From Arthrobacter sp. KBS0703 (GTDB lineage: Bacteria > Actinomycetota > Actinomycetes > Actinomycetales > Micrococcaceae): 64,000 bases of DNA. The notes under the pieces were generated by a model, which was given only the letters and a program-made list of their open reading frames with translations, made no database searches and was not told the origin of the DNA. The stretch lies in the NCBI RefSeq assembly GCF_002008315.2, contig NZ_MVDG02000001.1, positions 992,001 to 1,056,000 of the forward strand. Direction: 5' to 3'. A program made the position numbers and the translations under genes. Below are positions 1 through 64,000 of this stretch, in pieces; position 1 is the stretch's first letter, and every line of letters begins with the position of its first letter.

Positions 1-77
1 AGAACGCCATCAGCCACCGCGGCCAGGCGTTCCGCGCCCTGCTGCCGGCCATCGTGGAAGCCCTCAGCCGGCGCTGA
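1..77 (+). CDS. rdgB: Non-canonical purine NTP pyrophosphatase (RdgB/HAM1), C-terminal end only
   Basis: The open frame entering from the left edge encodes the last 24 residues of a protein and stops at TGA 75-77. It contains NAISHRGQAFRALLP, the conserved C-terminal motif of the RdgB/HAM1 family (E. coli RdgB has a near-identical AISHRGQAL). These enzymes hydrolyse dITP, XTP and similar deaminated purine nucleotides so that they are not put into DNA. Only the tail is visible, so nothing can be said about the active site. It is followed by a strong palindromic terminator. Confidence 0.75.
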   Translation, partial: NAISHRGQAFRALLPAIVEALSRR

Positions 78-103
78 GAGCAGCAGACGGCACCAACTGC
101 GTG

Positions 104-135
104 AAAGGCACCCCCACGGCCGTGGGGGTGCCTTT
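104..135. terminator. Bidirectional intrinsic terminator
   Basis: A perfect 32-bp palindrome with 16-bp arms (AAAGGCACCCCCACGG and its complement), with A-run and T-run at the outer edges. It lies between the convergent rdgB tail and the DedA gene and can serve both. Confidence 0.85.
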
Positions 136-156
136 CCTGACTAACGGAACCTGGGA

Positions 157-948
157 TCAGTGGTCGAGGTTCGTCTTGCGCTCGGCCTCGGGCTCGTGCT
201 CCTCAATGAATTCCTCCACCGGATCGGTGCCGAAGGCGGAGGCCTGGCGCTTGGCGGCGACGCCGCGCAGCACTTCGATGCCGATCGGAATGACCGAAAC
301 CAGGACAATCACGATGAAGATGATGTCCAGGTTCTCCCGGACCCACGGAACCTTGTCACCCAGCAGGTAGCCGAGGAGCGTCACGCCGCCGCCCCACAGG
401 AGCGCGCCGATCACGTTGAAGAGGAAAAATTTCCGTTTGTCCATCTGGGCCACGCCCACGATGACCGGAACGAACGTCCTGATGATGGGCACAAAGCGGG
501 CAAGAATCAGTGCCTTGCCGCCGTGCTTCTCGAAGAAGTTGTGGGCGCTTTCCACGTTTTCGCGCTTGAATAGCCGCGAATCCGGCTTGTTGAAGATCGC
601 CGGGCCGGCCTTGGAACCGATCAGGTATCCCGCCTGGTTTCCGACGATGGCGGACACGATGATCAGCGCGGCGAACAGCCAGATGTTGAACTTGATGGTG
701 TCCGTGGCCACGAGCAGGCCGGCGGTGAACAGCATGGAATCACCGGGGAGGAAGAATCCGACCAACAGCCCGGTCTCAGCGAAAATGATCCCGCAGACCA
801 GCAGGACCACCCACGGCGCCAGGGCCGGGTCGGCGAGGAAAACCTGCGGGTTAAGCCAGTCGGGCAGGAAGGAGGCCAGGTGCGGCTGGACCGGTCCGGC
901 TCCTCCCAGTGCGGGCACGGCAAAGTCGCTGATTGCATTAAAGTTCAC
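157..948 (-). CDS. DedA/VTT-family integral membrane protein
   Basis: The protein has 263 residues, a normal length for the DedA family, whose members are linked to lipid flipping and envelope homeostasis. Hydrophobic segments lie around residues 44-65, 72-82, 88-112, 155-168, 174-197 and 205-225. Two family hallmarks are visible: FLPGDS (about 66-71), and RFVPIIRTFVP (about 151-161), the arginine-proline motif in the re-entrant region. The start ATG at 948 follows a purine-rich GAGAAG. The tail is acidic and charged (EEFIEEHEPEAE) and probably cytoplasmic. The gene is convergent with rdgB. Substrate unknown. Confidence 0.9.
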   Translation of the reverse strand: MNFNAISDFAVPALGGAGPVQPHLASFLPDWLNPQVFLADPALAPWVVLLVCGIIFAETGLLVGFFLPGDSMLFTAGLLVATDTIKFNIWLFAALIIVSAIVGNQAGYLIGSKAGPAIFNKPDSRLFKRENVESAHNFFEKHGGKALILARFVPIIRTFVPVIVGVAQMDKRKFFLFNVIGALLWGGGVTLLGYLLGDKVPWVRENLDIIFIVIVLVSVIPIGIEVLRGVAAKRQASAFGTDPVEEFIEEHEPEAERKTNLDH

Positions 949-1001
949 TTCTCAAGGGTACTTGACGGTCCTTGGCGTTCCGCGGCGCTACAGTTGTCCC
1001 C

Positions 1002-2006
1002 GTGAGTTTGGACTTTACGGCGATCGACTTCGAGACCGCCAACGGCTTCCGCGGATCCCCGTGTGCTGTTGGCCTCAGCAAGGTCCGCGGCGGTGTCATC
1101 GTCGAGGAGGCCTCGTGGCTGATGCGCCCGCCGGAGAACCACGACGCCTTTGACTATCACAACGTCCGGGTGCATGGGATCCGCCCGGCGGACGTGGCGG
1201 ACCGGCCCCGCTTCGGGGAACTGTTCCCGGAGATCGGAGCGTTCATCGGCGGCGACATCCTGGCCGCCCACAATGCTGCCTTCGATCTTGGCGTCATCCG
1301 GTCCGGCCTGGAGGTCTCGGGCTTACCGGGGCCCGCCTACGACTATGTCTGCACCGTGATGCTGTCCCGGCGCTGCTACTCACTGGTTTCGAATTCTCTG
1401 CCCTTCGCCGCCGAAGAGGCAGGTGTGCCGCTGGTCAACCATCACGACGCTGCCGAGGACGCCCGGGCCTGCGCCGGCATCCTGATCGACATTGCGTCCC
1501 GCAACCAGGCCAATAGCATCGCGGAGCTGTATCTCTCACTCGGACTTTCGCTGCCGCAGCAGCCTGCCTTCCACCCTGCCCACGACGACCTCTCGAAACC
1601 GACGCGGTCGGCGCTTGCCGCCCTGGGCGGCACCGTAGCCGTGCGCCCCTTCCGTAGCGGATGGCCCGAGGAGGGGGACAATCCCCAGCCGAATCCGGAT
1701 GCCGAACCCGGCAATCCGCTCTTCGGCCAGACCGTGGTGTTCACCGGCCAGCTGGCCATACCGCGGCCGGAAGCCAAGGAGCGGTCCGCTGAGATGGGGG
1801 CGCGTCCGGAAAGCCGGGTCACCGCCAGGACCAGCGTCCTGGTGGTGGGTGACGGCTTCGTGGCCGGTGACCTGCGGTCCGGGCGGCTGACGGGAAAGGC
1901 CAGGCGGGTGCTTGAGCTGCACGACCGCGGGCAGCCGATCGAGGTCATCTCCGAGGGCGAATTCCTGCAGATGGTGGGCGGGGCTCCCGTTCACATGGCG
2001 CAATAA
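1002..2006 (+). CDS. DEDDh 3'-5' exonuclease with C-terminal BRCT domain (DnaQ-like)
   Basis: The 334-residue protein from GTG 1002 starts MSLDFTAIDFETANG, placing the DxE exonuclease motif I at residues 9-11. AHNAAFDLG is motif II. HDAAEDARA near residue 150 is the DEDDh motif III. A linker is followed by a BRCT-like domain from about residue 230 (LFGQTVVFTGQL, later VTARTSVLVVGDG). This exonuclease-BRCT arrangement is common in actinobacteria and is distinct from the replicative epsilon subunit, so a DNA repair or proofreading role is inferred. A longer in-frame start at 972 exists, but 1002 begins at the conserved N-terminus. Confidence 0.87.
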   Translation: MSLDFTAIDFETANGFRGSPCAVGLSKVRGGVIVEEASWLMRPPENHDAFDYHNVRVHGIRPADVADRPRFGELFPEIGAFIGGDILAAHNAAFDLGVIRSGLEVSGLPGPAYDYVCTVMLSRRCYSLVSNSLPFAAEEAGVPLVNHHDAAEDARACAGILIDIASRNQANSIAELYLSLGLSLPQQPAFHPAHDDLSKPTRSALAALGGTVAVRPFRSGWPEEGDNPQPNPDAEPGNPLFGQTVVFTGQLAIPRPEAKERSAEMGARPESRVTARTSVLVVGDGFVAGDLRSGRLTGKARRVLELHDRGQPIEVISEGEFLQMVGGAPVHMAQ

Positions 2007-2044
2007 AGCTTTCGCGCGCCTCCGTGCGCTCCTAGCCTTGCTCC

Positions 2045-2581
2045 ATGAGCAGACAGAGCGCGCCACGTACGTCCGGAACCGCCGCGCCGGCAGGGGTGGA
2101 CTGGTGGGCACTGTTTGCCTTCCCCAACCCGGTGAATGAATATGCGGCCAGGATCACAGCCGGCCTGGTAGTGGTGCTGGCCCTGGCCACACTGCTGACC
2201 GGCTTCGGCTGGGGCCTGGCAATCATCGCCGCCGGGTTCTGGCTCCGGGTGCTCTTCGGCCCCCGGATATCCCCGCTGGCGCTCCTGTCCGTCAAGGTTC
2301 TTGCCCCGCGGATGGGACGGGCCAAGCTGGTTCCCGGTCCGCCGAAACGGTTTGCGCAGGGGATCGGCGCCGCGGTGTCCACCGGTGCAGCTGCGCTGTT
2401 GCTGGCGGGCTTTGCCCCGGCGGCATGGATTCTGCTGGCCGTGCTGATCGTCGCTGCGTCCCTGGAGGCGTTCGCGGGATTCTGCCTTGGCTGCGTGATT
2501 TTCGGATTCCTGCAGCGCCGCGGGATGATCCCGGAGGCCGTCTGCGAAGCCTGCAACAACGTGAGCCTCAGGCAGTTGTAA
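2045..2581 (+). CDS. DUF4395 membrane protein
   Basis: The 178-residue protein has hydrophobic segments around residues 36-75 and 110-150. It matches the DUF4395 pattern: VNEYAARITAG near the N-terminus, then GFCLGCVIFGF near the C-terminus with two cysteines spaced CxxC, and a final CEAC. The cysteine pairs may bind metal or be redox-active; this is inference. DUF4395 proteins often sit near thioredoxin-like genes, but none is adjacent here. Its 3' end overlaps the opposing ADP-ribosylglycohydrolase gene by 14 bp. Confidence 0.82.
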   Translation: MSRQSAPRTSGTAAPAGVDWWALFAFPNPVNEYAARITAGLVVVLALATLLTGFGWGLAIIAAGFWLRVLFGPRISPLALLSVKVLAPRMGRAKLVPGPPKRFAQGIGAAVSTGAAALLLAGFAPAAWILLAVLIVAASLEAFAGFCLGCVIFGFLQRRGMIPEAVCEACNNVSLRQL

Positions 2582-3723
2582 CCGACACCAGCTGACCGGC
2601 CATGCCGCGGATCACCTCGGGCGCTTCCAGTGCTTTGAGCCAGTCGGCCGGCAGGCATTCCTCGCCGTAGTGCGCCCCCAGGATGTTGCCGGCGATGGAT
2701 CCGGTGGAGTCGCTGTCACCGCTGTGGTTGACCGCGAGGGCGATCGCGGCCTTGAAGTGCTCCACAGGATCTGCCGCCGGCTGTCCTGCGGCGGAGTCGG
2801 CGGAAGAGCCGGCAGGCGAGGCGCCGGGCGCCGTCGCAAGAACCGCGTAAAGCCCGACGGCGAGCCTCCTCCGCCACCCAGCCCTCCCGCCCAGCTCGCT
2901 GACAAGGTCCTCCGGGCTGAGCACGGGCCGCGCCCCGGTGCCCGGCGTCATCGGCGTCATCGGCTGCGCCGGCGAGGCGGAGTGCTGCCGCAAGGCGCTC
3001 GCGGAGTTCGGGTGCTGCCTCGGCATCCGCCTCCACGCGGCGGACGGCGGCCTGCGCTGCCTCCGGCAGGCTGTGGCCCTGGATCAGGGAATGGATCAGC
3101 AGGCTGAAGACCCCCGCGCTCTGGCGTGCGGACGGATGACCGTGCGTCAGGGACGCTGCGTCCGTGCTCAACTTGTACACGGATTCGGCCGGGATGTGGG
3201 GGATGAGCCCGAACGGAGCCGAGCGCATCACGGTTCCGCAGCCCTTTGAATCCGGATTGACCGGGCGGTACACCGTGCCCATCTCGCCTGTGGCCAGCCC
3301 GCTCAGGCACGCGTTGCCGGGCGCCCGGCGGTGACGGAGCACCTGCTGCTCGTCGATCCAGCGCGGCTGCGGCCTGGGGGCCTGCTCCGGGGCAGGCACG
3401 CCCTGGGTGTCCAGCCAGCGCAGGTAGGCCAGCCACAGGCAGGCGTTTGCGTCCGCGCCCACGCCCGAGTTGGCCCATTCCAGCGCTTCGACGAGGCCGT
3501 CCACTGTGTAGAGCGTCATCTGGGTGTCGTCGGAGAAGTGAGTCCCGCCGTCGAGCGCTTCGAAGCCCTGGAGCCCGGCCGCGCCGAAGCGGCCGCGGAT
3601 GGCGCTGATGGAATCGAACTCGATGGCGTAGCCGAGGGAGTCGCCGAGCGCGCCGCCCAGCAGGCAGCCATGGATACGGGACGCCGGGGACGGCAGCGCG
3701 GTAGCGCCGGGAACATTGCTCAT
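2568..3723 (-). CDS. ADP-ribosylglycohydrolase family protein (DraG-like), frameshifted
   Basis: The N-terminal part, read from ATG 3723, carries the family motifs GCLLGGALGDSLG and THFSDDTQMTLYT, which hold metal-binding residues. The C-terminal motif NHSGDSDSTGSIAGNILG occurs in another frame ending at 2568. Together they make one DraG-type hydrolase that removes ADP-ribose from proteins or small molecules. The join is not simple. The frame changes between about 2940 and 3010, and GWVAEEA appears briefly in the first frame near 2890 before LAVGLYAV returns in the second. This suggests two or three small indels rather than one inactivating mutation. Both catalytic ends are intact, so sequencing error is more likely than decay. 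Confidence 0.78.
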
Positions 3724-3762
3724 GCCACCAAATTTACCCGCCGGCCCGGCGGGAGAGCGCAG

Positions 3763-3831
3763 CGGCCGCTCCCCGGGACCGTGGCACGCTCACTCGGCGA
3801 CGATCGCCAAGGGAAACGGCCGCTCCCCGGG
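3763..3831. repeat. 15-bp direct repeat in a divergent promoter region
   Basis: CGGCCGCTCCCCGGG occurs at 3763-3777 and again at 3817-3831, 54 bp apart, between the divergent ADP-ribosylglycohydrolase and aquaporin genes. It could be a regulator site pair or chance GC-rich repetition. Confidence 0.35.
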
Positions 3832-3940
3832 GCGCTAAGCTCGCATTCAGCAACCGTCCAGACTCGCCTGCCAGAATGCAGGGGCTGACTCCCGCAGGTG
3901 CCGGTCTCACCGGCTCACCGAAACAAAGGAATTCCTGAAC

Positions 3941-4995
3941 ATGACCACCCCTGTGTCCGCACCCCCGACCGACCCCGAGCTGAATTCCGCCGGTGACGGC
4001 GGATTCCGGCCCGGACTCGTTTCCCGGCTGGGGGCCGAAGCGTTCGGAACCTTGTTCCTGGTGATCGCCGGACTGGGCGTTCCGCTCTTCACGCTTCCGC
4101 AGTCGAATCCGCTGCCGGCATCGCTGGCCGGCGGGCTCGCCGTGACGGCCGCGATGCTGGCCTTCGCCTACATCTCGGGCGGGCAGTTCAATCCGGCCAT
4201 CACGCTGGGTAGCTTCGTGGCAGGAAAGATCCGCGCCGCCCACGCCGCCGCCTACATCGGCGCGCAGCTCATCGGCGCCGCCGCCGGCGCCCTGACACTC
4301 TTCGGCATCCTCCGCACCGTCCCCAACATTCCCGACACCCGGGCGGCGTTCGATACCGTGACCGCCGGATTCGGCGAACATTCCGTCATTCAGACGCCCA
4401 TGGCGGGCGTCCTGCTGGCCGAAGTCCTGGGCGCAGCCCTCCTGGTCGCTGTTTTCCTCGGCACCACGGCGCGGCGCAACGTTCACGCGGCAGCGGCCCG
4501 TTCGCCGTTGGCCTCGCGTTTGCCGTGCTGCTGCAGTTCGGGCAGGCCATCGGAAACGCGCCGTTCAACCCCGCCCGTGCCACGGCCTCCGCGCTGTTCA
4601 GCAACAGCTGGTCGCTGGAACAGCTCTGGCTCTTCTGGGTGGCCCCGCTGGTGGGTGCCGCCATCGCCGGCCTAGTCTTCCGGGGTTTCTCCGACAGCAG
4701 CGCCGCAGCGGGCACCGCTGTGGCGCATCCGGTCATCGACGAGGGTGACACCGCGGACGCACTTGACGCCGGCGACGACTTCGACGGCGAGTTCGACGGC
4801 GGCGTTTCCGCCACGGAGGGCGGGGCGCCTGCAGCAGCCGGCGCAGCACCCGTACCCGCCGGCGCCGCGCCCGCAGTACCCGGCGCAGCGTCAGGCAGCC
4901 TCGACGAGCTGTCTCTTATACACATCTAGATGTGTATAAGAGACAGGCCGCGGGACGAAGCCCGCGACTTTTTCGACGGCCCGGGCAGCAAGTAG
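3941..4995 (+). CDS. Aquaporin / MIP-family channel, frameshifted and broken by an adapter
   Basis: The product is a membrane channel for water or small solutes. The first NPA box (QFNPAIT) lies in the frame opened by ATG 3941 and the second (PFNPARA) in another frame, so a single indel is needed near 4485-4495. Six membrane segments can be followed across the two frames. After the pore domain comes a long tail rich in Asp/Glu and then Ala/Pro (about 4720-4900), unusual for the family. An adapter scar at 4909-4946 interrupts this tail. The frame resumes as RDEARDFFDGPGSK and ends at TAG 4993-4995. The native gene is probably intact. Confidence 0.8.
4909..4946. other. Nextera mate-pair junction adapter (38 bp) in the aquaporin gene
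   Basis: CTGTCTCTTATACACATCT is followed directly by its reverse complement. It adds an in-frame stop to the aquaporin tail and replaces an unknown number of native codons. Confidence 0.97.
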
Positions 4996-5113
4996 CGCCG
5001 GCAGTAAGCAGCACATCCTTTTGACGGCCGGGACGGACCACCGCCCGGGCGTGTCTCCGGACGCGCCGGGTCGGTGCGGCAATACTGTCAGTGCCTGCGG
5101 ATAGCGTAAGAAT

Positions 5114-6295
5114 ATGCGGTTATTGCACACCTCCGACTGGCATCTGGGCCGGTCCTTCCACGGCGTTGGCATGCTCGATGCCCAGCGCTCCTTTGTCGAC
5201 CAGCTGGTCGCCCGGGTCCGCGACCTTTCCGTCGACGTGGTCCTCATTGCCGGCGATGTGTATGACCGTGCCCTTCCCGGCGTGGACGTCGTCGGGCTAC
5301 TGGACGACGCCCTTGTCCGGCTGACGGACGCCGGGGCGCGCGTGGTGCTGACCAGCGGCAACCACGACTCCGCCATCAGGCTCGGTTTTGCCTCAAGGCT
5401 GCTGGAGCGCGGCGGCGTCCACCTGCGGACCCGGCTACAGGAGCTGGATGTGCCACTGGTGCTGCCGCTGGGGAGCAGACCCGACGATGACCAGGGCCCC
5501 GCCCTGGCAATTTACGGCATCCCCTGGCTCGAACCGCGGCTCGTGGCCGATCAACTCGGCGTCGCGACGGCCAGCCACTTTGAGGTCACGCGTGCCGCCA
5601 CAGAGCGCATCCGCACGGACCTGGCCGCACGCAGCGAGTCGCGGACCGTCCATTCGGTGGTTCTGGCGCACACCTTCGCGAGCGGCGGCATCAGCTCGGA
5701 CAGCGAACGTGACCTCAGCATCGGAGGCGTCGGCGCCGTTCCGCTGGACCTATTTGCCGGCTTCAGTTACACCGCGCTGGGCCACCTCCACGGCAGGCAG
5801 GCACTCACCCCGGACGTGCGATATTCAGGTTCGCCGCTGGCCTATTCGTTTTCCGAAGCGAAGCACCAAAAGGGCGCCTGGCTCATCGATGTCGGTGAGG
5901 CCGGCGTAACGTCCGTGCAGGAGGTGCTGTGGGAGGCGCCGCGGAAACTCGCCGTCCTTCGCGGGACCATCGCCGAGCTGCTCGAGTCGGCTGACCACGC
6001 GTGGGCGGAAGACGCATACTGCCAGGTGACCATTACGGACGCCCAGCGGCCTGCGCAGGCCATGGAAAAGCTCAGGAAGCGGTTCCCGGACACGCTCGTA
6101 CTCGGGTTCGATCCCGAAGGCGCGCCGGCCTCCGCCAAGACCAGCTACAGCAGCCGGCTCGCCGCCGCGGAGGACGATCTCTCGGTCTGCTGCGGGTTCC
6201 TGGAACATGTCCGTGGCCGCGAACCCGGCGAGGCGGAGCGGACCGCCTTGACCGAAGCCTTGGAAACCGTGCGCCTGCAGGGAGTGTCTCTATGA
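5114..6295 (+). CDS. sbcD: Nuclease SbcCD subunit D
   Basis: The 393-residue calcineurin-like phosphoesterase is the nuclease half of SbcCD (Mre11 homologue), which opens DNA hairpins and trims blocked ends. Metal-binding motifs are in the normal order: SDWHLG at residues 7-12, GDVYD near 54, GNHDS near 83, a conserved histidine in LAHTFASGG, and GHLHGRQ near 227. The C-terminal capping region follows. Its TGA overlaps the sbcC start (ATGA), so the two subunits are translationally coupled, as expected for a complex made in fixed ratio. Confidence 0.95.
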   Translation: MRLLHTSDWHLGRSFHGVGMLDAQRSFVDQLVARVRDLSVDVVLIAGDVYDRALPGVDVVGLLDDALVRLTDAGARVVLTSGNHDSAIRLGFASRLLERGGVHLRTRLQELDVPLVLPLGSRPDDDQGPALAIYGIPWLEPRLVADQLGVATASHFEVTRAATERIRTDLAARSESRTVHSVVLAHTFASGGISSDSERDLSIGGVGAVPLDLFAGFSYTALGHLHGRQALTPDVRYSGSPLAYSFSEAKHQKGAWLIDVGEAGVTSVQEVLWEAPRKLAVLRGTIAELLESADHAWAEDAYCQVTITDAQRPAQAMEKLRKRFPDTLVLGFDPEGAPASAKTSYSSRLAAAEDDLSVCCGFLEHVRGREPGEAERTALTEALETVRLQGVSL

Positions 6296-9200
6296 GGATC
6301 CACCGGCTGGAGATCTGTGCCTTCGGCCCGTTCGCCGGCACCGAGGAGGTCGATTTCGACCGGCTCAGCGGCCATGGGCTGTTCCTGCTCAACGGAGCCA
6401 CCGGCGCCGGCAAGACCAGCGTGCTGGACGCCATCTGCTATGCGCTGTATGGATCCGTGCCCGGGGCGAGGCAGGACGGCAAGAGGCTGCGCAGCGATCA
6501 CGCGGAGTCCGCCACGGAGCCCCGCGTGACCTGCGAGTTTTCCGCCCGCGGAAGGCGGTTTGAAGTTTCCCGTTCACCGGCCTGGGAGAAGCCGAGCGCG
6601 CGTGGCCGGAACGGGTACACCACCCAGCAGGCCAAGACGCTCCTGCGCGAGCGGGTGGGCGGCGAATGGGTTGAAAAATCCGGCAGGAATGACGAAGCCG
6701 GAGCCGAGATCGCTGCCATCCTCGGCATGGACAGGGAACAGTTCACCAGGGTGGTCATGCTCCCGCAGGGGGACTTTGCGGCCTTCCTCCGGTCCAAGGC
6801 CTCGGACCGCCTGGAACTCCTGCAGAAACTATTCGGGACCGAGCGCTTCGAGGCGGTCGAGCGGGAACTGGCCGTCAAGGCCGCCGATGCCGCCAAGGAG
6901 GTGGCAGGCCACAACGGCAAGCTGGCGCTGATCGTGGCACGTGCCGACGCCGAAGCCGCGGCAATGGACCTGGACATGACCGACGCCCCGGATGCCGGCC
7001 GCGCCGGGGATCGGCTCGCGTGGCTCGAATCTGCCGCGTCGGCCAAGGCTTCGGCGCTGGCCGCCGAGGCTGAATCGTGTGAGGCGCTGCACCGGGAATG
7101 CACAGCCCGTCGTGATCAGGAACTGGCGCGCGAGGGCAGGCGGCTGAAGCTGGCCGCCGCGCTGCGCCGGAAAGCCGACGCTGCGGCGGCTGGTTCGGCG
7201 CTCGAGGACACCGCTGCCAGGCTGTCGCAGCACCGCAAGGCCGAGATCCTCGGCGGCCATCTGAAGGCCGTGGCGGCGGCCGACGCCCTCGTGACGCGTG
7301 CGGCCGAGGCCGTGGAGCGTGCCGCGGCAGGGGTGGAGCGGGCTGCCAGCGAGCACGCCGAACTGGCCGGCACCGACTCCTCCGCCGTTGACGTCACCGC
7401 CGAGCTCGGGCGGCTGCGGTCGCTGCTTGCGGTGGTGAACGAACGCCTGGCGGATGAGGACCGGCTGGCGGGCCTGTGGTCCCGTTCAGCCGGGCTCGCA
7501 GGGGAGCACCAGCGGCTTTCGGACGCCATCCAGGCCCATGCAACCTCCCTGTCTCTTATACACATCTAGATGTGTATAAGAGACAGGCCGGGCCTTGAGC
7601 CGCTGGAATTGCTGGCAGGCGAATCCGTGCTCCGCACCAAGGAAGCCGCGGCGGCCGACGAACTCGTGGACGTTGTCCGGCGCTACGGGGCGGCGGCTGT
7701 GCATTGTGCGGCCGCGACAGAGCGCCATCTGCGGGGCCGGGAAGAACACCAGGAACTGCGCACGCAGTGGCTTGACGTCCGGGAGGAGCGCCTGTCCAAC
7801 GCGGCAGCAGAGCTCGCAGCGCGCCTGGAGCATGGCGAGCCGTGCCCGGTCTGCGGCAGTGCGGAGCATCCGGCGCCGGTTCCAACCGCTGAATCCGCAC
7901 TGGGACTTGCCGAAAAAGAGGAACAGGCCAAGGCCCAATTTGAGCGGGCGGAGAAGGCGCTCGCCGCCTTGGACGCGGAGCTCTCCGCCGCGCGGCAGTT
8001 GGTCGCCGTGCTGGCCGGGCAGGGCGGCGACACTGATCCCGCCGAAGCACGCAAGGCGGCCCAAACCGCAGCGGAAGCGGCGGCCGAGGCCGCTGCCGCT
8101 GAGATTGAGCTGGCGAAGAGCCGGGCGCGGCAGGCGCAGCTTGCGGACCGTATTGACTCCACGGAGCGGGCGCGCGTGGAGGCGATGTCGGGCCTGGCTC
8201 AGACCGAATCGACCATGGCGGAAGTCGAACAGCAGGCGGCCACGCTGGAATCGGCACTGGCTGCGCTGCGGGCCGGCTACGGTAGCCTCGGCCTCCGCTG
8301 CGGCGGCATCGGGGCAACGATCGACGTCCTGGAGCGGGCATCCTCGGCCCGTGCCGAACTGGACCAGGCCGCGGCCCGGCTGGCCGACGCCCAGGGCCAA
8401 CTGGACGGTGCTCTGCCGGAAGCGGGCTTCGGTTCCGCCGCCGATGCGCAGGCGGCGCTTCTGACGCCGCCAGAGTCGGCGCGGCTGGATGCGGCAGTCC
8501 GTGCCGGGCACGACGAACTGGCCCGGCTGGAGGAGTTGTTCGCCAGTGAAGAACTCATTCTGGCCGGCAAGGAACGCGAATCCGGCAATGCAACGGAGCC
8601 GGGGGAGCTGGAGCGGCTTCGGGCCGACGCGGACCAGGCGGAGAAGACTGCGAAGGACGTGGCGCTGGCCGCCGGACTCGCCCTGCAAAGCTCCGGTTCC
8701 CTTGGCCGGCTGCGACGCGATTACGAGGACCTTGCGGAGGCTGGCCGGGGGCCGCAGGAACGCGCCGAGCTGCTGACGGCTCTCGCGGACTCGTCCCGCG
8801 GCGCCGGTGACAACAGTTACCGCATGAGCCTCAACAGCTATGTGCTCGCCGCACGGCTCGAACAGGTGGCCATTGCCGCGTCGGAGAGGCTCGTCGCCAT
8901 GAGCGACGGGCGGTACACCCTGCAGCACACGGATGCCAGGGCCGCGAGGAACGCAAAGTCCGGGCTAGGCCTGGAGGTAGTGGACGAATGGACCGGCCAG
9001 CGGCGCGATACCTCCACGCTGTCCGGCGGGGAGTCATTCATGGCTTCGCTGTCCCTCGCCCTGGGCCTCGCGGACGTCGTCCAGCAGGAGGCCGGCGGCG
9101 TGGACATCGAGACCCTGTTCGTCGACGAGGGGTTCGGCAGCCTCGACGAGCAGGCGCTGGAACAGGTGATGGACGCCTTGGAGGGACTGCGAGACGGCGG

Positions 9201-9324
9201 CAGGGTGGTCGGCCTGGTCAGCCACGTGGCGGAGATGAAGCAGCGGATCGGCACTCAGCTTCAGGTCGTGAAGGGACGCAACGGGTCCACCCTGCACGTC
9301 TCAGACACAGCGGCCGCCGCGTGA
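6292..9324 (+). CDS. sbcC: Nuclease SbcCD subunit C (SMC-like ATPase), interrupted by an adapter
   Basis: This is the ATPase half of SbcCD (Rad50-like). The N-terminus has Walker A GATGAGKTS around residue 35 and the Q-loop region VVMLPQGDFAAFL. A long Ala/Glu/Arg-rich coiled coil follows, split by a zinc hook PCPVCGSAEHP at about 7840-7875. A second coil leads to the signature motif LSGGESFMASLSLALG and Walker B TLFVDEGFGSLD near the end. An adapter scar at 7549-7586 sits in the first coil. About 997 codons are present around it, so only a short stretch seems to be missing. The protein is otherwise complete. Confidence 0.93.
7549..7586. other. Nextera mate-pair junction adapter (38 bp) in sbcC
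   Basis: The scar lies in the ascending coiled coil, before the zinc hook. It introduces a TAG stop, but the sbcC frame resumes directly after it in the same register. Confidence 0.97.
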
Positions 9325-9429
9325 TGCCCGTGCGGGCAGTAGCTTTGCCGGTCCAGTAGAATCTAATGGTTACCGGGTCGCGCGCATCGGGAGGAGGGAC
9401 GATGCGCACTACTGAACGAGCCCGGATAC

Positions 9430-10841
9430 ATGAGCACCTCCACGGCGCCACAGCGCCCTTCGAAGCATTCACCTTCACGGCAGTCTCCATCACAGCACTC
9501 TCCCGCCGGCGCCGGCGAAATGTCCGTCGATTCGCCGCCGGCCCGCTCGCGAAGCCGTTACTCCCGGCTGCCTGAACTCGCGGGCAGGGGCTTTATCCCG
9601 CTCGGCCTGTTCGCCCGGCTGCCGCTGGCCATGCTGACCGTCGGCACGCTCACGCTCGTCACCTCCGTCAGCGGATCGTATGCTGTCGGCGGAACCTCCG
9701 CCGGAGCCGTGGGCATCGGATCGGCCATCGGCGCCCCCGTCCTGGGCGCCCTGGCGGACCGCTTCGGCCAGCGCCCGGTCCTCGTGGTTTCGGCCATCCT
9801 GAACGCCCTGGCCGTCCTCGCGCTGATCGCCACGGCCTATGTGACCGGTGCAGGAGGCGGCACTGTCCCCGTCCTCGCGGCGGCCTTCGTCGCCGGCGTC
9901 AGCTGCCCCCAGGTCGGCCCGCTGGCGCGGGTCCGCTGGATGGCGCTGACGTCGGCCGTAAACCGCAGGGGCGGCGGCACGGACCTGGACACGGCGCTGT
10001 CCTATGAGAGCACGGCCGACGAACTCACCTTCGTCCTCGGCCCGGCCCTCGTGGGTATCCTCGCCAGTCTGGTCGCGCCGTGGCTCCCGCTGGCCCTCGC
10101 CGCGGCACTGACCATCACGCTCGTGCCGGCCTTCGCCGTGCACCGTACGCATCTTTCAGTTCCCCGCAAAGCAGTTCCCCGCAAAACTGTCGAACGCAGG
10201 GCCGCCGATCGCAGCACCGCTGATCGCACGGCCGGCCAGATGTGTATAAGAGACAGGCCCGCCGGGCGGGTTCGCCGCCGTCGCCGCCGTGGCGCTGCCG
10301 GTGCTGGCCATGGTCTGCATGGGCAGCTTTTTCGGCTCCACCCAGGCCGCCCTCAGTTCGTTTTCTGTCTCTTATACACATCTAGATGTGTATAAGAGAC
10401 AGCCTGTATGCGGTCATGGGGCTCAGCTCTGCAGCTGCCGCCGTTTCCGTGGCCTACTGGCCGGCCCGCTTCACCCTGGCTGCGCGCTGGCTGGCCGGCG
10501 CCGCGGTCATGGCCGGCCTGTCGACGCTCCTACTGTTGCCGGGCGACGGCTGGGCCATGGTCCTGGTGCTGCTGGTGCTGGGACTGCCCGTGGGACCCGT
10601 CATGGTCACCGTGTTTGCCATCGGCGGGATTGTGGCGCCGGCGGGCAGGCTCGGAACCGTGATGACGGCGCTGGCCAGCGGCATCGTCGCGGGCACGGCG
10701 CGCGGTTCCTCGGTCGCGGGCCAGCTGGCGCAGGGCAGCGGATACTCGGCGGCGTTCCTCGTTCCCGTAGCCGCAGCGGCGGCGCTGTTCGTGCTCGGCG
10801 CGGCTGCCGCCGTCGTCGTCCGCCGGAACCAGCCCGAGTAA
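9430..10841 (+). CDS. Major facilitator superfamily transporter, interrupted by two adapters
   Basis: This is a 12-TM-type MFS protein. The N-terminal half has GRGFIPLGLFARLPLAML, then the MFS signature between TM2 and TM3 (LADRFGQRPV). The middle loop contains a short Arg/Ala-rich repeat (VPRKAVPRKT) before the first scar. A short native piece between scars reads GGFAAVAAVALPVL. The C-terminal half follows the second scar and ends at TAA 10839-10841. The start is uncertain: ATG 9430 and 9520 are in frame but poorly preceded, whereas ATG 9402 has a strong GGGAGGAGGG upstream but is out of frame, hinting at one more indel. Substrate unknown; a drug or metabolite exporter is likely. The stop codon lies in a 66-bp palindromic repeat. 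Confidence 0.82.
10238..10256. other. Nextera adapter, one half (19 bp), in the MFS gene
   Basis: Only the AGATGTGTATAAGAGACAG half is present. The MFS frame shifts across it, so native bases are lost. Confidence 0.95.
10365..10402. other. Nextera mate-pair junction adapter (38 bp) in the MFS gene
   Basis: The second scar in the same gene, 108 bp after the first. It separates STQAALSSF from LYAVMGLSS. Confidence 0.97.
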
Positions 10842-10898
10842 GTAGCAGCACGCGCCGATTTCGGCGCTGAAAACGGCGTCAGCTGCTACTTAGTTGGG
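10833..10898. repeat. 66-bp palindromic intergenic repeat, copy 1
   Basis: The inverted repeat runs from CCCGAGTAAGTAGCAGC to GCTGCTACTTAGTTGGG, with GGCGCTGAAAACGGCG in the middle. It lies between the convergent MFS and IclR genes. The TAA stop of the MFS gene is inside the left arm. Confidence 0.8.
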
Positions 10899-10908
10899 CG
10901 GGACAGGG

Positions 10909-11652
10909 TCAGGCGAGCTGGCCTTCGATCCGCGCCGCGCCGGCGGTCAGCGCGGCGGCGAGTTCGGCCGGGTCCTGCGTTGAACGGATATAGACGACGG
11001 CGACCGCAGCGGGCCGTCCGCCAGGCACCCTGATCGGGGCGGCCAGCGAGGAAACCCCTGCGATGACTTCGTCGTGGCTTGCCGCGTAGCCGCGCCTGCG
11101 CGCCTCTGCAGCCTCGGCACGGTACGGCACGCCGGGCGCCAGCTGGTTCCAGTCGTGTTCCGATACAGCCGACTGGATGGCGATGCCGGGGGCTCCGGTG
11201 CTGATGGGATGCCGCGATCCGGGATGCTGCACCACCGTGGCGGCCGAATGCCGGGGCTCCACCGTGACCAGCGTGACGCAGTCCTGGTGGTCCCAGACCG
11301 CGACGAAGGCAGTCATGTTCAGGGTGTTGGCCAGCTGAGTCAGTTCCGGCAGGGCGGCCGTCTGCAGGTTTCGCGAAACACCCCGGGCCAGCACCGCAAG
11401 GCCCGGGCCGGGCTGCACCCTGCCCGCATCGTCGCGCACCAGGAGCGAATGGTCCTCCAGCGTGCGGAGAATCCGGTAGGCGACCGAGCGGTGGACGCCC
11501 ATGGCGTCGGCGAGTTCGGCGATGGTCAGCGGGCGGTCAGCCTCGGCCAGGATTTCCAGGGCCCGGATGCCCCTAGAGAGAGTCTGGGACGGGGAAGCCT
11601 GGGCGGGCGCAGCCGGTGCACCGGCACTGGCGATTGGATTCATGCTGTCCAT
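10909..11652 (-). CDS. IclR-family transcriptional regulator
   Basis: The 247-residue regulator has an N-terminal winged helix (SRGIRALEILAEADRPLTIAELADAMGVHRS at about residues 26-56, then AYRILRTLEDHSLL). The C-terminal IclR effector domain includes TLVTVEPRH and the ISTGAPGIAI pocket region near residue 150. It is divergent from the flavin reductase and aromatic hydroxylase genes, and three similar inverted repeats lie in the shared upstream region. It is therefore the likely local regulator of that aromatic operon, responding to an aromatic acid. A second in-frame ATG lies three codons downstream. Confidence 0.9.
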   Translation of the reverse strand: MDSMNPIASAGAPAAPAQASPSQTLSRGIRALEILAEADRPLTIAELADAMGVHRSVAYRILRTLEDHSLLVRDDAGRVQPGPGLAVLARGVSRNLQTAALPELTQLANTLNMTAFVAVWDHQDCVTLVTVEPRHSAATVVQHPGSRHPISTGAPGIAIQSAVSEHDWNQLAPGVPYRAEAAEARRRGYAASHDEVIAGVSSLAAPIRVPGGRPAAVAVVYIRSTQDPAELAAALTAGAARIEGQLA

Positions 11653-11715
11653 CCTAGGCGGGGGAGCGGGAGGCGTTGCCGGAGGGTCTTGTGTTGCGCG
11701 TCACCTTGAGCTAGC

Positions 11716-11766
11716 GTTCCATATAGGAATTTTGCGTTCAACTATAGAACAGCTCAACTATAGAGC
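11716..11766. promoter_or_regulatory. Three IclR-type operator-like inverted repeats
   Basis: GTTCCATATAGGAAT (11716-11730), GTTCAACTATAGAAC (11736-11750) and GCTCAACTATAGAGC (11752-11766) share a TC-N(5-7)-GA pattern around an ATA core. They fill the divergent region between the IclR gene and the flavin reductase gene. Binding by the adjacent IclR protein is inferred from position and symmetry. Confidence 0.55.
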
Positions 11767-11834
11767 AGCCCGCAAGAGCACGCCAGAGGAAACCGCCCCG
11801 CACCGGCCAGCCTCAGCGACCGAAGGATCCGACG

Positions 11835-12365
11835 ATGATCGCCAAGCCAGAAGCGGCCCCGGACGTCCCCGGCCGGACGTCCGTTCCGCGGGCACATCAC
11901 TTCCGCGGCAGCCTGGGCAGGTTCGCAACCGGCGTCGCGATCGTCACGTTCGACGGCGCCACCAAGCGCCACGGCATCACCGTGAACTCCTTCACGTCGG
12001 TCTCCATGGAGCCGCCGCTCGTCCTGGTCAGCATCGCCCGCGCCGCCAAGGCGCACGATGAGCTCGCGGGCCGCCCCTTCACCGTCAACATCCTGGGCGC
12101 CGAGCAGCGGCAGCTGGCCATGCATTTCGCCGGACGCCCGGGGCCCGAGCCCCTGTGGGTGGAGAGTGCGACGGCGCCCCGTCTGTCCAATGTCCTGGCC
12201 TTCTTTGAGTGCAAGCCCTGGGCGGCTTACGACGGCGGAGATCACACGCTTTATCTCGGCGAAGTAGTGGACTTCAACTACCGCAACGGCGACGCCCTGG
12301 CGTTCGCGAACAGCGCCTTCACCACCATCCCGGAAAGCCAGCTGGGCATGGAGGACCTCCTCTAG
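11835..12365 (+). CDS. Flavin reductase of a two-component aromatic monooxygenase (HpaC-like)
   Basis: The 176-residue protein of the flavin-reductase-like FMN-binding family would use NAD(P)H to supply FADH2 to a partner oxygenase. Family motifs visible are FRGSLGRFATGVAIVT at residues 20-35, GITVNSFTSVSMEPPLVLV (flavin-binding strand and loop) and FTVNILG. It is followed 55 bp later by the oxygenase gene. A GAAGGA ribosome-binding site precedes ATG 11835. The ATG lies downstream of the three IclR-type sites, which fits regulator-controlled expression. Confidence 0.88.
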   Translation: MIAKPEAAPDVPGRTSVPRAHHFRGSLGRFATGVAIVTFDGATKRHGITVNSFTSVSMEPPLVLVSIARAAKAHDELAGRPFTVNILGAEQRQLAMHFAGRPGPEPLWVESATAPRLSNVLAFFECKPWAAYDGGDHTLYLGEVVDFNYRNGDALAFANSAFTTIPESQLGMEDLL

Positions 12366-12420
12366 GCGCACTTCAACAACCATCAATCCACCTGCAGTTC
12401 AACGACGACTGGAGATAGCA

Positions 12421-13874
12421 ATGGGCATCCGAACCGGGCAGCAGTACCTGGACAAACTCAACGCCATGACGCCACACATCGTGATCGACGGCGAGGTGGT
12501 CAGCGAGAAAGTCGCCGAACACCCGGCCTTCCGCAACGTGGCGCGGTCCTACGCGAAGCTGTTCGACATGCAGCACGACAAGCAGTACCAGGAGGCGCTG
12601 ACCTACACCTCGCCCACCACCGGCGAGCTGGTGAACGCGTCCTTCCTGGTGCCGCGGACCGTGGAGGACCTGCAGCGCCGGCGCCGGGCGATCTCGACCT
12701 GGGCGGAGGCGACCAACGGATTCCTGGGGCGCACGGGGGACTACATGAACTCCGCCCTCACGGCTCTGGGGACGGCCGAGAAGTGGTTTTCCCAGGCGGA
12801 CCCCAAGTTCGCGGAAAACATCCGCAACTACTACGAGTGGGCCCGCGAAAACGACTCCTGGCGACCCACACGCTGATCCCGCCGCAGGTCAACCGCTCCG
12901 TCTCCGGCTCGGAGCAGCTGGGCGGCCAACTTACCGCCCGCATCGTGGAGGAGCGCGAGGACGGCATTGTCATCCGCGGCGCCCGCATGCTGGCCACGAT
13001 CGCGCCGATTGCAGACGAACTGCTCGTCTTTCCGTCCACCGTGCTGCGCGGCACCCCGGAGGATGCGCCCTATTCCTTCGCCTTTGCCATTCCCAACGAC
13101 GCGCCGGGACTGCGGTACCTGTGCCGCACCTCGCTCTACAGCGGGGGCAGCACGCACGACGAGCCGCTGGCCTCCCGCTACGAGGAAATGGACGCGGTGG
13201 CCGTCTTCGATGACGTCCTCGTCCCGAACGACCGCATCTTCATGCTGGGCAACCCGCAGCTCTGCAACTCCTTCTACGCCGAAACCGGCGCAGGTGCCCT
13301 CATGACCCACCAGGTGGTCACCCGGACCATTGCGAAGAGCGAATTCTTCCTCGGCCTTGCGTCGGAGCTCGCCGACTCGATCGGCATCGACGGTTTCCAG
13401 CACATCCAGGAGGATATCGCCGAGCTGATCATCGACGTCGAGATCGGCAAGGCCCTGGTGCGAGCCTCCGAGGCGGACGCCGGGCTCAATGAGGCGGGCG
13501 TCATGCTGCCCAAGTGGACAACACTGAATGCCGCGCGGAACTGGTATCCCAAGATGGCCCAGCGTTTCCCGCAGATCATCCGCAAGTTCTCCGCGTCGGG
13601 GCTCATGGCGCTGCCCGGCGAAGCCGACGTGAACAGCGAGGCGCGGGCCGACATCGACCTGTACCTGCAGGGGAAGACCCTCACGGGTCCCGAACGGGTG
13701 CGCCTGTTCAAGCTCGCCTTCGACGCGTCGATCTCGGGGTTCTCGGGCCGACAGTCGCTCTACGAGTACTTCTTCTTCGGGGACCCGGTGCGGATGGCCA
13801 GCGCCCTTGTCAACACCTATGACCGCGAACCGGTCAGGGCAAGACTCCGCGAATTCCTGAACCGAACCGATTGA
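12421..13874 (+). CDS. 4-hydroxyphenylacetate 3-monooxygenase-type oxygenase (HpaB family), frameshifted
   Basis: This is the large FADH2-dependent aromatic hydroxylase component. The first frame (from ATG 12421, preceded by GGAGA) ends NYYEWARENDSW. The second frame continues LLATHTLIPPQVNRS to the stop at 13874. One missing base near 12856 restores a single protein of about 485 residues, the normal HpaB length. Later conserved stretches such as VPNDRIFMLGN and the HIQEDIAELI helix are intact. Substrate could be 4-hydroxyphenylacetate or a related phenol; the sequence alone does not decide. The frameshift is probably a sequencing error. Confidence 0.85.
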
Positions 13875-13955
13875 ACCGGACGGATTGAACCGGGCGGACT
13901 AAGCCGGTCGGCCGATCGCGGGCCAAAAAATAAGTGCGCTCCATCACAATTTCAT

Positions 13956-13989
13956 AGTATCCTTCATACTAACTGACCGTTCGATCAGT
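13956..13989. promoter_or_regulatory. Two inverted repeats upstream of the MHS transporter gene
   Basis: AGTAT-CCTTC-ATACT (13956-13970) is followed by ACTGA-N8-TCAGT (13972-13989). They sit about 60-95 bp before the transporter ATG and could be operators. No binding protein can be assigned. Confidence 0.4.
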
Positions 13990-14049
13990 AAATCGTGCGG
14001 AATCACCCCCATCGCCGGCAGTAGCCCTGCCCCCAGCCACGGAGTTCCA

Positions 14050-15381
14050 ATGACCGCAACTTCCCACGTCGATTCAGAATTGGGCCCCAGCAGCAAGCAC
14101 GAGGAACGGAAAGTCCTCGCCGGGACGCTGGTCGGCACCACCATCGAGTGGTACGACTTCTTCATCTTCGCCCAGCTGACAGGGACGCTGCTGTCCCCGC
14201 TGTTCCTCGCCCCGCTGAACGATTCCAACCCGGGCCTGGCGCAGATCCTGTCCTTTGCCCTCATCGGCATCAGCTTTCTGTTCCGCCCGCTCGGCGCAGT
14301 TGTCGCAGGACACCTCGGTGACAGGCTTGGCCGCAAGGCCATGCTGGTCTTCACGCTCATCATGATGGGTGCCGCGACGGCCCTGATCGGCATGCTGCCC
14401 ACCTACGCCCAGATCGGCATGTGGGCCCCGATCCTGCTGATTCTCCTCCGCATCGTCCAGGGCTTCTCCGCCGGCGGCGAATGGGGCGGCGCCGCCCTGA
14501 TGGCCGTGGAGCACGCACCCAAGAGCAAGCGCGGCCTGTTCGGCGCCTACCCGCAGATCGGTGTGCCCGTCGGGATGATCCTCGCCACCGGGCTGCTGTT
14601 CTTCCTCAACTCCAGCATGTCCAAGGAAGACTTCGCCGCGTGGGGCTGGCGCGTGCCATTCCTGCTCTCCATCGTGCTGATTGTCGTCGGCTACCTGATC
14701 CGCCGTGCCGTGGCTGAGAGCCCCGTGTTCAAGGAGATGGCTGCGCGCAAGGCGGAGAGCAAGGCCCCGCTCGGCGAGCTCATCCGGAAGCACAAGAAGG
14801 CGGTCCTCTACTCGACCATGATCTTCATCGGCAACAACGCGGCGGGTTACCTGCTGATCGCCTTCTTCATCTCCTACGCCACGAGGTCGCTGAAGATGCC
14901 GGTTCCGCAGATCCTGCTCGCCACCACGCTGGCCTCCTTCGGCTGGCTGATCTTCACCCTCGTGGGTGGCTGGCTGTCGGACAAGATCGGCCGGGTCAAG
15001 ACCTTCCTGATCGGCTATGGCATCGTCTTCGCCTGGATGATTCCGATGTTCGCTCTCATCGACACGAAGGACATCGTGCTCTACGGTGTGGCGCTGTTTG
15101 TCCTGACGATCGGCCTGGGACTGTCCTACGGCCCGATGTCCGCCATGTACGCCGAGATGTTCCCCGCGAACGTCCGGTACTCGGGCATCTCGATCGGTTA
15201 TGCGTTCGGCGCGATCCTCGGCGGCGCGTTTGCCGCCACGATCGCTGAGTCGCTGCTGCAGAGCACCAAGTGGACCGGATCCATCGGCATCTACATCATG
15301 ATCCTCTGCGTGATCTCCGCCGTCGGCGTGCTGCTGGCCAAGGAAACCAAGGGCCGTCCGCTGGGCGTCAGCCGGCACTGA
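14050..15381 (+). CDS. MHS-family MFS transporter (aromatic acid or organic acid uptake)
   Basis: The 443-residue protein has twelve predicted membrane segments and the metabolite:H+ symporter pattern. TIEWYDFFIF lies at residues 31-40. The signature GHLGDRLGRKAML follows TM2, and RIVQGFSAGGEWGGAALMAVEHAP contains the MHS hallmark. The C-terminal half has WLSDKIGRVKTFL, the second-half signature. Position next to the HpaB-type hydroxylase suggests uptake of the aromatic substrate, by inference. GGAG precedes the ATG. Confidence 0.9.
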   Translation: MTATSHVDSELGPSSKHEERKVLAGTLVGTTIEWYDFFIFAQLTGTLLSPLFLAPLNDSNPGLAQILSFALIGISFLFRPLGAVVAGHLGDRLGRKAMLVFTLIMMGAATALIGMLPTYAQIGMWAPILLILLRIVQGFSAGGEWGGAALMAVEHAPKSKRGLFGAYPQIGVPVGMILATGLLFFLNSSMSKEDFAAWGWRVPFLLSIVLIVVGYLIRRAVAESPVFKEMAARKAESKAPLGELIRKHKKAVLYSTMIFIGNNAAGYLLIAFFISYATRSLKMPVPQILLATTLASFGWLIFTLVGGWLSDKIGRVKTFLIGYGIVFAWMIPMFALIDTKDIVLYGVALFVLTIGLGLSYGPMSAMYAEMFPANVRYSGISIGYAFGAILGGAFAATIAESLLQSTKWTGSIGIYIMILCVISAVGVLLAKETKGRPLGVSRH

Positions 15382-15417
15382 CCGGACTGCGGCCGGCATA
15401 ACCACCACCAGTTAACA

Positions 15418-15446
15418 GCGGGTCCGGGCCGATGGTCCGGGCCCGC
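15418..15446. terminator. Likely bidirectional terminator hairpin
   Basis: GCGGGTCCGG (15418-15427) pairs with CCGGGCCCGC (15437-15446) with one wobble pair. It is located between the convergent transporter and phosphoribosyltransferase genes. There is no clear T-run. Confidence 0.5.
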
Positions 15447-15453
15447 ACCGCGT

Positions 15454-16121
15454 TCAGGGCTGGGCGCCCCGGAGCAGGCCGATGGCGTCGTCGTCGGACA
15501 ACTGCTCGAAATGGCGGTAGAAGCTGCCCACGGCCCGGAATTTGCCCGGCAGGTGGAGGCAGAGGACGTCGCAAACCCGCGACAGGGACTTCTCGGCTTC
15601 GATGGACCCGACCGGGGCGGCGGCGACGACGCTGACGGCCCTGTCTCTTATACACATCTAGATGTGTATAAGAGACAGGCGGCCCGCATGGTGGCGCCGG
15701 TGGCCAGGCCGTCGTCGACCAGCAACGCCGTCTTCCCGCGGACTTCCTGGTTGATGCCGGGGTACTTCTCGGCCCGGCGCAGGAGTTCCTCCCGTTCGCG
15801 GTCCTCCACTTCATCCAGCCAGGCCTGCCGGACACCGTTTTCCAGCACCCGCGCCACAAGGGGCCGGTTGAGCAGCCGGACGACCCTGCCCTCGGAATAC
15901 GCCAAGGCGCCGAAGGCCGTCTCGCCATGGCCCGGAATGCCGAGTTTCCTGACCAGGACCGCACCGAACGGAAGGTGCAGGACGGCCGATGCCGCGGCCG
16001 CGACCGGAATGCCTCCGCGCGCGAGTCCGAGCAACACAGTTTCCGGCCGTTCGCGGAACTGCGGAAGGGCCGCCGCCAGCCGGCGTCCGGCTTCATCCCG
16101 GTCTTCAAAAACCATGCCCAT
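15454..16121 (-). CDS. Phosphoribosyltransferase family protein, interrupted by an adapter
   Basis: From ATG 16121 the protein begins MGMVFEDRDEAGRRLAAAL. It carries LARGGIPVAAA near residue 35 and the PRPP-binding motif TALLVDDGLATGATM at about residues 130-145. An adapter scar follows immediately, then the C-terminal part AVSVVAAAPVGS to ...GLLRGAQP. This type of stand-alone predicted phosphoribosyltransferase is widespread in actinobacteria, often near hydrolases or stress genes; its substrate is not known. Only a short stretch, perhaps 6-12 residues, seems lost at the scar. Confidence 0.85.
15641..15678. other. Nextera mate-pair junction adapter (38 bp) in the phosphoribosyltransferase gene
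   Basis: It lies just after the PRPP loop. Both flanks belong to the same gene in different frames. Confidence 0.97.
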
Positions 16122-16239
16122 GGGTTCCTCTTCCGGAGTCTCCGCCCGTCAAATCCAGCCTACCGCCGACGGGCCGCGCCGCGCGGGCCAGTCTGCGGGC
16201 AGCCAGCTGCCGGGCTGCCGGCAGCCGGGCGGCCAGCTG

Positions 16240-17065
16240 TCAGCTGCCGAGGAACGCGACGGCCGCCTGTTTGAAGGTCCGGCTGGTGATGGCGCTGGTG
16301 TGGTTCCGGCCGGGAAGCAGCAGCTGTTCGGCCATGGAACCGGACGTGGCGGCCAGTTCCGCAAGCTGGGGCATCGACGCTGCGCGTTCATCGTTTTCGC
16401 CTGTCTCTTATACACATCTAGATGTGTATAAGAGACAGGTCGTAGGGCTCGCCCTTGATGGCCTCGACCAGGGACAGGAGCGCGAAGATGTTGTTGCTCG
16501 GCAGCGCCTGCGCCATCTTCAGGAGCCCGGCCGTGGATTCGTCGGCGATCGGCGTGCCGTCGGCGAGGTACCGCTGGGCAGCCACGAGATCGAACTCCGC
16601 CAGGGGATCGGCCATGTTGGGTCCGCCGAGGACAATCCGGTGCACGATCTCCGGCTGCGTGGCGCCGAACTCCCAGGCGAGCCGGGAGCCGAGCGAATAG
16701 CCGACCAGGTCCAGGCCGCTGGAAGGGTCACCCGCGCGCACCGGCCGCACTCCGGCGTCGAACGCTATCTGGAGCAGGTCCGCGCGGATCCGGCTGGGCG
16801 AGTAGGAGTCCATGTCTTCCGGCGCGCCGCTGCGGCCGTGGCCCGGCAGGTCCACCGTGATGACCCGCCTGCCCGCGGCGAGGAGTGCGGAGAGCCAGCC
16901 GGTGTCCTCCCAGTTCAGCTTGCTGGAGGACGAGAAGCCGTGGATCAGGAGGATGGGGCGGAGGCCGGCGTCGGCGTCGGGATCGTGCACCTCGACGTAG
17001 AGCTGGGGATCGGTGCCCTCCACGGTGTGGGAATGCTGTTCGCCGGTGTGCCTGCCGCTCATCAT
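16240..17065 (-). CDS. Alpha/beta hydrolase (possible acyltransferase partner of the lipoyl protein), interrupted by an adapter
   Basis: The product has an alpha/beta-hydrolase fold: oxyanion region LLIHGFSSSS, VDLPGHGRS, nucleophile elbow GYSLGS, and a C-terminal catalytic histidine in LPGRNHTSAIT. An adapter scar at 16401-16438 cuts between KGEPYD and the C-terminal 55 residues, which end KQAAVAFLGS. Its start ATG 17065 lies one base after the stop of the lipoyl-domain gene, so the two are coupled. In acetoin dehydrogenase E2 (AcoC) a lipoyl domain is fused to just such a hydrolase fold. This gene may be the detached catalytic half; that is inference. Confidence 0.85.
16401..16438. other. 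Nextera mate-pair junction adapter (38 bp) in the alpha/beta hydrolase gene
   Basis: The scar separates the hydrolase core from its C-terminal histidine-bearing segment. Confidence 0.97.
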
Positions 17066-17066
17066 G

Positions 17067-17396
17067 TCAGTCCTCATCAAGTACGGCGCCCAGGCGAACC
17101 CGGCGCTTCGGTGCCTCTTCCTTCGGGACGGTGCCCACGATGCCGGCAGTGTTGTCCGGCACCTCAAACACAATCAGGGGCTCGCCGACATTGATCTTGT
17201 CGCCGGGCCCGCCGTAGATACGGACCACTTTACCTGCCTGCGGACTGGGCAATTCAACAGCGGATTTGGTGGTTTCCACCTCCACGAGCGGCTGGTTGCG
17301 CTCCACCTGGTCACCGGCGGAAACCAGCCATTCCAGGACGGTCGCCTCGATCAGGCCTTCGCCCAGGTCCGGGAGCGGGAAGGATATTTCAGCCAC
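17067..17396 (-). CDS. Free-standing lipoyl-domain protein (E2-like carrier)
   Basis: The 109-residue protein from GTG 17396 is essentially one biotinyl/lipoyl domain: FPLPDLGEGLIEATVLEW, then VEVETTKSAVELPSP, where the lysine of ETTKSA is the expected lipoylation site near residue 41. A short charged tail ends at TGA 17067. Full E2 proteins are 400 or more residues with a subunit-binding and an acyltransferase domain, and neither is present here. The GTG overlaps the E1 beta stop by 8 bp and the next gene starts 1 bp after the TGA, so this is a tightly coupled operon. It is either a genuine split E2 or an E2 shortened by an unseen error. Confidence 0.8.
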   Translation of the reverse strand: MAEISFPLPDLGEGLIEATVLEWLVSAGDQVERNQPLVEVETTKSAVELPSPQAGKVVRIYGGPGDKINVGEPLIVFEVPDNTAGIVGTVPKEEAPKRRVRLGAVLDED

Positions 17397-18441
17397 GCCG
17401 GTACTCCAATACTCGCTGGATGCCGAAAAGAATCCGGTCAATGTTGGGAATGTATTCGTCCTCGAGGTCCCCGGACGGATACGGCACATCGAAGCCCGTC
17501 ACCCGCTCCACAGGTGCCTTGAGGGTATCGAAGCAGCCCTGCGTGACCAGTTGGGCCACTTCGGCGCCCAGGCCGGAGGTCAGCGGCGCTTCATGGACGA
17601 CGACGGCGCGCCGCGTCTTCCGCACAGACGTCACCAGCGCATCGGCGTCGATCGGCTTAAGCCAGCGCAGGTCCAGGACTTCGACGTCGATGCCGTCCTC
17701 CGCGGCGAGTTCGGCCACCTGCAGGCAGCGGGACACCATGGCACCCCAGGCAATGAGCGTCAGGTGGCGTCCCTCCCGCATGACCTTGGCACCGGTGGGC
17801 GCTCCACCGGGGGCATCTGCGGCGGTGAAGTCGACGTCGCCCTTCTGCCAGTACCGGGACTTCGGCTCCATGAAGATCACCGGGTCCGGGCGCGTGGCGG
17901 CGTACTTGAGGAGATGATAGGCCTCGTGCGGGTTCGACGGCGACACCACCTTCAGGCCCGGCACGTGCGCGAACAGGGCCTCGAGGCTTTCGCCATGATG
18001 TTCGGGCGCCCGGATCCCGCCGAAGCTGGGCACGCGCAGCGTGATCGGCATCGGCAGGGTGCCGCGGCTCCGGTAGTTCATCCGGGCGATCTGGCAGACG
18101 ATCTGGTTGATGGCCGGGTAGGCGAAGCCGTCGAACTGGACCTCAGGAATGGGGTGGAAGCCTGCCATCGCGAGGCCCACGGACATGCCCAGGATGCCTG
18201 ATTCGGCCAGCGGGGTGTCGAAGACCCGGTTTTCGCCGTGTTTGGACTGCAGACCGTCGGTGATGCGGAAGACACCGCCCAGCCGGCCGCAATCCTCGCC
18301 GAAGATCACTGCCTTGGGGTTTTCCGCCAGCACCTCGTCCAGCGCGCGGTTGAGCGCCTGCTGCATGGAAAGCTGTTCAACTCCGTGATGTGGAGCTTCA
18401 TCGGCCATGGCGGCCTCGCTCTCAAGGGTGGCGTTAGACAT
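17389..18441 (-). CDS. Thiamine-dependent dehydrogenase E1 component, beta subunit
   Basis: The 350-residue transketolase-like protein resembles branched-chain 2-oxoacid, pyruvate and acetoin dehydrogenase E1 beta. Motifs in order: VIFGEDCGRLGGVFRIT, NRVFDTPLAESGILGMSVGLAMAG (subunit and cofactor contacts), GIRAPEHHGES, and the C-terminal domain with DLRWLKPIDADAL and VVVHEA. ATG 18441 overlaps the E1 alpha stop. With E1 alpha it makes the alpha2beta2 decarboxylase that loads the acyl group onto the lipoyl carrier encoded next. Confidence 0.9.
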   Translation of the reverse strand: MSNATLESEAAMADEAPHHGVEQLSMQQALNRALDEVLAENPKAVIFGEDCGRLGGVFRITDGLQSKHGENRVFDTPLAESGILGMSVGLAMAGFHPIPEVQFDGFAYPAINQIVCQIARMNYRSRGTLPMPITLRVPSFGGIRAPEHHGESLEALFAHVPGLKVVSPSNPHEAYHLLKYAATRPDPVIFMEPKSRYWQKGDVDFTAADAPGGAPTGAKVMREGRHLTLIAWGAMVSRCLQVAELAAEDGIDVEVLDLRWLKPIDADALVTSVRKTRRAVVVHEAPLTSGLGAEVAQLVTQGCFDTLKAPVERVTGFDVPYPSGDLEDEYIPNIDRILFGIQRVLEYRRG

Positions 18442-19471
18442 GTTCGGATTCCTCTCGCCAGTGGGCGGCCTGGTTCTGGAGTGCGGGGGTGGTCTCCTGG
18501 AAGACGAGGTCAAACATTTCGCTGCCTGGCCGGGGGCCGAGCGCTTCGATGCCTTCGCGGATTGCCGCTTCCTCGGCTGCCGCGGCGGCCTGCGCCGCAG
18601 CGAAGAAGGCGTCGTCGGCAATGCCGTCATCCAGCAGCCGCTGGCGAAGGCGGCGCAGCGGGTCCTCGCCCGCGCCGGTCCGCTCCTCATCCAGTGAGCG
18701 GTAGCGGCCGGGGTCATCGGACGTGGAGTGCGGGCCGCGGCGGTAGGTCATGGCCTCGACCACCACGGGCCCGTTGCCGGTGCGGCAGTGGGCGATGGCC
18801 CGCCGGGTAGCCTCCAGCACGGCGACGACGTCGTTCCCGTCCACCTGGATGCCGGGGATGCCGTAGCCGGCGGCACGGGCGGCAACAGAGCCGCCGGCAA
18901 CCTGGCGCTCCGTGGGGACCGAGATGGCCCAGCCGTTGTTCTGCACGAAGAAGACCACAGGTGCGTTCATGACGGCCCCGAAGTTCATCGCCTCGTGGAC
19001 GTCGCCCTGCGAGGAGGCGCCGTCGCCCAGGTATGTGAGGGCAACGCCGTCGTTCTGTTCGAGCGTCTGGCCGTGGGCCCACCCCACCGCGTGCAGCACC
19101 GAACCGGCCACCACGGCCTGGATCGGCGCGAGGCGTGAAGTGACGGGGTTGTAGAGCCCGCCGTGCCAGGTGGCCTTGTGGGTGGACATGTAGGCCACCA
19201 TGTCCACGCCCATGGCCCGGGCGACGCCCATCTCGCGGTACGTGGGGAAAACAAAGTCGCGGGCGGTATCCACGGCATATCCGCTGCCCACCTGGGCGGC
19301 CTCCTGGCCCAGCTCGGGGGCGTAGCCCGGGATGATGCCCTGGCGCTGCCACGCGACGGCCGAGACATCAAGGTGGCGGACCGCGGCCATCAGCGTGTAC
19401 AGCTCACGCAGCTGGCCAGGAGTGGGCGGGGGAGCGGCATTGCCGTCATCCGGAAGGGGCAGGGTGTCCAT
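18434..19471 (-). CDS. Thiamine-dependent dehydrogenase E1 component, alpha subunit
   Basis: The 345-residue E1 alpha binds thiamine diphosphate through GDGASSQGDVHEAMNFGAV and NNGWAIS. YAPELGQEAAQVGSG and FPTYREMG are also typical. YRRGPHSTSDD is the phosphorylation-loop equivalent seen in branched-chain enzymes. ATG 19471 is preferred because it starts near the conserved region; a longer frame to 19507 exists. It is the first gene of the minus-strand E1 alpha - E1 beta - lipoyl protein - hydrolase operon. The exact 2-oxo substrate (branched-chain acid, pyruvate or acetoin) is not resolved. Confidence 0.9.
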   Translation of the reverse strand: MDTLPLPDDGNAAPPPTPGQLRELYTLMAAVRHLDVSAVAWQRQGIIPGYAPELGQEAAQVGSGYAVDTARDFVFPTYREMGVARAMGVDMVAYMSTHKATWHGGLYNPVTSRLAPIQAVVAGSVLHAVGWAHGQTLEQNDGVALTYLGDGASSQGDVHEAMNFGAVMNAPVVFFVQNNGWAISVPTERQVAGGSVAARAAGYGIPGIQVDGNDVVAVLEATRRAIAHCRTGNGPVVVEAMTYRRGPHSTSDDPGRYRSLDEERTGAGEDPLRRLRQRLLDDGIADDAFFAAAQAAAAAEEAAIREGIEALGPRPGSEMFDLVFQETTPALQNQAAHWREESEHV

Positions 19472-19556
19472 GGCTGTGACCCTAGTCACCCCGGAGTCGC
19501 CGGGCAATCCGCTCTCCGGACGCTGATCAGACTGTCACTACTGCGCAGTCAAAGGC

Positions 19557-19589
19557 GGGAAGGGCTGCACAAATTGTGCAGCCCTTCCC
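19557..19589. terminator. Perfect 16-bp inverted repeat, likely terminator
   Basis: Arms GGGAAGGGCTGCACAA and its exact complement are separated by one base. It lies between the end of the permease gene and the start of the E1 alpha gene, both on the minus strand. An operator role is possible. Confidence 0.6.
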
Positions 19590-19639
19590 GGACCGGTGTT
19601 CGGCCGGGGTTCCAGTCCGTGGCGGAGCCGGCCGTCCCG

Positions 19640-19705
19640 CCCAACTGAGTCGCAGCAGATGCCGTTATGAGAGCTGAGAACAGCGTGTGCTGCTACCTAG
19701 TTGGG
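19640..19705. repeat. 66-bp palindromic intergenic repeat, copy 2
   Basis: It runs from CCCAACTGAGTCGCAGCA to TGCTGCTACCTAGTTGGG, with outer CCCG/CGGG extending the arms to 19636-19709. The minus-strand permease gene takes its last codons and TAG stop from the right arm. Confidence 0.8.
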
Positions 19706-21111
19706 CGGGGTGCTAGTCCTTTGGCGGAGTCGGCGCGTACGGCCTCTCGTGACGCGGTGAACCGGGCACCCAGCCAGCAGGCGGCGGCGATGCCGGCGAT
19801 CAGCAGGACGGTGCTGACCAGCTGGATCCGGCTGCTCTCGGCGCTCAGTCCAACGGCGAAGATCAGGCCAAGGAGCACCAGGCCGAACACCGTCAGGCCA
19901 GGGAAGCCTTTCATGCGCAGCGGCAGGGGAGTTCCGTCGCGGTCCGCGCGCCGGCGCAGGATCAGCTGGGAGACGAGGGCGGTACCCCACACCACCAGGC
20001 AGGTTGAGCCGACGAGCTGGAACAGTGCGGGCAGGATCTGGCCCGGAAACAGCAGCTCAAGGACTGTGGCGATGAAGCCGAAGGCAACAGAGACGCCGAC
20101 GGCGACCATCGGCACCTTTGCGCCGCTGAGCCGCGACAGGAAGGCCGGCGCCTCGCCGCGTTCGGAGAGCGAGTAGACCATGCGGGAAGCCCCGTAAAGG
20201 TTGGCGTTCAAGGCTGACAGGAGCGCGACGACGGCCACCAGGGTGATCGCCGTGCTGGCACCGGGAATGCGGGCGGCGTCAAGGACGCCCGCGAACGGCG
20301 ACGCCAATGCCTCCGAGGTGGCGGGGAGTACGGCCGCGATAACGAACACGGATCCGATATAGAACACCAGGATCCGCCACACCACGGTCCGGATGGCCTT
20401 GGCCACGCTGTGCTCCGGGTCCTCTGTTTCGGCGGCGGCTACGCTGACGATCTCCGTCCCGCCGAACGCGAAGATCACGACGAACAGGGCCGTCGCTACG
20501 CCGCCCAGGCCCGCCGGAGCGAAGTCCGTGGCGATGTTGCTGAAGCCCGGCGAGGCGACGTCGGGCAGGAGACCCAGGAGCAGCGCGGCGCTGATGGCCA
20601 GGAAGATCACGATCGCGGCGACCTTGAGGATGGCGAACCAGAACTCGAATTCGCCGAAGTTCTTCACGCCGGCCAGGTTGATGGCAGTGAACGCCACCAT
20701 GAACACCAGTGCGAGGGCCCAGACCGGAATGACCGGCCAGACCGAGAACAGCAGGCCCGCGGCGCCGAGGGCCTCCGCGGCGATGACCACCACGAGCTGG
20801 AGCCACCACAGCCAGCCCACCGTGGCCCCGGCCGTCTTGCCCATGGCCCGCTCGGCGTACACGGAAAAAGCCCCGCTGTTGGGGTTTGCCGCCGCCATCT
20901 CGCCGAGCGCCCACATCACCAGGATGATCAGTGTGCCGGCCACGAGGTAGGAGATCAGGACGGCCGGGCCGGCGGCCTGGATTCCGGCTCCGGATCCGAG
21001 GAAGAGCCCGGCGCCGATGGCGCTGCCCAGTCCCATCATGGTCAGTTGGCGGGGTTTCATGCTGTGGCCGAGTTCTACTGCCGGACGCTCCGCCGTGGAC
21101 TTCATCGTCAT
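19693..21111 (-). CDS. Amino acid permease (APC superfamily)
   Basis: The 472-residue permease has about twelve membrane segments. The N-terminal MKPRQLTMMGLGSAIGAGLFLGSG is the amino-acid-transporter signature of the AAT family. EMAAANPNSGAFSVYAERAMG and FAFGGTEIVSVAAAETEDPE are also characteristic. ATG 21111 gives MTMKSTAERP; a much longer open frame upstream has no family similarity. The last codons (APRPTR and TAG) come from the palindromic repeat. It is divergent from an Lrp/AsnC regulator, which probably controls it in response to an amino acid. The permease resembles proline/GABA/aromatic-type members; substrate not decided. Confidence 0.9.
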   Translation of the reverse strand: MTMKSTAERPAVELGHSMKPRQLTMMGLGSAIGAGLFLGSGAGIQAAGPAVLISYLVAGTLIILVMWALGEMAAANPNSGAFSVYAERAMGKTAGATVGWLWWLQLVVVIAAEALGAAGLLFSVWPVIPVWALALVFMVAFTAINLAGVKNFGEFEFWFAILKVAAIVIFLAISAALLLGLLPDVASPGFSNIATDFAPAGLGGVATALFVVIFAFGGTEIVSVAAAETEDPEHSVAKAIRTVVWRILVFYIGSVFVIAAVLPATSEALASPFAGVLDAARIPGASTAITLVAVVALLSALNANLYGASRMVYSLSERGEAPAFLSRLSGAKVPMVAVGVSVAFGFIATVLELLFPGQILPALFQLVGSTCLVVWGTALVSQLILRRRADRDGTPLPLRMKGFPGLTVFGLVLLGLIFAVGLSAESSRIQLVSTVLLIAGIAAACWLGARFTASREAVRADSAKGLAPRPTR

Positions 21112-21288
21112 GCTGCGTACCTTCTTGGGGTTGGTGAAAACAGGGGTCCTTTTGGGACCTTTTGAATCTACCGCCTCGCCGGGAACACCACAGCCCCGGC
21201 GCGTGAGATCATGGACGCAGTTTGCCCAAAGCATCGGCCCAAACTCCAGCACTTTGTGTTGTTGCAGATCCAAGGACGGGAAAACCTG

Positions 21289-21768
21289 ATGAACGTGGAT
21301 GCGCTGGACGCCAAAATTGTCCGATTCTTCACCGATTCGCCGCGCGCGTCCGTCCTGGAGGCCTCCCGCGTGCTCAAGATCGCCCGGGCCACCGTCCAGG
21401 CACGGCTGGACCGTATGGCGGAAGCCGGCGTGATCGGATCCTGGGTTCCCCACCCGGACCCGTCCCATTTCGGCTTTCCGGTGGTTGCGTTCTGCTCGCT
21501 GACCATCAACCAGGACCTAGGGCACGATGCCGTGGTGGCGGCGCTCGCCGAGATCCCGGAACTGATCGAGATCCACACCGTCTCCGGCAGTTCGGACCTG
21601 ATGGCGCGCATCGCGGCCCGGTCCAATCCGGACCTCCAGCGCGTCCTCGATGCGATGATCGCCACCAGGACGGTGCTGCGGTCCTCGTCGGTGATTGTCC
21701 TCAATACGCATTTCGAGGGCCGGACACTACCCCTCCTCGAGGCGGTGGCCGCCGGGACCCGCCCTTAG
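21289..21768 (+). CDS. Lrp/AsnC-family transcriptional regulator
   Basis: The 159-residue protein from ATG 21289 (preceded by AAGGACGGG) starts MNVDALDAKIVRFFTDSPRAS. The helix-turn-helix is ASRVLKIARATVQARLDRMAEAGVI. A C-terminal ligand-sensing domain includes EIPELIEIHTVSGSSDLMARIAAR, the usual beta-alpha-beta RAM core. Divergence from the amino-acid permease suggests direct control of it. An upstream in-frame start at 21211 would add residues unlike the family. Confidence 0.9.
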   Translation: MNVDALDAKIVRFFTDSPRASVLEASRVLKIARATVQARLDRMAEAGVIGSWVPHPDPSHFGFPVVAFCSLTINQDLGHDAVVAALAEIPELIEIHTVSGSSDLMARIAARSNPDLQRVLDAMIATRTVLRSSSVIVLNTHFEGRTLPLLEAVAAGTRP

Positions 21769-21854
21769 GCAGGGGAGCGCGCCAGGGCAGGGCCCCGCAC
21801 AAGGGGGTCCACTGCCGAAACATTTTGTTCCGCGGCCGGCGGGCCGTAGAATCA

Positions 21855-21877
21855 GTTTTAGTCATTTTGACTATAAC
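21855..21877. promoter_or_regulatory. NrtR-type operator before the NAD operon
   Basis: GTTTTAGTCA-TTT-TGACTATAAC is a 23-bp palindrome with one mismatch and a perfect TAGTCA/TGACTA core, centred 66 bp before the nrtR start. Position and symmetry fit autoregulation of nrtR-nadABC by NrtR, which is known to repress NAD genes in several bacterial groups. Confidence 0.7.
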
Positions 21878-21931
21878 TAACCGGATGGTCAGCAGGACCC
21901 CCGAACGCGCAGTGAAGCGGGTGAGAAAACC

Positions 21932-22642
21932 GTGTACACCACCTCAGCCAACGTTGCCGAGCGGCAGGCCGCTCCGCCGTCGTTGGCCATTTCCACGGTG
22001 ATCTTCGCCCTCCGGCCCAGCGAGGCCTCCGGCCGTCCCACGCTGTGGCTCCCGCTGGTCCGCCGGATCCGCGAGCCGTTCAAGGGCATGTGGGCGCTGC
22101 CGGGCGGACCGCTGACACACGCGGAGTCGCTGCAGGACGCCGCCTCGCGGAACCTGAGGGAAACAACCGGACTGGCCCCCAGCTACCTCGAGCAGCTCTA
22201 TGCCTTCGGGGGTCTGCACCGGTCGCCCACCCAGCGCGTGGTGTCCATTGTGTACTGGGCGCTTGTGCAGCCGACCGAGGCCGCGCTCGCGGACGAATCG
22301 GAAAACGTCAGGTGGTTCCGCGCAGACAAGCTGGGCGATCTGGCCTTCGACCATAACTCGATCGTCGATTACGCGCTCTGGCGGCTGCGGAACAAGCTCG
22401 CCTACGGCTCCATCGCCTACCACCTGCTGGGGGAGTACTTCACGCTCGCCCAGGTCCGGGAAGTCTACGAAGCCGTCCTGGACACCCGGCTGGACCCGGC
22501 GAACTTCCGCCGCCAGGTCAAAGCCACGCCGGAAATCGAAGAAACCGGTGAATACCTCCAGGGCGGCAAGCACCGCCCGCCACGCCTCTACCGATTTACC
22601 GGCCGTCCCGGCCTCGACCCAGATAACAGGAGTACCCCATGA
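21932..22642 (+). CDS. nrtR: NrtR, Nudix-related transcriptional regulator of NAD synthesis
   Basis: The 236-residue protein from GTG 21932 has an N-terminal Nudix fold (FKGMWALPGGPLTHAESLQDAASRNLRETTGL at about 50-82). The Nudix box is degenerate (RNLRETTG instead of the full REUXEE), as in non-catalytic ADP-ribose sensors. A C-terminal winged-helix segment follows (YFTLAQVREVYEAVLDTRLDPANFRRQV). ADP-ribose binding by NrtR is known to relieve repression. It is the first gene of nrtR-nadA-nadB-nadC-nifS, and its TGA overlaps the nadA ATG. Confidence 0.92.
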   Translation: MYTTSANVAERQAAPPSLAISTVIFALRPSEASGRPTLWLPLVRRIREPFKGMWALPGGPLTHAESLQDAASRNLRETTGLAPSYLEQLYAFGGLHRSPTQRVVSIVYWALVQPTEAALADESENVRWFRADKLGDLAFDHNSIVDYALWRLRNKLAYGSIAYHLLGEYFTLAQVREVYEAVLDTRLDPANFRRQVKATPEIEETGEYLQGGKHRPPRLYRFTGRPGLDPDNRSTP

Positions 22643-23959
22643 GCAGCGTCAATACGGCAATCCAGCTCATCACGCGTGAACAGGCCGAAAAAGGCCGCGC
22701 CGCAGCTGCCGGCAGCACGTGCAGCCCCTGTCTCTTATACACATCTAGATGTGTATAAGAGACAGACCTCGCGGAGGCGCTGGCCGGCATCCCGGCGTAC
22801 GGTCCCGGAGCCTCCAGCGCCGACGTCGCGCCGCCGTCGACCCCGCGCCAGGGCCAGCTCCCCGAGGAGTACAAGCTGGCCGGTGACGCCGAGCTGGACG
22901 CCCGGATCCGCGCCGCCAAGGCCACGCTCGGCGACCGCTGTCTCTTATACACATCTAGATGTGTATAAGAGACAGGTGGTGCAGTACGCCGATTTCGTCG
23001 GCGACTCCTTCCAGCTGGCCAACGCCGCCCTGACCAGGCCGGACGCCGAGGCCATCGTGTTCTGCGGGGTGCACTTCATGGCCGAAACCGCCGACATCCT
23101 CTCGACGCCGGAGCAGGCGGTCATCCTGCCCAACCTCGCCGCCGGATGCTCCATGGCGGACATGGCGGACGCGGACTCCGTGGAGGACTGCTGGGAGCAG
23201 CTGGAGGAAATCTTCGGCACCGAGCCCGACGCCGACGGCCGGGTTCCGGTCATCCCCGTCACCTACATGAACTCTTCGGCCGCGCTGAAGGCCTTCTGCG
23301 GCAAGCACGGCGGCATCGTCTGCACGTCATCGAACGCCAAGACAGTGCTGGAATGGGCCTTCGAGCGTGGCCAGCGCGTCCTGTTCTTCCCGGACCAGCA
23401 CCTGGGCCGGAACACCGCGAAGGCGCTGGGCGTCCCGCTGGAGCAGATGCCGATGTGGAACCCGCGCAAAGAACTCGGCGGGAACGACGAACAGGCGTTG
23501 CTGGACTCCAGGGTGATCCTCTGGCACGGCTTCTGCTCGGTGCACAAGCGCTTCTCGGTGGCACAGATCGAGAAGGCCCGCACTGACTTCCCGGGCGTCC
23601 AGGTGATCGTTCATCCCGAGTGCCCGATGGAAGTGGTGGACGCAGCGGACTCCGCCGGATCCACGGACTTCATCCAGAAGGCCATCGCCGCCGCCGTGGA
23701 GCCCACGGTGTTCGCGATCGGCACCGAGATCAACATGGTGAACCGCCTCGCGGCCCAGTATCCGCAGCACACCATCTTCTGCCTGGACCCGGTGATCTGC
23801 CCGTGCTCCACCATGTACCGGATCCACCCGGGCTACCTGGCATGGGTGCTCGAGGAACTCGTGGCTGGCCGTGTGGTCAACCGCATCACCGTCGACGACG
23901 CCGTGCAGCAGGACGCCAGGACCGCTCTGGAGCGCATGCTGGCCGCCAAGCCCCAATGA
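22639..23959 (+). CDS. nadA: Quinolinate synthase NadA, interrupted by two adapters
   Basis: NadA condenses iminoaspartate with dihydroxyacetone phosphate to quinolinate using a [4Fe-4S] cluster. ATG 22639 gives MSSVNTAIQLITREQ. A short actinobacterial N-terminal region with PEEYKLAGDAELDARIRAAKATLGDR follows the first scar. The second scar replaces the usual VVLGHFYQRDE stretch, after which VVQYADFVGDSF resumes. Family motifs follow: FCGVHFMAETADIL, MNSSAALKAFCG, FFPDQHLGRN, WHGFCSVHKRF, GTEINMVNRL and DPVICPCSTMYRIHP. Conserved cysteines for the cluster are present. Confidence 0.93.
22728..22765. other. Nextera mate-pair junction adapter (38 bp), first in nadA
   Basis: It lies about 90 bp into nadA, after codons for GSTCSP. 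The downstream part is in a different frame. Confidence 0.97.
22938..22975. other. Nextera mate-pair junction adapter (38 bp), second in nadA
   Basis: It sits between ATLGDR and VVQYADF, where about a dozen conserved native residues are missing. Confidence 0.97.
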
Positions 23960-23978
23960 CACGCGAAGTGAGCCCAGC

Positions 23979-25892
23979 ATGAACATCACCAGCGGAACCG
24001 GTAGCCCCGGGCGCAAGCGGCTGATCGTCGTCGGCAGCGGCATGGCAGGCCTTTACGGGGCGCTGCTCGCCGCGGACGCCGGCGCGGACGTGGTGCTGCT
24101 GACGAAGGGCGCGCTCGCGGACAGCAACACGTACTACGCCCAGGGCGGCATTTCAGCGGTCCTGGACGAGCCGGCGCCGGGGGACACCGTGGCCGCGCAC
24201 ATTGCCGACACGCTCCAGGCCGGGGCGGGCCACTGTAACCCGGAAGCCGTCCGGGTGCTGTGCACCGAGGCGCGCCGGGACATCGCCGGACTTGGGCGCT
24301 TCGGCGTGCGTTTTGACTTGGACGACGACGGCGATCCCGCCTTGGGGCTCGAGATGTGTATAAGAGACAGCCCACTCGGCGCCGCGCATCCTGCACGCCG
24401 GCGGCGATGCCACCGGCGCGGGGATAAGAGACAGAGCCAACGCCCTCATCTGCGCCGTGCTGTCGGCCCAGGCCTCCGGACGGATCCGGCTGCTGGGCCA
24501 CGCGCGTGCCACCGCGCTGCTCCAGTCCGGGCGGCGCGTGACGGGCGTCGAATTCCTCCATGACGGCCAGCTGAAGACCGTCCAGGCCGACTCCGTCCTG
24601 CTGGCCACCGGCGGAGCGGGACAGCTGTTCGCCCAGACCACCAACCCCTCCGTCGCCACTGCCGACGGACTCGCCCTGGCCTGGCGCGCCGGAGCGGCGG
24701 TTGCGGACCTTGAATTCTTCCAGTTCCACCCCACCTGCATGGTCCGCACGGCCGAAGCCGCCGAGGCGGACGCCAACCAGGACCCGCTGCTGATCTCCGA
24801 AGCGGTCCGCGGCGAAGGCGCCATCCTCGTGGACGCGGAAGGCCGCCGCTTCATGCGGGACTACCACGCGGACGCCGAACTCGCCCCGCGGGACGTCGTC
24901 TCCCGCAGCGTTGCCCTGCACCTGGCCGCACTCGGCGACCCCAACGGCCACGTCTACCTTGACGCCCGCGTCATCGAGGCCGCGAAGGGCCGGGGATTCC
25001 TGGCGAAGCGCTTCCCGACCATCACGCGGCGCACCCGCGAAGCAGGCATCGACTGGACGCGAGACCTGGTTCCCGTGGCGCCGGCCGCGCACTACTGGAT
25101 GGGCGGCGTGTCCACCGACCTCCACGGCCGCACCACCGTGCCCGGGCTCTTCGCCGCCGGCGAGGTTGCCTGCACCGGGGTCCAGGGCGCCAACAGGTTG
25201 GCCAGCAACTCCTTGCTTGAAGGCCTGGTCTTCGGACGGCGGGCTGTAGAGGCGTTTCTTGCGGAGCCTGGGCCGTCGGCAGGCTCCGTTGGGGCATCGC
25301 AAGACGGCGGGTCCGTTGGGGCGTCGCCTGACGGCGCCCCTCCGCGTGCTAGCTCGGCCGCTGGCGGCCTCCCCTTGACGCACGCTTCCGGGACCCCGCC
25401 AGTTGACGCTTCCGGATCTCCCGTCGCCGGTTCCGTTGGGGCGCCTGACGCGTCCGGGACATTTGGAACTGAAGGCGATTTCCCTGCCTGGGAGTTCGAG
25501 GCTGCGCCCGCTCCGGGGCCAATTGAGGCTTCCTTTGCCCGGCCGGGGCCGTTTTCTCGGGGGGCGCTGCGGCGGCTGAGATGTGTATAAGAGACAGACC
25601 TCGAGCAGCTCTATGCCTGCGCACCGGCGGGCAGCTGCGCGAGGCGGGCGCCGCGCTGGCGGAGTGGGCCGCCGTCGTGCGTCCCGACACCGTGCCGGAC
25701 GCCGAGGACCCGCGCGAGCACGAGGACGCCAACCTGCTGCTGGCAGCCCAGCTGCTGGTCCATGCCGCCCGGGAGCGGCGGACATCGCTCGGGGCGCACT
25801 ACCGCGACGACGGCAGGCAAGACGCTGCGGCCCCCGAAGACATTGACAAACGATACAGAATGACCCGGAAAGCGAGCCTCGTCCATGACTAG
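23979..25892 (+). CDS. nadB: L-aspartate oxidase NadB, broken by three adapter scars
   Basis: NadB oxidises aspartate to iminoaspartate for NadA. The N-terminal FAD-binding motif is IVVGSGMAGLYGALLAADAG. Further on come HSAPRILHAGGDATGA, ATGGAGQLFAQTTNP, EFFQFHPTCM and the active-site region EAVRGEGAILVDAEGRRFM. Then VPGLFAAGEVACTGVQGANRLASNSLLEGLVFGRRA appears. About 100 Gly/Ser/Ala/Pro-rich residues with repeated SVGA units follow (25255-25560), an unusual insertion. The C-terminal helical domain resumes after the last scar as RTGGQLREAGAALAEW and ends at TAG 25892. All scars disturb the frame; the native gene is probably functional. Confidence 0.92.
24352..24370. other. Nextera adapter, one half (19 bp), in nadB
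   Basis: It follows DDDGDPALGLE. Native nadB resumes as HSAPRILHAGG. Confidence 0.95.
24424..24434. other. Truncated Nextera adapter (11 bp) in nadB
   Basis: ATAAGAGACAG, the last 11 bases of the adapter, lies between GGDATGA and ANALICAVL. It is a partially trimmed remnant 53 bp after the previous scar. Confidence 0.85.
25285..25442 (+). repeat. Short repeats in a low-complexity insertion of nadB
   Basis: TCCGTTGGGGC occurs at 25285, 25312 and 25432, encoding repeated SVGA units in a Gly/Ser/Ala-rich segment. The segment lies between the flavoprotein core and the C-terminal helical domain. Confidence 0.7.
25579..25597. other. Nextera adapter, one half (19 bp), in nadB, with chimeric flank
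   Basis: The half adapter is followed by 21 nt (25598-25618) identical to nrtR 22185-22205, before nadB resumes. This is a mate-pair circle junction carried into the assembly. Confidence 0.95.
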
Positions 25893-26757
25893 CCTGACCC
25901 TCCCCGCAGCACCCGTCCGGGAGATCCTGGAACGGGCCTTCGCGGAGGATGCCCCCAGCGGTGACATCACCTCGCAGCTGCTCATTCCGGCCGGGGCCCG
26001 TGCAACCGCGGTGCTCAATGCCCGCGTTCCCGGCGTCTTCAGCGGCGGCACCGTGTTCAAGGACGCCATGCAGCTGGTCGACCCGGACACCGAGGTGGAA
26101 CTGCTGGTCGCCGACGGCCAGGCGTTCGACGCCGGGACCCGGCTTGCGCGGGTCAGCGGACGGGCGCGCAGCGTGCTGCTGGCCGAACGCGTGGGGCTCA
26201 ACCTGGCGCAGCGGATGAGTGCCATCGCCACCCGGACCGCTGAATTCGTGGCCCTCGTGGACGGCACGAAGGCCCGCATCACGGACACGCGGAAGACCAC
26301 GCCGGGCCTGCGGGTCCTGGAACGGTACGCCGTGCGGTGCGGCGGCGGAGCCAACCACCGGTACAGCCTGTCCGACGCCGTGCTGGCCAAGGACAACCAC
26401 CTTGCCGTGATGACCGGGGGCGATCCGGGCAAGCTGACCGAACTTCTGGCGGCGGCGAAGGCCCAGCTGGGGCACACCACGCACTTCGAGGTGGAGGTGG
26501 ACAGTGCGGACCAGATCGAACCCGTCCTGGCCGCCGGGGTGGACACCATCATGCTGGACAACTTCACGCTCGAAGAGCTCCGGGCCGGCGTCCGGCAGGT
26601 CGGCGGACGAGCCGTGGTGGAAGCCAGCGGCAACGTCAACCTGGGCACCGTTGCGGACATTGCGGCCGCCGGTGTGGACGTCATCTCCGTCGGAGCACTC
26701 ACCCATAGCGTCACGGCGCTGGACCTCGGCCTGGACGTCGAGCTGACGGTCAGCTGA
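25885..26757 (+). CDS. nadC: Nicotinate-nucleotide pyrophosphorylase (carboxylating) NadC
   Basis: The 290-residue enzyme converts quinolinate and PRPP to nicotinate mononucleotide, the last step made by this operon. It starts with ILERAFAEDAPSGDITSQLL. The active-site strand TDTRKTTPGLR is at about 133-143, then GGGANHRYSLSDAVLAKDNHLA, FEVEVDSADQ, DTIMLDNFT and VVEASGNVNL. The length is normal. Its ATG overlaps the nadB stop by 8 bp. Confidence 0.96.
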   Translation: MTSLTLPAAPVREILERAFAEDAPSGDITSQLLIPAGARATAVLNARVPGVFSGGTVFKDAMQLVDPDTEVELLVADGQAFDAGTRLARVSGRARSVLLAERVGLNLAQRMSAIATRTAEFVALVDGTKARITDTRKTTPGLRVLERYAVRCGGGANHRYSLSDAVLAKDNHLAVMTGGDPGKLTELLAAAKAQLGHTTHFEVEVDSADQIEPVLAAGVDTIMLDNFTLEELRAGVRQVGGRAVVEASGNVNLGTVADIAAAGVDVISVGALTHSVTALDLGLDVELTVS

Positions 26758-26764
26758 GCGGGCC

Positions 26765-27928
26765 ATGATCTTCCTCGACGCAGCAGCCACCACGCCGGTC
26801 CGCCGGGAGGTGCTCGAGGCCATGTGGCCCTTCCTGACCGGACAGTTCGGCAACCCGTCGAGCCACCATTCGCTGGGGGATGCCGCCGCCCGGGCGCTCG
26901 CGGAAGCCCGCAAGTCCGTGGCGGCCGTACTGGGATGCCGGCCGGCGGAAGTGACGTTCACGTCGGGCGGCACGGAGGCTGACAACCTGGCCGTCAAGGG
27001 AATTGCGCTGGCACGGCAGGCCGCGGACCCTGCGCTGGACCGCGTGGTGATCAGCGCCGTCGAACACCCGGCAGTGGAGGAATCCGCACGCTATCTTGAA
27101 CGCTTTCACGGGTTCACGGTGGACGTGGCATCCGTGAACAGCTACGGAACGGTGACCGCCGAAGCCCTGGCCGCGGTGCTCCGGCCCGAAACGGCGCTGG
27201 TCAGCATCATGTATGCCAACAACGAGGTGGGGACGGTCCAGCCGGTCGCTGAGCTCGCCGCCCTGGCGCGGGAGCGCGGCGTTCCCTTCCATACCGATGC
27301 CGTGCAGGCCGCAGGGTGGCTCCCGGTCGATGTGAAGACGCTGGGCGTGGACGCCCTGAGCATTTCCGGGCACAAGCTCGGCGCCCCCAAGGGCTGCGGC
27401 ATCCTGTTCGTGCGCGGCAGGACGAAGGCCGAACCCCTCATGCACGGCGGCGGGCAGGAGCGCGGCCGGCGTTCCGGCACGGAAAATGTGGCCGGGGCCG
27501 TGGGGCTTGCCACCGCGCTCACCCTGGCCCACGCGGATCAGGCGGCGCTCTCGGAACGGGTCACGGAGCTGCGGGACGAATTCATCAGCGCCGTGCTGGG
27601 CAGCGTTCCCGGCGCCGTGCTGACAGGCCATCCGGCCGACCGGCTGCCGTCCGTGGCATCTTTCTGCTTCCCGGGCACCAGCGGCGAGTCCGTGCTCCTG
27701 GAGCTGGAACGCCAGGGGGTGGTCTGCTCCAGCGGTTCGGCCTGCGCGGCGGGATCGGACGCGCCGTCGCCGGTGCTCCTGGCCCTGGGGATCGAGGCCG
27801 AGGTGGCCCAGACGGCTGTGAGGTTCAGTTTTGATTCCTCGGTGACCGCGGCGGACCTGGCGACCGCCGCCGCTGCGGTGACGGCCGCCGTCGGAAGCGT
27901 GCGGAACCTGGGCCAGATTCCCAAGTAA
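26765..27928 (+). CDS. Cysteine desulfurase (NifS/IscS family) of the NAD operon
   Basis: The 387-residue PLP enzyme starts MIFLDAAATTPVRREVLEAM. The PLP lysine is in SISGHKLGAPKGCG near residue 205. The sulfur-accepting cysteine is in GVVCSSGSACAAGSD near residue 327. It takes sulfur from cysteine. Its place 7 bp after nadC suggests it builds the Fe-S cluster of NadA, as the NAD-linked NifS of Bacillus does; this is inference from context. The last codons (PK and TAA) fall in the left arm of a palindromic repeat. Confidence 0.93.
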   Translation: MIFLDAAATTPVRREVLEAMWPFLTGQFGNPSSHHSLGDAAARALAEARKSVAAVLGCRPAEVTFTSGGTEADNLAVKGIALARQAADPALDRVVISAVEHPAVEESARYLERFHGFTVDVASVNSYGTVTAEALAAVLRPETALVSIMYANNEVGTVQPVAELAALARERGVPFHTDAVQAAGWLPVDVKTLGVDALSISGHKLGAPKGCGILFVRGRTKAEPLMHGGGQERGRRSGTENVAGAVGLATALTLAHADQAALSERVTELRDEFISAVLGSVPGAVLTGHPADRLPSVASFCFPGTSGESVLLELERQGVVCSSGSACAAGSDAPSPVLLALGIEAEVAQTAVRFSFDSSVTAADLATAAAAVTAAVGSVRNLGQIPK

Positions 27929-27985
27929 GGAGCAGCTGGCGCGGTTCTGAGCCCTGAAAACGACGCGAGCTGCTACCCAGTTGGG
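27920..27985. repeat. 66-bp palindromic intergenic repeat, copy 3
   Basis: It runs from CCCAAGTAAGGAGCAGCT to GAGCTGCTACCCAGTTGGG. It separates the convergent cysteine desulfurase and GtrA genes and supplies the desulfurase TAA stop. The GtrA stop is 4 bp outside it. Confidence 0.8.
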
Positions 27986-27989
27986 CTGG

Positions 27990-28523
27990 CTAGCGGTGCC
28001 GGGCGCGCCGGAAGATCCAGTGCCGCAGCATCGTGAACCGGACGGCGGTGGCGAGGAACCCTGACAGCGTGGTGGTCAGGAGTTCGTCGGCCACAGTGGC
28101 GTCCGGCCGGAGCCAATGGAGTACGCCGAGGCTGCCGCCGGTGATGACGAGGGCCACGAGGATCAGGACCAGGCCGTTGAGGTGGTCCCGGGCCGCCCTG
28201 CGCTGATCCGTGATCTTGAACGTGAGCCGCCGGTTGAGCGCGGTGTTCATGACGGACGTGATGATCAGCGCGGCGGCGTTGGCAAGCTGCGGCCCCAGCC
28301 ATGGCCGCAGCAGCGCATACAGCGCCAGCGAGGTGACCGTGCACACGACGCCCACTCCCGTGAACCGGATGAGCTGGCGGACCACAGGGAAGCGAAGCGC
28401 CCCGGGGTAGTGCCGGGTGGCGGGGAATCTCGCGGCGGCCGGCGCAGGTTCCGCGCCTGGCTCCGCCTCTGCCTGCTGCGTCCGCTGCGTGGGCTCGGCA
28501 ACGGGCGCGGCAGGCGATTCCAT
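27990..28523 (-). CDS. GtrA-family membrane protein
   Basis: The 177-residue protein has a Pro/Ala/Glu-rich N-terminal 45 residues and then a GtrA domain with four membrane segments: RQLIRFTGVGVVCTVTSLALYALL, ANAAALIITSVMNTALNRRLTF, a third around LNGLVLILVALVITGG and a fourth near LTTTLSGFLATAVRFTMLRHWIF. The NTALNRRLTF and RHWIF motifs are typical. GtrA proteins are thought to move lipid-linked sugars for cell-wall polysaccharide modification. No glycosyltransferase partner is adjacent. Confidence 0.9.
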   Translation of the reverse strand: MESPAAPVAEPTQRTQQAEAEPGAEPAPAAARFPATRHYPGALRFPVVRQLIRFTGVGVVCTVTSLALYALLRPWLGPQLANAAALIITSVMNTALNRRLTFKITDQRRAARDHLNGLVLILVALVITGGSLGVLHWLRPDATVADELLTTTLSGFLATAVRFTMLRHWIFRRARHR

Positions 28524-28557
28524 GGCCCAAGCCTTTCACATGCTTCGGCAGATCCGG

Positions 28558-29412
28558 CTATCGCGCCGCCGTGACCGGGTTGGTGAGCTGGCCGATTCCA
28601 CCCACGCGGCACGTGACGGTGTCGCCCGGCCGTAGGGGTGCGGTGGCCGCCGGGAAGCCGGTGAGAACCAGGTCTCCGGGGTGAAGGGTCATGAACGAGC
28701 TCAGGTAAACCAGGATCTCGTCCACTTTCCACCCCAGGTCCGCGGTGCTCGCCGTGGCCAGTGCGGAGCCGTTGTGGACGATGCCAATGGGCAGGTCGGC
28801 GTCGTCAAGCCCGGTGACGATCCACGGGCCTACCGGCGTAAACGTGTCCCGGCTCTTGGCGCTGAGCCACAGCTCGTCCGATTTCTGCAGGTCCCGGGCC
28901 GTCACATCGTTGCCAATCGTGTAACCCAGCACGGCGGTCCGTGCGTTGTCGAGCGTCAGCCGCTTCGCCGCGCGGCCGACGACGACGGCCAGTTCCGCTT
29001 CCGGCTCCACCACTCCGACGTCGGCCATCAGTTCGATCGGCTCGCCGGGGCCGATGACGCTGGTGGCGGCCTTGTGGAAGGCCTGTGCCGGCAGGTCGCG
29101 GCCAGCCTGTCCGGTGTTGTGGGCCATGCCGAGCACGTTGGCCGGCGCGCTGGGCGCCAGGAACATGAAGTCTTCCTCGCTCACGGTGTCGCCCGGTTCC
29201 CATCCGCTGCGCGGCGTGCTGTTCGCGTTGGCTGGCGAACCCCGGAACGGCGAATCGACCACGGTCCAGAGCCGGCCGGCGTCGCTGCCGAAATCAGGGG
29301 CGCTGTTGGCGACGAAGAACTGCTCAGGGACTGTGGAGAGCTGGGCGGCGGGCTCGGCAGTAGGGGCGAGCGGGCGTACGCGGGCGATCCGCTGCGGGGC
29401 AACTGGGGTCAT
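28558..29412 (-). CDS. Fumarylacetoacetate hydrolase (FAH) family protein
   Basis: The 284-residue protein has the metal-binding FAH core: VVEPEAELAVVVGR (acidic metal ligands near residue 130), GYTIGNDVTARDLQ, KSRDTFTPVGPWIVTG and the C-terminal HPGDLVLTGFPAATAPLRPGDTVTCRVGGIG. Members cleave or isomerise acylpyruvates and hydroxymuconates in aromatic degradation. A link to the HpaB-type hydroxylase at 12.4 kb is possible but they are 15 kb apart. Confidence 0.9.
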   Translation of the reverse strand: MTPVAPQRIARVRPLAPTAEPAAQLSTVPEQFFVANSAPDFGSDAGRLWTVVDSPFRGSPANANSTPRSGWEPGDTVSEEDFMFLAPSAPANVLGMAHNTGQAGRDLPAQAFHKAATSVIGPGEPIELMADVGVVEPEAELAVVVGRAAKRLTLDNARTAVLGYTIGNDVTARDLQKSDELWLSAKSRDTFTPVGPWIVTGLDDADLPIGIVHNGSALATASTADLGWKVDEILVYLSSFMTLHPGDLVLTGFPAATAPLRPGDTVTCRVGGIGQLTNPVTAAR

Positions 29413-29464
29413 TCAGCCATCGTATGCGCCGGCGCCGGCCGGGAATGCCCGGGAACGCGTGACG

Positions 29465-30127
29465 TCAGTAGAGCTCGCCCACCGGGATTTCGACGGCGAG
29501 CCTGTTGGCGGGGCCGGCGAGCGGGCACGCCCAGGCCTCGTTGTACGCGCACGACGGGTTGTAGGCGAAGTTGAAGTCGAGCACGAACTGGGCGTCGGGC
29601 CCGGAACCGCGCACGCCATGGAAAGCGCCTTTAATGGTGTCCAGCAGGTACCGGCCTGCGCCGTAGCTGCCGCCGGGGCGCCCGGCGGTGGCGTCGCGGA
29701 ACGGCACGAAGATACCGCCCCCGTAGCCCTGCAGTTTCCAGACCGCCAGCTGTCCCATCTCCGGCAGGTCAAACGTTCCCAGCCGCACGAACCTGACCAG
29801 TCCGTCCGTGCCCGTTTCAACGGTCATTTCCCGCCCCGCGCCTTCCTTGGTCAGGGGCACGTGGAATCGGTAGATGGGATCGTAGTCGGCCGTCTTGAGT
29901 CCGTAGAAACTCGCCTTGGCCTCGGCCGTCAGGGCCGACGCCGGATGGGTGGCGAACATGCGGTCCCGTTCCTGGCGCCAGTACGCATGGGCTTCATCCG
30001 GGCTGTCGGCGGCGATTTTACGGACGGTGTCGTAAAGGGCAAACGTACGCAGCCGCCAGTCCGCGATGTCGACGGCTGACATGCCCGCCAGGGTCTTTTC
30101 CGCCGCGTCCAGCTCGTTATCCGCCAT
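29465..30127 (-). CDS. DUF1684 domain-containing protein
   Basis: The 220-residue protein from ATG 30127 contains the DUF1684 core: WRQERDRMFATHPAS, YDPIYRFHVPL, LYGGGIFVPFRDATAG-like LQGYGGGIFVPFRDATAG, GSYGAGRYLLDT, LDFNFAYNPSCAYNEAWACPLAGPANRLAVEIPVGE. The last motif is the most conserved and may bind a ligand or metal. Function is unknown. A longer upstream start would add an Arg/Gly-rich tail unlike the family. Confidence 0.88.
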   Translation of the reverse strand: MADNELDAAEKTLAGMSAVDIADWRLRTFALYDTVRKIAADSPDEAHAYWRQERDRMFATHPASALTAEAKASFYGLKTADYDPIYRFHVPLTKEGAGREMTVETGTDGLVRFVRLGTFDLPEMGQLAVWKLQGYGGGIFVPFRDATAGRPGGSYGAGRYLLDTIKGAFHGVRGSGPDAQFVLDFNFAYNPSCAYNEAWACPLAGPANRLAVEIPVGELY

Positions 30128-30230
30128 ATCCCCCAGCCTAGCCCCCTTTCCGGATCCGAAACCCCGGGTCCGGATGCGAAACGCGGAAGCGGTCAACCGG
30201 GGAGCGCGGCGTCGCGGCTAGGCTGGAGGC

Positions 30231-31051
30231 ATGACAGGGATCACACCTTCCCGCCGGGTAGGCATTGCCGCCGTCGTGCTGCTGGCGGCGGGACTCATGG
30301 CCGGCTGCAGCAGCGACGGCAAGGGCGCGCCCTGTCTCTTATACACATCTAGATGTGTATAAGAGACACGGGCGCCAGCGGCGCGACGCCCGGGGCAACG
30401 GGTGGAACGTCGACTCCCTCGGCCACCGCTACCGGTCCGTCCGAGTCTCCCGGGGCAACGGCGTCGGCGTGGAAGGTCTTTTCCGACCCCGCCAAGACAG
30501 TCAGTTTCGAACTGCCGCAGGGCTGGATCGCACAGTCGGTGGATCCGGACAAGGGAACGCTGCCCGGCGCAGTGAAGATCGAAGTCAAGGACGCGGAGGG
30601 GACGTACCTGGCCGCGCTGCAGACCGGCCTTCCGGAGGCCGCTGCGGCCACGTGCGCCACGGCCGCCCGGAAGAACTACGTGGTGTCTCTTATACACATC
30701 TAGATGTGTATAAGAGACAGGCCCCACAGCGGGGGCGAGGGGACCATCGCCCCGCATGTGGTGTTCCGGGTGATTCAGGGCTACCGCTACTTCGGCTCCT
30801 ACGGGATCACCAACCTGGTGGGCGGGGCCGATTCCAAGGCCTGCCAGCTGCAGAACGTGGTCCGCGGACTCCCGGGCAAAGGGAACTACTCCTTCAGTGA
30901 CGTGCGCTCGCTGAAGCCGTTGGCGCCGGACGAGAAAGTTGCGCCCGCCAAGGCCTTCGACACCCTTGACCAGGCCGCCGGCTACGTCAACAAAGGGTCC
31001 GAATTCGCGAATGTCCAGCGGATGCTAATGTCTCTGAAGATCAAGAACTAG
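30231..31051 (+). CDS. Hypothetical lipoprotein, interrupted by two adapters
   Basis: ATG 30231 (GGAGGC just upstream) starts a signal peptide with a lipobox LMAGC, so the mature protein is probably anchored to the outer face of the membrane. A Ser/Thr/Gly/Pro linker follows the first scar. A folded domain begins AWKVFSDPAKTVSFELPQGW and continues to RKNYVV before the second scar. The rest (GEGTIAPHVVFRVIQGYRYFG to MLMSLKIKN) ends at 31051. I do not recognise the domain. Confidence 0.75.
30332..30368. other. Nextera mate-pair junction adapter (37 bp) after the lipobox
   Basis: The final base of the adapter is missing (AAGAGACA then C). It lies 10 codons after the lipid-anchor cysteine of the lipoprotein gene. 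Confidence 0.96.
30684..30720. other. Nextera mate-pair junction adapter (37 bp), second in the lipoprotein gene
   Basis: The first base of the left half is missing. It breaks the lipoprotein between KNYVV and GEGTIAPH. Confidence 0.97.
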
Positions 31052-31123
31052 TCCGGCTGCCTCGGCACACCCCCCGGGTCCGTGGCCGTGACTGGCAGAC
31101 GCTACCTCACACCCCGGAGTTAC

Positions 31124-31930
31124 ATGGAACGCACTGTCGCTGCCCGCCTGGTCTTCAAGACCGTAGCCGATACGAAGGTGGCATTGGCCATTTCCGTGGC
31201 CAGGAACCGCGGCTACGCTTCCCTCGATGAAACTCTATCGGTCACCGCGGCGGACACCGCTGTTCCGTTGACGGAGCTTTCCGACCACCACGGGGGCAGG
31301 TTCCATTACATGGAGTTTGCCGAACCGACGGAGGTCACCGTCGACTACACGGCCACGGTTGCGGGCTTCGCCGAGCCGGAGCAGGCCTCCCTCATGGAGC
31401 TCATCCGCTACGTCCGGCCGAGCCGCTACGCCGAGTCCGACCGGCTGCTCCCCACGTCCTATGCGGAGTTCGGCGGCCTTCAGGGTGAAGAACTGCTCCA
31501 CGCGGTGCGCAACTGGGTATTCAGCGAACTCCGCTATGTCAGCGGCTCCTCGCGCGGCATCGACGGAGCAGTGGAAACACTGCTGAACCGGCGAGGGGTG
31601 TGCAGGGACTACGCGCACCTGGCCATTTCGTTGCTGCGGGCCAAGAACGTTCCCGCGCGGCTGGCCGCGGTGTACGCTCCGGGCCTTTCGCCGATGGATT
31701 TCCACGCCGTGGCCGAGGCCCACATCAACGGGGCCTGGTACGTGATCGACCCGACGGGGCTGGCACCCCGTGAGTCGATGCTGCGGATCACCGCCGGACG
31801 CGATTCCTCAGACACCGCGTTCCTGTCCACCGTGGGTGGGAGCCTGTCCCTCCGGGAGATGCGCGTCACTGCGGTGGTCAACGGGGAGCTGCCGGCAGAG
31901 GATCCCGGCAAGCTGGCCGTGATCCACTAG
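31124..31930 (+). CDS. Transglutaminase-like cysteine peptidase domain protein
   Basis: The 268-residue protein from ATG 31124 has an N-terminal beta domain and a C-terminal transglutaminase-like core. The catalytic triad is visible as Cys in RRGVCRDYAHLAISLLR, His in MDFHAVAEAHING and Asp in WYVIDPTG. Such proteins are probable peptidases or amidases in actinobacteria; the substrate is unknown. An in-frame start at 31082 exists but lacks a good ribosome-binding site. The gene is convergent with the MarR gene, the stop codons being adjacent. Confidence 0.9.
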   Translation: MERTVAARLVFKTVADTKVALAISVARNRGYASLDETLSVTAADTAVPLTELSDHHGGRFHYMEFAEPTEVTVDYTATVAGFAEPEQASLMELIRYVRPSRYAESDRLLPTSYAEFGGLQGEELLHAVRNWVFSELRYVSGSSRGIDGAVETLLNRRGVCRDYAHLAISLLRAKNVPARLAAVYAPGLSPMDFHAVAEAHINGAWYVIDPTGLAPRESMLRITAGRDSSDTAFLSTVGGSLSLREMRVTAVVNGELPAEDPGKLAVIH

Positions 31931-32398
31931 CTACCGCGCGGGCAAGGAAGCGCGGAGCTTCTCCGTCAGCCTCAGCAGCTCCCTCTGCTCTGCAGCTGTG
32001 AGCGCCGGGCCGACGAGTGCGGCGATGTCCCTGACGTGGTCGCGGCCGATCTGCTTTTGCAGTTCGGCGCCCGCGTCCGTCAGCATGAGCAGCACGCCGC
32101 GGCCGTCGTTAGGTGCGGGCGTCCGCTCCACCAGGCCGCGCTTCTCCAGCCGGTCAACCAGCCTGCTGAGGCTGGACTGGCTCAGGAGCACGTTGTCGTT
32201 GAGCTCATTCAGGCGCAGCCGCCCGGACGGGCACCTGGACAGGGTGAACAGGACGTCGTATTCGTTCACTGCCAGGTCCTTGAAGGCCGGCCCGGACTGC
32301 AGCCGGCGCATCACCGCAACCTGCGCCCGGAACAGCGATTCCCAGGTTTCCGCGGCCAGGCGAACCGGAGACGCTGCCGGGGCAGTCCGGGCGGCCAT
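31931..32398 (-). CDS. MarR-family transcriptional regulator
   Basis: The 155-residue protein has a typical MarR winged helix: LAVNEYDVLFTLSRCPSGRLRLNELNDNVLLSQSSLSRLVDRLEKRGLVER, then the wing with the conserved APNDGRGVLLMLTDAG. Its ATG shares a base with the stop of the flavin-dependent oxidoreductase gene (TAATG), so it is cotranscribed and coupled. It probably controls that operon through sites upstream of 33555. Confidence 0.92.
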   Translation of the reverse strand: MAARTAPAASPVRLAAETWESLFRAQVAVMRRLQSGPAFKDLAVNEYDVLFTLSRCPSGRLRLNELNDNVLLSQSSLSRLVDRLEKRGLVERTPAPNDGRGVLLMLTDAGAELQKQIGRDHVRDIAALVGPALTAAEQRELLRLTEKLRASLPAR

Positions 32399-33555
32399 TA
32401 CGACTCCCGTGCTGCGGGGGCGGCAGGAGCGGCGGAGGCAGCAACCTGGCCGGCGTCCGTCTCCGCGGCGGTGTTCTCGGCGGCGATCTTTGCCGCCACG
32501 CGCGCGGCGTGCGTGGGCGGATCCGGCACGTGGGCCGGCTTCAGCGCCGCGTACTCCTTGCGCAGCACCGGCAGGACCTCTTCGCCGAACAGGTCCAGCT
32601 GCTCCAGGACGGTCTTCAGCGGCAGCCCTGCATGGTCGATCAGGAACAGCTGGCGCTGGTAGTCGCCGAAGAACTCGCGGAACGTGAGCGTCTTTTCGAT
32701 GACCTCCTGCGGGCTGCCGACCGTCAGCGGCGTCTGCGAGGTGAAGTCCTCAAGGGAGGGCCCGTGGCCGTAGACGGGGGCGTTATCGAAGTACGGGCGG
32801 AACTCCTTGACGGCGTCCTGCGAGTTCTTCCGCATGAAGAACTGGCCGCCCAGGCCAACGATTGCCTGGTCTGCCTTGCCGTGCCCGTAGTGCTCGTAGC
32901 GCTCGCGGTACATGCCGATCAGCTGCTGGTAGTGCTCCTTGGGCCAGAAGATGTTGTTCGCGAAGAAGCCGTCGCCGTAGTAGGCAGCCACTTCCGCGAT
33001 CTGCGGCGTCCGGATGGAGCCGTGCCAGACGAAGGGGGCAACGCCGTCGAGCGGGCGCGGCGTGGAGGTGAAGTTCTGCAGCGGCGTGCGGAACTTCCCG
33101 GACCAGTTGACCGTGTCCTCGTCCCAGAGCCGGCGCAGCAGGCTGTAGTTCTCGATCGCCAGCTCGATCCCGTCCTGGATGTTCTTGCCGAACCAGGGGT
33201 AGACCGGCGCCGTGTTGCCGCGCCCCAGAACGAGGTCCACGCGCCCGTCAGAGAGGTGCTGCAGCATGGCAAAGTCCTCGGCGATCTTCACGGGGTCGTT
33301 CGTGGTGATCAGCGTGGTGGCCGTGGAAAGCGTGATGCGCTCTGTCTGGGCGGCGATGTACGCCAGCGTGGTGGTGGGTGAGGAGGAGAAGAAGGGCCGG
33401 TTGTGGTGCTCGCCGATGGCGTAGACATCCATGCCGATTTCTTCGACCTTCTTGGCAATCGCCACCGACGCCTTAATGCGCTCGTGCTCGGTGGGGGTCC
33501 GGCCCGTGGTTGGGTCGGTGGTGATGTCGCTAACGCTGAATACGCCGATTTGCAT
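32398..33555 (-). CDS. LLM-class flavin-dependent oxidoreductase (luciferase-like)
   Basis: The 385-residue protein has the luciferase-like TIM barrel: MQIGVFSVSDITTDP, YAIGEHHNRPFFSSSPTTTLAYIA, RITLSTATTLI, DPVKIAEDFAMLQHLSDGRVDLVLGRG and VWHGSIRTPQIAEVAAYYGDGFF. It is likely to use reduced flavin to oxidise an organic substrate not identified here. The last 45 residues are an Ala/Pro-rich tail beyond the usual end. It is cotranscribed with a MarR regulator. Confidence 0.9.
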   Translation of the reverse strand: MQIGVFSVSDITTDPTTGRTPTEHERIKASVAIAKKVEEIGMDVYAIGEHHNRPFFSSSPTTTLAYIAAQTERITLSTATTLITTNDPVKIAEDFAMLQHLSDGRVDLVLGRGNTAPVYPWFGKNIQDGIELAIENYSLLRRLWDEDTVNWSGKFRTPLQNFTSTPRPLDGVAPFVWHGSIRTPQIAEVAAYYGDGFFANNIFWPKEHYQQLIGMYRERYEHYGHGKADQAIVGLGGQFFMRKNSQDAVKEFRPYFDNAPVYGHGPSLEDFTSQTPLTVGSPQEVIEKTLTFREFFGDYQRQLFLIDHAGLPLKTVLEQLDLFGEEVLPVLRKEYAALKPAHVPDPPTHAARVAAKIAAENTAAETDAGQVAASAAPAAPAARES

Positions 33556-33589
33556 GATGTGCCTTCCGTTCGCCGGGGTGTCCGTGCCT

Positions 33590-33640
33590 GTTACAACTAT
33601 AACTGATTTACATGCATTTGCATCTATCGGTTGATGTAAC
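33590..33640. promoter_or_regulatory. Nested inverted repeats upstream of the LLM-marR operon
   Basis: GTTA-N6-TAAC (33590-33603), ATGCA-TT-TGCAT (33612-33623) and the outer pair TTACAT (33608) / ATGTAA (33634) lie 35-85 bp before the oxidoreductase ATG in an AT-rich stretch. They are candidate binding sites for the MarR protein of the operon. Confidence 0.5.
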
Positions 33641-33667
33641 GCTCAGCACGGCACGTTATTCCCTCGA

Positions 33668-33734
33668 CCCAACTGGGTAGCAGCTCGCGCCGTTTTCAGG
33701 GGCTGAAAACGGCGTGAGCTGTTACCCAGTTGGG
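33668..33734. repeat. 67-bp palindromic intergenic repeat, copy 4 (best conserved)
   Basis: The arms pair almost perfectly from CCCAACTGGGTAGCAGCTC through CGTTTTCAG to the complement, with two mismatches. It follows the DUF559 gene on the minus strand and supplies that gene's last codons (HPTG) and TAA stop. Confidence 0.85.
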
Positions 33735-34483
33735 TGCCACCCGTTGGCCCGGAGCGCGGCACGAACCTTCCGGACCGCTGCCTTCGCGTCGTTTTCCATG
33801 TGCCGCCTGGAGATCCTGACCAGGACCCAGCAGGCCAAGGCGAAGTCCTCTTCCCTGGCGATATCCCTGACGATCTGGGCGGGACCCGAATGGCCTTCGC
33901 CTTCGTACTCGACAGCAACGCGGTATTCCGGGTAGGCCAGGTCCGGTTGACGAACGACGCCGGAACTCAGCATTGTGGCCACGTTCAGTTGCGCCTCCGG
34001 CAGGCCCGCGCGGTCCAGCGCCAGGCGGAGGCGCGTTTCGGGGGCGGAGTCGGCTCCGATCCGCGCCTGCTCCCGGGCCAGCCGCGCCTTCCGGATTCCC
34101 GGCGTACCTTTGTGCCGGTCCAGCATGTCGGCCAGCTCCTCCCAGGTGGCATGGGCTTCGCTCCGCCCTTCGAATTCCAGGCGGGCAAGCCGAATCAGGT
34201 GGTCAGCAACCACGGTGAGTTCATCGATACTCATCCGCCGGGCAATATCCAACCAGGTGCGGGCCCCGCTGGTGACCAGAACCCCGTTCAGCTCCACTAT
34301 TTCATCCGCAAAAAACTGCCCGCGATGCCCAGTGACGCCGCGCCGTCTCGAGATGGCCACGGAATCGGGCCGGGAAATGTGAATGTTCGGGGCGTCTGCG
34401 CCCGGAAGGAAACCGGGTACTGCAACAGCCGGAAGGCCGTGGAGTGGAGGGCCGTCGTCGTCCGTATTGCCCCCTGCCGGCAC
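33722..34483 (-). CDS. DUF559 / Vsr-like endonuclease-domain protein, possibly 5'-truncated
   Basis: The 253-residue frame from GTG 34483 contains TSGARTWLDIARRMSIDELTVVADHLIR and, near the C-terminus, the DUF559 core RQPDLAYPEYRVAVEYEGEGH with a PD...(E)xE-type nuclease pattern, then ARRHMENDAKAAVRKVRAAL-like RISRRHMENDAKAAVRKVRAALRANGW. Related actinobacterial proteins are usually longer at the N-terminus. Here a half palindromic repeat with an in-frame stop and a low-complexity tract lie just upstream, so the beginning may be lost. Role unknown; some relatives are described as AbiEi-like antitoxin domain proteins. Confidence 0.7.
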   Translation of the reverse strand: MPAGGNTDDDGPPLHGLPAVAVPGFLPGADAPNIHISRPDSVAISRRRGVTGHRGQFFADEIVELNGVLVTSGARTWLDIARRMSIDELTVVADHLIRLARLEFEGRSEAHATWEELADMLDRHKGTPGIRKARLAREQARIGADSAPETRLRLALDRAGLPEAQLNVATMLSSGVVRQPDLAYPEYRVAVEYEGEGHSGPAQIVRDIAREEDFALACWVLVRISRRHMENDAKAAVRKVRAALRANGWHPTG

Positions 34484-34512
34484 GCGGATACCGCGACTGG
34501 GCGTGATGAGCG

Positions 34513-34538
34513 AAACGACGTGCTGCTACCCAGTTGGG
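34513..34538. repeat. Half copy of the palindromic repeat, copy 5
   Basis: Only one arm is present (AAACGACGTGCTGCTACCCAGTTGGG is split by its partner's absence). It is directly followed by a purine-rich tract and an adapter, so the other arm may have been lost in assembly. Confidence 0.65.
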
Positions 34539-34620
34539 TGGGGGAGCAGGGGACGGGTGGGGGAGGAGGGGAGGAGGAGGTGGGGGAGGATGGGATGGGG
34601 GAGGTCGGGGAGGAGGGAGG
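34537..34620. other. 84-nt purine-only-like low-complexity tract
   Basis: The + strand is almost all G and A (for example GGGGGAGGAGGGGAGGAGG) between the half repeat and the adapter. Nothing genic is visible. It is either low-quality read sequence extended to the adapter or a G-rich spacer. Confidence 0.6.
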
Positions 34621-34658
34621 CTGTCTCTTATACACATCTAGATGTGTATAAGAGACAG
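34621..34658. other. Nextera mate-pair junction adapter (38 bp), intergenic
   Basis: The only scar outside a gene, 3 bp before the stop codon of the RND transporter. It may mark a false join between the DUF559 and RND regions. Confidence 0.97.
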
Positions 34659-34661
34659 GCC

Positions 34662-37600
34662 TTACTCGGGGGCGCCGGGTGCGGCGCGCCTGCCGGTGAC
34701 CTTGGGGACCATGCCGGTGGTCCAGTCCACGAACTCGTCGTCGACGTCATCGGCCGGCGTCATGCCGGGACGTTCCTTCAGCTGCCGGAGCAGCGATTTC
34801 TTCTCCTTGCGCCCCTCCACCAGGCGGTACAGCACCGGGACCAGCACCAGGGTCAGAGCGGTGGAGGACACCAGGCCGCCGATCACCACGATGGCCAGCG
34901 GCTGGGAAATGAACCCGCCGCCGCCCGTCATGCCGAGGGCCATGGGCGTCAGGGCAAACACGGTCGCCAGCGCCGTCATGAGGATGGGCCGCAGGCGCTG
35001 CCGGGCCCCGTGGGTGATCGCATCGGCCACACTCATGCCGGGCCTGCCGCCGCGCGGCCTGCGGTACTGGTTGATCAGGTCGATGAGCACAATCGCGTTG
35101 GTCACCACAATGCCCACGAGCATCAGCATGCCGATCAGGGACGGCAGCCCCAGCGGCACCTTGGTGATGAGCAGCAGGGCAACGGCGCCCGTGGCCGCGA
35201 ACGGCACCGAGACGAGGAGGATCAGCGGCTGGATCAGCGACTTGAACGCGGCCACCATGATCACGTAAACGATGGCGATGGCAGCGAGCAGCGCGAGCCC
35301 GAGCTGCCGGAAGGAGTCGGCCTGCTGGGTAGTGGCCCCGCCGATCTGCGCGGTGACGCCGGCCGGAAGCTCCACGGATTTGAGCCGGTTCTGCACCTCG
35401 GTGCTGACGGCGCCCAGGTTGGCGCCCGACGGCGTGACGGACACTTGCGCGGTCCGCTGGCCGTTGCTTGAGGTAATCGAGACGGGGACGTCCACCTGTT
35501 CGACGGCGGCGATCTTGCTCAGGGGCACGGGGCCGCGGGCTGTCGGCAGCGAAATGGCTCGGACCGCGGCGATGCTGGTGAAGCGGGTGCCTTCGCCGAT
35601 GCGGACCGGAAAGTCGTCGGCGTCGATGCGCACGGTGCCCGCGGGAACAGGGCTGATGGTTGCGGCTAGCACGCCTGCCACCTGCTCTTCGTTCAGGCCT
35701 GCAGCCACCGCCTTGGCTCGGTCCACCTTGACCTGCACCACGGGCTGGCTCGCCGCGAGGTTGGTGGTGACCTCGGTGCTTCCGGGCACGCCCGTCATGG
35801 CCCGGACCGTGGCGTCACTGGCCTTGCCGAGATCCGCCGTGGTGGCGGCCTTCAGTGTGATGTCCACCGTGGAGGAGGAGCCGAAGCCGCCCTGCTGGGC
35901 GCCCACGGAGATCTTGCCGGAACCGCTGACCTTGGCCAGTTCGGTGCGCACCGTTTCCTGGAGCTTCGCCTGGTTGGCCTTCTCCTCGGTGACCACGGTG
36001 AACGAGGAGTTGGAGGACCCGGAGGAGGTCAGGGCCGTAAAGCCGGCCTGCGCGTTGCCCGACGTCACCTGGACGTCCCGGATGCCCTCGATGCCGAGCA
36101 GCACGGTTTCAAGCTTTTCCGCGGCGGCGCTGGTGTCCTCGAGGCTCGTTCCGGCAGGGAGTTCCTGCTTGACGGTCATGCTGTTTTCGCCGGACCGGCC
36201 GAGCAGGTCGGTGGCGAGCAGGGGGGTCATGGCCGCGGTTCCGCCCAGCACCAGGACAGCCGCAACCAACGTCACCACGGGGCGCTTCTGGGTCTTGGTG
36301 AGGACGGGCAGGTACCCGCGCTGGAGGAGGCTGCGCTGCTCCGCCTCATGCGCCTTGGCTTCTATGGCGCGGGGTGATTCGGGAGCAGTCCCGGCGGCGC
36401 CCGCATCCGTGGGTGACTTGAGGAACCAGTACGCCAGGACCGGAACAATGGTCAGGGCCACGAGCAGCGATGACAGCAGCGCAATGGTGACGGTCAGCGC
36501 GAAGGGCCGGAACAATTCACCGGCGAGGTCGCCCACGAAGGCAATGGGCAGGAAGACGGCCACGGTGGTGAGCGTCGAGGCGGTGATGGCGCCGGCCACT
36601 TCGCGGATGGACGTCAGGATGGCGGTGAGCTTGGGCTCGCCGTAGCTAAGGTGCCGCTTGATGTTTTCGATCACCACGATCGAGTCGTCCACCACCCTGC
36701 CGATCGCGATGGTGAGCGCGCCCAGCGTGAGGATGTTCAGCGAATACCCGGTGCCGGACAGGCCGATGAAGGTGATCAGCAGCGACAGCGGGATGGAGAC
36801 GGCGGTGACCAGCGTGGAGCGGACCGACATCAGGAAGACGAGGATGACGGCGACGGCGAAGCCCAGCCCCAGCAGGCCCTCCGTGGTGAGATCCTTGATG
36901 GATTTCTCGATGAACGGCGCCTGGTCGAAGACCGGCGTGAACTTTGCGTTCGAGCCGAGCTCGGTCTCAAGCTGCGCCAGCGAGTCCTTGACGGCGTGGG
37001 AGATGGCCACGGTGTCGCCCTCGGGCTTCTTTGTGACGGACACGGCCAGGGTCTCCTTGCCGTTGGTCCGCGTGATGGACGTCCGGGCATCGTCCTTGAT
37101 GCTGACGTCGGCGACCGAGCCGATCGTTGCGCCGCCCTTCGCTCCGCTGAGGGGCAGGGCCTTGACGGCGGCCGTCGAGTCCACCGGGCTGCCGACCTGC
37201 AGCGACAGGCTCTGGCCCTTGTCCTCAATCGTGCCGGCGGGCACCAGGTCGCCGTTATTGGTCAGGGCGTTCCGGATCGACTGGATCGTCGCCCCGCTGG
37301 CTGCCATTTTGGCCGGGGTCGGCAGGATCGCGATGTGCCGGCTGGCGCCGCCGGTCACATCGGCGCCGCGGACGCCGTCGAGCTTTTGCAGCCGGGGCAC
37401 CGTCAGCCGCTGGAGGTCGGTGTTCAGCTCGCTGAGCGGCTTGTCAGAGGAAACGGCGAGGAAAACGATCGGAAAGTCGCTAATGCTGCCCGCGATGGCC
37501 TGCGGCTGGACGTCATCCGGAAGGGTCCGCTTGGCGTTGGAAATCGCGCGGTCGATCTGGTTCCGGGCGCGGTCCAGGTTGGACCCGTAGGTGAACACCA

Positions 37601-37880
37601 TGCTGATCTGGGACACGCCGTTGCGCGAGGTGGACGACGTCGATTCCAGGCCCTCGACGCCGTTCAAGGCCGTCTCCAGCGGACGGCTCACCTGCTTGTC
37701 CACCACCTCGGGGGAGGCGCCCGGCATGGACGTGATGACGGTGATCCGCGGGAACTCCACGGACGGGATGAGCTCCTGCTTGAGTGAGGACATGGTGATC
37801 ACGCCGAACACCGAGGCAAAGATGGTGATCAGCGCGATCAGCGCACGGTTCCCGAGGGAAAGACTGGCCAGCCGGAACAT
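34662..37880 (-). CDS. RND-family efflux transporter (HAE1/AcrB-like)
   Basis: The 1072-residue protein has the two-fold RND layout: TM1 near the start (IALITIFASVFGVITM), a large periplasmic-type domain, six membrane segments from about residue 335 and the same again after residue 860. GRVVDDSIVVIENIKRHL in TM4 carries the proton-relay aspartates, and GIVVTNAIVLIDLINQYR is its counterpart in the second half. It resembles SwrC/AcrB transporters of Gram-positive bacteria, which act without an outer-membrane channel. No membrane-fusion partner is visible beside it. Substrate unknown. Confidence 0.92.
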   Translation of the reverse strand: MFRLASLSLGNRALIALITIFASVFGVITMSSLKQELIPSVEFPRITVITSMPGASPEVVDKQVSRPLETALNGVEGLESTSSTSRNGVSQISMVFTYGSNLDRARNQIDRAISNAKRTLPDDVQPQAIAGSISDFPIVFLAVSSDKPLSELNTDLQRLTVPRLQKLDGVRGADVTGGASRHIAILPTPAKMAASGATIQSIRNALTNNGDLVPAGTIEDKGQSLSLQVGSPVDSTAAVKALPLSGAKGGATIGSVADVSIKDDARTSITRTNGKETLAVSVTKKPEGDTVAISHAVKDSLAQLETELGSNAKFTPVFDQAPFIEKSIKDLTTEGLLGLGFAVAVILVFLMSVRSTLVTAVSIPLSLLITFIGLSGTGYSLNILTLGALTIAIGRVVDDSIVVIENIKRHLSYGEPKLTAILTSIREVAGAITASTLTTVAVFLPIAFVGDLAGELFRPFALTVTIALLSSLLVALTIVPVLAYWFLKSPTDAGAAGTAPESPRAIEAKAHEAEQRSLLQRGYLPVLTKTQKRPVVTLVAAVLVLGGTAAMTPLLATDLLGRSGENSMTVKQELPAGTSLEDTSAAAEKLETVLLGIEGIRDVQVTSGNAQAGFTALTSSGSSNSSFTVVTEEKANQAKLQETVRTELAKVSGSGKISVGAQQGGFGSSSTVDITLKAATTADLGKASDATVRAMTGVPGSTEVTTNLAASQPVVQVKVDRAKAVAAGLNEEQVAGVLAATISPVPAGTVRIDADDFPVRIGEGTRFTSIAAVRAISLPTARGPVPLSKIAAVEQVDVPVSITSSNGQRTAQVSVTPSGANLGAVSTEVQNRLKSVELPAGVTAQIGGATTQQADSFRQLGLALLAAIAIVYVIMVAAFKSLIQPLILLVSVPFAATGAVALLLITKVPLGLPSLIGMLMLVGIVVTNAIVLIDLINQYRRPRGGRPGMSVADAITHGARQRLRPILMTALATVFALTPMALGMTGGGGFISQPLAIVVIGGLVSSTALTLVLVPVLYRLVEGRKEKKSLLRQLKERPGMTPADDVDDEFVDWTTGMVPKVTGRRAAPGAPE

Positions 37881-37948
37881 CGCGTGGTCTCCTGGTGGGT
37901 CGACGGACTATTGCCTGTGGTGGAGCCTGCCGCAACCCGGACAGGGTG

Positions 37949-39454
37949 TTAGCGATTGACGGCCGGCGAAGCTTCCAGCTGGAGGGCCTTGGCCGTTGCC
38001 TTTTCAAGCTCCGAGGCCAGCTCAGGGTTGTCATTGAGCTTGACGCCGTAGCCGGGCATCATTTCCTTGAGCTTGGACTGCCAGCCCTTGAAGTTCTTGG
38101 GGAAGGACTTCTGCAGCACCTCGATCATGATAGGCACTGCGGTGGAAGCGCCCGGCGACGCGCCGAGGAGGGCGCCGATGGAGCCGTCGCGGGCGGCGAT
38201 CACCTCGGTGCCGAACTGCAGGACACCGCCCTTCTTCGGATCCTTCTTGATGATCTGCACACGCTGTCCCGCGGTGATAAGTTCCCAGTCGCCGTCCTTG
38301 GCTTCGGGGTAGTACTCGCGGAGTGCCTCAACCTTGTCCCCGTGGCGCTTGGCCACTTCCTTGACCAGGTACGCGGTGAGGTCCATGTTGTCCTTGGCCA
38401 CGGCCAGCATCGGAATGATGTTGCCGGGGCGGATGGACAGCGGGAGGTCGAGGTAGCTGCTGGTCTTCAGGAAGTTCGTGGAGAACCCGGCGTACGGGCC
38501 GAACAGGAGCGAGCGCTTGCCGCCGACGTAGCGGGTGTCCAGGTGGGGAACGGACATGGGGGGCGCGCCGACCGACGCCTGGCCGTAGACCTTGGCGTTG
38601 TGCTGGGAAGCGAGGGCCGGGTCCGTGCAGCGGAAGAACTGGCCCGAGACGGGGAACCCGCCGTAGCCCTTGCTCTCCGGAATGCCGGACGCCTGCAGCA
38701 GGCGGAGTGCGCCGCCGCCCGCCCCGACGAACACGAATTTGGCGCGGATGCTGCCGCGTTCCCCGGACGCCGGGTGCTTGAGCGAAAGGTCCCAGCCGCC
38801 GTCGGACGCCCGCTTGACGTCGGTGACGTCATGGCCGTAGTTGATCTCGACGCCGTTGTTGCCAAGGTACGTGGTCAGCTCACGGGTCAGCGCCCCGAAG
38901 TCGACGTCGGTGCCCTCCGCGGCGCGCGTCGCGGCGATGCGCTCCTTGGGGTCGCGGCCCTTGACGATGAGCGGAGCCCACTTGCCGATCTGGGCGAAGT
39001 CCTCGGAGTATTCCATGCTGTGGAACAGCGGGTGCTGCTTGAGCGCGTCGAAGCGCGTCTTGAGGAAGTTGGAGTTGTCCTGCCCGATGACGAAACTCAT
39101 GTGCGGGACGGTGTTGATGAAGCCCTTGGGCGACCCGATCAGGGAGTTGGTCACCAGGTGGGACCAGAACTGGCGGGAGAGCTGGAACTGCTCGTTGATG
39201 TGCAGGGCCTTGGAGGGGTCCACCGAGCCGTCTTTGGCTGCGGGGGAGTAATTAAGCTCACACAGTGCGGCATGCCCGGTGCCGGCGTTGTTCCACGGTC
39301 CGGAGCTTTCGAGGCCGGCCTCGTCAAGGCGCTCAAAGAGGGAAACAGTCCAGTTGGGTTCGAGCTGCTTGATGAACGCACCCAGCGTGGCGCTCATGAT
39401 ACCGCCGCCAATCAGGACGACGTCGGCATGTTGGGTCTTGGAAATGAAGGTCAC
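37949..39454 (-). CDS. mqo: Malate:quinone oxidoreductase
   Basis: The 501-residue membrane-associated FAD enzyme oxidises malate to oxaloacetate and passes electrons to the quinone pool. Motifs: [24 protein letters not shown] (FAD-binding GxGxxS/A), [31 protein letters not shown] (Mqo signature), [27 protein letters not shown] and [22 protein letters not shown] 39454 starts [13 protein letters not shown], at the conserved N-terminus. A longer frame to 39511 is less likely. Confidence 0.95.
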
Positions 39455-39533
39455 AATCAGTCTCCGATAGCAGCGGCTCTGGCTGTCACAGAATATCCCT
39501 GCACCGCCCACTAACTGAAATTGGTCCCGCCCG

Positions 39534-41195
39534 TCAAGGCCTTAGCTGGACCTTGGTGAAAACTTCATTTAATACCGGCGAGGCGGGATAGCTGAGGACG
39601 CGGTCGGACAGTGCCAGCGCCGAAATCGGGAACGCGATGGGGACGGCCGGAACCGTCGCTGCGATCTGGGCATTGATGGTCTGGTACTGCTCGGTGCGGT
39701 CCTTGCCGTCGGGCAGGCCGCGGGCCCGGTCGATCTTGGAGAAGACCTGGGCGTCCTGGTATCCGAACTCGCCGTTCTTCTCGCCGAACAGCGGCGTCAG
39801 GAAGTTGTCCGCGTCCGCGTAGGAGCCGTTCCAGCCCAGCAGGTGGAAGGCATGGTCGCCGGGGGACTGGACCTTCTGCAGGTAGCCGTCCGACCAGTCG
39901 ACGGGAACCGGCCTGATATTAAAGCCCACGGCCGTGAGCTGCCGGCTGATCTCGGCAAAGACCTTCTCGGGTGTGGGCAGATACGGCCGGGTCACGTTCA
40001 TGGGGTAGTAGAACTTGAGCGGCGCGCCCTTGTAGCCTGCCTCCGCCAGCAGGTCCTTGGCCTTGTCGGGGTCGTGGCCCAGTGCCGGCGCGTTGTTGTT
40101 GAACCCGCTCAGCTTCGGCGGCACGAACTGCGAGGCCTGGGTTGTGTTGTCGATGAAGAAGCGCCGGATGAGGGTGTCTTTGTCGATGGCCAGCTCGACT
40201 GCCTGCCTGACCTTCAGGTCCGCCAGGACGGGAACCGCCTGGTTCATGCCCAGGTACATCACCGAGAAGGGGTCGCGCTGGATGATCTGTTTTCCGCGCT
40301 TGACGAGCTGGTCGAAGTTGCCCACGGTCACGGCGTCGTAGCCGTCGATCTTGCCGTCGATCAGGGCCTGGAGGCGGGTCTGCGGGTGGTCGTAGGTAAT
40401 GAAGTGGATGGTGCCGATCTGGCCGCGGTCGCCCCAGTAGTCCTTGTTGGTGACGAGGGTGACGCTGGTGCTGTCCCAGGCGGAGAAGCGGAACGGTCCG
40501 GTGCCCACGGGGTGGGTGGCGTAGGCGGAAAGGACCTGGCTGCCCCGGCGGAGGTTCAGGACGTCGGCCCGTCCGGCTGCCAGTGCCTTGGGGGAGGAGA
40601 CGGCGAACGCGGGCAGGGTCAGGGCCTGCAGGAATCCCGTGAAGCGCTCGGTGAGGTCGATCCGCACCAGCCGGGGCGACAACGCCGTGCAGGCCTTGAA
40701 GACGGAGAGGCTGGCTTGATCGGAGTGTTCCTTGAAGACGCCCTTGAAGGTGGTTCCCGCAGCCTGCTTCCGGATGGCTTCGGAGAAGTGGAACCAGCGC
40801 TCAAAGTTGGTGCAGACGGCCTGGGCGTTGAACGGGGAACCGTCGTGGAACGTGATGCCGGGGCGCAGCGTGAAGGTATAGGAGCGTCCGTCCGCGGACT
40901 CTGTCCATTCGGTGGCGAGCAGCGGCGTGGGTTCGCCCGTGGTCTGGTCGACGCCGACGAGTCCCTCAAGGACCTGGCGGGTAACCCGCTGGGACTCGAC
41001 GTCGTTCGCCAGGGCCGGGTCCAGGCCCAGGGGCTGGGAAGCCGTACCGAACGCGAAAGTCGCCGACGGGCCGGTGGGCGTGGGGGTGGTGCTGACTGCG
41101 GCGGAGGAGGGCGCCGGGTCCGGCTCGCCGGTGCAGGAAGTGAGCGTTAAGCCCAGAAGGACGGCACCGGTTTTGATGGCCGTACGGCGCGACAT
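39534..41195 (-). CDS. Peptide/nickel-type ABC transporter substrate-binding lipoprotein (SBP family 5)
   Basis: The protein of about 553 residues begins [21 protein letters not shown], a signal sequence with a twin-arginine-like SRR and a lipobox ending in cysteine. The mature part is a family-5 binding protein: [43 protein letters not shown] and [15 protein letters not shown], among others. It would bind oligopeptides or similar ligands outside the cell. No permease or ATPase genes are adjacent, so it is an orphan here. A second in-frame ATG at 41219 adds eight residues. Confidence 0.9.
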
Positions 41196-41344
41196 ACTGC
41201 TGGGCACTGGATTTATCACCTCTGGGCTGCTGGGCTGCGCGTGGGCGGCTGCGGTCTGCTGGCCCCGACCCTCATTCTAGTTGACGGGCAGGCTCCTCCT
41301 GACGGACCGTGGCGTCCGGACGCGCCGGCCCGGGCGGACATGAC

Positions 41345-41386
41345 AAAGCCGTGGCCCGCACCTAAGCCGGTGCGGGCCACGGCTTT
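41345..41386. terminator. Strong intrinsic terminator
   Basis: 18-bp perfect arms (AAAGCCGTGGCCCGCACC and complement) around TAAGCC, with flanking A and T runs. It lies downstream of the minus-strand fasciclin gene. Confidence 0.88.
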
Positions 41387-41439
41387 CCCTGTGCCGGATG
41401 GAATCCCAGTTCTTCCCCGGACGGGAGTCCCAGGAGGGA

Positions 41440-42111
41440 CTACTTGGGCATCAGCACCGAGTCGACCAGGTAAACAGTGGCGTTGGCCGTCTTGACGCCG
41501 CCGCAGATCACGTTGGCGCCGTCAACCTTGAGGGCATCCTTGCTGCCGGTCACGGTCACGGAACCGCCCTGGACCGTCTTGTGGGTGCCGACGATCTTGT
41601 CGGGGGTGATCTGGCCCGGGACAACGTGGTAGGTGAGGATCTTGCTCAGCAGGGCGTCATCCTTCTTGAGCGTTTCGATCGTGGCGGCGTCGATCTTGGC
41701 GAAGGCGTCGTCCACCGGTGCGAAGACGGTGAACTCGCTGCCGTTCAGCGTGTCCACGAGGTCAACCTTCGGGTTGAGCTTGCCCGAAACAGCGGCGGTG
41801 AGCGTCTTCAGGAGCGGGTTGTTGGAGGCGGCCACTGCCACCGGGTCCAGGGCCATGCCCGAGACCGAACCTGCACCGCTGGGTACCTTCTGCGCGTATC
41901 CGGCGCAGCCGGGGCCTACGAGGTTGGCCGCGGGATCCATGGCTGCCGCGGAGGTTTCCGACGGCGACGGCGCCATGCTGGAGGCGGACGGCTCAGCTGC
42001 AGCAGAGGAGCTGGTCGCCGTCGTGGCCGAACCGCCGCACGCGGTCAGGCTGAGCAGTGCTGCGGCTGCAACACCTGCAACGGTGAAAGTTGTGCGCTTG
42101 AAAGACTGCAT
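41440..42111 (-). CDS. Fasciclin-domain lipoprotein (MPT70/MPB83-like)
   Basis: The 223-residue protein starts [25 protein letters not shown], a signal peptide with lipobox LTAC, followed by a Ser/Ala-rich linker. A FAS1 domain covers about residues 90-220: [57 protein letters not shown] and the final [10 protein letters not shown]. It is probably a surface-exposed adhesion-type lipoprotein, like MPB83. An AGGAGAAT-type ribosome-binding site precedes the ATG. Confidence 0.93.
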
Positions 42112-42322
42112 TTCGATTCTCCTTGGTTGTGCCGATCATTGCCTGCGGAGAACGTTTCCGTCCCCGTCCATTGGCCCTATTCCGACTGCGGGCACCGACC
42201 CTTGGTTGGTGTCTCAATGGGTATTCGGCCACTGGGCGGCAGTGGATGGGTGACCCGGAAAAACTTTTTTGTGCGGCCCTGTTTCAGTTCCGCCGCGCGG
42301 GAGGAACCGCTGCTTAAACGCC

Positions 42323-42352
42323 GGAATCCCGGGCCTGGTGGCCCGGGATTCC
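42323..42352. terminator. Terminator downstream of tRNA-Leu
   Basis: GGAATCCCGGGCC pairs perfectly with its complement around TGGT. It lies 37 bp past the 3' end of the minus-strand tRNA. Confidence 0.8.
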
Positions 42353-42388
42353 GTGCTGTGCAGTATTCGTCTGCACTGCCGTATTGCC

Positions 42389-42473
42389 TGGTGCGCAAGG
42401 GGGGACTTGAACCCCCACGCCCGAAGGCACAGGAACCTAAATCCTGCGTGTCTGCCAATTTCACCACTCGCGC
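42389..42473 (-). tRNA. tRNA-Leu (anticodon TAG)
   Basis: The 85-nt gene includes an encoded CCA. The acceptor stem GCGCGAG/CTTGCGC pairs with two wobble-type pairs. The anticodon stem CAGGA/TCCTG holds loop TTTAGGT with anticodon TAG. A long variable arm (class II) and a GGGGGTTCAAGTCCCCC T-arm are present. Confidence 0.95.
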
Positions 42474-42602
42474 GCGGCTCCGCCCGGCGCCTTCTGCCCT
42501 CTTGTAACCGGCAAAAAACGTACGACGGCGGATGCCAGCCTCCATTGTACCGTTAGCCGACCGGGCCTTCAGCAGGCTTCGCCGGCGGGTTCAGGAGCCG
42601 GC

Positions 42603-43073
42603 TTATGCCAGCTTGAGGTCCTTGCGCAGCTTCGCAACATGGCCCGTAGCCCGGACGTTGTACTGGGCCACGGCCACCTTGCCGTCCGGATCCACCACAA
42701 CGGTCGAACGGATGAGGCCGTCGTAGGTGCGCCCGTAGTTCTTCTTCTCGCCCCACGCAGCGTAGGCCTCGGCCACTGCATGGCTTTCGTCGGACAGGAG
42801 GGGGAAGGTGAGACCTTCGGATTCAGCAAATGACGCCAGCTTGCTGACGGGGTCGGGCGAGATTCCCAGGACGTCGTAGCCCGCGGACTGCAGCGATGCG
42901 AGGCTGTCCCGGAAGTCGCACGCCTGCTTGGTGCATCCGGGAGTGGCGGCGGCCGGATAGAAGTAAATGATGGTGTTCCGGCCCCGGTAGTCGCTGAGGC
43001 TGACGTCGGCTCCGGCCGAGTCCTTCAGGGTAAAGGCGGGTGCGGCGTCGCCCGGGTTAAGTCTTTCAGCCAA
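42603..43073 (-). CDS. bcp: Thioredoxin-dependent peroxiredoxin (Bcp/PrxQ)
   Basis: The 156-residue enzyme reduces hydrogen peroxide and organic peroxides. The peroxidatic cysteine is in PAAATPGCTKQACDF, with the resolving cysteine four residues on in the same helix (atypical 2-Cys PrxQ). LNPGDAAPAFTLKDSAG and IIYFYP are typical. TTG 43073 is chosen because AAGGAG lies at the right distance before it; a long frame further upstream has no family similarity. It is divergent from a MarR regulator that may sense oxidants. Confidence 0.92.
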   Translation of the reverse strand: MAERLNPGDAAPAFTLKDSAGADVSLSDYRGRNTIIYFYPAAATPGCTKQACDFRDSLASLQSAGYDVLGISPDPVSKLASFAESEGLTFPLLSDESHAVAEAYAAWGEKKNYGRTYDGLIRSTVVVDPDGKVAVAQYNVRATGHVAKLRKDLKLA

Positions 43074-43160
43074 AGTATTCTCCTTGTTTGCGTGCGGGAC
43101 ATTTAAGCTTAGTAAGGCATGTGGGCGGGCACTAATCCACACTTGGCTATACTTGTTTCT

Positions 43161-43652
43161 ATGCCTGATATGGATCGCTGGCCCACTGGGCGCCTCTTGT
43201 CCACAGCGGCACGTCTTGTCGAGCACTCCTGGAACGAAAAATTGGGTGCAATCGGCCTCACCCACGCCGGTGTGATTGCCATCGAGGTTCTCTACAACAA
43301 CGGTCCCATGACGCAGGCCCAGCTGGCCCAGCTGGTGCGCGTTCAGGCCCAGACCATGGGCAAAACGCTCAGCCGGCTCGAAGCACACGGACACATCGTG
43401 CGCCAGCGCAGCACCTCTGACCGCCGCAGCCACGTCGTTTCACTGACTGATCGGGGCACCGAGGCAGTGGCCGCCGCAGCCGACATGGAGCGGTCCGTGC
43501 TTGCCGCAGCGTCCATCGATCCGGACGTCCTCCGGCAGGAACTTCAGGCCGTGGTCCGGGAACTCGCCACCCGGTTCGCGTCCCCCGCGACCACCGCCAT
43601 CGTGGCGAGCGGCGACTCCGGGCTCCCGGTCGAGGCCCGCTCCTTCGACTGA
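43161..43652 (+). CDS. MarR-family transcriptional regulator
   Basis: The 163-residue protein starts MPDMDRWPTGRLLSTAARLVEHSWNEKL. The winged helix is IAIEVLYNNGPMTQAQLAQLVRVQAQTMGKTLSRLEAHGHIVRQ, with a wing at STSDRRSHVVSLTDRG. It is divergent from bcp, 87 bp apart, so joint control of the peroxiredoxin is plausible. There is no conserved OhrR-type cysteine at the N-terminus, so an organic-peroxide-sensing mechanism is not supported. Confidence 0.9.
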   Translation: MPDMDRWPTGRLLSTAARLVEHSWNEKLGAIGLTHAGVIAIEVLYNNGPMTQAQLAQLVRVQAQTMGKTLSRLEAHGHIVRQRSTSDRRSHVVSLTDRGTEAVAAAADMERSVLAAASIDPDVLRQELQAVVRELATRFASPATTAIVASGDSGLPVEARSFD

Positions 43653-43758
43653 CCCGCTTCGGCCGCCTCCCCCTTGCCCAGTTGCCCCGGTTGACGCCAC
43701 GTCAGGGGAGGGCGAGACTGACCACATATCGTGAGTCCTGGAGATGGGCGGACAAGTC

Positions 43759-44289
43759 ATGCCTGAAGACCAAACTGCCGGCAGCGGCCCCAACGCCGGA
43801 CGACGCCCGAACCGGAACCCCCTCGTACGCCGTGTCATCCTCCCTGATTTCATCGTGGTGTCGCTCGCGCCGATCGCAGAGAACGTGACCTACAAGCTCG
43901 CCACCCAAGGCAGGCAAACGTGGCTCTTCCAGGATCTGGGCTACATGCTCGGCGCGGGCCTGCTCATCCTGATCACCTTCTATGGCATCTGGATCCACCA
44001 GCGGGACGACCGGAAGCTTCCGCCGGCCGAGGCGATGCGCGACGCCATTACTGCGACTGTTGTTCTCCTCTACCTGGTGCTGGTTTCGTGGGCCACCTTC
44101 TTCGCGCCGGGACCCACCCGGGATCTCCTCCCGGACCAGCTTCTTGCCTCGCTGACGACGGTCACCGGCGTCGTCATCGCGTTTTACTTCATCTCCACCG
44201 CTGCGGCCGGCAAATGGTCGCCGAAGCCGCCCTGGGCCGGAGAGCCTGCCGGTCACGAGCGGCCCGCAACGGAAAACGAACAGCGCTAG
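43759..44289 (+). CDS. Hypothetical membrane protein with four hydrophobic segments
   Basis: The 176-residue protein from ATG 43759 has an Arg/Pro-rich N-terminus and hydrophobic stretches near LPDFIVVSLAPIAENV, FQDLGYMLGAGLLILITFYGIWI, AITATVVLLYLVLVSWATFFAP and TTVTGVVIAFYFISTAAAG. The charged patch HQRDDRKLPPAEAMRD lies between the second and third. I do not recognise a family. It converges with the broken phosphodiester glycosidase gene, overlapping by 4 bp. Confidence 0.7.
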   Translation: MPEDQTAGSGPNAGRRPNRNPLVRRVILPDFIVVSLAPIAENVTYKLATQGRQTWLFQDLGYMLGAGLLILITFYGIWIHQRDDRKLPPAEAMRDAITATVVLLYLVLVSWATFFAPGPTRDLLPDQLLASLTTVTGVVIAFYFISTAAAGKWSPKPPWAGEPAGHERPATENEQR

Positions 44290-45111
44290 TCCCTCCGGCG
44301 GGGAAGCACCAGAAGGGGCATCGCCGACCGGCCGTTGGCCGGCCGCGTCGGAGGGCGAGTTGACCACCTGGCCGTTGACCACCATGGTGGTGGAGCCGCC
44401 GCCGTCGAGATTGATGGCGTCCACCATTCCGAGGGACCGGGCCACATCCGCTGATTCCTTGATGCTGAGCCCGAGCGCTGTGGTCTGGCGTCCGTCGGCG
44501 GTGACCAGCAGGGTGCGCCCCTGGGTATCGGCGCCGGCAATGGTCCGGGGGTTGCGTTTGTGGACCCAGCCGTAATAGAAGCTGTTGCTCTCGCCCTGGT
44601 GGACCATGCCATCCCGTTTTGCGGTGATGTTCTCGACGCCGTTGGTCATCAGGACGGGACCTCCGTTGACAACGTCCGTCGAGGAGCCGGCCTTCAGCGC
44701 CTTGCCGTCCTCGTTGACGAGTTCTGCATCGAGGTCCAGTCGTGCGCCGACCGTGGGGAGGGAACCGATCCCGATGAGATCGTCGCCTTTACCCACGACT
44801 TCGGGCCCTCCACTCCGTCCGGCCCCGGCATGGAGGCCGTGCTGGATGAACACGGCACCGTCCAGCGGTCAACTCCTCCCGCGGCATCCCGGTAGCCTGC
44901 AGCTTTGATCTGCGCGACTGCTGGTGCGGCATCGGCCTTCGACGCGAACTGTCCGGCTCGGACCCTGAAACCCAGGTCACCGCCGGAGTCTGCCAGCTGA
45001 GGGGACTGAACGTGTTCAACGCGCGCCGGGATGCCGACGGCCTGGAGTTTGCCGGCCGAGGGTCAGGGCTGCGATGGCAGCCCTGCTGAGGCGCTTGTTG
45101 GGGATTTTCAT
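44286..45111 (-). pseudogene. Phosphodiester glycosidase (NAGPA/DUF2233) family protein with SPOR-like repeat, rearranged
   Basis: The pieces belong to one secreted actinobacterial protein. From ATG 45111 a signal-peptide start (MKIPNKRLSRAAIAALTL) is followed by an SPOR-like unit in another frame (LGFRVRAGQFASKADA, QIKAAGYRD). The glycosidase C-terminus reads GSLPTVGARLDLDAELVNEDGK, FYYGWVHKRNPRTIAG and DAINLDGGGSTTMVVNGQVV, with a final frameshift near 44320. A linking segment (DEIVAFTHDFGPSTPSGPG) lies on the plus strand at 44780-44870, so it is inverted. The central part of the family domain is missing. The active-site DGGGS region is intact. Misassembly is the likely cause. Confidence 0.75.
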
Positions 45112-45212
45112 GCTGTGACCCTAGCCGCGCACGTTCCCGTCGGACGGGCCCAAACGCCGGTGTTCGGGATGTCTTGGCGGACTGTTCATGGGGCGTTTGC
45201 CAGCCAACAAGT

Positions 45213-45245
45213 TGAGCCTCGTCCGATACTACCGGACGAGGCTCA
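45213..45245. terminator. Perfect 13-bp inverted repeat in an intergenic region
   Basis: TGAGCCTCGTCCG and its complement flank ATACTAC. It lies between the glycosidase start and the lipoprotein stop, both minus strand, without a clear T-run. It could be a terminator or an operator. Confidence 0.5.
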
Positions 45246-45326
45246 TCAACGTCGGGATCCACGGCTTCGGAGATTCTATCCGTGGCCGCAGTCTCAGGCT
45301 GCAGTTGCAGCCCGCACGTGCAGCCC

Positions 45327-45662
45327 TTAGCTGCAGAACTTGGTGTAGGTGCTGCCGGCCTGCTCGTAGTCTGCCTTCAGGGCGGTCAGCTTTCCGGCGT
45401 CCGGGCTCTCCTTGACGGACTCGTCCGTGTAATCCAGGATCGCCTGCAGCGCCGGCTTCAGGTCATCCGAGGCCACGGCATGGATGGGCCGGATCTGGTT
45501 TGCAAGTCGCGTCATTCCTGTCTTGCCCAGACTGTTCGTGGGGTTCGACACCACGATCTTGATCCGGTCGCAGGTTTCCGCGGTGGTCAGCTGGGGTGAT
45601 GCGCAGGCCGAAGCGGAGAGGAGCAGGCCGGCGGTGAGCAGGGCGGTGGTGAGTTTCTTCAT
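45327..45662 (-). CDS. Small putative lipoprotein
   Basis: The 111-residue protein starts MKKLTTALLTAGLLLSASAC, a signal peptide with a lipobox ending in cysteine. The mature part is about 90 residues, mostly helical (DDLKPALQAILDYTDESVKE, TALKADYEQAGSTYTKFC), with three cysteines after the signal. No family recognised. The start is supported by the GGGAACC region and by the signal peptide; longer upstream frames run through the tRNA terminator. Confidence 0.75.
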   Translation of the reverse strand: MKKLTTALLTAGLLLSASACASPQLTTAETCDRIKIVVSNPTNSLGKTGMTRLANQIRPIHAVASDDLKPALQAILDYTDESVKESPDAGKLTALKADYEQAGSTYTKFCS

Positions 45663-45761
45663 TGGTTCCCTCAGTAGTTGATGACGTTCGATTGTAAGCA
45701 GACGCTCCCGCATCGGCCGTGCGCATCGGGTCTGGCACATCACGATATTCGAGGGCAAAAC

Positions 45762-45805
45762 GAAACCCCGCCTTCACGGCTTGTGGCCTATGAAGACGGG
45801 GTTTC
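45762..45805. terminator. Terminator downstream of tRNA-Lys
   Basis: GAAACCCCGCCTTCA pairs with TGAAGACGGGGTTTC with one mismatch. On the minus strand it is followed by a T-rich run, 8 bp past the tRNA. Confidence 0.85.
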
Positions 45806-45812
45806 TCACCTG

Positions 45813-45885
45813 TGCACCCCCCGGGACTTGAACCCGGAACCCATTGATTAAGAGTCAATTGCTCTGCCAATTGAGCTAGAGGTGC
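45813..45885 (-). tRNA. tRNA-Lys (anticodon CTT)
   Basis: The 73-nt gene has acceptor stem GCACCTC/GGGGTGC. The anticodon stem ATTGA/TCAAT holds loop CTCTTAA with anticodon CTT. D-arm TAGCTCAATTGGCAGAGCA and T-arm CCGGGTTCAAGTCCCGG are standard. CCA is not encoded. Confidence 0.96.
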
Positions 45886-46002
45886 ATCTGCTGTTTCGTT
45901 CAATCGTGGGCTTTTCTTTCCCTCGTTGATCTCCGCAACGACATGAAACTCTACACGAACTTTTGGCCAGTGTGAAATCGGGCCGGCGGGAGGTCCCGCA
46001 CG

Positions 46003-47271
46003 TCAGTTCGGAAGGCCCAAAATCAGCACGAAATCAGGGTTTTCATTGTTGCTCAGAGCCCACAATTCCCCGCTCGGGGCGAGTGAAACGCTTCGGATAC
46101 GGCCGTACTGCCGTGTGAAATAGCCCACAGGGGCGCCGGCGTTTTCACCTTGGAGCGGAACGGCCCAGATTCGCTGGCCCCGGAGCGCGCCCAGATAGGC
46201 CGTGCCGCCCACGATCTCCAGTCCGCTGGGGGATGACTCGGCCGTGGACGGCCAGACAACCTTTGCGTCGATGAATCCCTCCCGGTGCGGTGCGCCGGTA
46301 ACCTCCGGCCAGCCGTAGTTTCCTCCGGCCTGGATCAGGTTGAGTTCATCATTGACGTCGGGACCGAACTCGCTGGCCCACAGCCTGCCCCCGCTGTCCC
46401 ATGCCAGCCCCTGCACATTCCGGTGCCCCAGGCTGTACACGGGATTTCCGGGGAGCGGGTTTCCCGGCGCGGCCTCGCCGTCCCGGGTAAGGCGCAGGAT
46501 TTTCCCGCCCAGCGCATTCCGGTCCTGGGGCTGTTCCCGCCGCTGGGAGTCGCCGGTCCCCACATAGAGGAAACCATCAGGGCCAAAGCGGAGCCTGCCG
46601 CCGTTATGTGTTGTGGCCTTCGGAATCCCGGAGAAGATGACGTCGGGGGCACCCAGCCTGAGCCCGGGGTCCGCCCCCGTCCCCGCTTCGTCGAGCCGCA
46701 CCCGGGCAATCCGGTTGTCACCGGCCGCGGTGAAGTAGAAGTACAGGAGCCGGTCTGACGCGAAGTCCGGCGACAAAGCGAGGCCCAACAAGCCGCCCTC
46801 GCCGCCGGGAACTACGTCCGGGACCTTGCCGACGGTGCGGATTTCGCCGCCTTTCACGGACTTGAGCAAGGCGGAGTCCCGTTCCGATATCACGGCGGTC
46901 CCGTCGGGCAGGAACACCATTGACCAGGGCAGTTGCAGGCCGTCAATCCTGCTCCGGACCACCGGTGCCACCGGTGCCGCCGGTGCGCTGGAGGTGGCCG
47001 CGCCGGGGCTGGCTGATGCGCTCCCGCCCGGGCCGGTCCCGCTGCCCGGGGTGGTTGAAGCCGGCGCGCCGGGGTTGCTGGCTGTCGGTGCTCCGCCGCC
47101 GTCACCCGTGCAGCCCGCCAGCAGGAGCGCCAATGCCACTGCCAACGCTGTGGCGGCGGCTCGCCTGGACGGAGCCGGGCGCCGGACGACGGGCGCCCGG
47201 CCGCCCGGCGCGGCGGCACTCCGGGCGCCGCCCCGGCCGCCTTCGGTCCTTCTCGCTCCTGCCGCTGTCAC
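46003..47271 (-). CDS. PQQ-dependent sugar dehydrogenase (glucose/sorbosone family) lipoprotein
   Basis: The 422-residue protein has an Arg/Ala-rich N-terminus, hydrophobic stretch and lipobox LLLAGC near residue 53. A Gly/Ser/Pro/Thr linker leads to a six-bladed propeller: LPWSMVFLPDGTAVISERD, GEGGLLGLALSPDF, THNGGRLRFGPDGFLYVGTGD, YSLGHRNVQGLAWD, ASEFGPDVNDELNLI and GGNYGWPEV. These are typical of soluble aldose sugar dehydrogenase-like proteins. It is probably anchored outside the cell and oxidises sugars or sugar derivatives with PQQ or a related cofactor. Confidence 0.9.
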   Translation of the reverse strand: MTAAGARRTEGGRGGARSAAAPGGRAPVVRRPAPSRRAAATALAVALALLLAGCTGDGGGAPTASNPGAPASTTPGSGTGPGGSASASPGAATSSAPAAPVAPVVRSRIDGLQLPWSMVFLPDGTAVISERDSALLKSVKGGEIRTVGKVPDVVPGGEGGLLGLALSPDFASDRLLYFYFTAAGDNRIARVRLDEAGTGADPGLRLGAPDVIFSGIPKATTHNGGRLRFGPDGFLYVGTGDSQRREQPQDRNALGGKILRLTRDGEAAPGNPLPGNPVYSLGHRNVQGLAWDSGGRLWASEFGPDVNDELNLIQAGGNYGWPEVTGAPHREGFIDAKVVWPSTAESSPSGLEIVGGTAYLGALRGQRIWAVPLQGENAGAPVGYFTRQYGRIRSVSLAPSGELWALSNNENPDFVLILGLPN

Positions 47272-47369
47272 TCTTACTCCGCCGTGTTGGTGGTGACCGT
47301 CGTCGCTGTCCGTCTGGCCACCACGGCACCTCCGTCAGTCGTTAGCCGCGCTAAGTCAGCGCCGCGTCG

Positions 47370-48527
47370 TTAGCGCCGCGACCGGCGCGGTGCCCGGAAG
47401 CCGGCAGCTTCGGCATGTGCCGCAGTCAGGAACCACACTTCCGCCCTGGCATCCTCATAACCGGAACTGTCTTCGTCGTAGTAAGTCATCGAGCCGACGT
47501 CGCCCTTGACGACGTAGCCCTCCGGAACGCTGCCGTCCGCCGATGGTGCGGCCGATCCTTCGCCGTAGGGCCGGCCCGGTTCCCCGCCCGGGACCCGCTC
47601 CGTGCCGAGGGCGGCTCCTGATCCAGGCCCGGGGCGCCGCCTGTATCCTCGGCCGCGTGGCCGGACGGCTCGGCCGCATGGCTCGCTGCGGCCTCCGTGG
47701 CGGCGGAAGAAGCCATCCGCTGCTGGGTTTCCGCCTCCGCGTCGAACGCCTCGGCCGCAGCCGATTCGGCCCCCGGCAGCGTGGGGAGTGCGGTTCCGTG
47801 TACTCGGCGTGGTGCACCGGCGAGGCGGGCCGGGCGGCCGTGCTGGATTCGGCCGCTGCCGCTGTCGTCCCGCTGGTTGGCCGCGTCGTTGCCGCCGCAG
47901 AGCCGCCGGCTCCCGTCGCCGCGTCCGGTGCGCTCCCGGCGTCGGACCACTGGGCATCCCATTCGGCTTTGTCCTCGTCATCATCCCAATCATCGACGTC
48001 GCCGCCGGGGGAGTGGCCGGCAGCCGGGGACGGGCTGTCCCATGCGTCAGCTGCCGCAGCGGCGGGTGCCTGTCCTGCCGTAGCAGAACCGGACGCACCG
48101 GCGTCCGGTTCGTCTGCCGAGGGGCGCGGAGTGGCGGCATCCCACGATTCGATGTCCGGCTCAAGGTCCTCAGGCTCGGTCTGGGATGCCACGGGGAACC
48201 CTGCCGTGCCGGTGCTTCGGCCGCTGCGGTGCCGGCGTCCGGCTCAGTCGCGCGGCCGGAGCCGGCGGCTATGCCGGTGGTGGCCGCGGCAGCCGACGCT
48301 GCGGCGGCGGACTCGGCGTGTCTCTTATACACATCTAGATGTGTATAAGAGACAGGGCGTACGGATGCCGTAACGTCAGACTGGGTGCCGGTGGAAGCCG
48401 GGGAAGTCACCTGGTCAGTGCGGGCCGAATCCTGGGCTGCCGCCGTCTTGCCCGAATTGCGGTTCAGCAGCCACCAGACGACGGCGATGATCAATACGAT
48501 GATGATGACCCAGATGATCCACTCCAT
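47370..48527 (-). CDS. Membrane-anchored Ala/Asp/Glu-rich protein, frameshifted and adapter-broken
   Basis: ATG 48527 starts MEWIIWVIIIVLIIAVVWWLL, a single N-terminal membrane anchor, followed by a polar linker. After an adapter scar (48316-48352) the chain is low in complexity, rich in Ala, Ser, Asp, Glu and Pro, and needs frame changes near 48195, 47790 and 47615 to read through. The last 45 residues (GYVVKGDVGSMTYYDEDSS, ARAEVWFLTAAHAEAAGF) match a small domain seen at the C-terminus of several actinobacterial proteins. The function is unknown. The repeated indels suggest consensus errors in a GC-rich repeat-like region. Confidence 0.65.
   Translation of the reverse strand: MEWIIWVIIIVLIIAVVWWLLNRNSGKTAAAQDSARTDQVTSPASTGTQSDVTASVRPVSYTHLDVYKRHAESAAAASAAAATTGIAAGSGRATEPDAGTAAAEAPARQGSPWHPRPSLRTLSRTSNRGMPPLRAPRQTNRTPVRPVLLRQDRHPPLRQLTHGTARPRLPATPPAATSMIGMMTRTKPNGMPSGPTPGAHRTRRREPAALRRQRRGQPAGRQRQRPNPARPPGPPRRCTTPSTRNRTPHAAGGRIGCGRGVRRGGGNPAADGFFRRHGGRSEPCGRAVRPRGRGYRRRPGPGSGAALGTERVPGGEPGRPYGEGSAAPSADGSVPEGYVVKGDVGSMTYYDEDSSGYEDARAEVWFLTAAHAEAAGFRAPRRSRR
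48316..48352. other. Nextera mate-pair junction adapter (37 bp) in the membrane-anchored protein gene
   Basis: The first C of the left half is missing. It follows TQSDVTASVR, about 58 codons into the gene. Confidence 0.97.
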
Positions 48528-48682
48528 AGCAAAGCCCTTCTGTCCACGAGGCGAGGTTGCCGTTGCTTGACGGTACGTCGCTGTCAATACCACTGTCTAG
48601 GTTTGTCAATGCCCTGGCGCCCGCCGGTCGGCATGGATAAGCAGCATTCAAGAGTCCTCCCTCCGTGACGTAGCCTCGCTTC

Positions 48683-49603
48683 ATGGACTTCAAGCGGCTC
48701 CGCATACTCAGGGAATTGGCCGACCGCGGATCGGTGGGTGCCACGGCCGAGGCGCTGGGCGTCACACCGTCCGCCGTTTCGCAACAGCTGAAGACCCTGC
48801 AGGACGAACTGGGTGTCGTGCTGGTGGAGAAGTCCGGCCGGGGCGTGAGGCTCACGGAGGCCGGCGCGGCAATGGCGCGCGCGGCGGCGGAAGTCGCCGT
48901 CGCGATGGCGCGTGCCGAGGCGACGGTTGATACGTACCGGCGGGGCTGGCAGACCCAGGTCAAGGCCGCTTTCTTCCCGAGTGCCGCCGAAATGCTGCTG
49001 CCCGGGCTGCTGCACCGCGTGAAAGCCATTGACGGGCTGCACTTCGAGGCGCACCTGGAGGATCCCATGGTGGCGGGCTTCGCCGGCCTCGCCGCGGACT
49101 ATGACATCGTCCTGGCCCACAGCGTCGACGGGCCCGATGTCTTCGGGCGGCGCGGGCTGGTGGTGGTGCCGCTGCTGAACGAGCCGCTGGACGTGGCTGT
49201 TCCGGCCGGTCATGTCCTGGCCGCCAAGGCGAGCCTGACGGCCCGGGACGTTGTCGGCTTTCCCTGGATGGGAGTCCCCGAAGGGTTCCCCTTCGACACC
49301 GTCCTGCAGCAGATCGAGGCACAGGCGGGCGCCACCGCCGTACGCGCCCAGCTCTTCGCCGATCTGCGTGTGCTGGAGGCCCTCGTCAGTTCGGGTCACG
49401 GGCTCTCGCTGCTCCCGCGCTACACCTCACTCGGAAACCAGGGGCACGGCTTCGTCCTCCGCCCGCTGACCGGAGTAACTGCGCGCCGCAGTATCGTGGC
49501 GCTCGCACGGCCGGAGGTGGCGGCGCGGTCCACCATCCAGCAGGTCCTGGGCATGCTGACCGAGGAGGCCAGATGCCTGACGGACAGCCTGGAACGGAAG
49601 TGA
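48683..49603 (+). CDS. LysR-family transcriptional regulator
   Basis: The 306-residue protein starts MDFKRLRILRELADRGSVGATAEALGVTPSAVSQQLKTLQDELGVVLVEKSGRGVRLTEAG, the LysR helix-turn-helix. The effector-binding domain follows (about residues 95-290), including DYDIVLAHS and SSGHGLSLLP. It faces the ilvD gene 146 bp away but reads in the same direction, so a role in ilvD control is possible but not shown. Confidence 0.9.
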   Translation: MDFKRLRILRELADRGSVGATAEALGVTPSAVSQQLKTLQDELGVVLVEKSGRGVRLTEAGAAMARAAAEVAVAMARAEATVDTYRRGWQTQVKAAFFPSAAEMLLPGLLHRVKAIDGLHFEAHLEDPMVAGFAGLAADYDIVLAHSVDGPDVFGRRGLVVVPLLNEPLDVAVPAGHVLAAKASLTARDVVGFPWMGVPEGFPFDTVLQQIEAQAGATAVRAQLFADLRVLEALVSSGHGLSLLPRYTSLGNQGHGFVLRPLTGVTARRSIVALARPEVAARSTIQQVLGMLTEEARCLTDSLERK

Positions 49604-49638
49604 TCCCGGCCACGAAAACGAGGCAATCCCGAGCCTCC

Positions 49639-49674
49639 GTCCACTATATGAGACAAGAGTCCACTATCTGATCG
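49639..49674 (+). promoter_or_regulatory. Tandem copies of the 16-bp ilv/leu motif upstream of ilvD
   Basis: GTCCACTATATGAGAC (49639-49654) and GTCCACTATCTGATCG (49659-49674) are direct repeats 20 bp apart, about two DNA turns, 75-110 bp before ilvD. The first matches the motif before ilvB and leuB. Confidence 0.55.
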
Positions 49675-49749
49675 AAATATTCGTGGATTTCCGCTTAACG
49701 GGCCGGTCCCTGTCGTTGGCCCCCTCGCCGGAGTCATAGACTTTGACCC

Positions 49750-51471
49750 ATGAGTGAGGACACCCAGATCGCAACCGACAACAAGCCTGACATCAAACCC
49801 CGGAGCCGGGTTGTCACAGACGGCATCCATGCGGCTCCGGCACGCGGGATGTTCAGGGCCGTCGGCATGGGTGATGACGACTTCGCCAAGCCGCAGATCG
49901 GCGTCGCGAGCTCCTGGAACGAAATCACCCCCTGCAACCTTTCCCTGAACCGGCTGGCACAGGGCGCCAAGGAAGGCGTCCACGCCGGCGGCGGATTCCC
50001 GATGCAGTTCGGCACCATTTCCGTCTCCGACGGTATCTCCATGGGCCACGAGGGCATGCACTTCTCCCTGGTCTCGCGTGAAGTCATTGCAGACTCCGTC
50101 GAGACCGTGATGCAGGCCGAGCGCATCGACGGCTCCGTGCTCCTGGCCGGCTGCGACAAGTCTCTGCCCGGCATGCTGATGGCGGCCGCGCGCCTGGACC
50201 TCGCGAGCGTGTTCCTCTACGCCGGCTCCATCATGCCCGGCTGGGTCAAGCTCGAGGACGGCTCCGAGAAGGAAGTCACCCTCATCGACGCCTTCGAAGC
50301 CGTGGGCGCCTGCGCCGCCGGCAAGATGAGCCTCGAAGACCTGACCCGCATCGAAAAGGCCATCTGCCCCGGCGAAGGCGCCTGCGGCGGCATGTACACG
50401 GCCAACACCATGGCCTGCATCGGCGAGGCGCTGGGCATGTCCCTGCCCGGCTCGGCCGCCCCGCCGTCGGCAGACCGCCGCCGCGACGAGTTCGCCCGCA
50501 AGTCCGGCGAAGCGGTGGTCAACCTGCTGCGCCTCGGCATCACTGCCCGCGACATCATGACCAAGAAGGCGTTCGAGAACGCCATCGCCGTGACCATGGC
50601 ATTCGGCGGCTCCACCAACGCCGTGCTGCACCTGCTCGCGATCGCCCGCGAAGCCGAAGTTGAGCTGACGCTCGATGACTTCAACCGCATCGGCGACAGG
50701 ATCCCGCACCTCGGCGACCTGAAGCCGTTCGGCCGCTACGTGATGACCGACGTCGACAAGATCGGCGGCGTTCCGGTCATCATGCGCGCACTGCTCGACG
50801 CCGGTCTGCTGCACGGCGACTGCCTTACCGTCACCGGCAAGACGGTTGCCGAGAACCTCGCGGCGATCAACCCGCCGGATCTGGACGGCAAGATCCTCCG
50901 CGCCCTGGACAACCCGATCCACAAGACCGGCGGCATCACCATCCTGCATGGTTCGATGGCTCCGGAAGGCGCCGTCGTGAAGAGCGCCGGTTTCGATGCC
51001 GACGTCTTCGAGGGCACCGCACGCGTCTTCGAGCGCGAACAGGGCGCCCTGGACGCACTGGACAACGGCGAGATCAAGGCCGGCGACGTCGTAGTCATCC
51101 GCTACGAAGGACCCAAGGGCGGCCCGGGCATGCGGGAGATGCTCGCGATCACCGGTGCCATCAAGGGCGCCGGCCTGGGCAAGGACGTCCTCCTGCTCAC
51201 CGACGGGCGCTTCTCCGGCGGAACCACCGGGCTGTGCATCGGCCACGTTGCTCCCGAGGCCGTCGACGGCGGCCCCATCGCCTTCGTCAAGGACGGTGAC
51301 CGCATCCGCGTGGACATTGCGGCCCGCACCTTCGACCTCCTGGTCGACGACGCCGAGCTCGAGTCCCGCAAGATCGGCTGGGAGCCGCTGCCGGCCAAGT
51401 TCACCAAGGGCGTGCTGGCCAAGTACGCCAAGCTGGTGCACAGCGCCTCCACTGGCGCATACTGCGGTTAA
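49750..51471 (+). CDS. ilvD: Dihydroxy-acid dehydratase IlvD
   Basis: The 573-residue Fe-S enzyme makes 2-oxo acids in valine, isoleucine and leucine synthesis. Motifs: [40 protein letters not shown] (cluster cysteine), [14 protein letters not shown] (second cysteine) and [15 protein letters not shown]. Near the end come [41 protein letters not shown]. The length is normal. It is monocistronic, followed by a palindromic repeat rather than another gene. Confidence 0.96.
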
Positions 51472-51485
51472 TCGGTTCCGGCCAG

Positions 51486-51551
51486 CCCAACTAGGTAGCA
51501 GCAGGCGTCGTTTTGAGCCGTCATAGCGACACCTGCTGCTACTCAGTTGGG
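51486..51551. repeat. 66-bp palindromic intergenic repeat, copy 6
   Basis: It runs from CCCAACTAGGTAGCAGCAGG to ACCTGCTGCTACTCAGTTGGG, with TTTTGAGCCGTC at the centre. It starts 15 bp after the ilvD stop and probably ends its transcription. Confidence 0.8.
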
Positions 51552-51583
51552 TGAACGGCATTATCCGATTCGTGGACAATGAA

Positions 51584-51599
51584 GTCCATATGGTGAGAC
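51584..51599 (+). promoter_or_regulatory. 16-bp ilv/leu motif upstream of ilvBNC
   Basis: GTCCATATGGTGAGAC shares 11 fixed positions (GTCCA-N5-TGAGAC) with the ilvD site. It lies 51 bp before the leader peptide, around the expected promoter. Confidence 0.5.
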
Positions 51600-51649
51600 G
51601 CGGGCCGTGCTCGTTGACACGCATCTGACCAAGAGGGAAAACTGAACGC

Positions 51650-51709
51650 ATGATCGCATTCGTTACCGCCGGCGCCGTCGTCGTCCTTACCAAGCGCGTG
51701 GCTCAATAG
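51650..51709 (+). CDS. ilvBNC leader peptide (19 residues)
   Basis: The short frame MIAFVTAGAVVVLTKRVAQ is preceded by AGAGGG and contains five valines (three in a row), one leucine and one isoleucine. It is followed 28 bp later by a terminator hairpin with a T-run before ilvB. This is the classic layout of transcription attenuation by branched-chain amino-acid supply. GCGCGTG at 51694-51700, near its end, can pair with CACGCGC at 51730-51736. Confidence 0.8.
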   Translation: MIAFVTAGAVVVLTKRVAQ

Positions 51710-51736
51710 CCCGACTGGTAACGAACCGTCACGCGC

Positions 51737-51773
51737 AACCCCTCGAAGAGCCGCCAGGCTGAGGGGTTTTTTT
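51737..51773 (+). terminator. Attenuator of ilvBNC
   Basis: AACCCCTC (51737-51744) pairs with GAGGGGTT (51761-51768), followed by a run of seven T. It lies between the leader peptide and ilvB. The CACGCGC just before the left arm can instead pair with the leader, giving an alternative structure. Confidence 0.82.
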
Positions 51774-51844
51774 ATTTCCAGCGTGGCAGCACGTTCAGCT
51801 TCACCCAGCACCGCCCAATCCAAGATCCACTAAGGAAGAGTCCG

Positions 51845-53752
51845 ATGAGCAAAGGATCGCCGATCAGCCCCTCGCTGATGGCTACTAAGTCCGCTGGAGC
51901 CCCCAAGGCTCCGGAACGCGCCGACCGGACGGCTGAAACCGCCGTCGGCGTCGACACTGCTGCAACCGCCTCTCCCGTACTTGGGCCGAACAACGTCGTA
52001 CCCCCGACGGTGATGACCGGCTCGCAAGCAATTGTCCGTTCGCTCGAAGAACTCGGCGTCGACGATATTTTCGGTTTGCCCGGTGGCGCGATCCTGCCCA
52101 CCTATGACCCTCTGATGGCCTCCAAAATGAACCACGTTCTGGTCCGTCACGAGCAGGGAGCCGGCCACGCCGCGCAAGGCTACGCCATGGTTACCGGGCG
52201 GGTGGGCGTCTGTATCGCCACCTCGGGCCCCGGTGCCACCAACCTCGTCACCGCCATCATGGATGCGCACATGGACTCCGTTCCGCTCGTGGCCATCACC
52301 GGCCAGGTCTCCAGCGGAGTGATCGGCACCGACGCCTTTCAGGAAGCCGACATCGTGGGCATCACCATGCCCATCACCAAGCACTCGTTCCTGGTGACGG
52401 ACCCCAACGACATCCCGCACGTCATGGCCGAGGCATTCCACCTCGCCTCGACGGGCCGTCCGGGTCCTGTCCTTGTTGATGTTGCCAAGGACGCCCAGCA
52501 GGGACAGATGACGTTCTCCTGGCCGCCGAAGATCGACCTGCCCGGCTACCGGCCCGTGGTCCGCGGCCACAACAAGCAGGTCCGGGAGGCCGCCAAGCTG
52601 ATCGCCGCCGCCAGCAAGCCCGTGCTGTACGTCGGCGGCGGTGTGGTCAAGGCCCACGCCGCGGCCGAGCTCCGTGAGCTGGCGGAAGTGACCGGTGCGC
52701 CCGTGGTGACCACGCTGATGGCCCGCGGCGTCTTCCCGGACTCGCACCCGCAGCACGTCGGCATGCCCGGCATGCACGGCACGGTGTCCGCGGTGACGGC
52801 GCTGCAGCAGTCGGACCTCCTCATCACGCTGGGAGCCCGGTTTGATGACCGCGTCACCGGCATCCTGAAGACGTTCGCGCCCAACGCCAAGGTGATCCAC
52901 GCCGACATCGACCCCGCCGAGATTTCCAAGAACCGCACGGCGGACGTCCCGATCGTCGGATCGGTCAAGGAAATCATTCCGGAACTGACCGAAGCCGTGC
53001 GTACCCAGTTCACGGCCGCGGGCACGCCGGACCTGACCAGCTGGTGGGCCTTCCTGAACAACCTCAAGGACACCTATCCGCTGGGATGGACCGAGCCCGA
53101 AGACGGACTCAGCGCACCGCAGCGTGTCATCGAGCGCATCGGCGCCCTCACCGGCCCCGAGGGCATCTACGTTGCCGGGGTGGGCCAGCACCAGATGTGG
53201 GCCGCGCAGTTCATCAAGTACGAGCGTCCTCACGCCTGGCTGAACTCCGGCGGCGCCGGCACCATGGGCTACGCCGTTCCGGCCGCAATGGGCGCCAAGG
53301 TGGGGGAGCCGGACCGCGTGGTCTGGGCCATCGACGGCGACGGCTGCTTCCAGATGACCAACCAGGAACTGGCCACCTGCGCCATCAACAAGATTCCCAT
53401 CAAGGTTGCCGTTATCAACAACTCCTCGCTGGGCATGGTGCGGCAGTGGCAGACGCTCTTCTACGAAGGGCGCTACTCGAACACCGACCTGAACACCGGC
53501 CACGACACCGTCCGCATCCCGGACTTCGTCAAGCTGGGCGAGGCCTACGGCTGCGCCTCCTTCCGCTGCGAACGCGATGAGGACATCGACGCCACCATCC
53601 AGAAGGCACTGGAAATCAACGACCGCCCCGTGGTCATTGACTTCGTTGTCAGCCCCAACTCCATGGTGTGGCCGATGGTGCCCGCCGGGGTCAGCAACGA
53701 CCAGATCCAGGTTGCCCGCAACATGACCCCGGAATGGGAAGAGGAGGACTGA
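51845..53752 (+). CDS. ilvB: Acetolactate synthase large subunit IlvB
   Basis: The 635-residue thiamine-dependent enzyme is catalytic in the first common step of valine, leucine and isoleucine synthesis. An N-terminal extension of about 55 residues precedes [30 protein letters not shown]. Then come [13 protein letters not shown] (catalytic glutamate), [28 protein letters not shown] [17 protein letters not shown] and the ThDP motif [16 protein letters not shown] with [21 protein letters not shown] precedes ATG 51845. Expression is probably set by the upstream attenuator. Confidence 0.96.
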
Positions 53753-53754
53753 TC

Positions 53755-55381
<1,627 letters not shown>

Positions 55382-55417
55382 GGCTGCCGCTTAGGCGCCA
55401 TTCAGAGGGCGACAGTG

Positions 55418-55453
55418 AGGCCGGGTTCACACTTAACAATGTGAGCCCGGCCT
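55418..55453. terminator. Terminator of ilvBNC
   Basis: AGGCCGGGTTCACA pairs with TGTGAGCCCGGCCT through one G-T wobble, followed by TT and C-rich sequence. Confidence 0.75.
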
Positions 55454-55507
55454 TTCCGTCAGCCTAGACTTGATTCATCCCCAGGACTGCAACGCAGAGG
55501 ATCAGCC

Positions 55508-57097
55508 GTGTCAAAACCCGTAGTACTGCTCGCCGAAGAACTTTCGCCCGCCACAGTCGAGGCCCTTGGCCCGGACTTCGAAATCCGCCAGACCGACGGC
55601 GCAGACCGATCCCAGCTGCTCTCTGCCATTGTGGATGTGGACGCCATCCTGGTCCGGTCCGCCACCAAGGTGGATGCCGAAGCAATCGCCGCGGCCAAGA
55701 ACCTGAAGGTGATCGCACGCGCCGGCGTCGGCCTGGACAACGTTGACATCAAGGCCGCCACGCAGGCCGGCGTCATGGTGGTCAACGCCCCGACGTCGAA
55801 CATTGTCTCCGCCGCCGAACTCACCGTGGGCCACATCCTGAGCCTGGCCCGCCACATCCCGCAGGCCAGTGCCGCACTCAAGGACGGCGAATGGAAGCGC
55901 TCCAAGTACACGGGCATCGAGCTGTTCGAGAAGAAGGTCGGTATCATCGGCCTGGGCCGCATCGGCGCCCTCGTGGCCGCCCGCCTGCAGGGCTTCGACA
56001 CCGAGATCCTGGCCTACGATCCCTACATCACCTCCGCCCGGGCCGCACAGCTCGGCGTGAAGCTCGTGAGCCTGGACGAGCTGCTGGCCCATTCGGACTT
56101 CGTCACCATCCACATGCCCAAGACGCCGGAAACGGTTGGCATGCTCGGTGCTGACGCCTTCACCAAGATGAAGTCCAGCGCCTACGTCATCAACGTTGCC
56201 CGTGGCGGCCTCGTTGACGAGGAGGCCCTCTACACGGCGCTTCAGGACGGCCAGATCGCCGGCGCCGCCGTGGACGTCTTCGTCCAGGAGCCCAGCACGG
56301 ACCTGCCCTTCTTCAAGCTGGACAACGTCGTGGTGACGCCGCACCTGGGCGCCTCCACCGACGAGGCCCAGGAAAAGGCCGGCGTGTCCGTGGCCAAGTC
56401 CGTCCGGCTCGCACTGGCCGGAGAACTGGTCCCGGACGCTGTGAACGTTGCCGGCGGCGTGATCGCCCCCGACGTCCGCCCGGGCATCCCGCTGATCGAG
56501 AAGCTGGGCCGGATCTTCACCGCGCTGACCCACGCCTCCCTGACCCAGATCGACGTTGAGGTGGCCGGCGAAATCGCCTCCCTCGACGTCAAGGTTTTGG
56601 AGCTGGCTGCCCTGAAGGGCATCTTCGCCGACGTCGTCACCGAGCAGGTCTCGTACGTCAACGCCCCCGTGATCGCCGAGCAGCGCGGCATCAACACCCG
56701 CCTGATCACCACACCCGAGGCCGAGGACTACCGCAACGTCCTTACCCTGCGCGGCGCCCTGAGCGACGGCTCGCAGATCTCCGTGGCCGGCACCCTGACC
56801 GGCCCCAAGCAGGTCCAGAAGCTGGTCGGCGTCAACGGCTACGACGTTGAAATCCCCATCAGCGAGCACCTCGTGGTGGTTTCCTATGCGGACCGGCCGG
56901 GTGTCATCGGCACCATCGGCCACATCCTCGGCATGAACAACATCAACATCGGTGGGATGCAGGTGGCACGGCAGGCTGAGGGCGGCCAAGTGCTCGCACT
57001 GCTCACCATCGACACCTCCGTTCCGCAGCAGGTGCTCGACGCCATCAAGGCCGGCATCGGCGCCGAAATGGTGCGTGAAGTGGACCTCGAAGACTAA
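55508..57097 (+). CDS. serA: D-3-phosphoglycerate dehydrogenase SerA
   Basis: The 529-residue enzyme starts the serine pathway. GTG 55508 opens the D-isomer dehydrogenase fold. Cofactor motif KVGIIGLGRIGALVAARLQGFD is near residue 140, with ARGGLVDEEAL and HLGAST (catalytic arginine/histidine regions). The C-terminus has the actinobacterial intervening domain and a final ACT domain (VVVSYADRPGVIGTIGHILGMNNINIGGMQV) for serine feedback. Confidence 0.96.
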   Translation: MSKPVVLLAEELSPATVEALGPDFEIRQTDGADRSQLLSAIVDVDAILVRSATKVDAEAIAAAKNLKVIARAGVGLDNVDIKAATQAGVMVVNAPTSNIVSAAELTVGHILSLARHIPQASAALKDGEWKRSKYTGIELFEKKVGIIGLGRIGALVAARLQGFDTEILAYDPYITSARAAQLGVKLVSLDELLAHSDFVTIHMPKTPETVGMLGADAFTKMKSSAYVINVARGGLVDEEALYTALQDGQIAGAAVDVFVQEPSTDLPFFKLDNVVVTPHLGASTDEAQEKAGVSVAKSVRLALAGELVPDAVNVAGGVIAPDVRPGIPLIEKLGRIFTALTHASLTQIDVEVAGEIASLDVKVLELAALKGIFADVVTEQVSYVNAPVIAEQRGINTRLITTPEAEDYRNVLTLRGALSDGSQISVAGTLTGPKQVQKLVGVNGYDVEIPISEHLVVVSYADRPGVIGTIGHILGMNNINIGGMQVARQAEGGQVLALLTIDTSVPQQVLDAIKAGIGAEMVREVDLED

Positions 57098-57299
57098 GGG
57101 TCCTTCGCCAAGGTGAACTCCGCGTGGCTTGGAGGACACCTTGGACAAGTATGATTGGCCGGTCTGCGTACAATGGCTAGGTCCGAATTTCAGGATCTTG
57201 CCGGCAGGCCGGCCACACTTTTTGCACGCCCGCAAGGGACGACCCCACATCCACCGGTGATCGTGGCGTGCACACGCAATCCAGGTTTCAGGGAGCTCA

Positions 57300-60101
57300 A
57301 TGAACGCCGTCCAGAGGTTCATCAGAAGCAAAGTGCTGCTGCTGACCGCTGCCATTTTGATCGTCGCCATGTGCCTGTCCGTCCTCGTCCAGAACCAGTC
57401 GCAGGCAGCGCTGAACCGGACCGTGGACGAGAACTCGCGCGGGCTCTATGACATCCTGGTCCAGGCCAAGGCAGGGTCCGGCGGTGCCCTGGTGCAGCCG
57501 GACATCGCCACCGGCCAGGGCGGGATCAGTTTTGACCAGCTTCAGGGCATCCGGGACCTGACCGGCACTTCGGTGGCCGCGCCCATCAGCCTGGTGTCCC
57601 GTGTCACGCAGAACCTGGAAGCCCCGCGGCTCGAAGCCATGGACTACCTCGGCTTCAACGCAGGCCTCGTCGGCACTGCGACGACCGGCCAGCCCGGCGG
57701 CACCGACCCCGGCAAGTGGCCCGCCGCGCAGTCCGTGCTGAGCGATACCGCCAAGAAGTACCGCCTGACGGCCAGCGCCACGACTTCCGACGGCGCCTCC
57801 GAAAAGACCCTTTTCAAGTCGACGGCCGAAGGTACACTCGGCAAGGCCCGGCTCGTGGAGGAACAGGTCGACGGCGGCAAGAGCATCCGCATCGCCGGCC
57901 CCGACGGGGAAACGGGCATCAAATTTCCGGCACCCGCCGGAGGCTCCGAGCACAACCTCTTCAATCTTTCCGTTTCCCTGCCCATGGCGCCGGAAGTCAC
58001 GGAGTCCGTGGTCGCCGTCGACCCCGTCTCCGAGCGCGCCCTCCTCGGGAGCTCCGGCGACTTCCTTGCCCCGCTGGAGAAGGCGCCGCCGGCGGATGCC
58101 CGCAGCGCCGCGGCGATTGGCCGCCACTTCGAGAGCCTGTTCACCAACGGGATCGGCATGCAGGAACTCGAAGAGGGACCCGACTTTTTGGGCGTCAAGC
58201 TCAAATACTGGGCGCCCCTCATGACCCAGTACCAGCAGGCGAAGCGCAGCGGCGAGCTGACCGAAGATTCCAAGGCCATTCCGCTGATTGTCCGCTCCGG
58301 CACGTCCCTTGACCTGAAGTACTCCGTGAAGATCGAGGAAATCGATGACTCGGGGAACGTGGTCAAGGAGATCGGGACCGCGGACCGCTCGCTGGACAAG
58401 GACTACCTTCCGTTCGTGTCCAAGTCGCCCTTCGCGCTGTCGTGGCCCGGTTCCACGGACTATTCCAAGCTGCTCGGCAACTCCGCGAACTTCAGCCGCG
58501 GGCTCTACAGTCCCGCAACCTGGAGCACCAACTTCGCCTCCGCGCCCAAGTACACCGACGGCTCCACTGCGGGCAACGGCGCCACGGAGAAGACCGCGAC
58601 CCCCGGTGAATGGGTCACCGTCAACCGCCTTCCGGAGAAGACGGCCGGCGGGGAACCCGTTGACCAGACGCAGCGCAACCCTGTGGACGAGCGCTCCTAC
58701 CGGGAAAACCTCGAAACGGGCAAGAAGCTGGCGACGCCCCTCGCCATGGTCTACGGCACGTTCGATCCCGCGGCCGTGCAGGCAGCGGCCGGGGACGTCA
58801 ACCGGCTTCCGCTGGGCGGCTACGACCCGACGCCGATGACCCTGACCAAGGATGCCCAAGGCAAGGACGTCCCGGACGCCGCACTCAAGCCGTCCCTCAG
58901 CGCCACCGGACTGGTGAGCCAGTCCGCCGGGGCCATCACGGACTACTACGGCCTGGCCGCTGCCCGCGGCTACGAGAAGAACGCCTCGGTCATTGACGCC
59001 GTGCGCGTCCGTGCCAGCGCCTCCGGCAGCTGGAAGCAGGCGCAGCCGGACGTGGAGAAGCTCGCCAACCAGATCCGGGACATGGGCCTGGAGGCCACGG
59101 TTGTGGCCGGTTCCGCACGCGAGGACGCCAACATCCTCGTTCCGGGTTACTCCAAGGACGACGCCGGCAAGGAGTCTGCGCTGGGCACCGTCCAGCAGTC
59201 GTGGGTCAGGCAGGATGCCGCCGACGCCGTGTCCAGCTCGCTGACCGCAACGAACCTCACGCTGCTCTTCCTGACCCTCTGCGGTGCGGCGCTGCTCACC
59301 GGCGCATCGACCGTGAGCTACATCCGGCAACGGCGCCGCGAGGCGGGAACCCTGCGCGCCATGGGCTGGACCTGTCTCTTATACACATCTAGATGTGTAT
59401 AAGAGACAGAATTCGCCGTGGGCGCCGGGCTGCTGGCTGTCGCCGGCGTCGTCCTGAGCCTGCTCAGCTGGAACGTGGCCACGGTGCTTGTCTCGGCGTC
59501 CGTGCTGGTCCTGTATCTGGCCGCGGCCTTCGTCGCCGCCCAGATGCTGCGCCACCGCGAGGAAATTGACCAGGAACCGCAGCATGACGAGCGGCTCATC
59601 GCCGTAGATTCGCCGCTGACCTTCGCCAACCGGCAGCTAAGCACCAACCGGTTCAACGCGATTTCCCTGGCCGTTGCGGTCGGCGTATTCGGTGCCGCGG
59701 TGGGCGGCCTGGTCTCCCTGCTGATCGACATCCCGCGGGCCGCCGGGGCCAGCGCGCTCAGCGGCCTGGCCGCCGCCAGCGTGGCCCTGCCAAGCCTCGT
59801 GCTGGGACTCTCCGGAGTGGCGGTCGGGCTTGTGCTGACGCTGGTCACGGGCCGCTTCGAGCTGCAGGCCAAGCGCCAGTACCTCGGAACGCTGCAGGCC
59901 ATGGGCTGGAACCCCGACATGCTGGGCCAGGTCCGGTTCTTCGAAAATGCCCTGGTGGGAGCGGTCGCGGTTCCGCTGGGCGTGCTCGGCGCCCTCGGCG
60001 TCGGACTTCTCCTTGCCCCCTATGCCGCACTCTGGGCCGCCGTGGCCGGGCTCGTGGCTGTACTTTGCTGGATTCCTATTGCAACGAAAGTGGTCCAATG
60101 A
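57300..60101 (+). CDS. FtsX/MacB-type ABC transporter permease with large extracellular domain, interrupted by an adapter
   Basis: The N-terminus has one membrane segment (SKVLLLTAAILIVAMCLSVLV). About 600 residues of soluble sequence follow, mostly extracellular by this topology (Ser/Thr/Asp-rich, for example GKWPAAQSVLSDTAKKYRLT). Membrane segments resume at LTATNLTLLFLTLCGAALLTG, followed by the cytoplasmic FtsX motif RQRRREAGTLRAMGWT. An adapter scar at 59372-59409 follows, then more membrane segments, including a second RQYLGTLQAMGWNPDMLGQV unit. It ends at 60101. It is the permease for the ATPase gene that follows. Substrate unknown. Confidence 0.85.
59372..59409. other. Nextera mate-pair junction adapter (38 bp) in the permease gene
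   Basis: It cuts the first FtsX-type cytoplasmic motif after AMGWT. About ten residues appear lost before EFAVGAGLL. Confidence 0.97.
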
Positions 60102-60846
60102 CTAACGACCTGAACCCTCGCCGGGAGCGCGGGAACAACGACGGCGGGGGCTCGCTCCAGACGCGCGCCAACACCCTCGTCAAGGCCGCCGATCACGGTA
60201 CCCCGCTCGAGCTGAGCAATATCACCATCCGCTATGGCGGCGGAAAAGGCGGAGCCGAAGCCGTGAGCGTGGTGGAGGGCTTCGACCTGACCCTCCACGC
60301 AGGCGAGATGCACTGCGTTGCCGGCCGCAGCGGCTCAGGCAAGACCAGCATCCTGACCGTGGGTGCGGGCCTTACCCTGCCGACGTCGGGCCGGGTGCTG
60401 TGGGAGGGCGAGTCCCTCGAAAGCATGGGCGACGACGAGATCGCGGACCGGCGCCGTGCCCTGATCGGCTACGTTGACCAGGGCGGGGCACTGATCGACG
60501 GCATGAGCGCCCTGGAGAATGTCCTTCTGCCCGCCGTCCCGGACGGCGAAGTGGACCAGCGCCGCGACATGGCCAAGGACCTGCTGGACCTCGTGGGCCT
60601 CGGCCGGCGGATGCGGCACCGCCCCGCCCAGCTGTCCGGCGGCGAGCGGCAGCGCGTCGCCATCGCCCGCGCCCTGATCCTCGGCACGCGCGTCCTGGTG
60701 GTTGACGAGCCCACCGCGAGCCTTGACCGGGCCTCGGCCAACCTGTCTCTTATACACATCTAGATGTGTATAAGAGACAGGTCCTGGTGGCGTCACATGA
60801 CCACGAACTGGTCCGGCTGAGCGATACCCTGACCGAACTGATCTAG
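60098..60846 (+). CDS. ABC transporter ATP-binding protein (MacB/LolD type), interrupted by an adapter
   Basis: ATG 60098 overlaps the permease stop. Walker [16 protein letters not shown]-loop [21 protein letters not shown], signature [18 protein letters not shown] and Walker [17 protein letters not shown] are all present. The adapter at 60743-60780 interrupts after ASAN, then [21 protein letters not shown], with the H-loop histidine, ends at TAG 60846. It powers the FtsX-type permease. Confidence 0.93.
60743..60780. other. Nextera mate-pair junction adapter (38 bp) in the ABC ATPase gene
   Basis: It lies between Walker B/D-loop and the H-loop histidine. A stretch of helix is missing. Confidence 0.97.
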
Positions 60847-60881
60847 CTTCATCCCTCCGTACCAAAGGTAATTTCCCGCCC

Positions 60882-62441
60882 GTGACTTCTTCAGAAAAGC
60901 GCCCCTTCTACATCACCACGGCCATCAGCTACCCCAACGGCGTTCCGCACATCGGCCACGCCTACGAGGTCATTGCCACCGATGCCATGGCGCGGTTCAA
61001 GCGGCTGGACGGGCACGATGTTTTCTTCATGACCGGCACTGATGAGCACGGGCTGAAGATGCAGCAGTCGGCGGAGAAGGAAGGCCTGACGGCCAAGGAA
61101 CTGGCGGACCGGAACTCCGCGGCCTTCAAGCAGATGGAGCAGGACCTGGGCATTTCCCACGACCGCTTCATCCGCACCACGGACCAGGACCACTACGCCG
61201 CGTGCCAGGAAATCTGGCGCCGGATGGAAGCCAACGGCGACATCTACCTCTCCAAGTACGAGGGCTGGTACTCCGTCCGCGACGAGGCCTATTACGTGGA
61301 AGACGACACCGTGGTCAAGGAGGACGGCGCCCGCTACACCAAGGAGACCGACACCCCGGTGACCTGGACCGCCGAGGAAAGCTACTTCTTCCGGCTGTCC
61401 GCCTACCAGGACAAGCTGCTGGCGCTGTACGAGGCACAGCCTGAATTCGGCGCCCCGCAGTCCCGCTTCAACGAGGTCATCAGCTTCGTCCGGCGCGGCC
61501 TCGAAGACCTGTCCATCAGCCGCACCACGTTCGACTGGGGCGTGCCCGTCCCCGGGGACGAAAAGCACGTCATGTACGTGTGGGTCGACGCCCTGACGAA
61601 CTATCTCACCGGTGCCGGCTACCCCGACGTCGAGTCGGAATCGTTCAAGAAGTACTGGCCGGCCGACGTGCACGTGATCGGCAAGGACATCTCGCGCTTC
61701 CACGCGATTTACTGGCCGGCGTTTCTGATGAGCGCCGGCCTCGAGCTGCCCAAGCGGGTCATGATCCACGGCTTCCTGCAGAACAACGGCGTCAAGATGT
61801 CCAAGTCTCTGGGCAACGTGGTGGCACCGGCCGACTTCGTGGCCCAGTACGGCCTCGATCAGGTCCGGTTCTTCTTCCTGCGCGAGGTTCCCTTCGGCGC
61901 CGACGGCAGCTACAACCACGAAGCCATTGTGGGCCGGATGAACTCGGACCTGGCCAACAATTTCGGCAACCTCGCCCAGCGTTCGCTGTCCATGGTGGCG
62001 AAGAACTGCGAAGGCCGCGTTCCTGTTCCCGGGGCGTTCACGCCGGAGGACACGGCCATCCTGGCCCAGGCGAACGCCCTCCTGGAGCAGGCGCGTGCCG
62101 CCTTCGACAAGCAGGAGTTCAGCCGGGCCCTCGAAGCGATCTGGGGCGTGCTGGGGGACACCAACGCGTACTTCGCCGAGCAGGCCCCCTGGGTCCTGCG
62201 GAAGTCCGACGTCGAACGCATGCAGACGGTGCTGTACGTGACCCTCGAGGTCCTGCGCATCGTGGCCATCCTTGCGCAGCCGGTGATGCCGACGGCGACT
62301 GCCGCCCTGCTGGGGACACTGGGCCAGCCGGAGGGTGCGGCGCGCCAGTTCGCTGCGATCCCGACGCCGATTGTGGCGGGGACTGAGCTCCCGGCACCCG
62401 CTCCGGTTTTCCCGAAGTACGAGGAACCCGCCGAAGCGTAG
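60882..62441 (+). CDS. metG: Methionyl-tRNA synthetase MetG
   Basis: The 519-residue class I synthetase starts [21 protein letters not shown], with the HIGH motif. The KMSKS motif is [10 protein letters not shown] near residue 310. The anticodon-binding C-terminal domain ([34 protein letters not shown]) follows. No C-terminal EMAP dimerisation domain. GTG 60882 is the start. A terminator hairpin follows the stop. Confidence 0.96.
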
Positions 62442-62478
62442 GACCCGGAGCTCCCGCCGGTCCTGCACCATAGCCGCC

Positions 62479-62517
62479 GACGCCCCCGTACGTCCGAAAT
62501 GGACGTACAGGGGCGTC
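62479..62517. terminator. Terminator of metG
   Basis: 17-bp arms from GACGCCCC to GGGGCGTC with one mismatch, a GAAAT loop and a TTTT run at 62523. Confidence 0.85.
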
Positions 62518-62557
62518 TCGGGTTTTAAGGCAGGACATGCGGGAGCGTCGATCCCGC

Positions 62558-62607
62558 GTTCGAATAATGAGACAGTTTGACCAGAATGTGGATCATTTGG
62601 CTACTCT
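62558..62607 (+). promoter_or_regulatory. leuB promoter with the 16-bp ilv/leu motif
   Basis: GTTCGAATAATGAGAC (62558-62573) matches the ilvD and ilvB sites at TGAGAC and most other positions. A -35-like TTGACC (62577) and -10-like TACTCT (62602) follow with 19-bp spacing. The start of transcription would then be only a few bases before ATG 62615, so the mRNA may be nearly leaderless. Confidence 0.5.
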
Positions 62608-62614
62608 GAAAAAC

Positions 62615-63667
62615 ATGAGCGCATCCACCATCAATCTTGCTGTCATCCCGGGCGACGGCATTGGCCCCGAGGTCATCGCAGAAGCCCTGAAGGTCCTGGA
62701 GAAGGTTGTCGCCGCCGAAGGCGTGACCCTTGAACAGCACCACTACAAGCTGGGTGCCCAGCACTGGCTGGAGACGGGCGAGACGCTCCCCGACGCAGTC
62801 CTCGAAGACTTGAGGACCCGCGACGCCATCCTCTTCGGGGCTGTCGGTGCGGCGCCGGGTGACACACGCATTCCGTCCGGAATCATCGAGCGCGAGATGC
62901 TCCTCAAGTTGCGCTTCAGCCTCGACCACTTCGTCAACCTGCGGCCCTCCCGTCTCTTCGGCGGCGTGGGCAGCCCGCTGGCCAACCCGGGAAACATCGA
63001 TTTCGTTGTGGTCCGCGAAGGAACCGAGGGCCCCTACGTCGGTAACGGCGGCACCCTGCGCGGAGGAACGCGGCACGAGGTTGCCACGGAAGTATCGCTG
63101 AATACCGCACACGGCGTTGAGCGCGTTGTCCGCGACGCGTTCCGGCGCGCCAACGAACGGCCCCGCAAGAAGCTGACCCTGGTCCACAAGCACAACGTGC
63201 TCGTCTACGCGGGCCACCTGTGGAAGCGCACGGTCGAAGCTGTGGCCGCGGAGTTCCCGCAGGTCACGCACGACTACCTGCACATCGACGCCGCCACGAT
63301 CTTCATGGTCACCGATCCGGCCCGCTTCGACGTGATCGTCACGGACAACCTCTTCGGGGATATCATCACGGACCTCGCCGCCGCAGTGACGGGCGGCATC
63401 GGACTGGCAGCCTCGGGCAACATCAACATGGACCGGACTTCCCCCTCCATGTTCGAGCCGGTCCACGGCTCGGCGCCGGACATTGCGGGCCAGCAGAAGG
63501 CGGACCCCACTGCCGCCATTCTGTCGGCCGCACTTCTTCTGGAGCACCTGGGCTACTCGGCCGCGGCCCGCAGGATCGAGTCCGCGGTGGTGGCCGACGT
63601 CGAAGCCCGCAACGGCGAATCGCGGAGCACAAGCGCCATTGGCGATGCCATCGCCGCGGCCGTCTAG
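62615..63667 (+). CDS. leuB: 3-isopropylmalate dehydrogenase LeuB
   Basis: The 350-residue enzyme of leucine synthesis starts [32 protein letters not shown]. Metal and substrate motifs include [28 protein letters not shown], and the cofactor region [26 protein letters not shown]. An in-frame GTG 78 bp upstream is rejected because it would include the promoter. The next gene is ilvE. Confidence 0.95.
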
Positions 63668-63767
63668 CCCCTGCCGGCAGGCGTAAGCTTGACCTGAATC
63701 ACCAATTGCTGCCGTGGTCCGACGCTGAACCACGTTCACACACCAGGCAGCCGACCGTGGAGGAACC

Positions 63768-64000
63768 ATGACTCAGACTGCCCATGGCGTCGAATTCACC
63801 CAGCAGCCCTCGGCAACCCCGAAGTCTGCAGAAGAGCGTGCAGCCATCCTGGCGAACCCAGGTTTCGGCAACTATTTCACCGACCACACCGCGATCGTCG
63901 ACTACAGCGTCGACGAGGACGGCAAGGGCGGCTGGCATGACGCGCGCATCGAGGCATACGGTCCCATCTCCCTTGACCCTTCAGCCGCAGTCCTGCACTA
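63768..64000 (+). CDS. ilvE: Branched-chain amino acid aminotransferase IlvE, N-terminal part
   Basis: ATG 63768 after GTGGAGGAA starts [65 protein letters not shown] is the conserved N-terminal part of actinobacterial IlvE, which transfers the amino group in the last step of valine, leucine and isoleucine synthesis. The gene runs off the window after about 77 codons, so the PLP lysine is not seen. Confidence 0.9.

Follow-up and report, generated by a model that had tools for sequence, protein, structure and literature searches.

Nextera mate-pair libraries are the closest described system to the feature reported here. As far as the available text of PMC6298255 describes it, the procedure starts with tagmentation that attaches biotinylated junction adapters; the gaps are then filled, the fragments circularised and the junctions trimmed. 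According to the accessible portion of PMC4458127, mate-pair inserts usually measure 1-10 kb, and the defaults there are set for about 4 kb. A second library is relevant because the 38-mer found here is printed in the excerpted text of PMC7357533 as a circularisation ('ring') adapter for a library of ~4 kb. The scar that interrupts nadB in the present assembly is almost certainly a remnant of a Nextera-type mate-pair library. The assembly, from a soil bacterium, comprises 4.86 Mb in 37 contigs, and the window, meaning the whole 64-kb stretch of DNA that was analysed, covers positions 992001-1056000 of contig 1. The features at this locus are the following.

23979..25892, + strand: nadB (L-aspartate oxidase), interrupted by scars at 24352-24370 and 25579-25618; named from family matches to its separate pieces, with the start taken from the ORF translation
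25579..25597, + strand: half junction adapter, the 19-bp Tn5/Nextera mosaic end AGATGTGTATAAGAGACAG, read directly
25598..25618, + strand: pasted 21 nt, the putative left end of a circularised fragment and an exact copy of 22185-22205
22185..22205, + strand: segment of nrtR from which the 21 nt derive, with the left end of the fragment placed at 22185
22185..25578, no strand: probable mate-pair fragment of 3,394 bp, sharing same-strand geometry and size with 8 other scars in 1.66 Mb

The names nrtR, nadA, nadB and nadC were assigned by family matches. The scars split nadB into three ORF pieces that, taken separately as they stand, match the FAD_binding_2 and L-aspartate oxidase models, with a partial piece scoring 337 against 639 bits, below the cut-off, with the NCBIfam model. 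The nrtR ORF (21932-22642) is unbroken and matches NUDIX and NrtR_WHD; its score with the NCBIfam repressor model is 116 against 400 bits, again below the cut-off. Residues 97-427 of the nadA ORF match NadA, and the nadC protein is up to 92% identical to its counterparts in Arthrobacter species.

The preliminary description had reported a half adapter at 25579-25597 followed at 25598-25618 by a copy of nrtR 22185-22205, and this is confirmed as an exact match of 21 nt. Direct comparison shows that the very next base differs, and the copy in nadB directly abuts the adapter half. Aligned to the window with up to 3 mismatches, the 21-mer has two copies only, against 0.00 expected in 100 shuffles, which rules out a chance match. 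Extending the search to the whole 4.86-Mb assembly with up to 2 mismatches returned the same two exact copies, no third one, and a single 2-mismatch place on the opposite strand ~2 Mb off. The scar keeps only the second 19 bp of the 38-bp junction; no bases of the other half are left, and no complete junction stands at the site. For this reason the right end of the fragment (25578) could be tens of bases off, a shift that leaves the 3.4-kb size unchanged.

Circularising a fragment that begins at L and finishes at R places, along the + strand, the R end before the adapter and the L start after it. It follows that a piece standing after the adapter should be sourced upstream and a piece standing before it should be sourced downstream, in both cases on the same strand, and this geometry can be sought in the finished sequence. 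A sample of 1,661,380 bases holds 176 scars (128 full, with 28 and 20 half scars on the two strands); the sample is not random, as most of its first 20 stretches were selected for the listed adapter sites they surround and the other 60 are contiguous runs. Copies of at least 12 nt were sought within 15 kb for 343 of the 352 flanks, 9 having been dropped because they read as adapter, and 5 kb of sequence was present on the predicted side for 322 of the 343. In the band from 2.5 to 5 kb, exact copies of 12 nt or longer, placed on the same strand and the predicted side, were found for nine flanks. Every copy of at least 15 nt in this band is placed as predicted (7, with 0 on the wrong side or strand), and the two misplaced copies, one with the right strand but the wrong side, the other on the opposite strand, are both of 12-14 nt. 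The whole 15-kb range adds one more copy of at least 15 nt, a 16-nt inverted match 20 nt away. Among 5,000 random control flanks, the predicted side gave 0 copies of at least 15 nt and 4 of 12-14 nt, the wrong side of the same strand gave 1 copy of at least 15 nt and 3 shorter ones, and the other strand gave 14 matches, all of 12-14 nt. Two of the nine predicted copies measure 12-13 nt, where ~0.3 such copies would be expected at the control rate of 4/5,000; these two are likely, but not certain, to be pasted pieces.

At nadB and the 8 further flanks, what lies across the adapter fits the other end of the same fragment, on the same strand, in outward geometry and at kilobase distance. The implied fragments measure 3,077, 3,179, 3,257, 3,350, 3,394 (nadB), 3,410, 3,562, 3,926 and 4,204 bp. 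The circle junction with a fragment of about 3.4 kb that had been proposed for nadB is supported by these sizes, of which 3,394 bp is the median. Insert sizes that never reach about 3.4 kb had been named as grounds for refuting it; measured without reads, the 8 other scars imply 3,077-4,204 bp, with 3.4 kb central. One of the eight lies in the window.

4894..4908, + strand: probable second pasted piece, 15 nt identical to 9136-9150, standing before the full junction at 4909-4946, with an implied fragment of 4,204 bp

The flanks of this piece are non-conserved in the two relatives compared. Scars with pasted ends were also seen to bunch, 3 of the 9 falling within 5 kb in one sampled stretch (L160, G000:C1:3670874-3675549) and 2 of the 9 within 1.7 kb in another (L093, G000:C1:533061-534666).

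The bases next to the adapter carry a further trace of how the fragments were made. Ends were kept where they lie beside a complete mosaic end and dropped where they read as adapter, leaving 272, which have G at position 1 in 54% and C at position 9 in 52%, over a background of 33%. The Tn5 target consensus, which we take to be GNTYWRANC, is matched with a mean of 3.04 against 2.34 (sd 0.07) at random places, and 0 of 2,000 draws reached as high a value, with the caveat that the control is not G+C-matched. With the same caveat, the enrichment of G1 and C9 is what Tn5 cut sites would leave at genomic ends. The same 272 ends are also skewed at positions 4, 6, 11 and 14 (C 47%, G 50%, G 50% and C 51%), partly outside the 9-bp target. 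These data bear on the possibility that sheared fragments were ligated to the same 38-bp ring adapter, with no tagmentation by Tn5 involved. Such a library is known from the excerpted text of PMC7357533, where the identical 38-mer is used in this way, and its circles would have the same geometry. However, an end bias of the form G(1)...C(9), like that of the 9-bp Tn5 target, is unexpected from shearing and favours tagmentation over shearing and ligation, even if the control lacks G+C matching. Ligation of sheared fragments is therefore very unlikely to be how this library was made.

Alternatively, a chance ligation during library preparation could have attached 21 nt of a different molecule. 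Joins of two molecules through the adapter are possible in principle, and the presence of only half an adapter at nadB would be compatible with one. Random partners, however, would scatter across the 4.86 Mb and over both strands, whereas the 7 copies of at least 15 nt found between 2.5 and 5 kb away are all at distances of 3.1-4.2 kb, with strand and side as predicted. For 75 scars the joined pieces (20 to 141 kb) were scanned whole, and besides the adapter and the predicted-side copies no match longer than 14 nt was found; the assembly-wide copy search covered the nadB 21-mer alone, other flanks being searched within 15 kb or within their own joined piece. The placement of the copies and the whole-piece scan rule out intermolecular chimeras as the main cause, and for nadB itself a chance ligation is barely plausible.

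Comparison with relatives shows what the nadB scar displaced. Eighty related loci were compared, both 160-nt flanks being placed in 9 and one flank or none in the rest. In 9 of these 9, the relatives have 23 native bases where the present sequence has 40 nt (19 + 21), a count that spans the points equivalent to 25578 and 25619 and includes unaligned edge bases. The printed alignment shows the same conserved stretch at the same spacing in 12 further loci where the right flank alone was placed. Across 16 relatives, 3-9 of the 21 bases agree with the native stretch, and the right-hand join of the 21-mer has 1-3 bases in common with that stretch. The few shared bases of the earlier statement thus come down to only 1-3, and the event is a replacement of 23 nt and not a plain insertion. 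The 23-nt figure is clear with the short (160-nt) flanks only. With 300-nt flanks, 0 of 36 relatives aligned tightly and the equivalent value appeared in 5 only. In the two closest relatives, 188 and 164 nt of the left flank failed to align and the values were -7 and -49. A variable region further upstream in nadB is taken to be the reason for these results. Relatives carry intact copies of nadB. A true duplication of the nrtR segment, which had been named as the finding that would undo the artefact reading, is rejected, as the relatives have an ordinary nadB with 23 native bases unrelated to the 21-mer (9 of 9 with two flanks) and the copy abuts the adapter.

Loss of native sequence is not confined to this scar. 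The lost stretch could be measured at 10 of the 16 window scars and ranges from 6 to 45 nt, as listed here by scar.

10364: 34 nt
15640: 24 nt
16400: 43 nt
22727: 29 nt
22937: 37 nt
24351: 6 nt
25578: 23 nt
30684: 24 nt
59371: 32 nt
60742: 45 nt

Agreement among tight alignments was 26/26 for scar 16400, 70/70 for 22937, 32/33 for 24351, 28/30 for 22727, 14/16 for 15640 and 5/8 for 30684. At scar 15640 the other 2 tight alignments gave 23 nt, and 261 nt of the left flank did not align in the two-relative comparison; at scar 30684 all 47 relatives together gave 24 in 30 cases and 21 in 16. The lengths at 10364, 59371 and 60742 rest on two agreeing relatives. For scars 4908, 7548, 10237, 30331, 34620 and 48319, either a flank was missing or the computed length fell anywhere between -139 and 209, with long tails left unaligned. 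The first nadB scar (24352-24370) is one of those measured, with 19 nt replacing 6 native bases of the relatives. Native-like sequence reaches the adapter on both sides at 9 of the 10 measured scars, the tenth being the second nadB scar. Native-like flanks with bases missing between them fit two different fragments meeting in the palindromic adapter, not a single circle. The simplest account of these other measured scars is that two contig ends, each carried into the adapter by reads of a different fragment, were joined through the self-complementary 38-mer. Two of them lie in nadA.

22728..22765, no strand: full 38-bp palindromic junction in nadA, with 29 native nt missing
22938..22975, no strand: full 38-bp palindromic junction in nadA, with 37 native nt missing

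Neither flank of either junction has a copy of at least 12 nt within 15 kb; the left flank of the first has a 13-nt copy 22.6 kb off. The nadA ORF (22676-23959) stays open through both junctions, and its translation holds a 12-residue adapter-coded peptide twice. Adapter-coded residues of this kind can enter protein databases, and a literature search for adapter-coded peptides found no paper.

The adapter is present far beyond the window. The 19-mer half occurs in 339 copies on the + strand and 342 on the - strand of the assembly, and the 38-bp palindrome, which is self-complementary, in 251 exact copies, besides which there are about 180 exact half copies. Within the window, the 17-base core of the mosaic end has 29 copies against 0.00 expected. 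Thirteen of the 16 window scars have both halves and 3 have one. Half scars make up 48 of the 176 sampled. Of the missing half, 15 of the 48 retain 4 or more exact bases and 7 retain 1-3, and nothing of it remains in 26; a few of the 48 are near-complete junctions with errors. These partial remains suggest collapsed or mis-closed junctions. The 50 + 50 nt around scars have a G+C content of 0.715 against 0.662 at random places, which we infer to fit contig ends at hard-to-sequence spots.

The window also contains a family of native-looking imperfect palindromes of roughly 74 nt, several of them with GCTGCTACNNAGTTGGG at the end. Their core has 22 exact matches in the 4.86-Mb assembly, 7 of which fall inside the 64-kb window, so that it looks clustered.

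10829-10902, window: palindrome family member
19636-19709, window: palindrome family member
27916-27989, window: palindrome family member
33699-33734, window: palindrome family member
34519-34547, window: palindrome family member
51482-51555, window: palindrome family member

An insertion made in the living cell, whether of a Tn5-derived element or of nrtR sequence truly duplicated into nadB, has a vanishingly small chance of being the cause, for while the mosaic end works as a Tn5 end, cellular Tn5 insertions are ruled out by about 340 copies per strand in one genome, by halves that abut with nothing between them in all 13 full window scars, by the two hits that nadA and nadB would each need, by the absence of a 9-bp target duplication at all 10 measured window scars, where native bases are missing instead, and by the absence of the 38-mer from 38 of 38 other genomes (24 congeneric and 14 from the same order).

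The mate-pair origin of the nadB scar can be pictured as a series of steps. Tn5 transposase would have cut the DNA, adding the 19-bp mosaic end at each fragment end, and fragments of ~3-4 kb would then have been circularised, so that the adapter linked the right end of each fragment to the left end of that same fragment. Reads crossing this join may have been assembled without junction trimming. In nadB, a small gap was probably closed with such a read, one that ran through native sequence to 25578, the half adapter and 21 nt of nrtR (22185-22205), and the next contig would have been attached at 25619 on 1-3 shared bases. The order of the assembly steps, the role of a gap closer and the exact right end are what we infer from the finished sequence, and it is assumed that the gap closer would accept 1-3 shared bases. 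The preliminary description extended the circle junction to the origin of all the scars. One library can indeed account for them, given the same adapter and the Tn5-like bias, but a single mechanism does not: a pasted piece of at least 12 nt accompanies only 9 of the 176; with 9 of 343 flanks, few scars are covered by direct demonstration.

The feature arose in library making and assembly and is an artefact; an insertion, a duplication or a pseudogene is unsupported. Intact genes look broken through such scars, and loss of NAD synthesis, frameshifts or a repeat family could be misread from them. That an assembly scored as 99.99% complete is nonetheless full of adapter halves is a warning. Because the measured scars lack native bases, removing the adapter letters alone would not restore the sequence. 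Scraps of 12-28 nt beside the scars give the length and orientation of mate-pair fragments, and the bases adjacent to the adapter give the transposase bias. It is quite probable that a finished assembly, read-free, can hold enough residue for the making of its library to be reconstructed. If true, assemblies of unknown provenance could be audited without reads.

Set against the two described systems, the locus shares the identical 38-mer and circles of about 4 kb with the ring-adapter library, as given in the excerpted text of PMC7357533. That library, in the same excerpt, made its fragments by ultrasound and ligation, while the ends here are biased in a Tn5-like manner. The resemblance to the Nextera mate-pair junction adapter, known as the read-level problem that NxTrim tackles (PMC6298255, in the available text), extends to the same 38-bp palindrome and its 19-bp half. 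Both have a tagmentation-type end bias and a right end joined to a left end on the same strand, and the fragment size found here falls within the 1-10 kb given in the accessible portion of PMC4458127. What sets this case apart from the read-level problem is that nadB retains half an adapter only, that the junction stands in finished sequence, and that native bases are missing from each of the 10 window scars where this could be measured.
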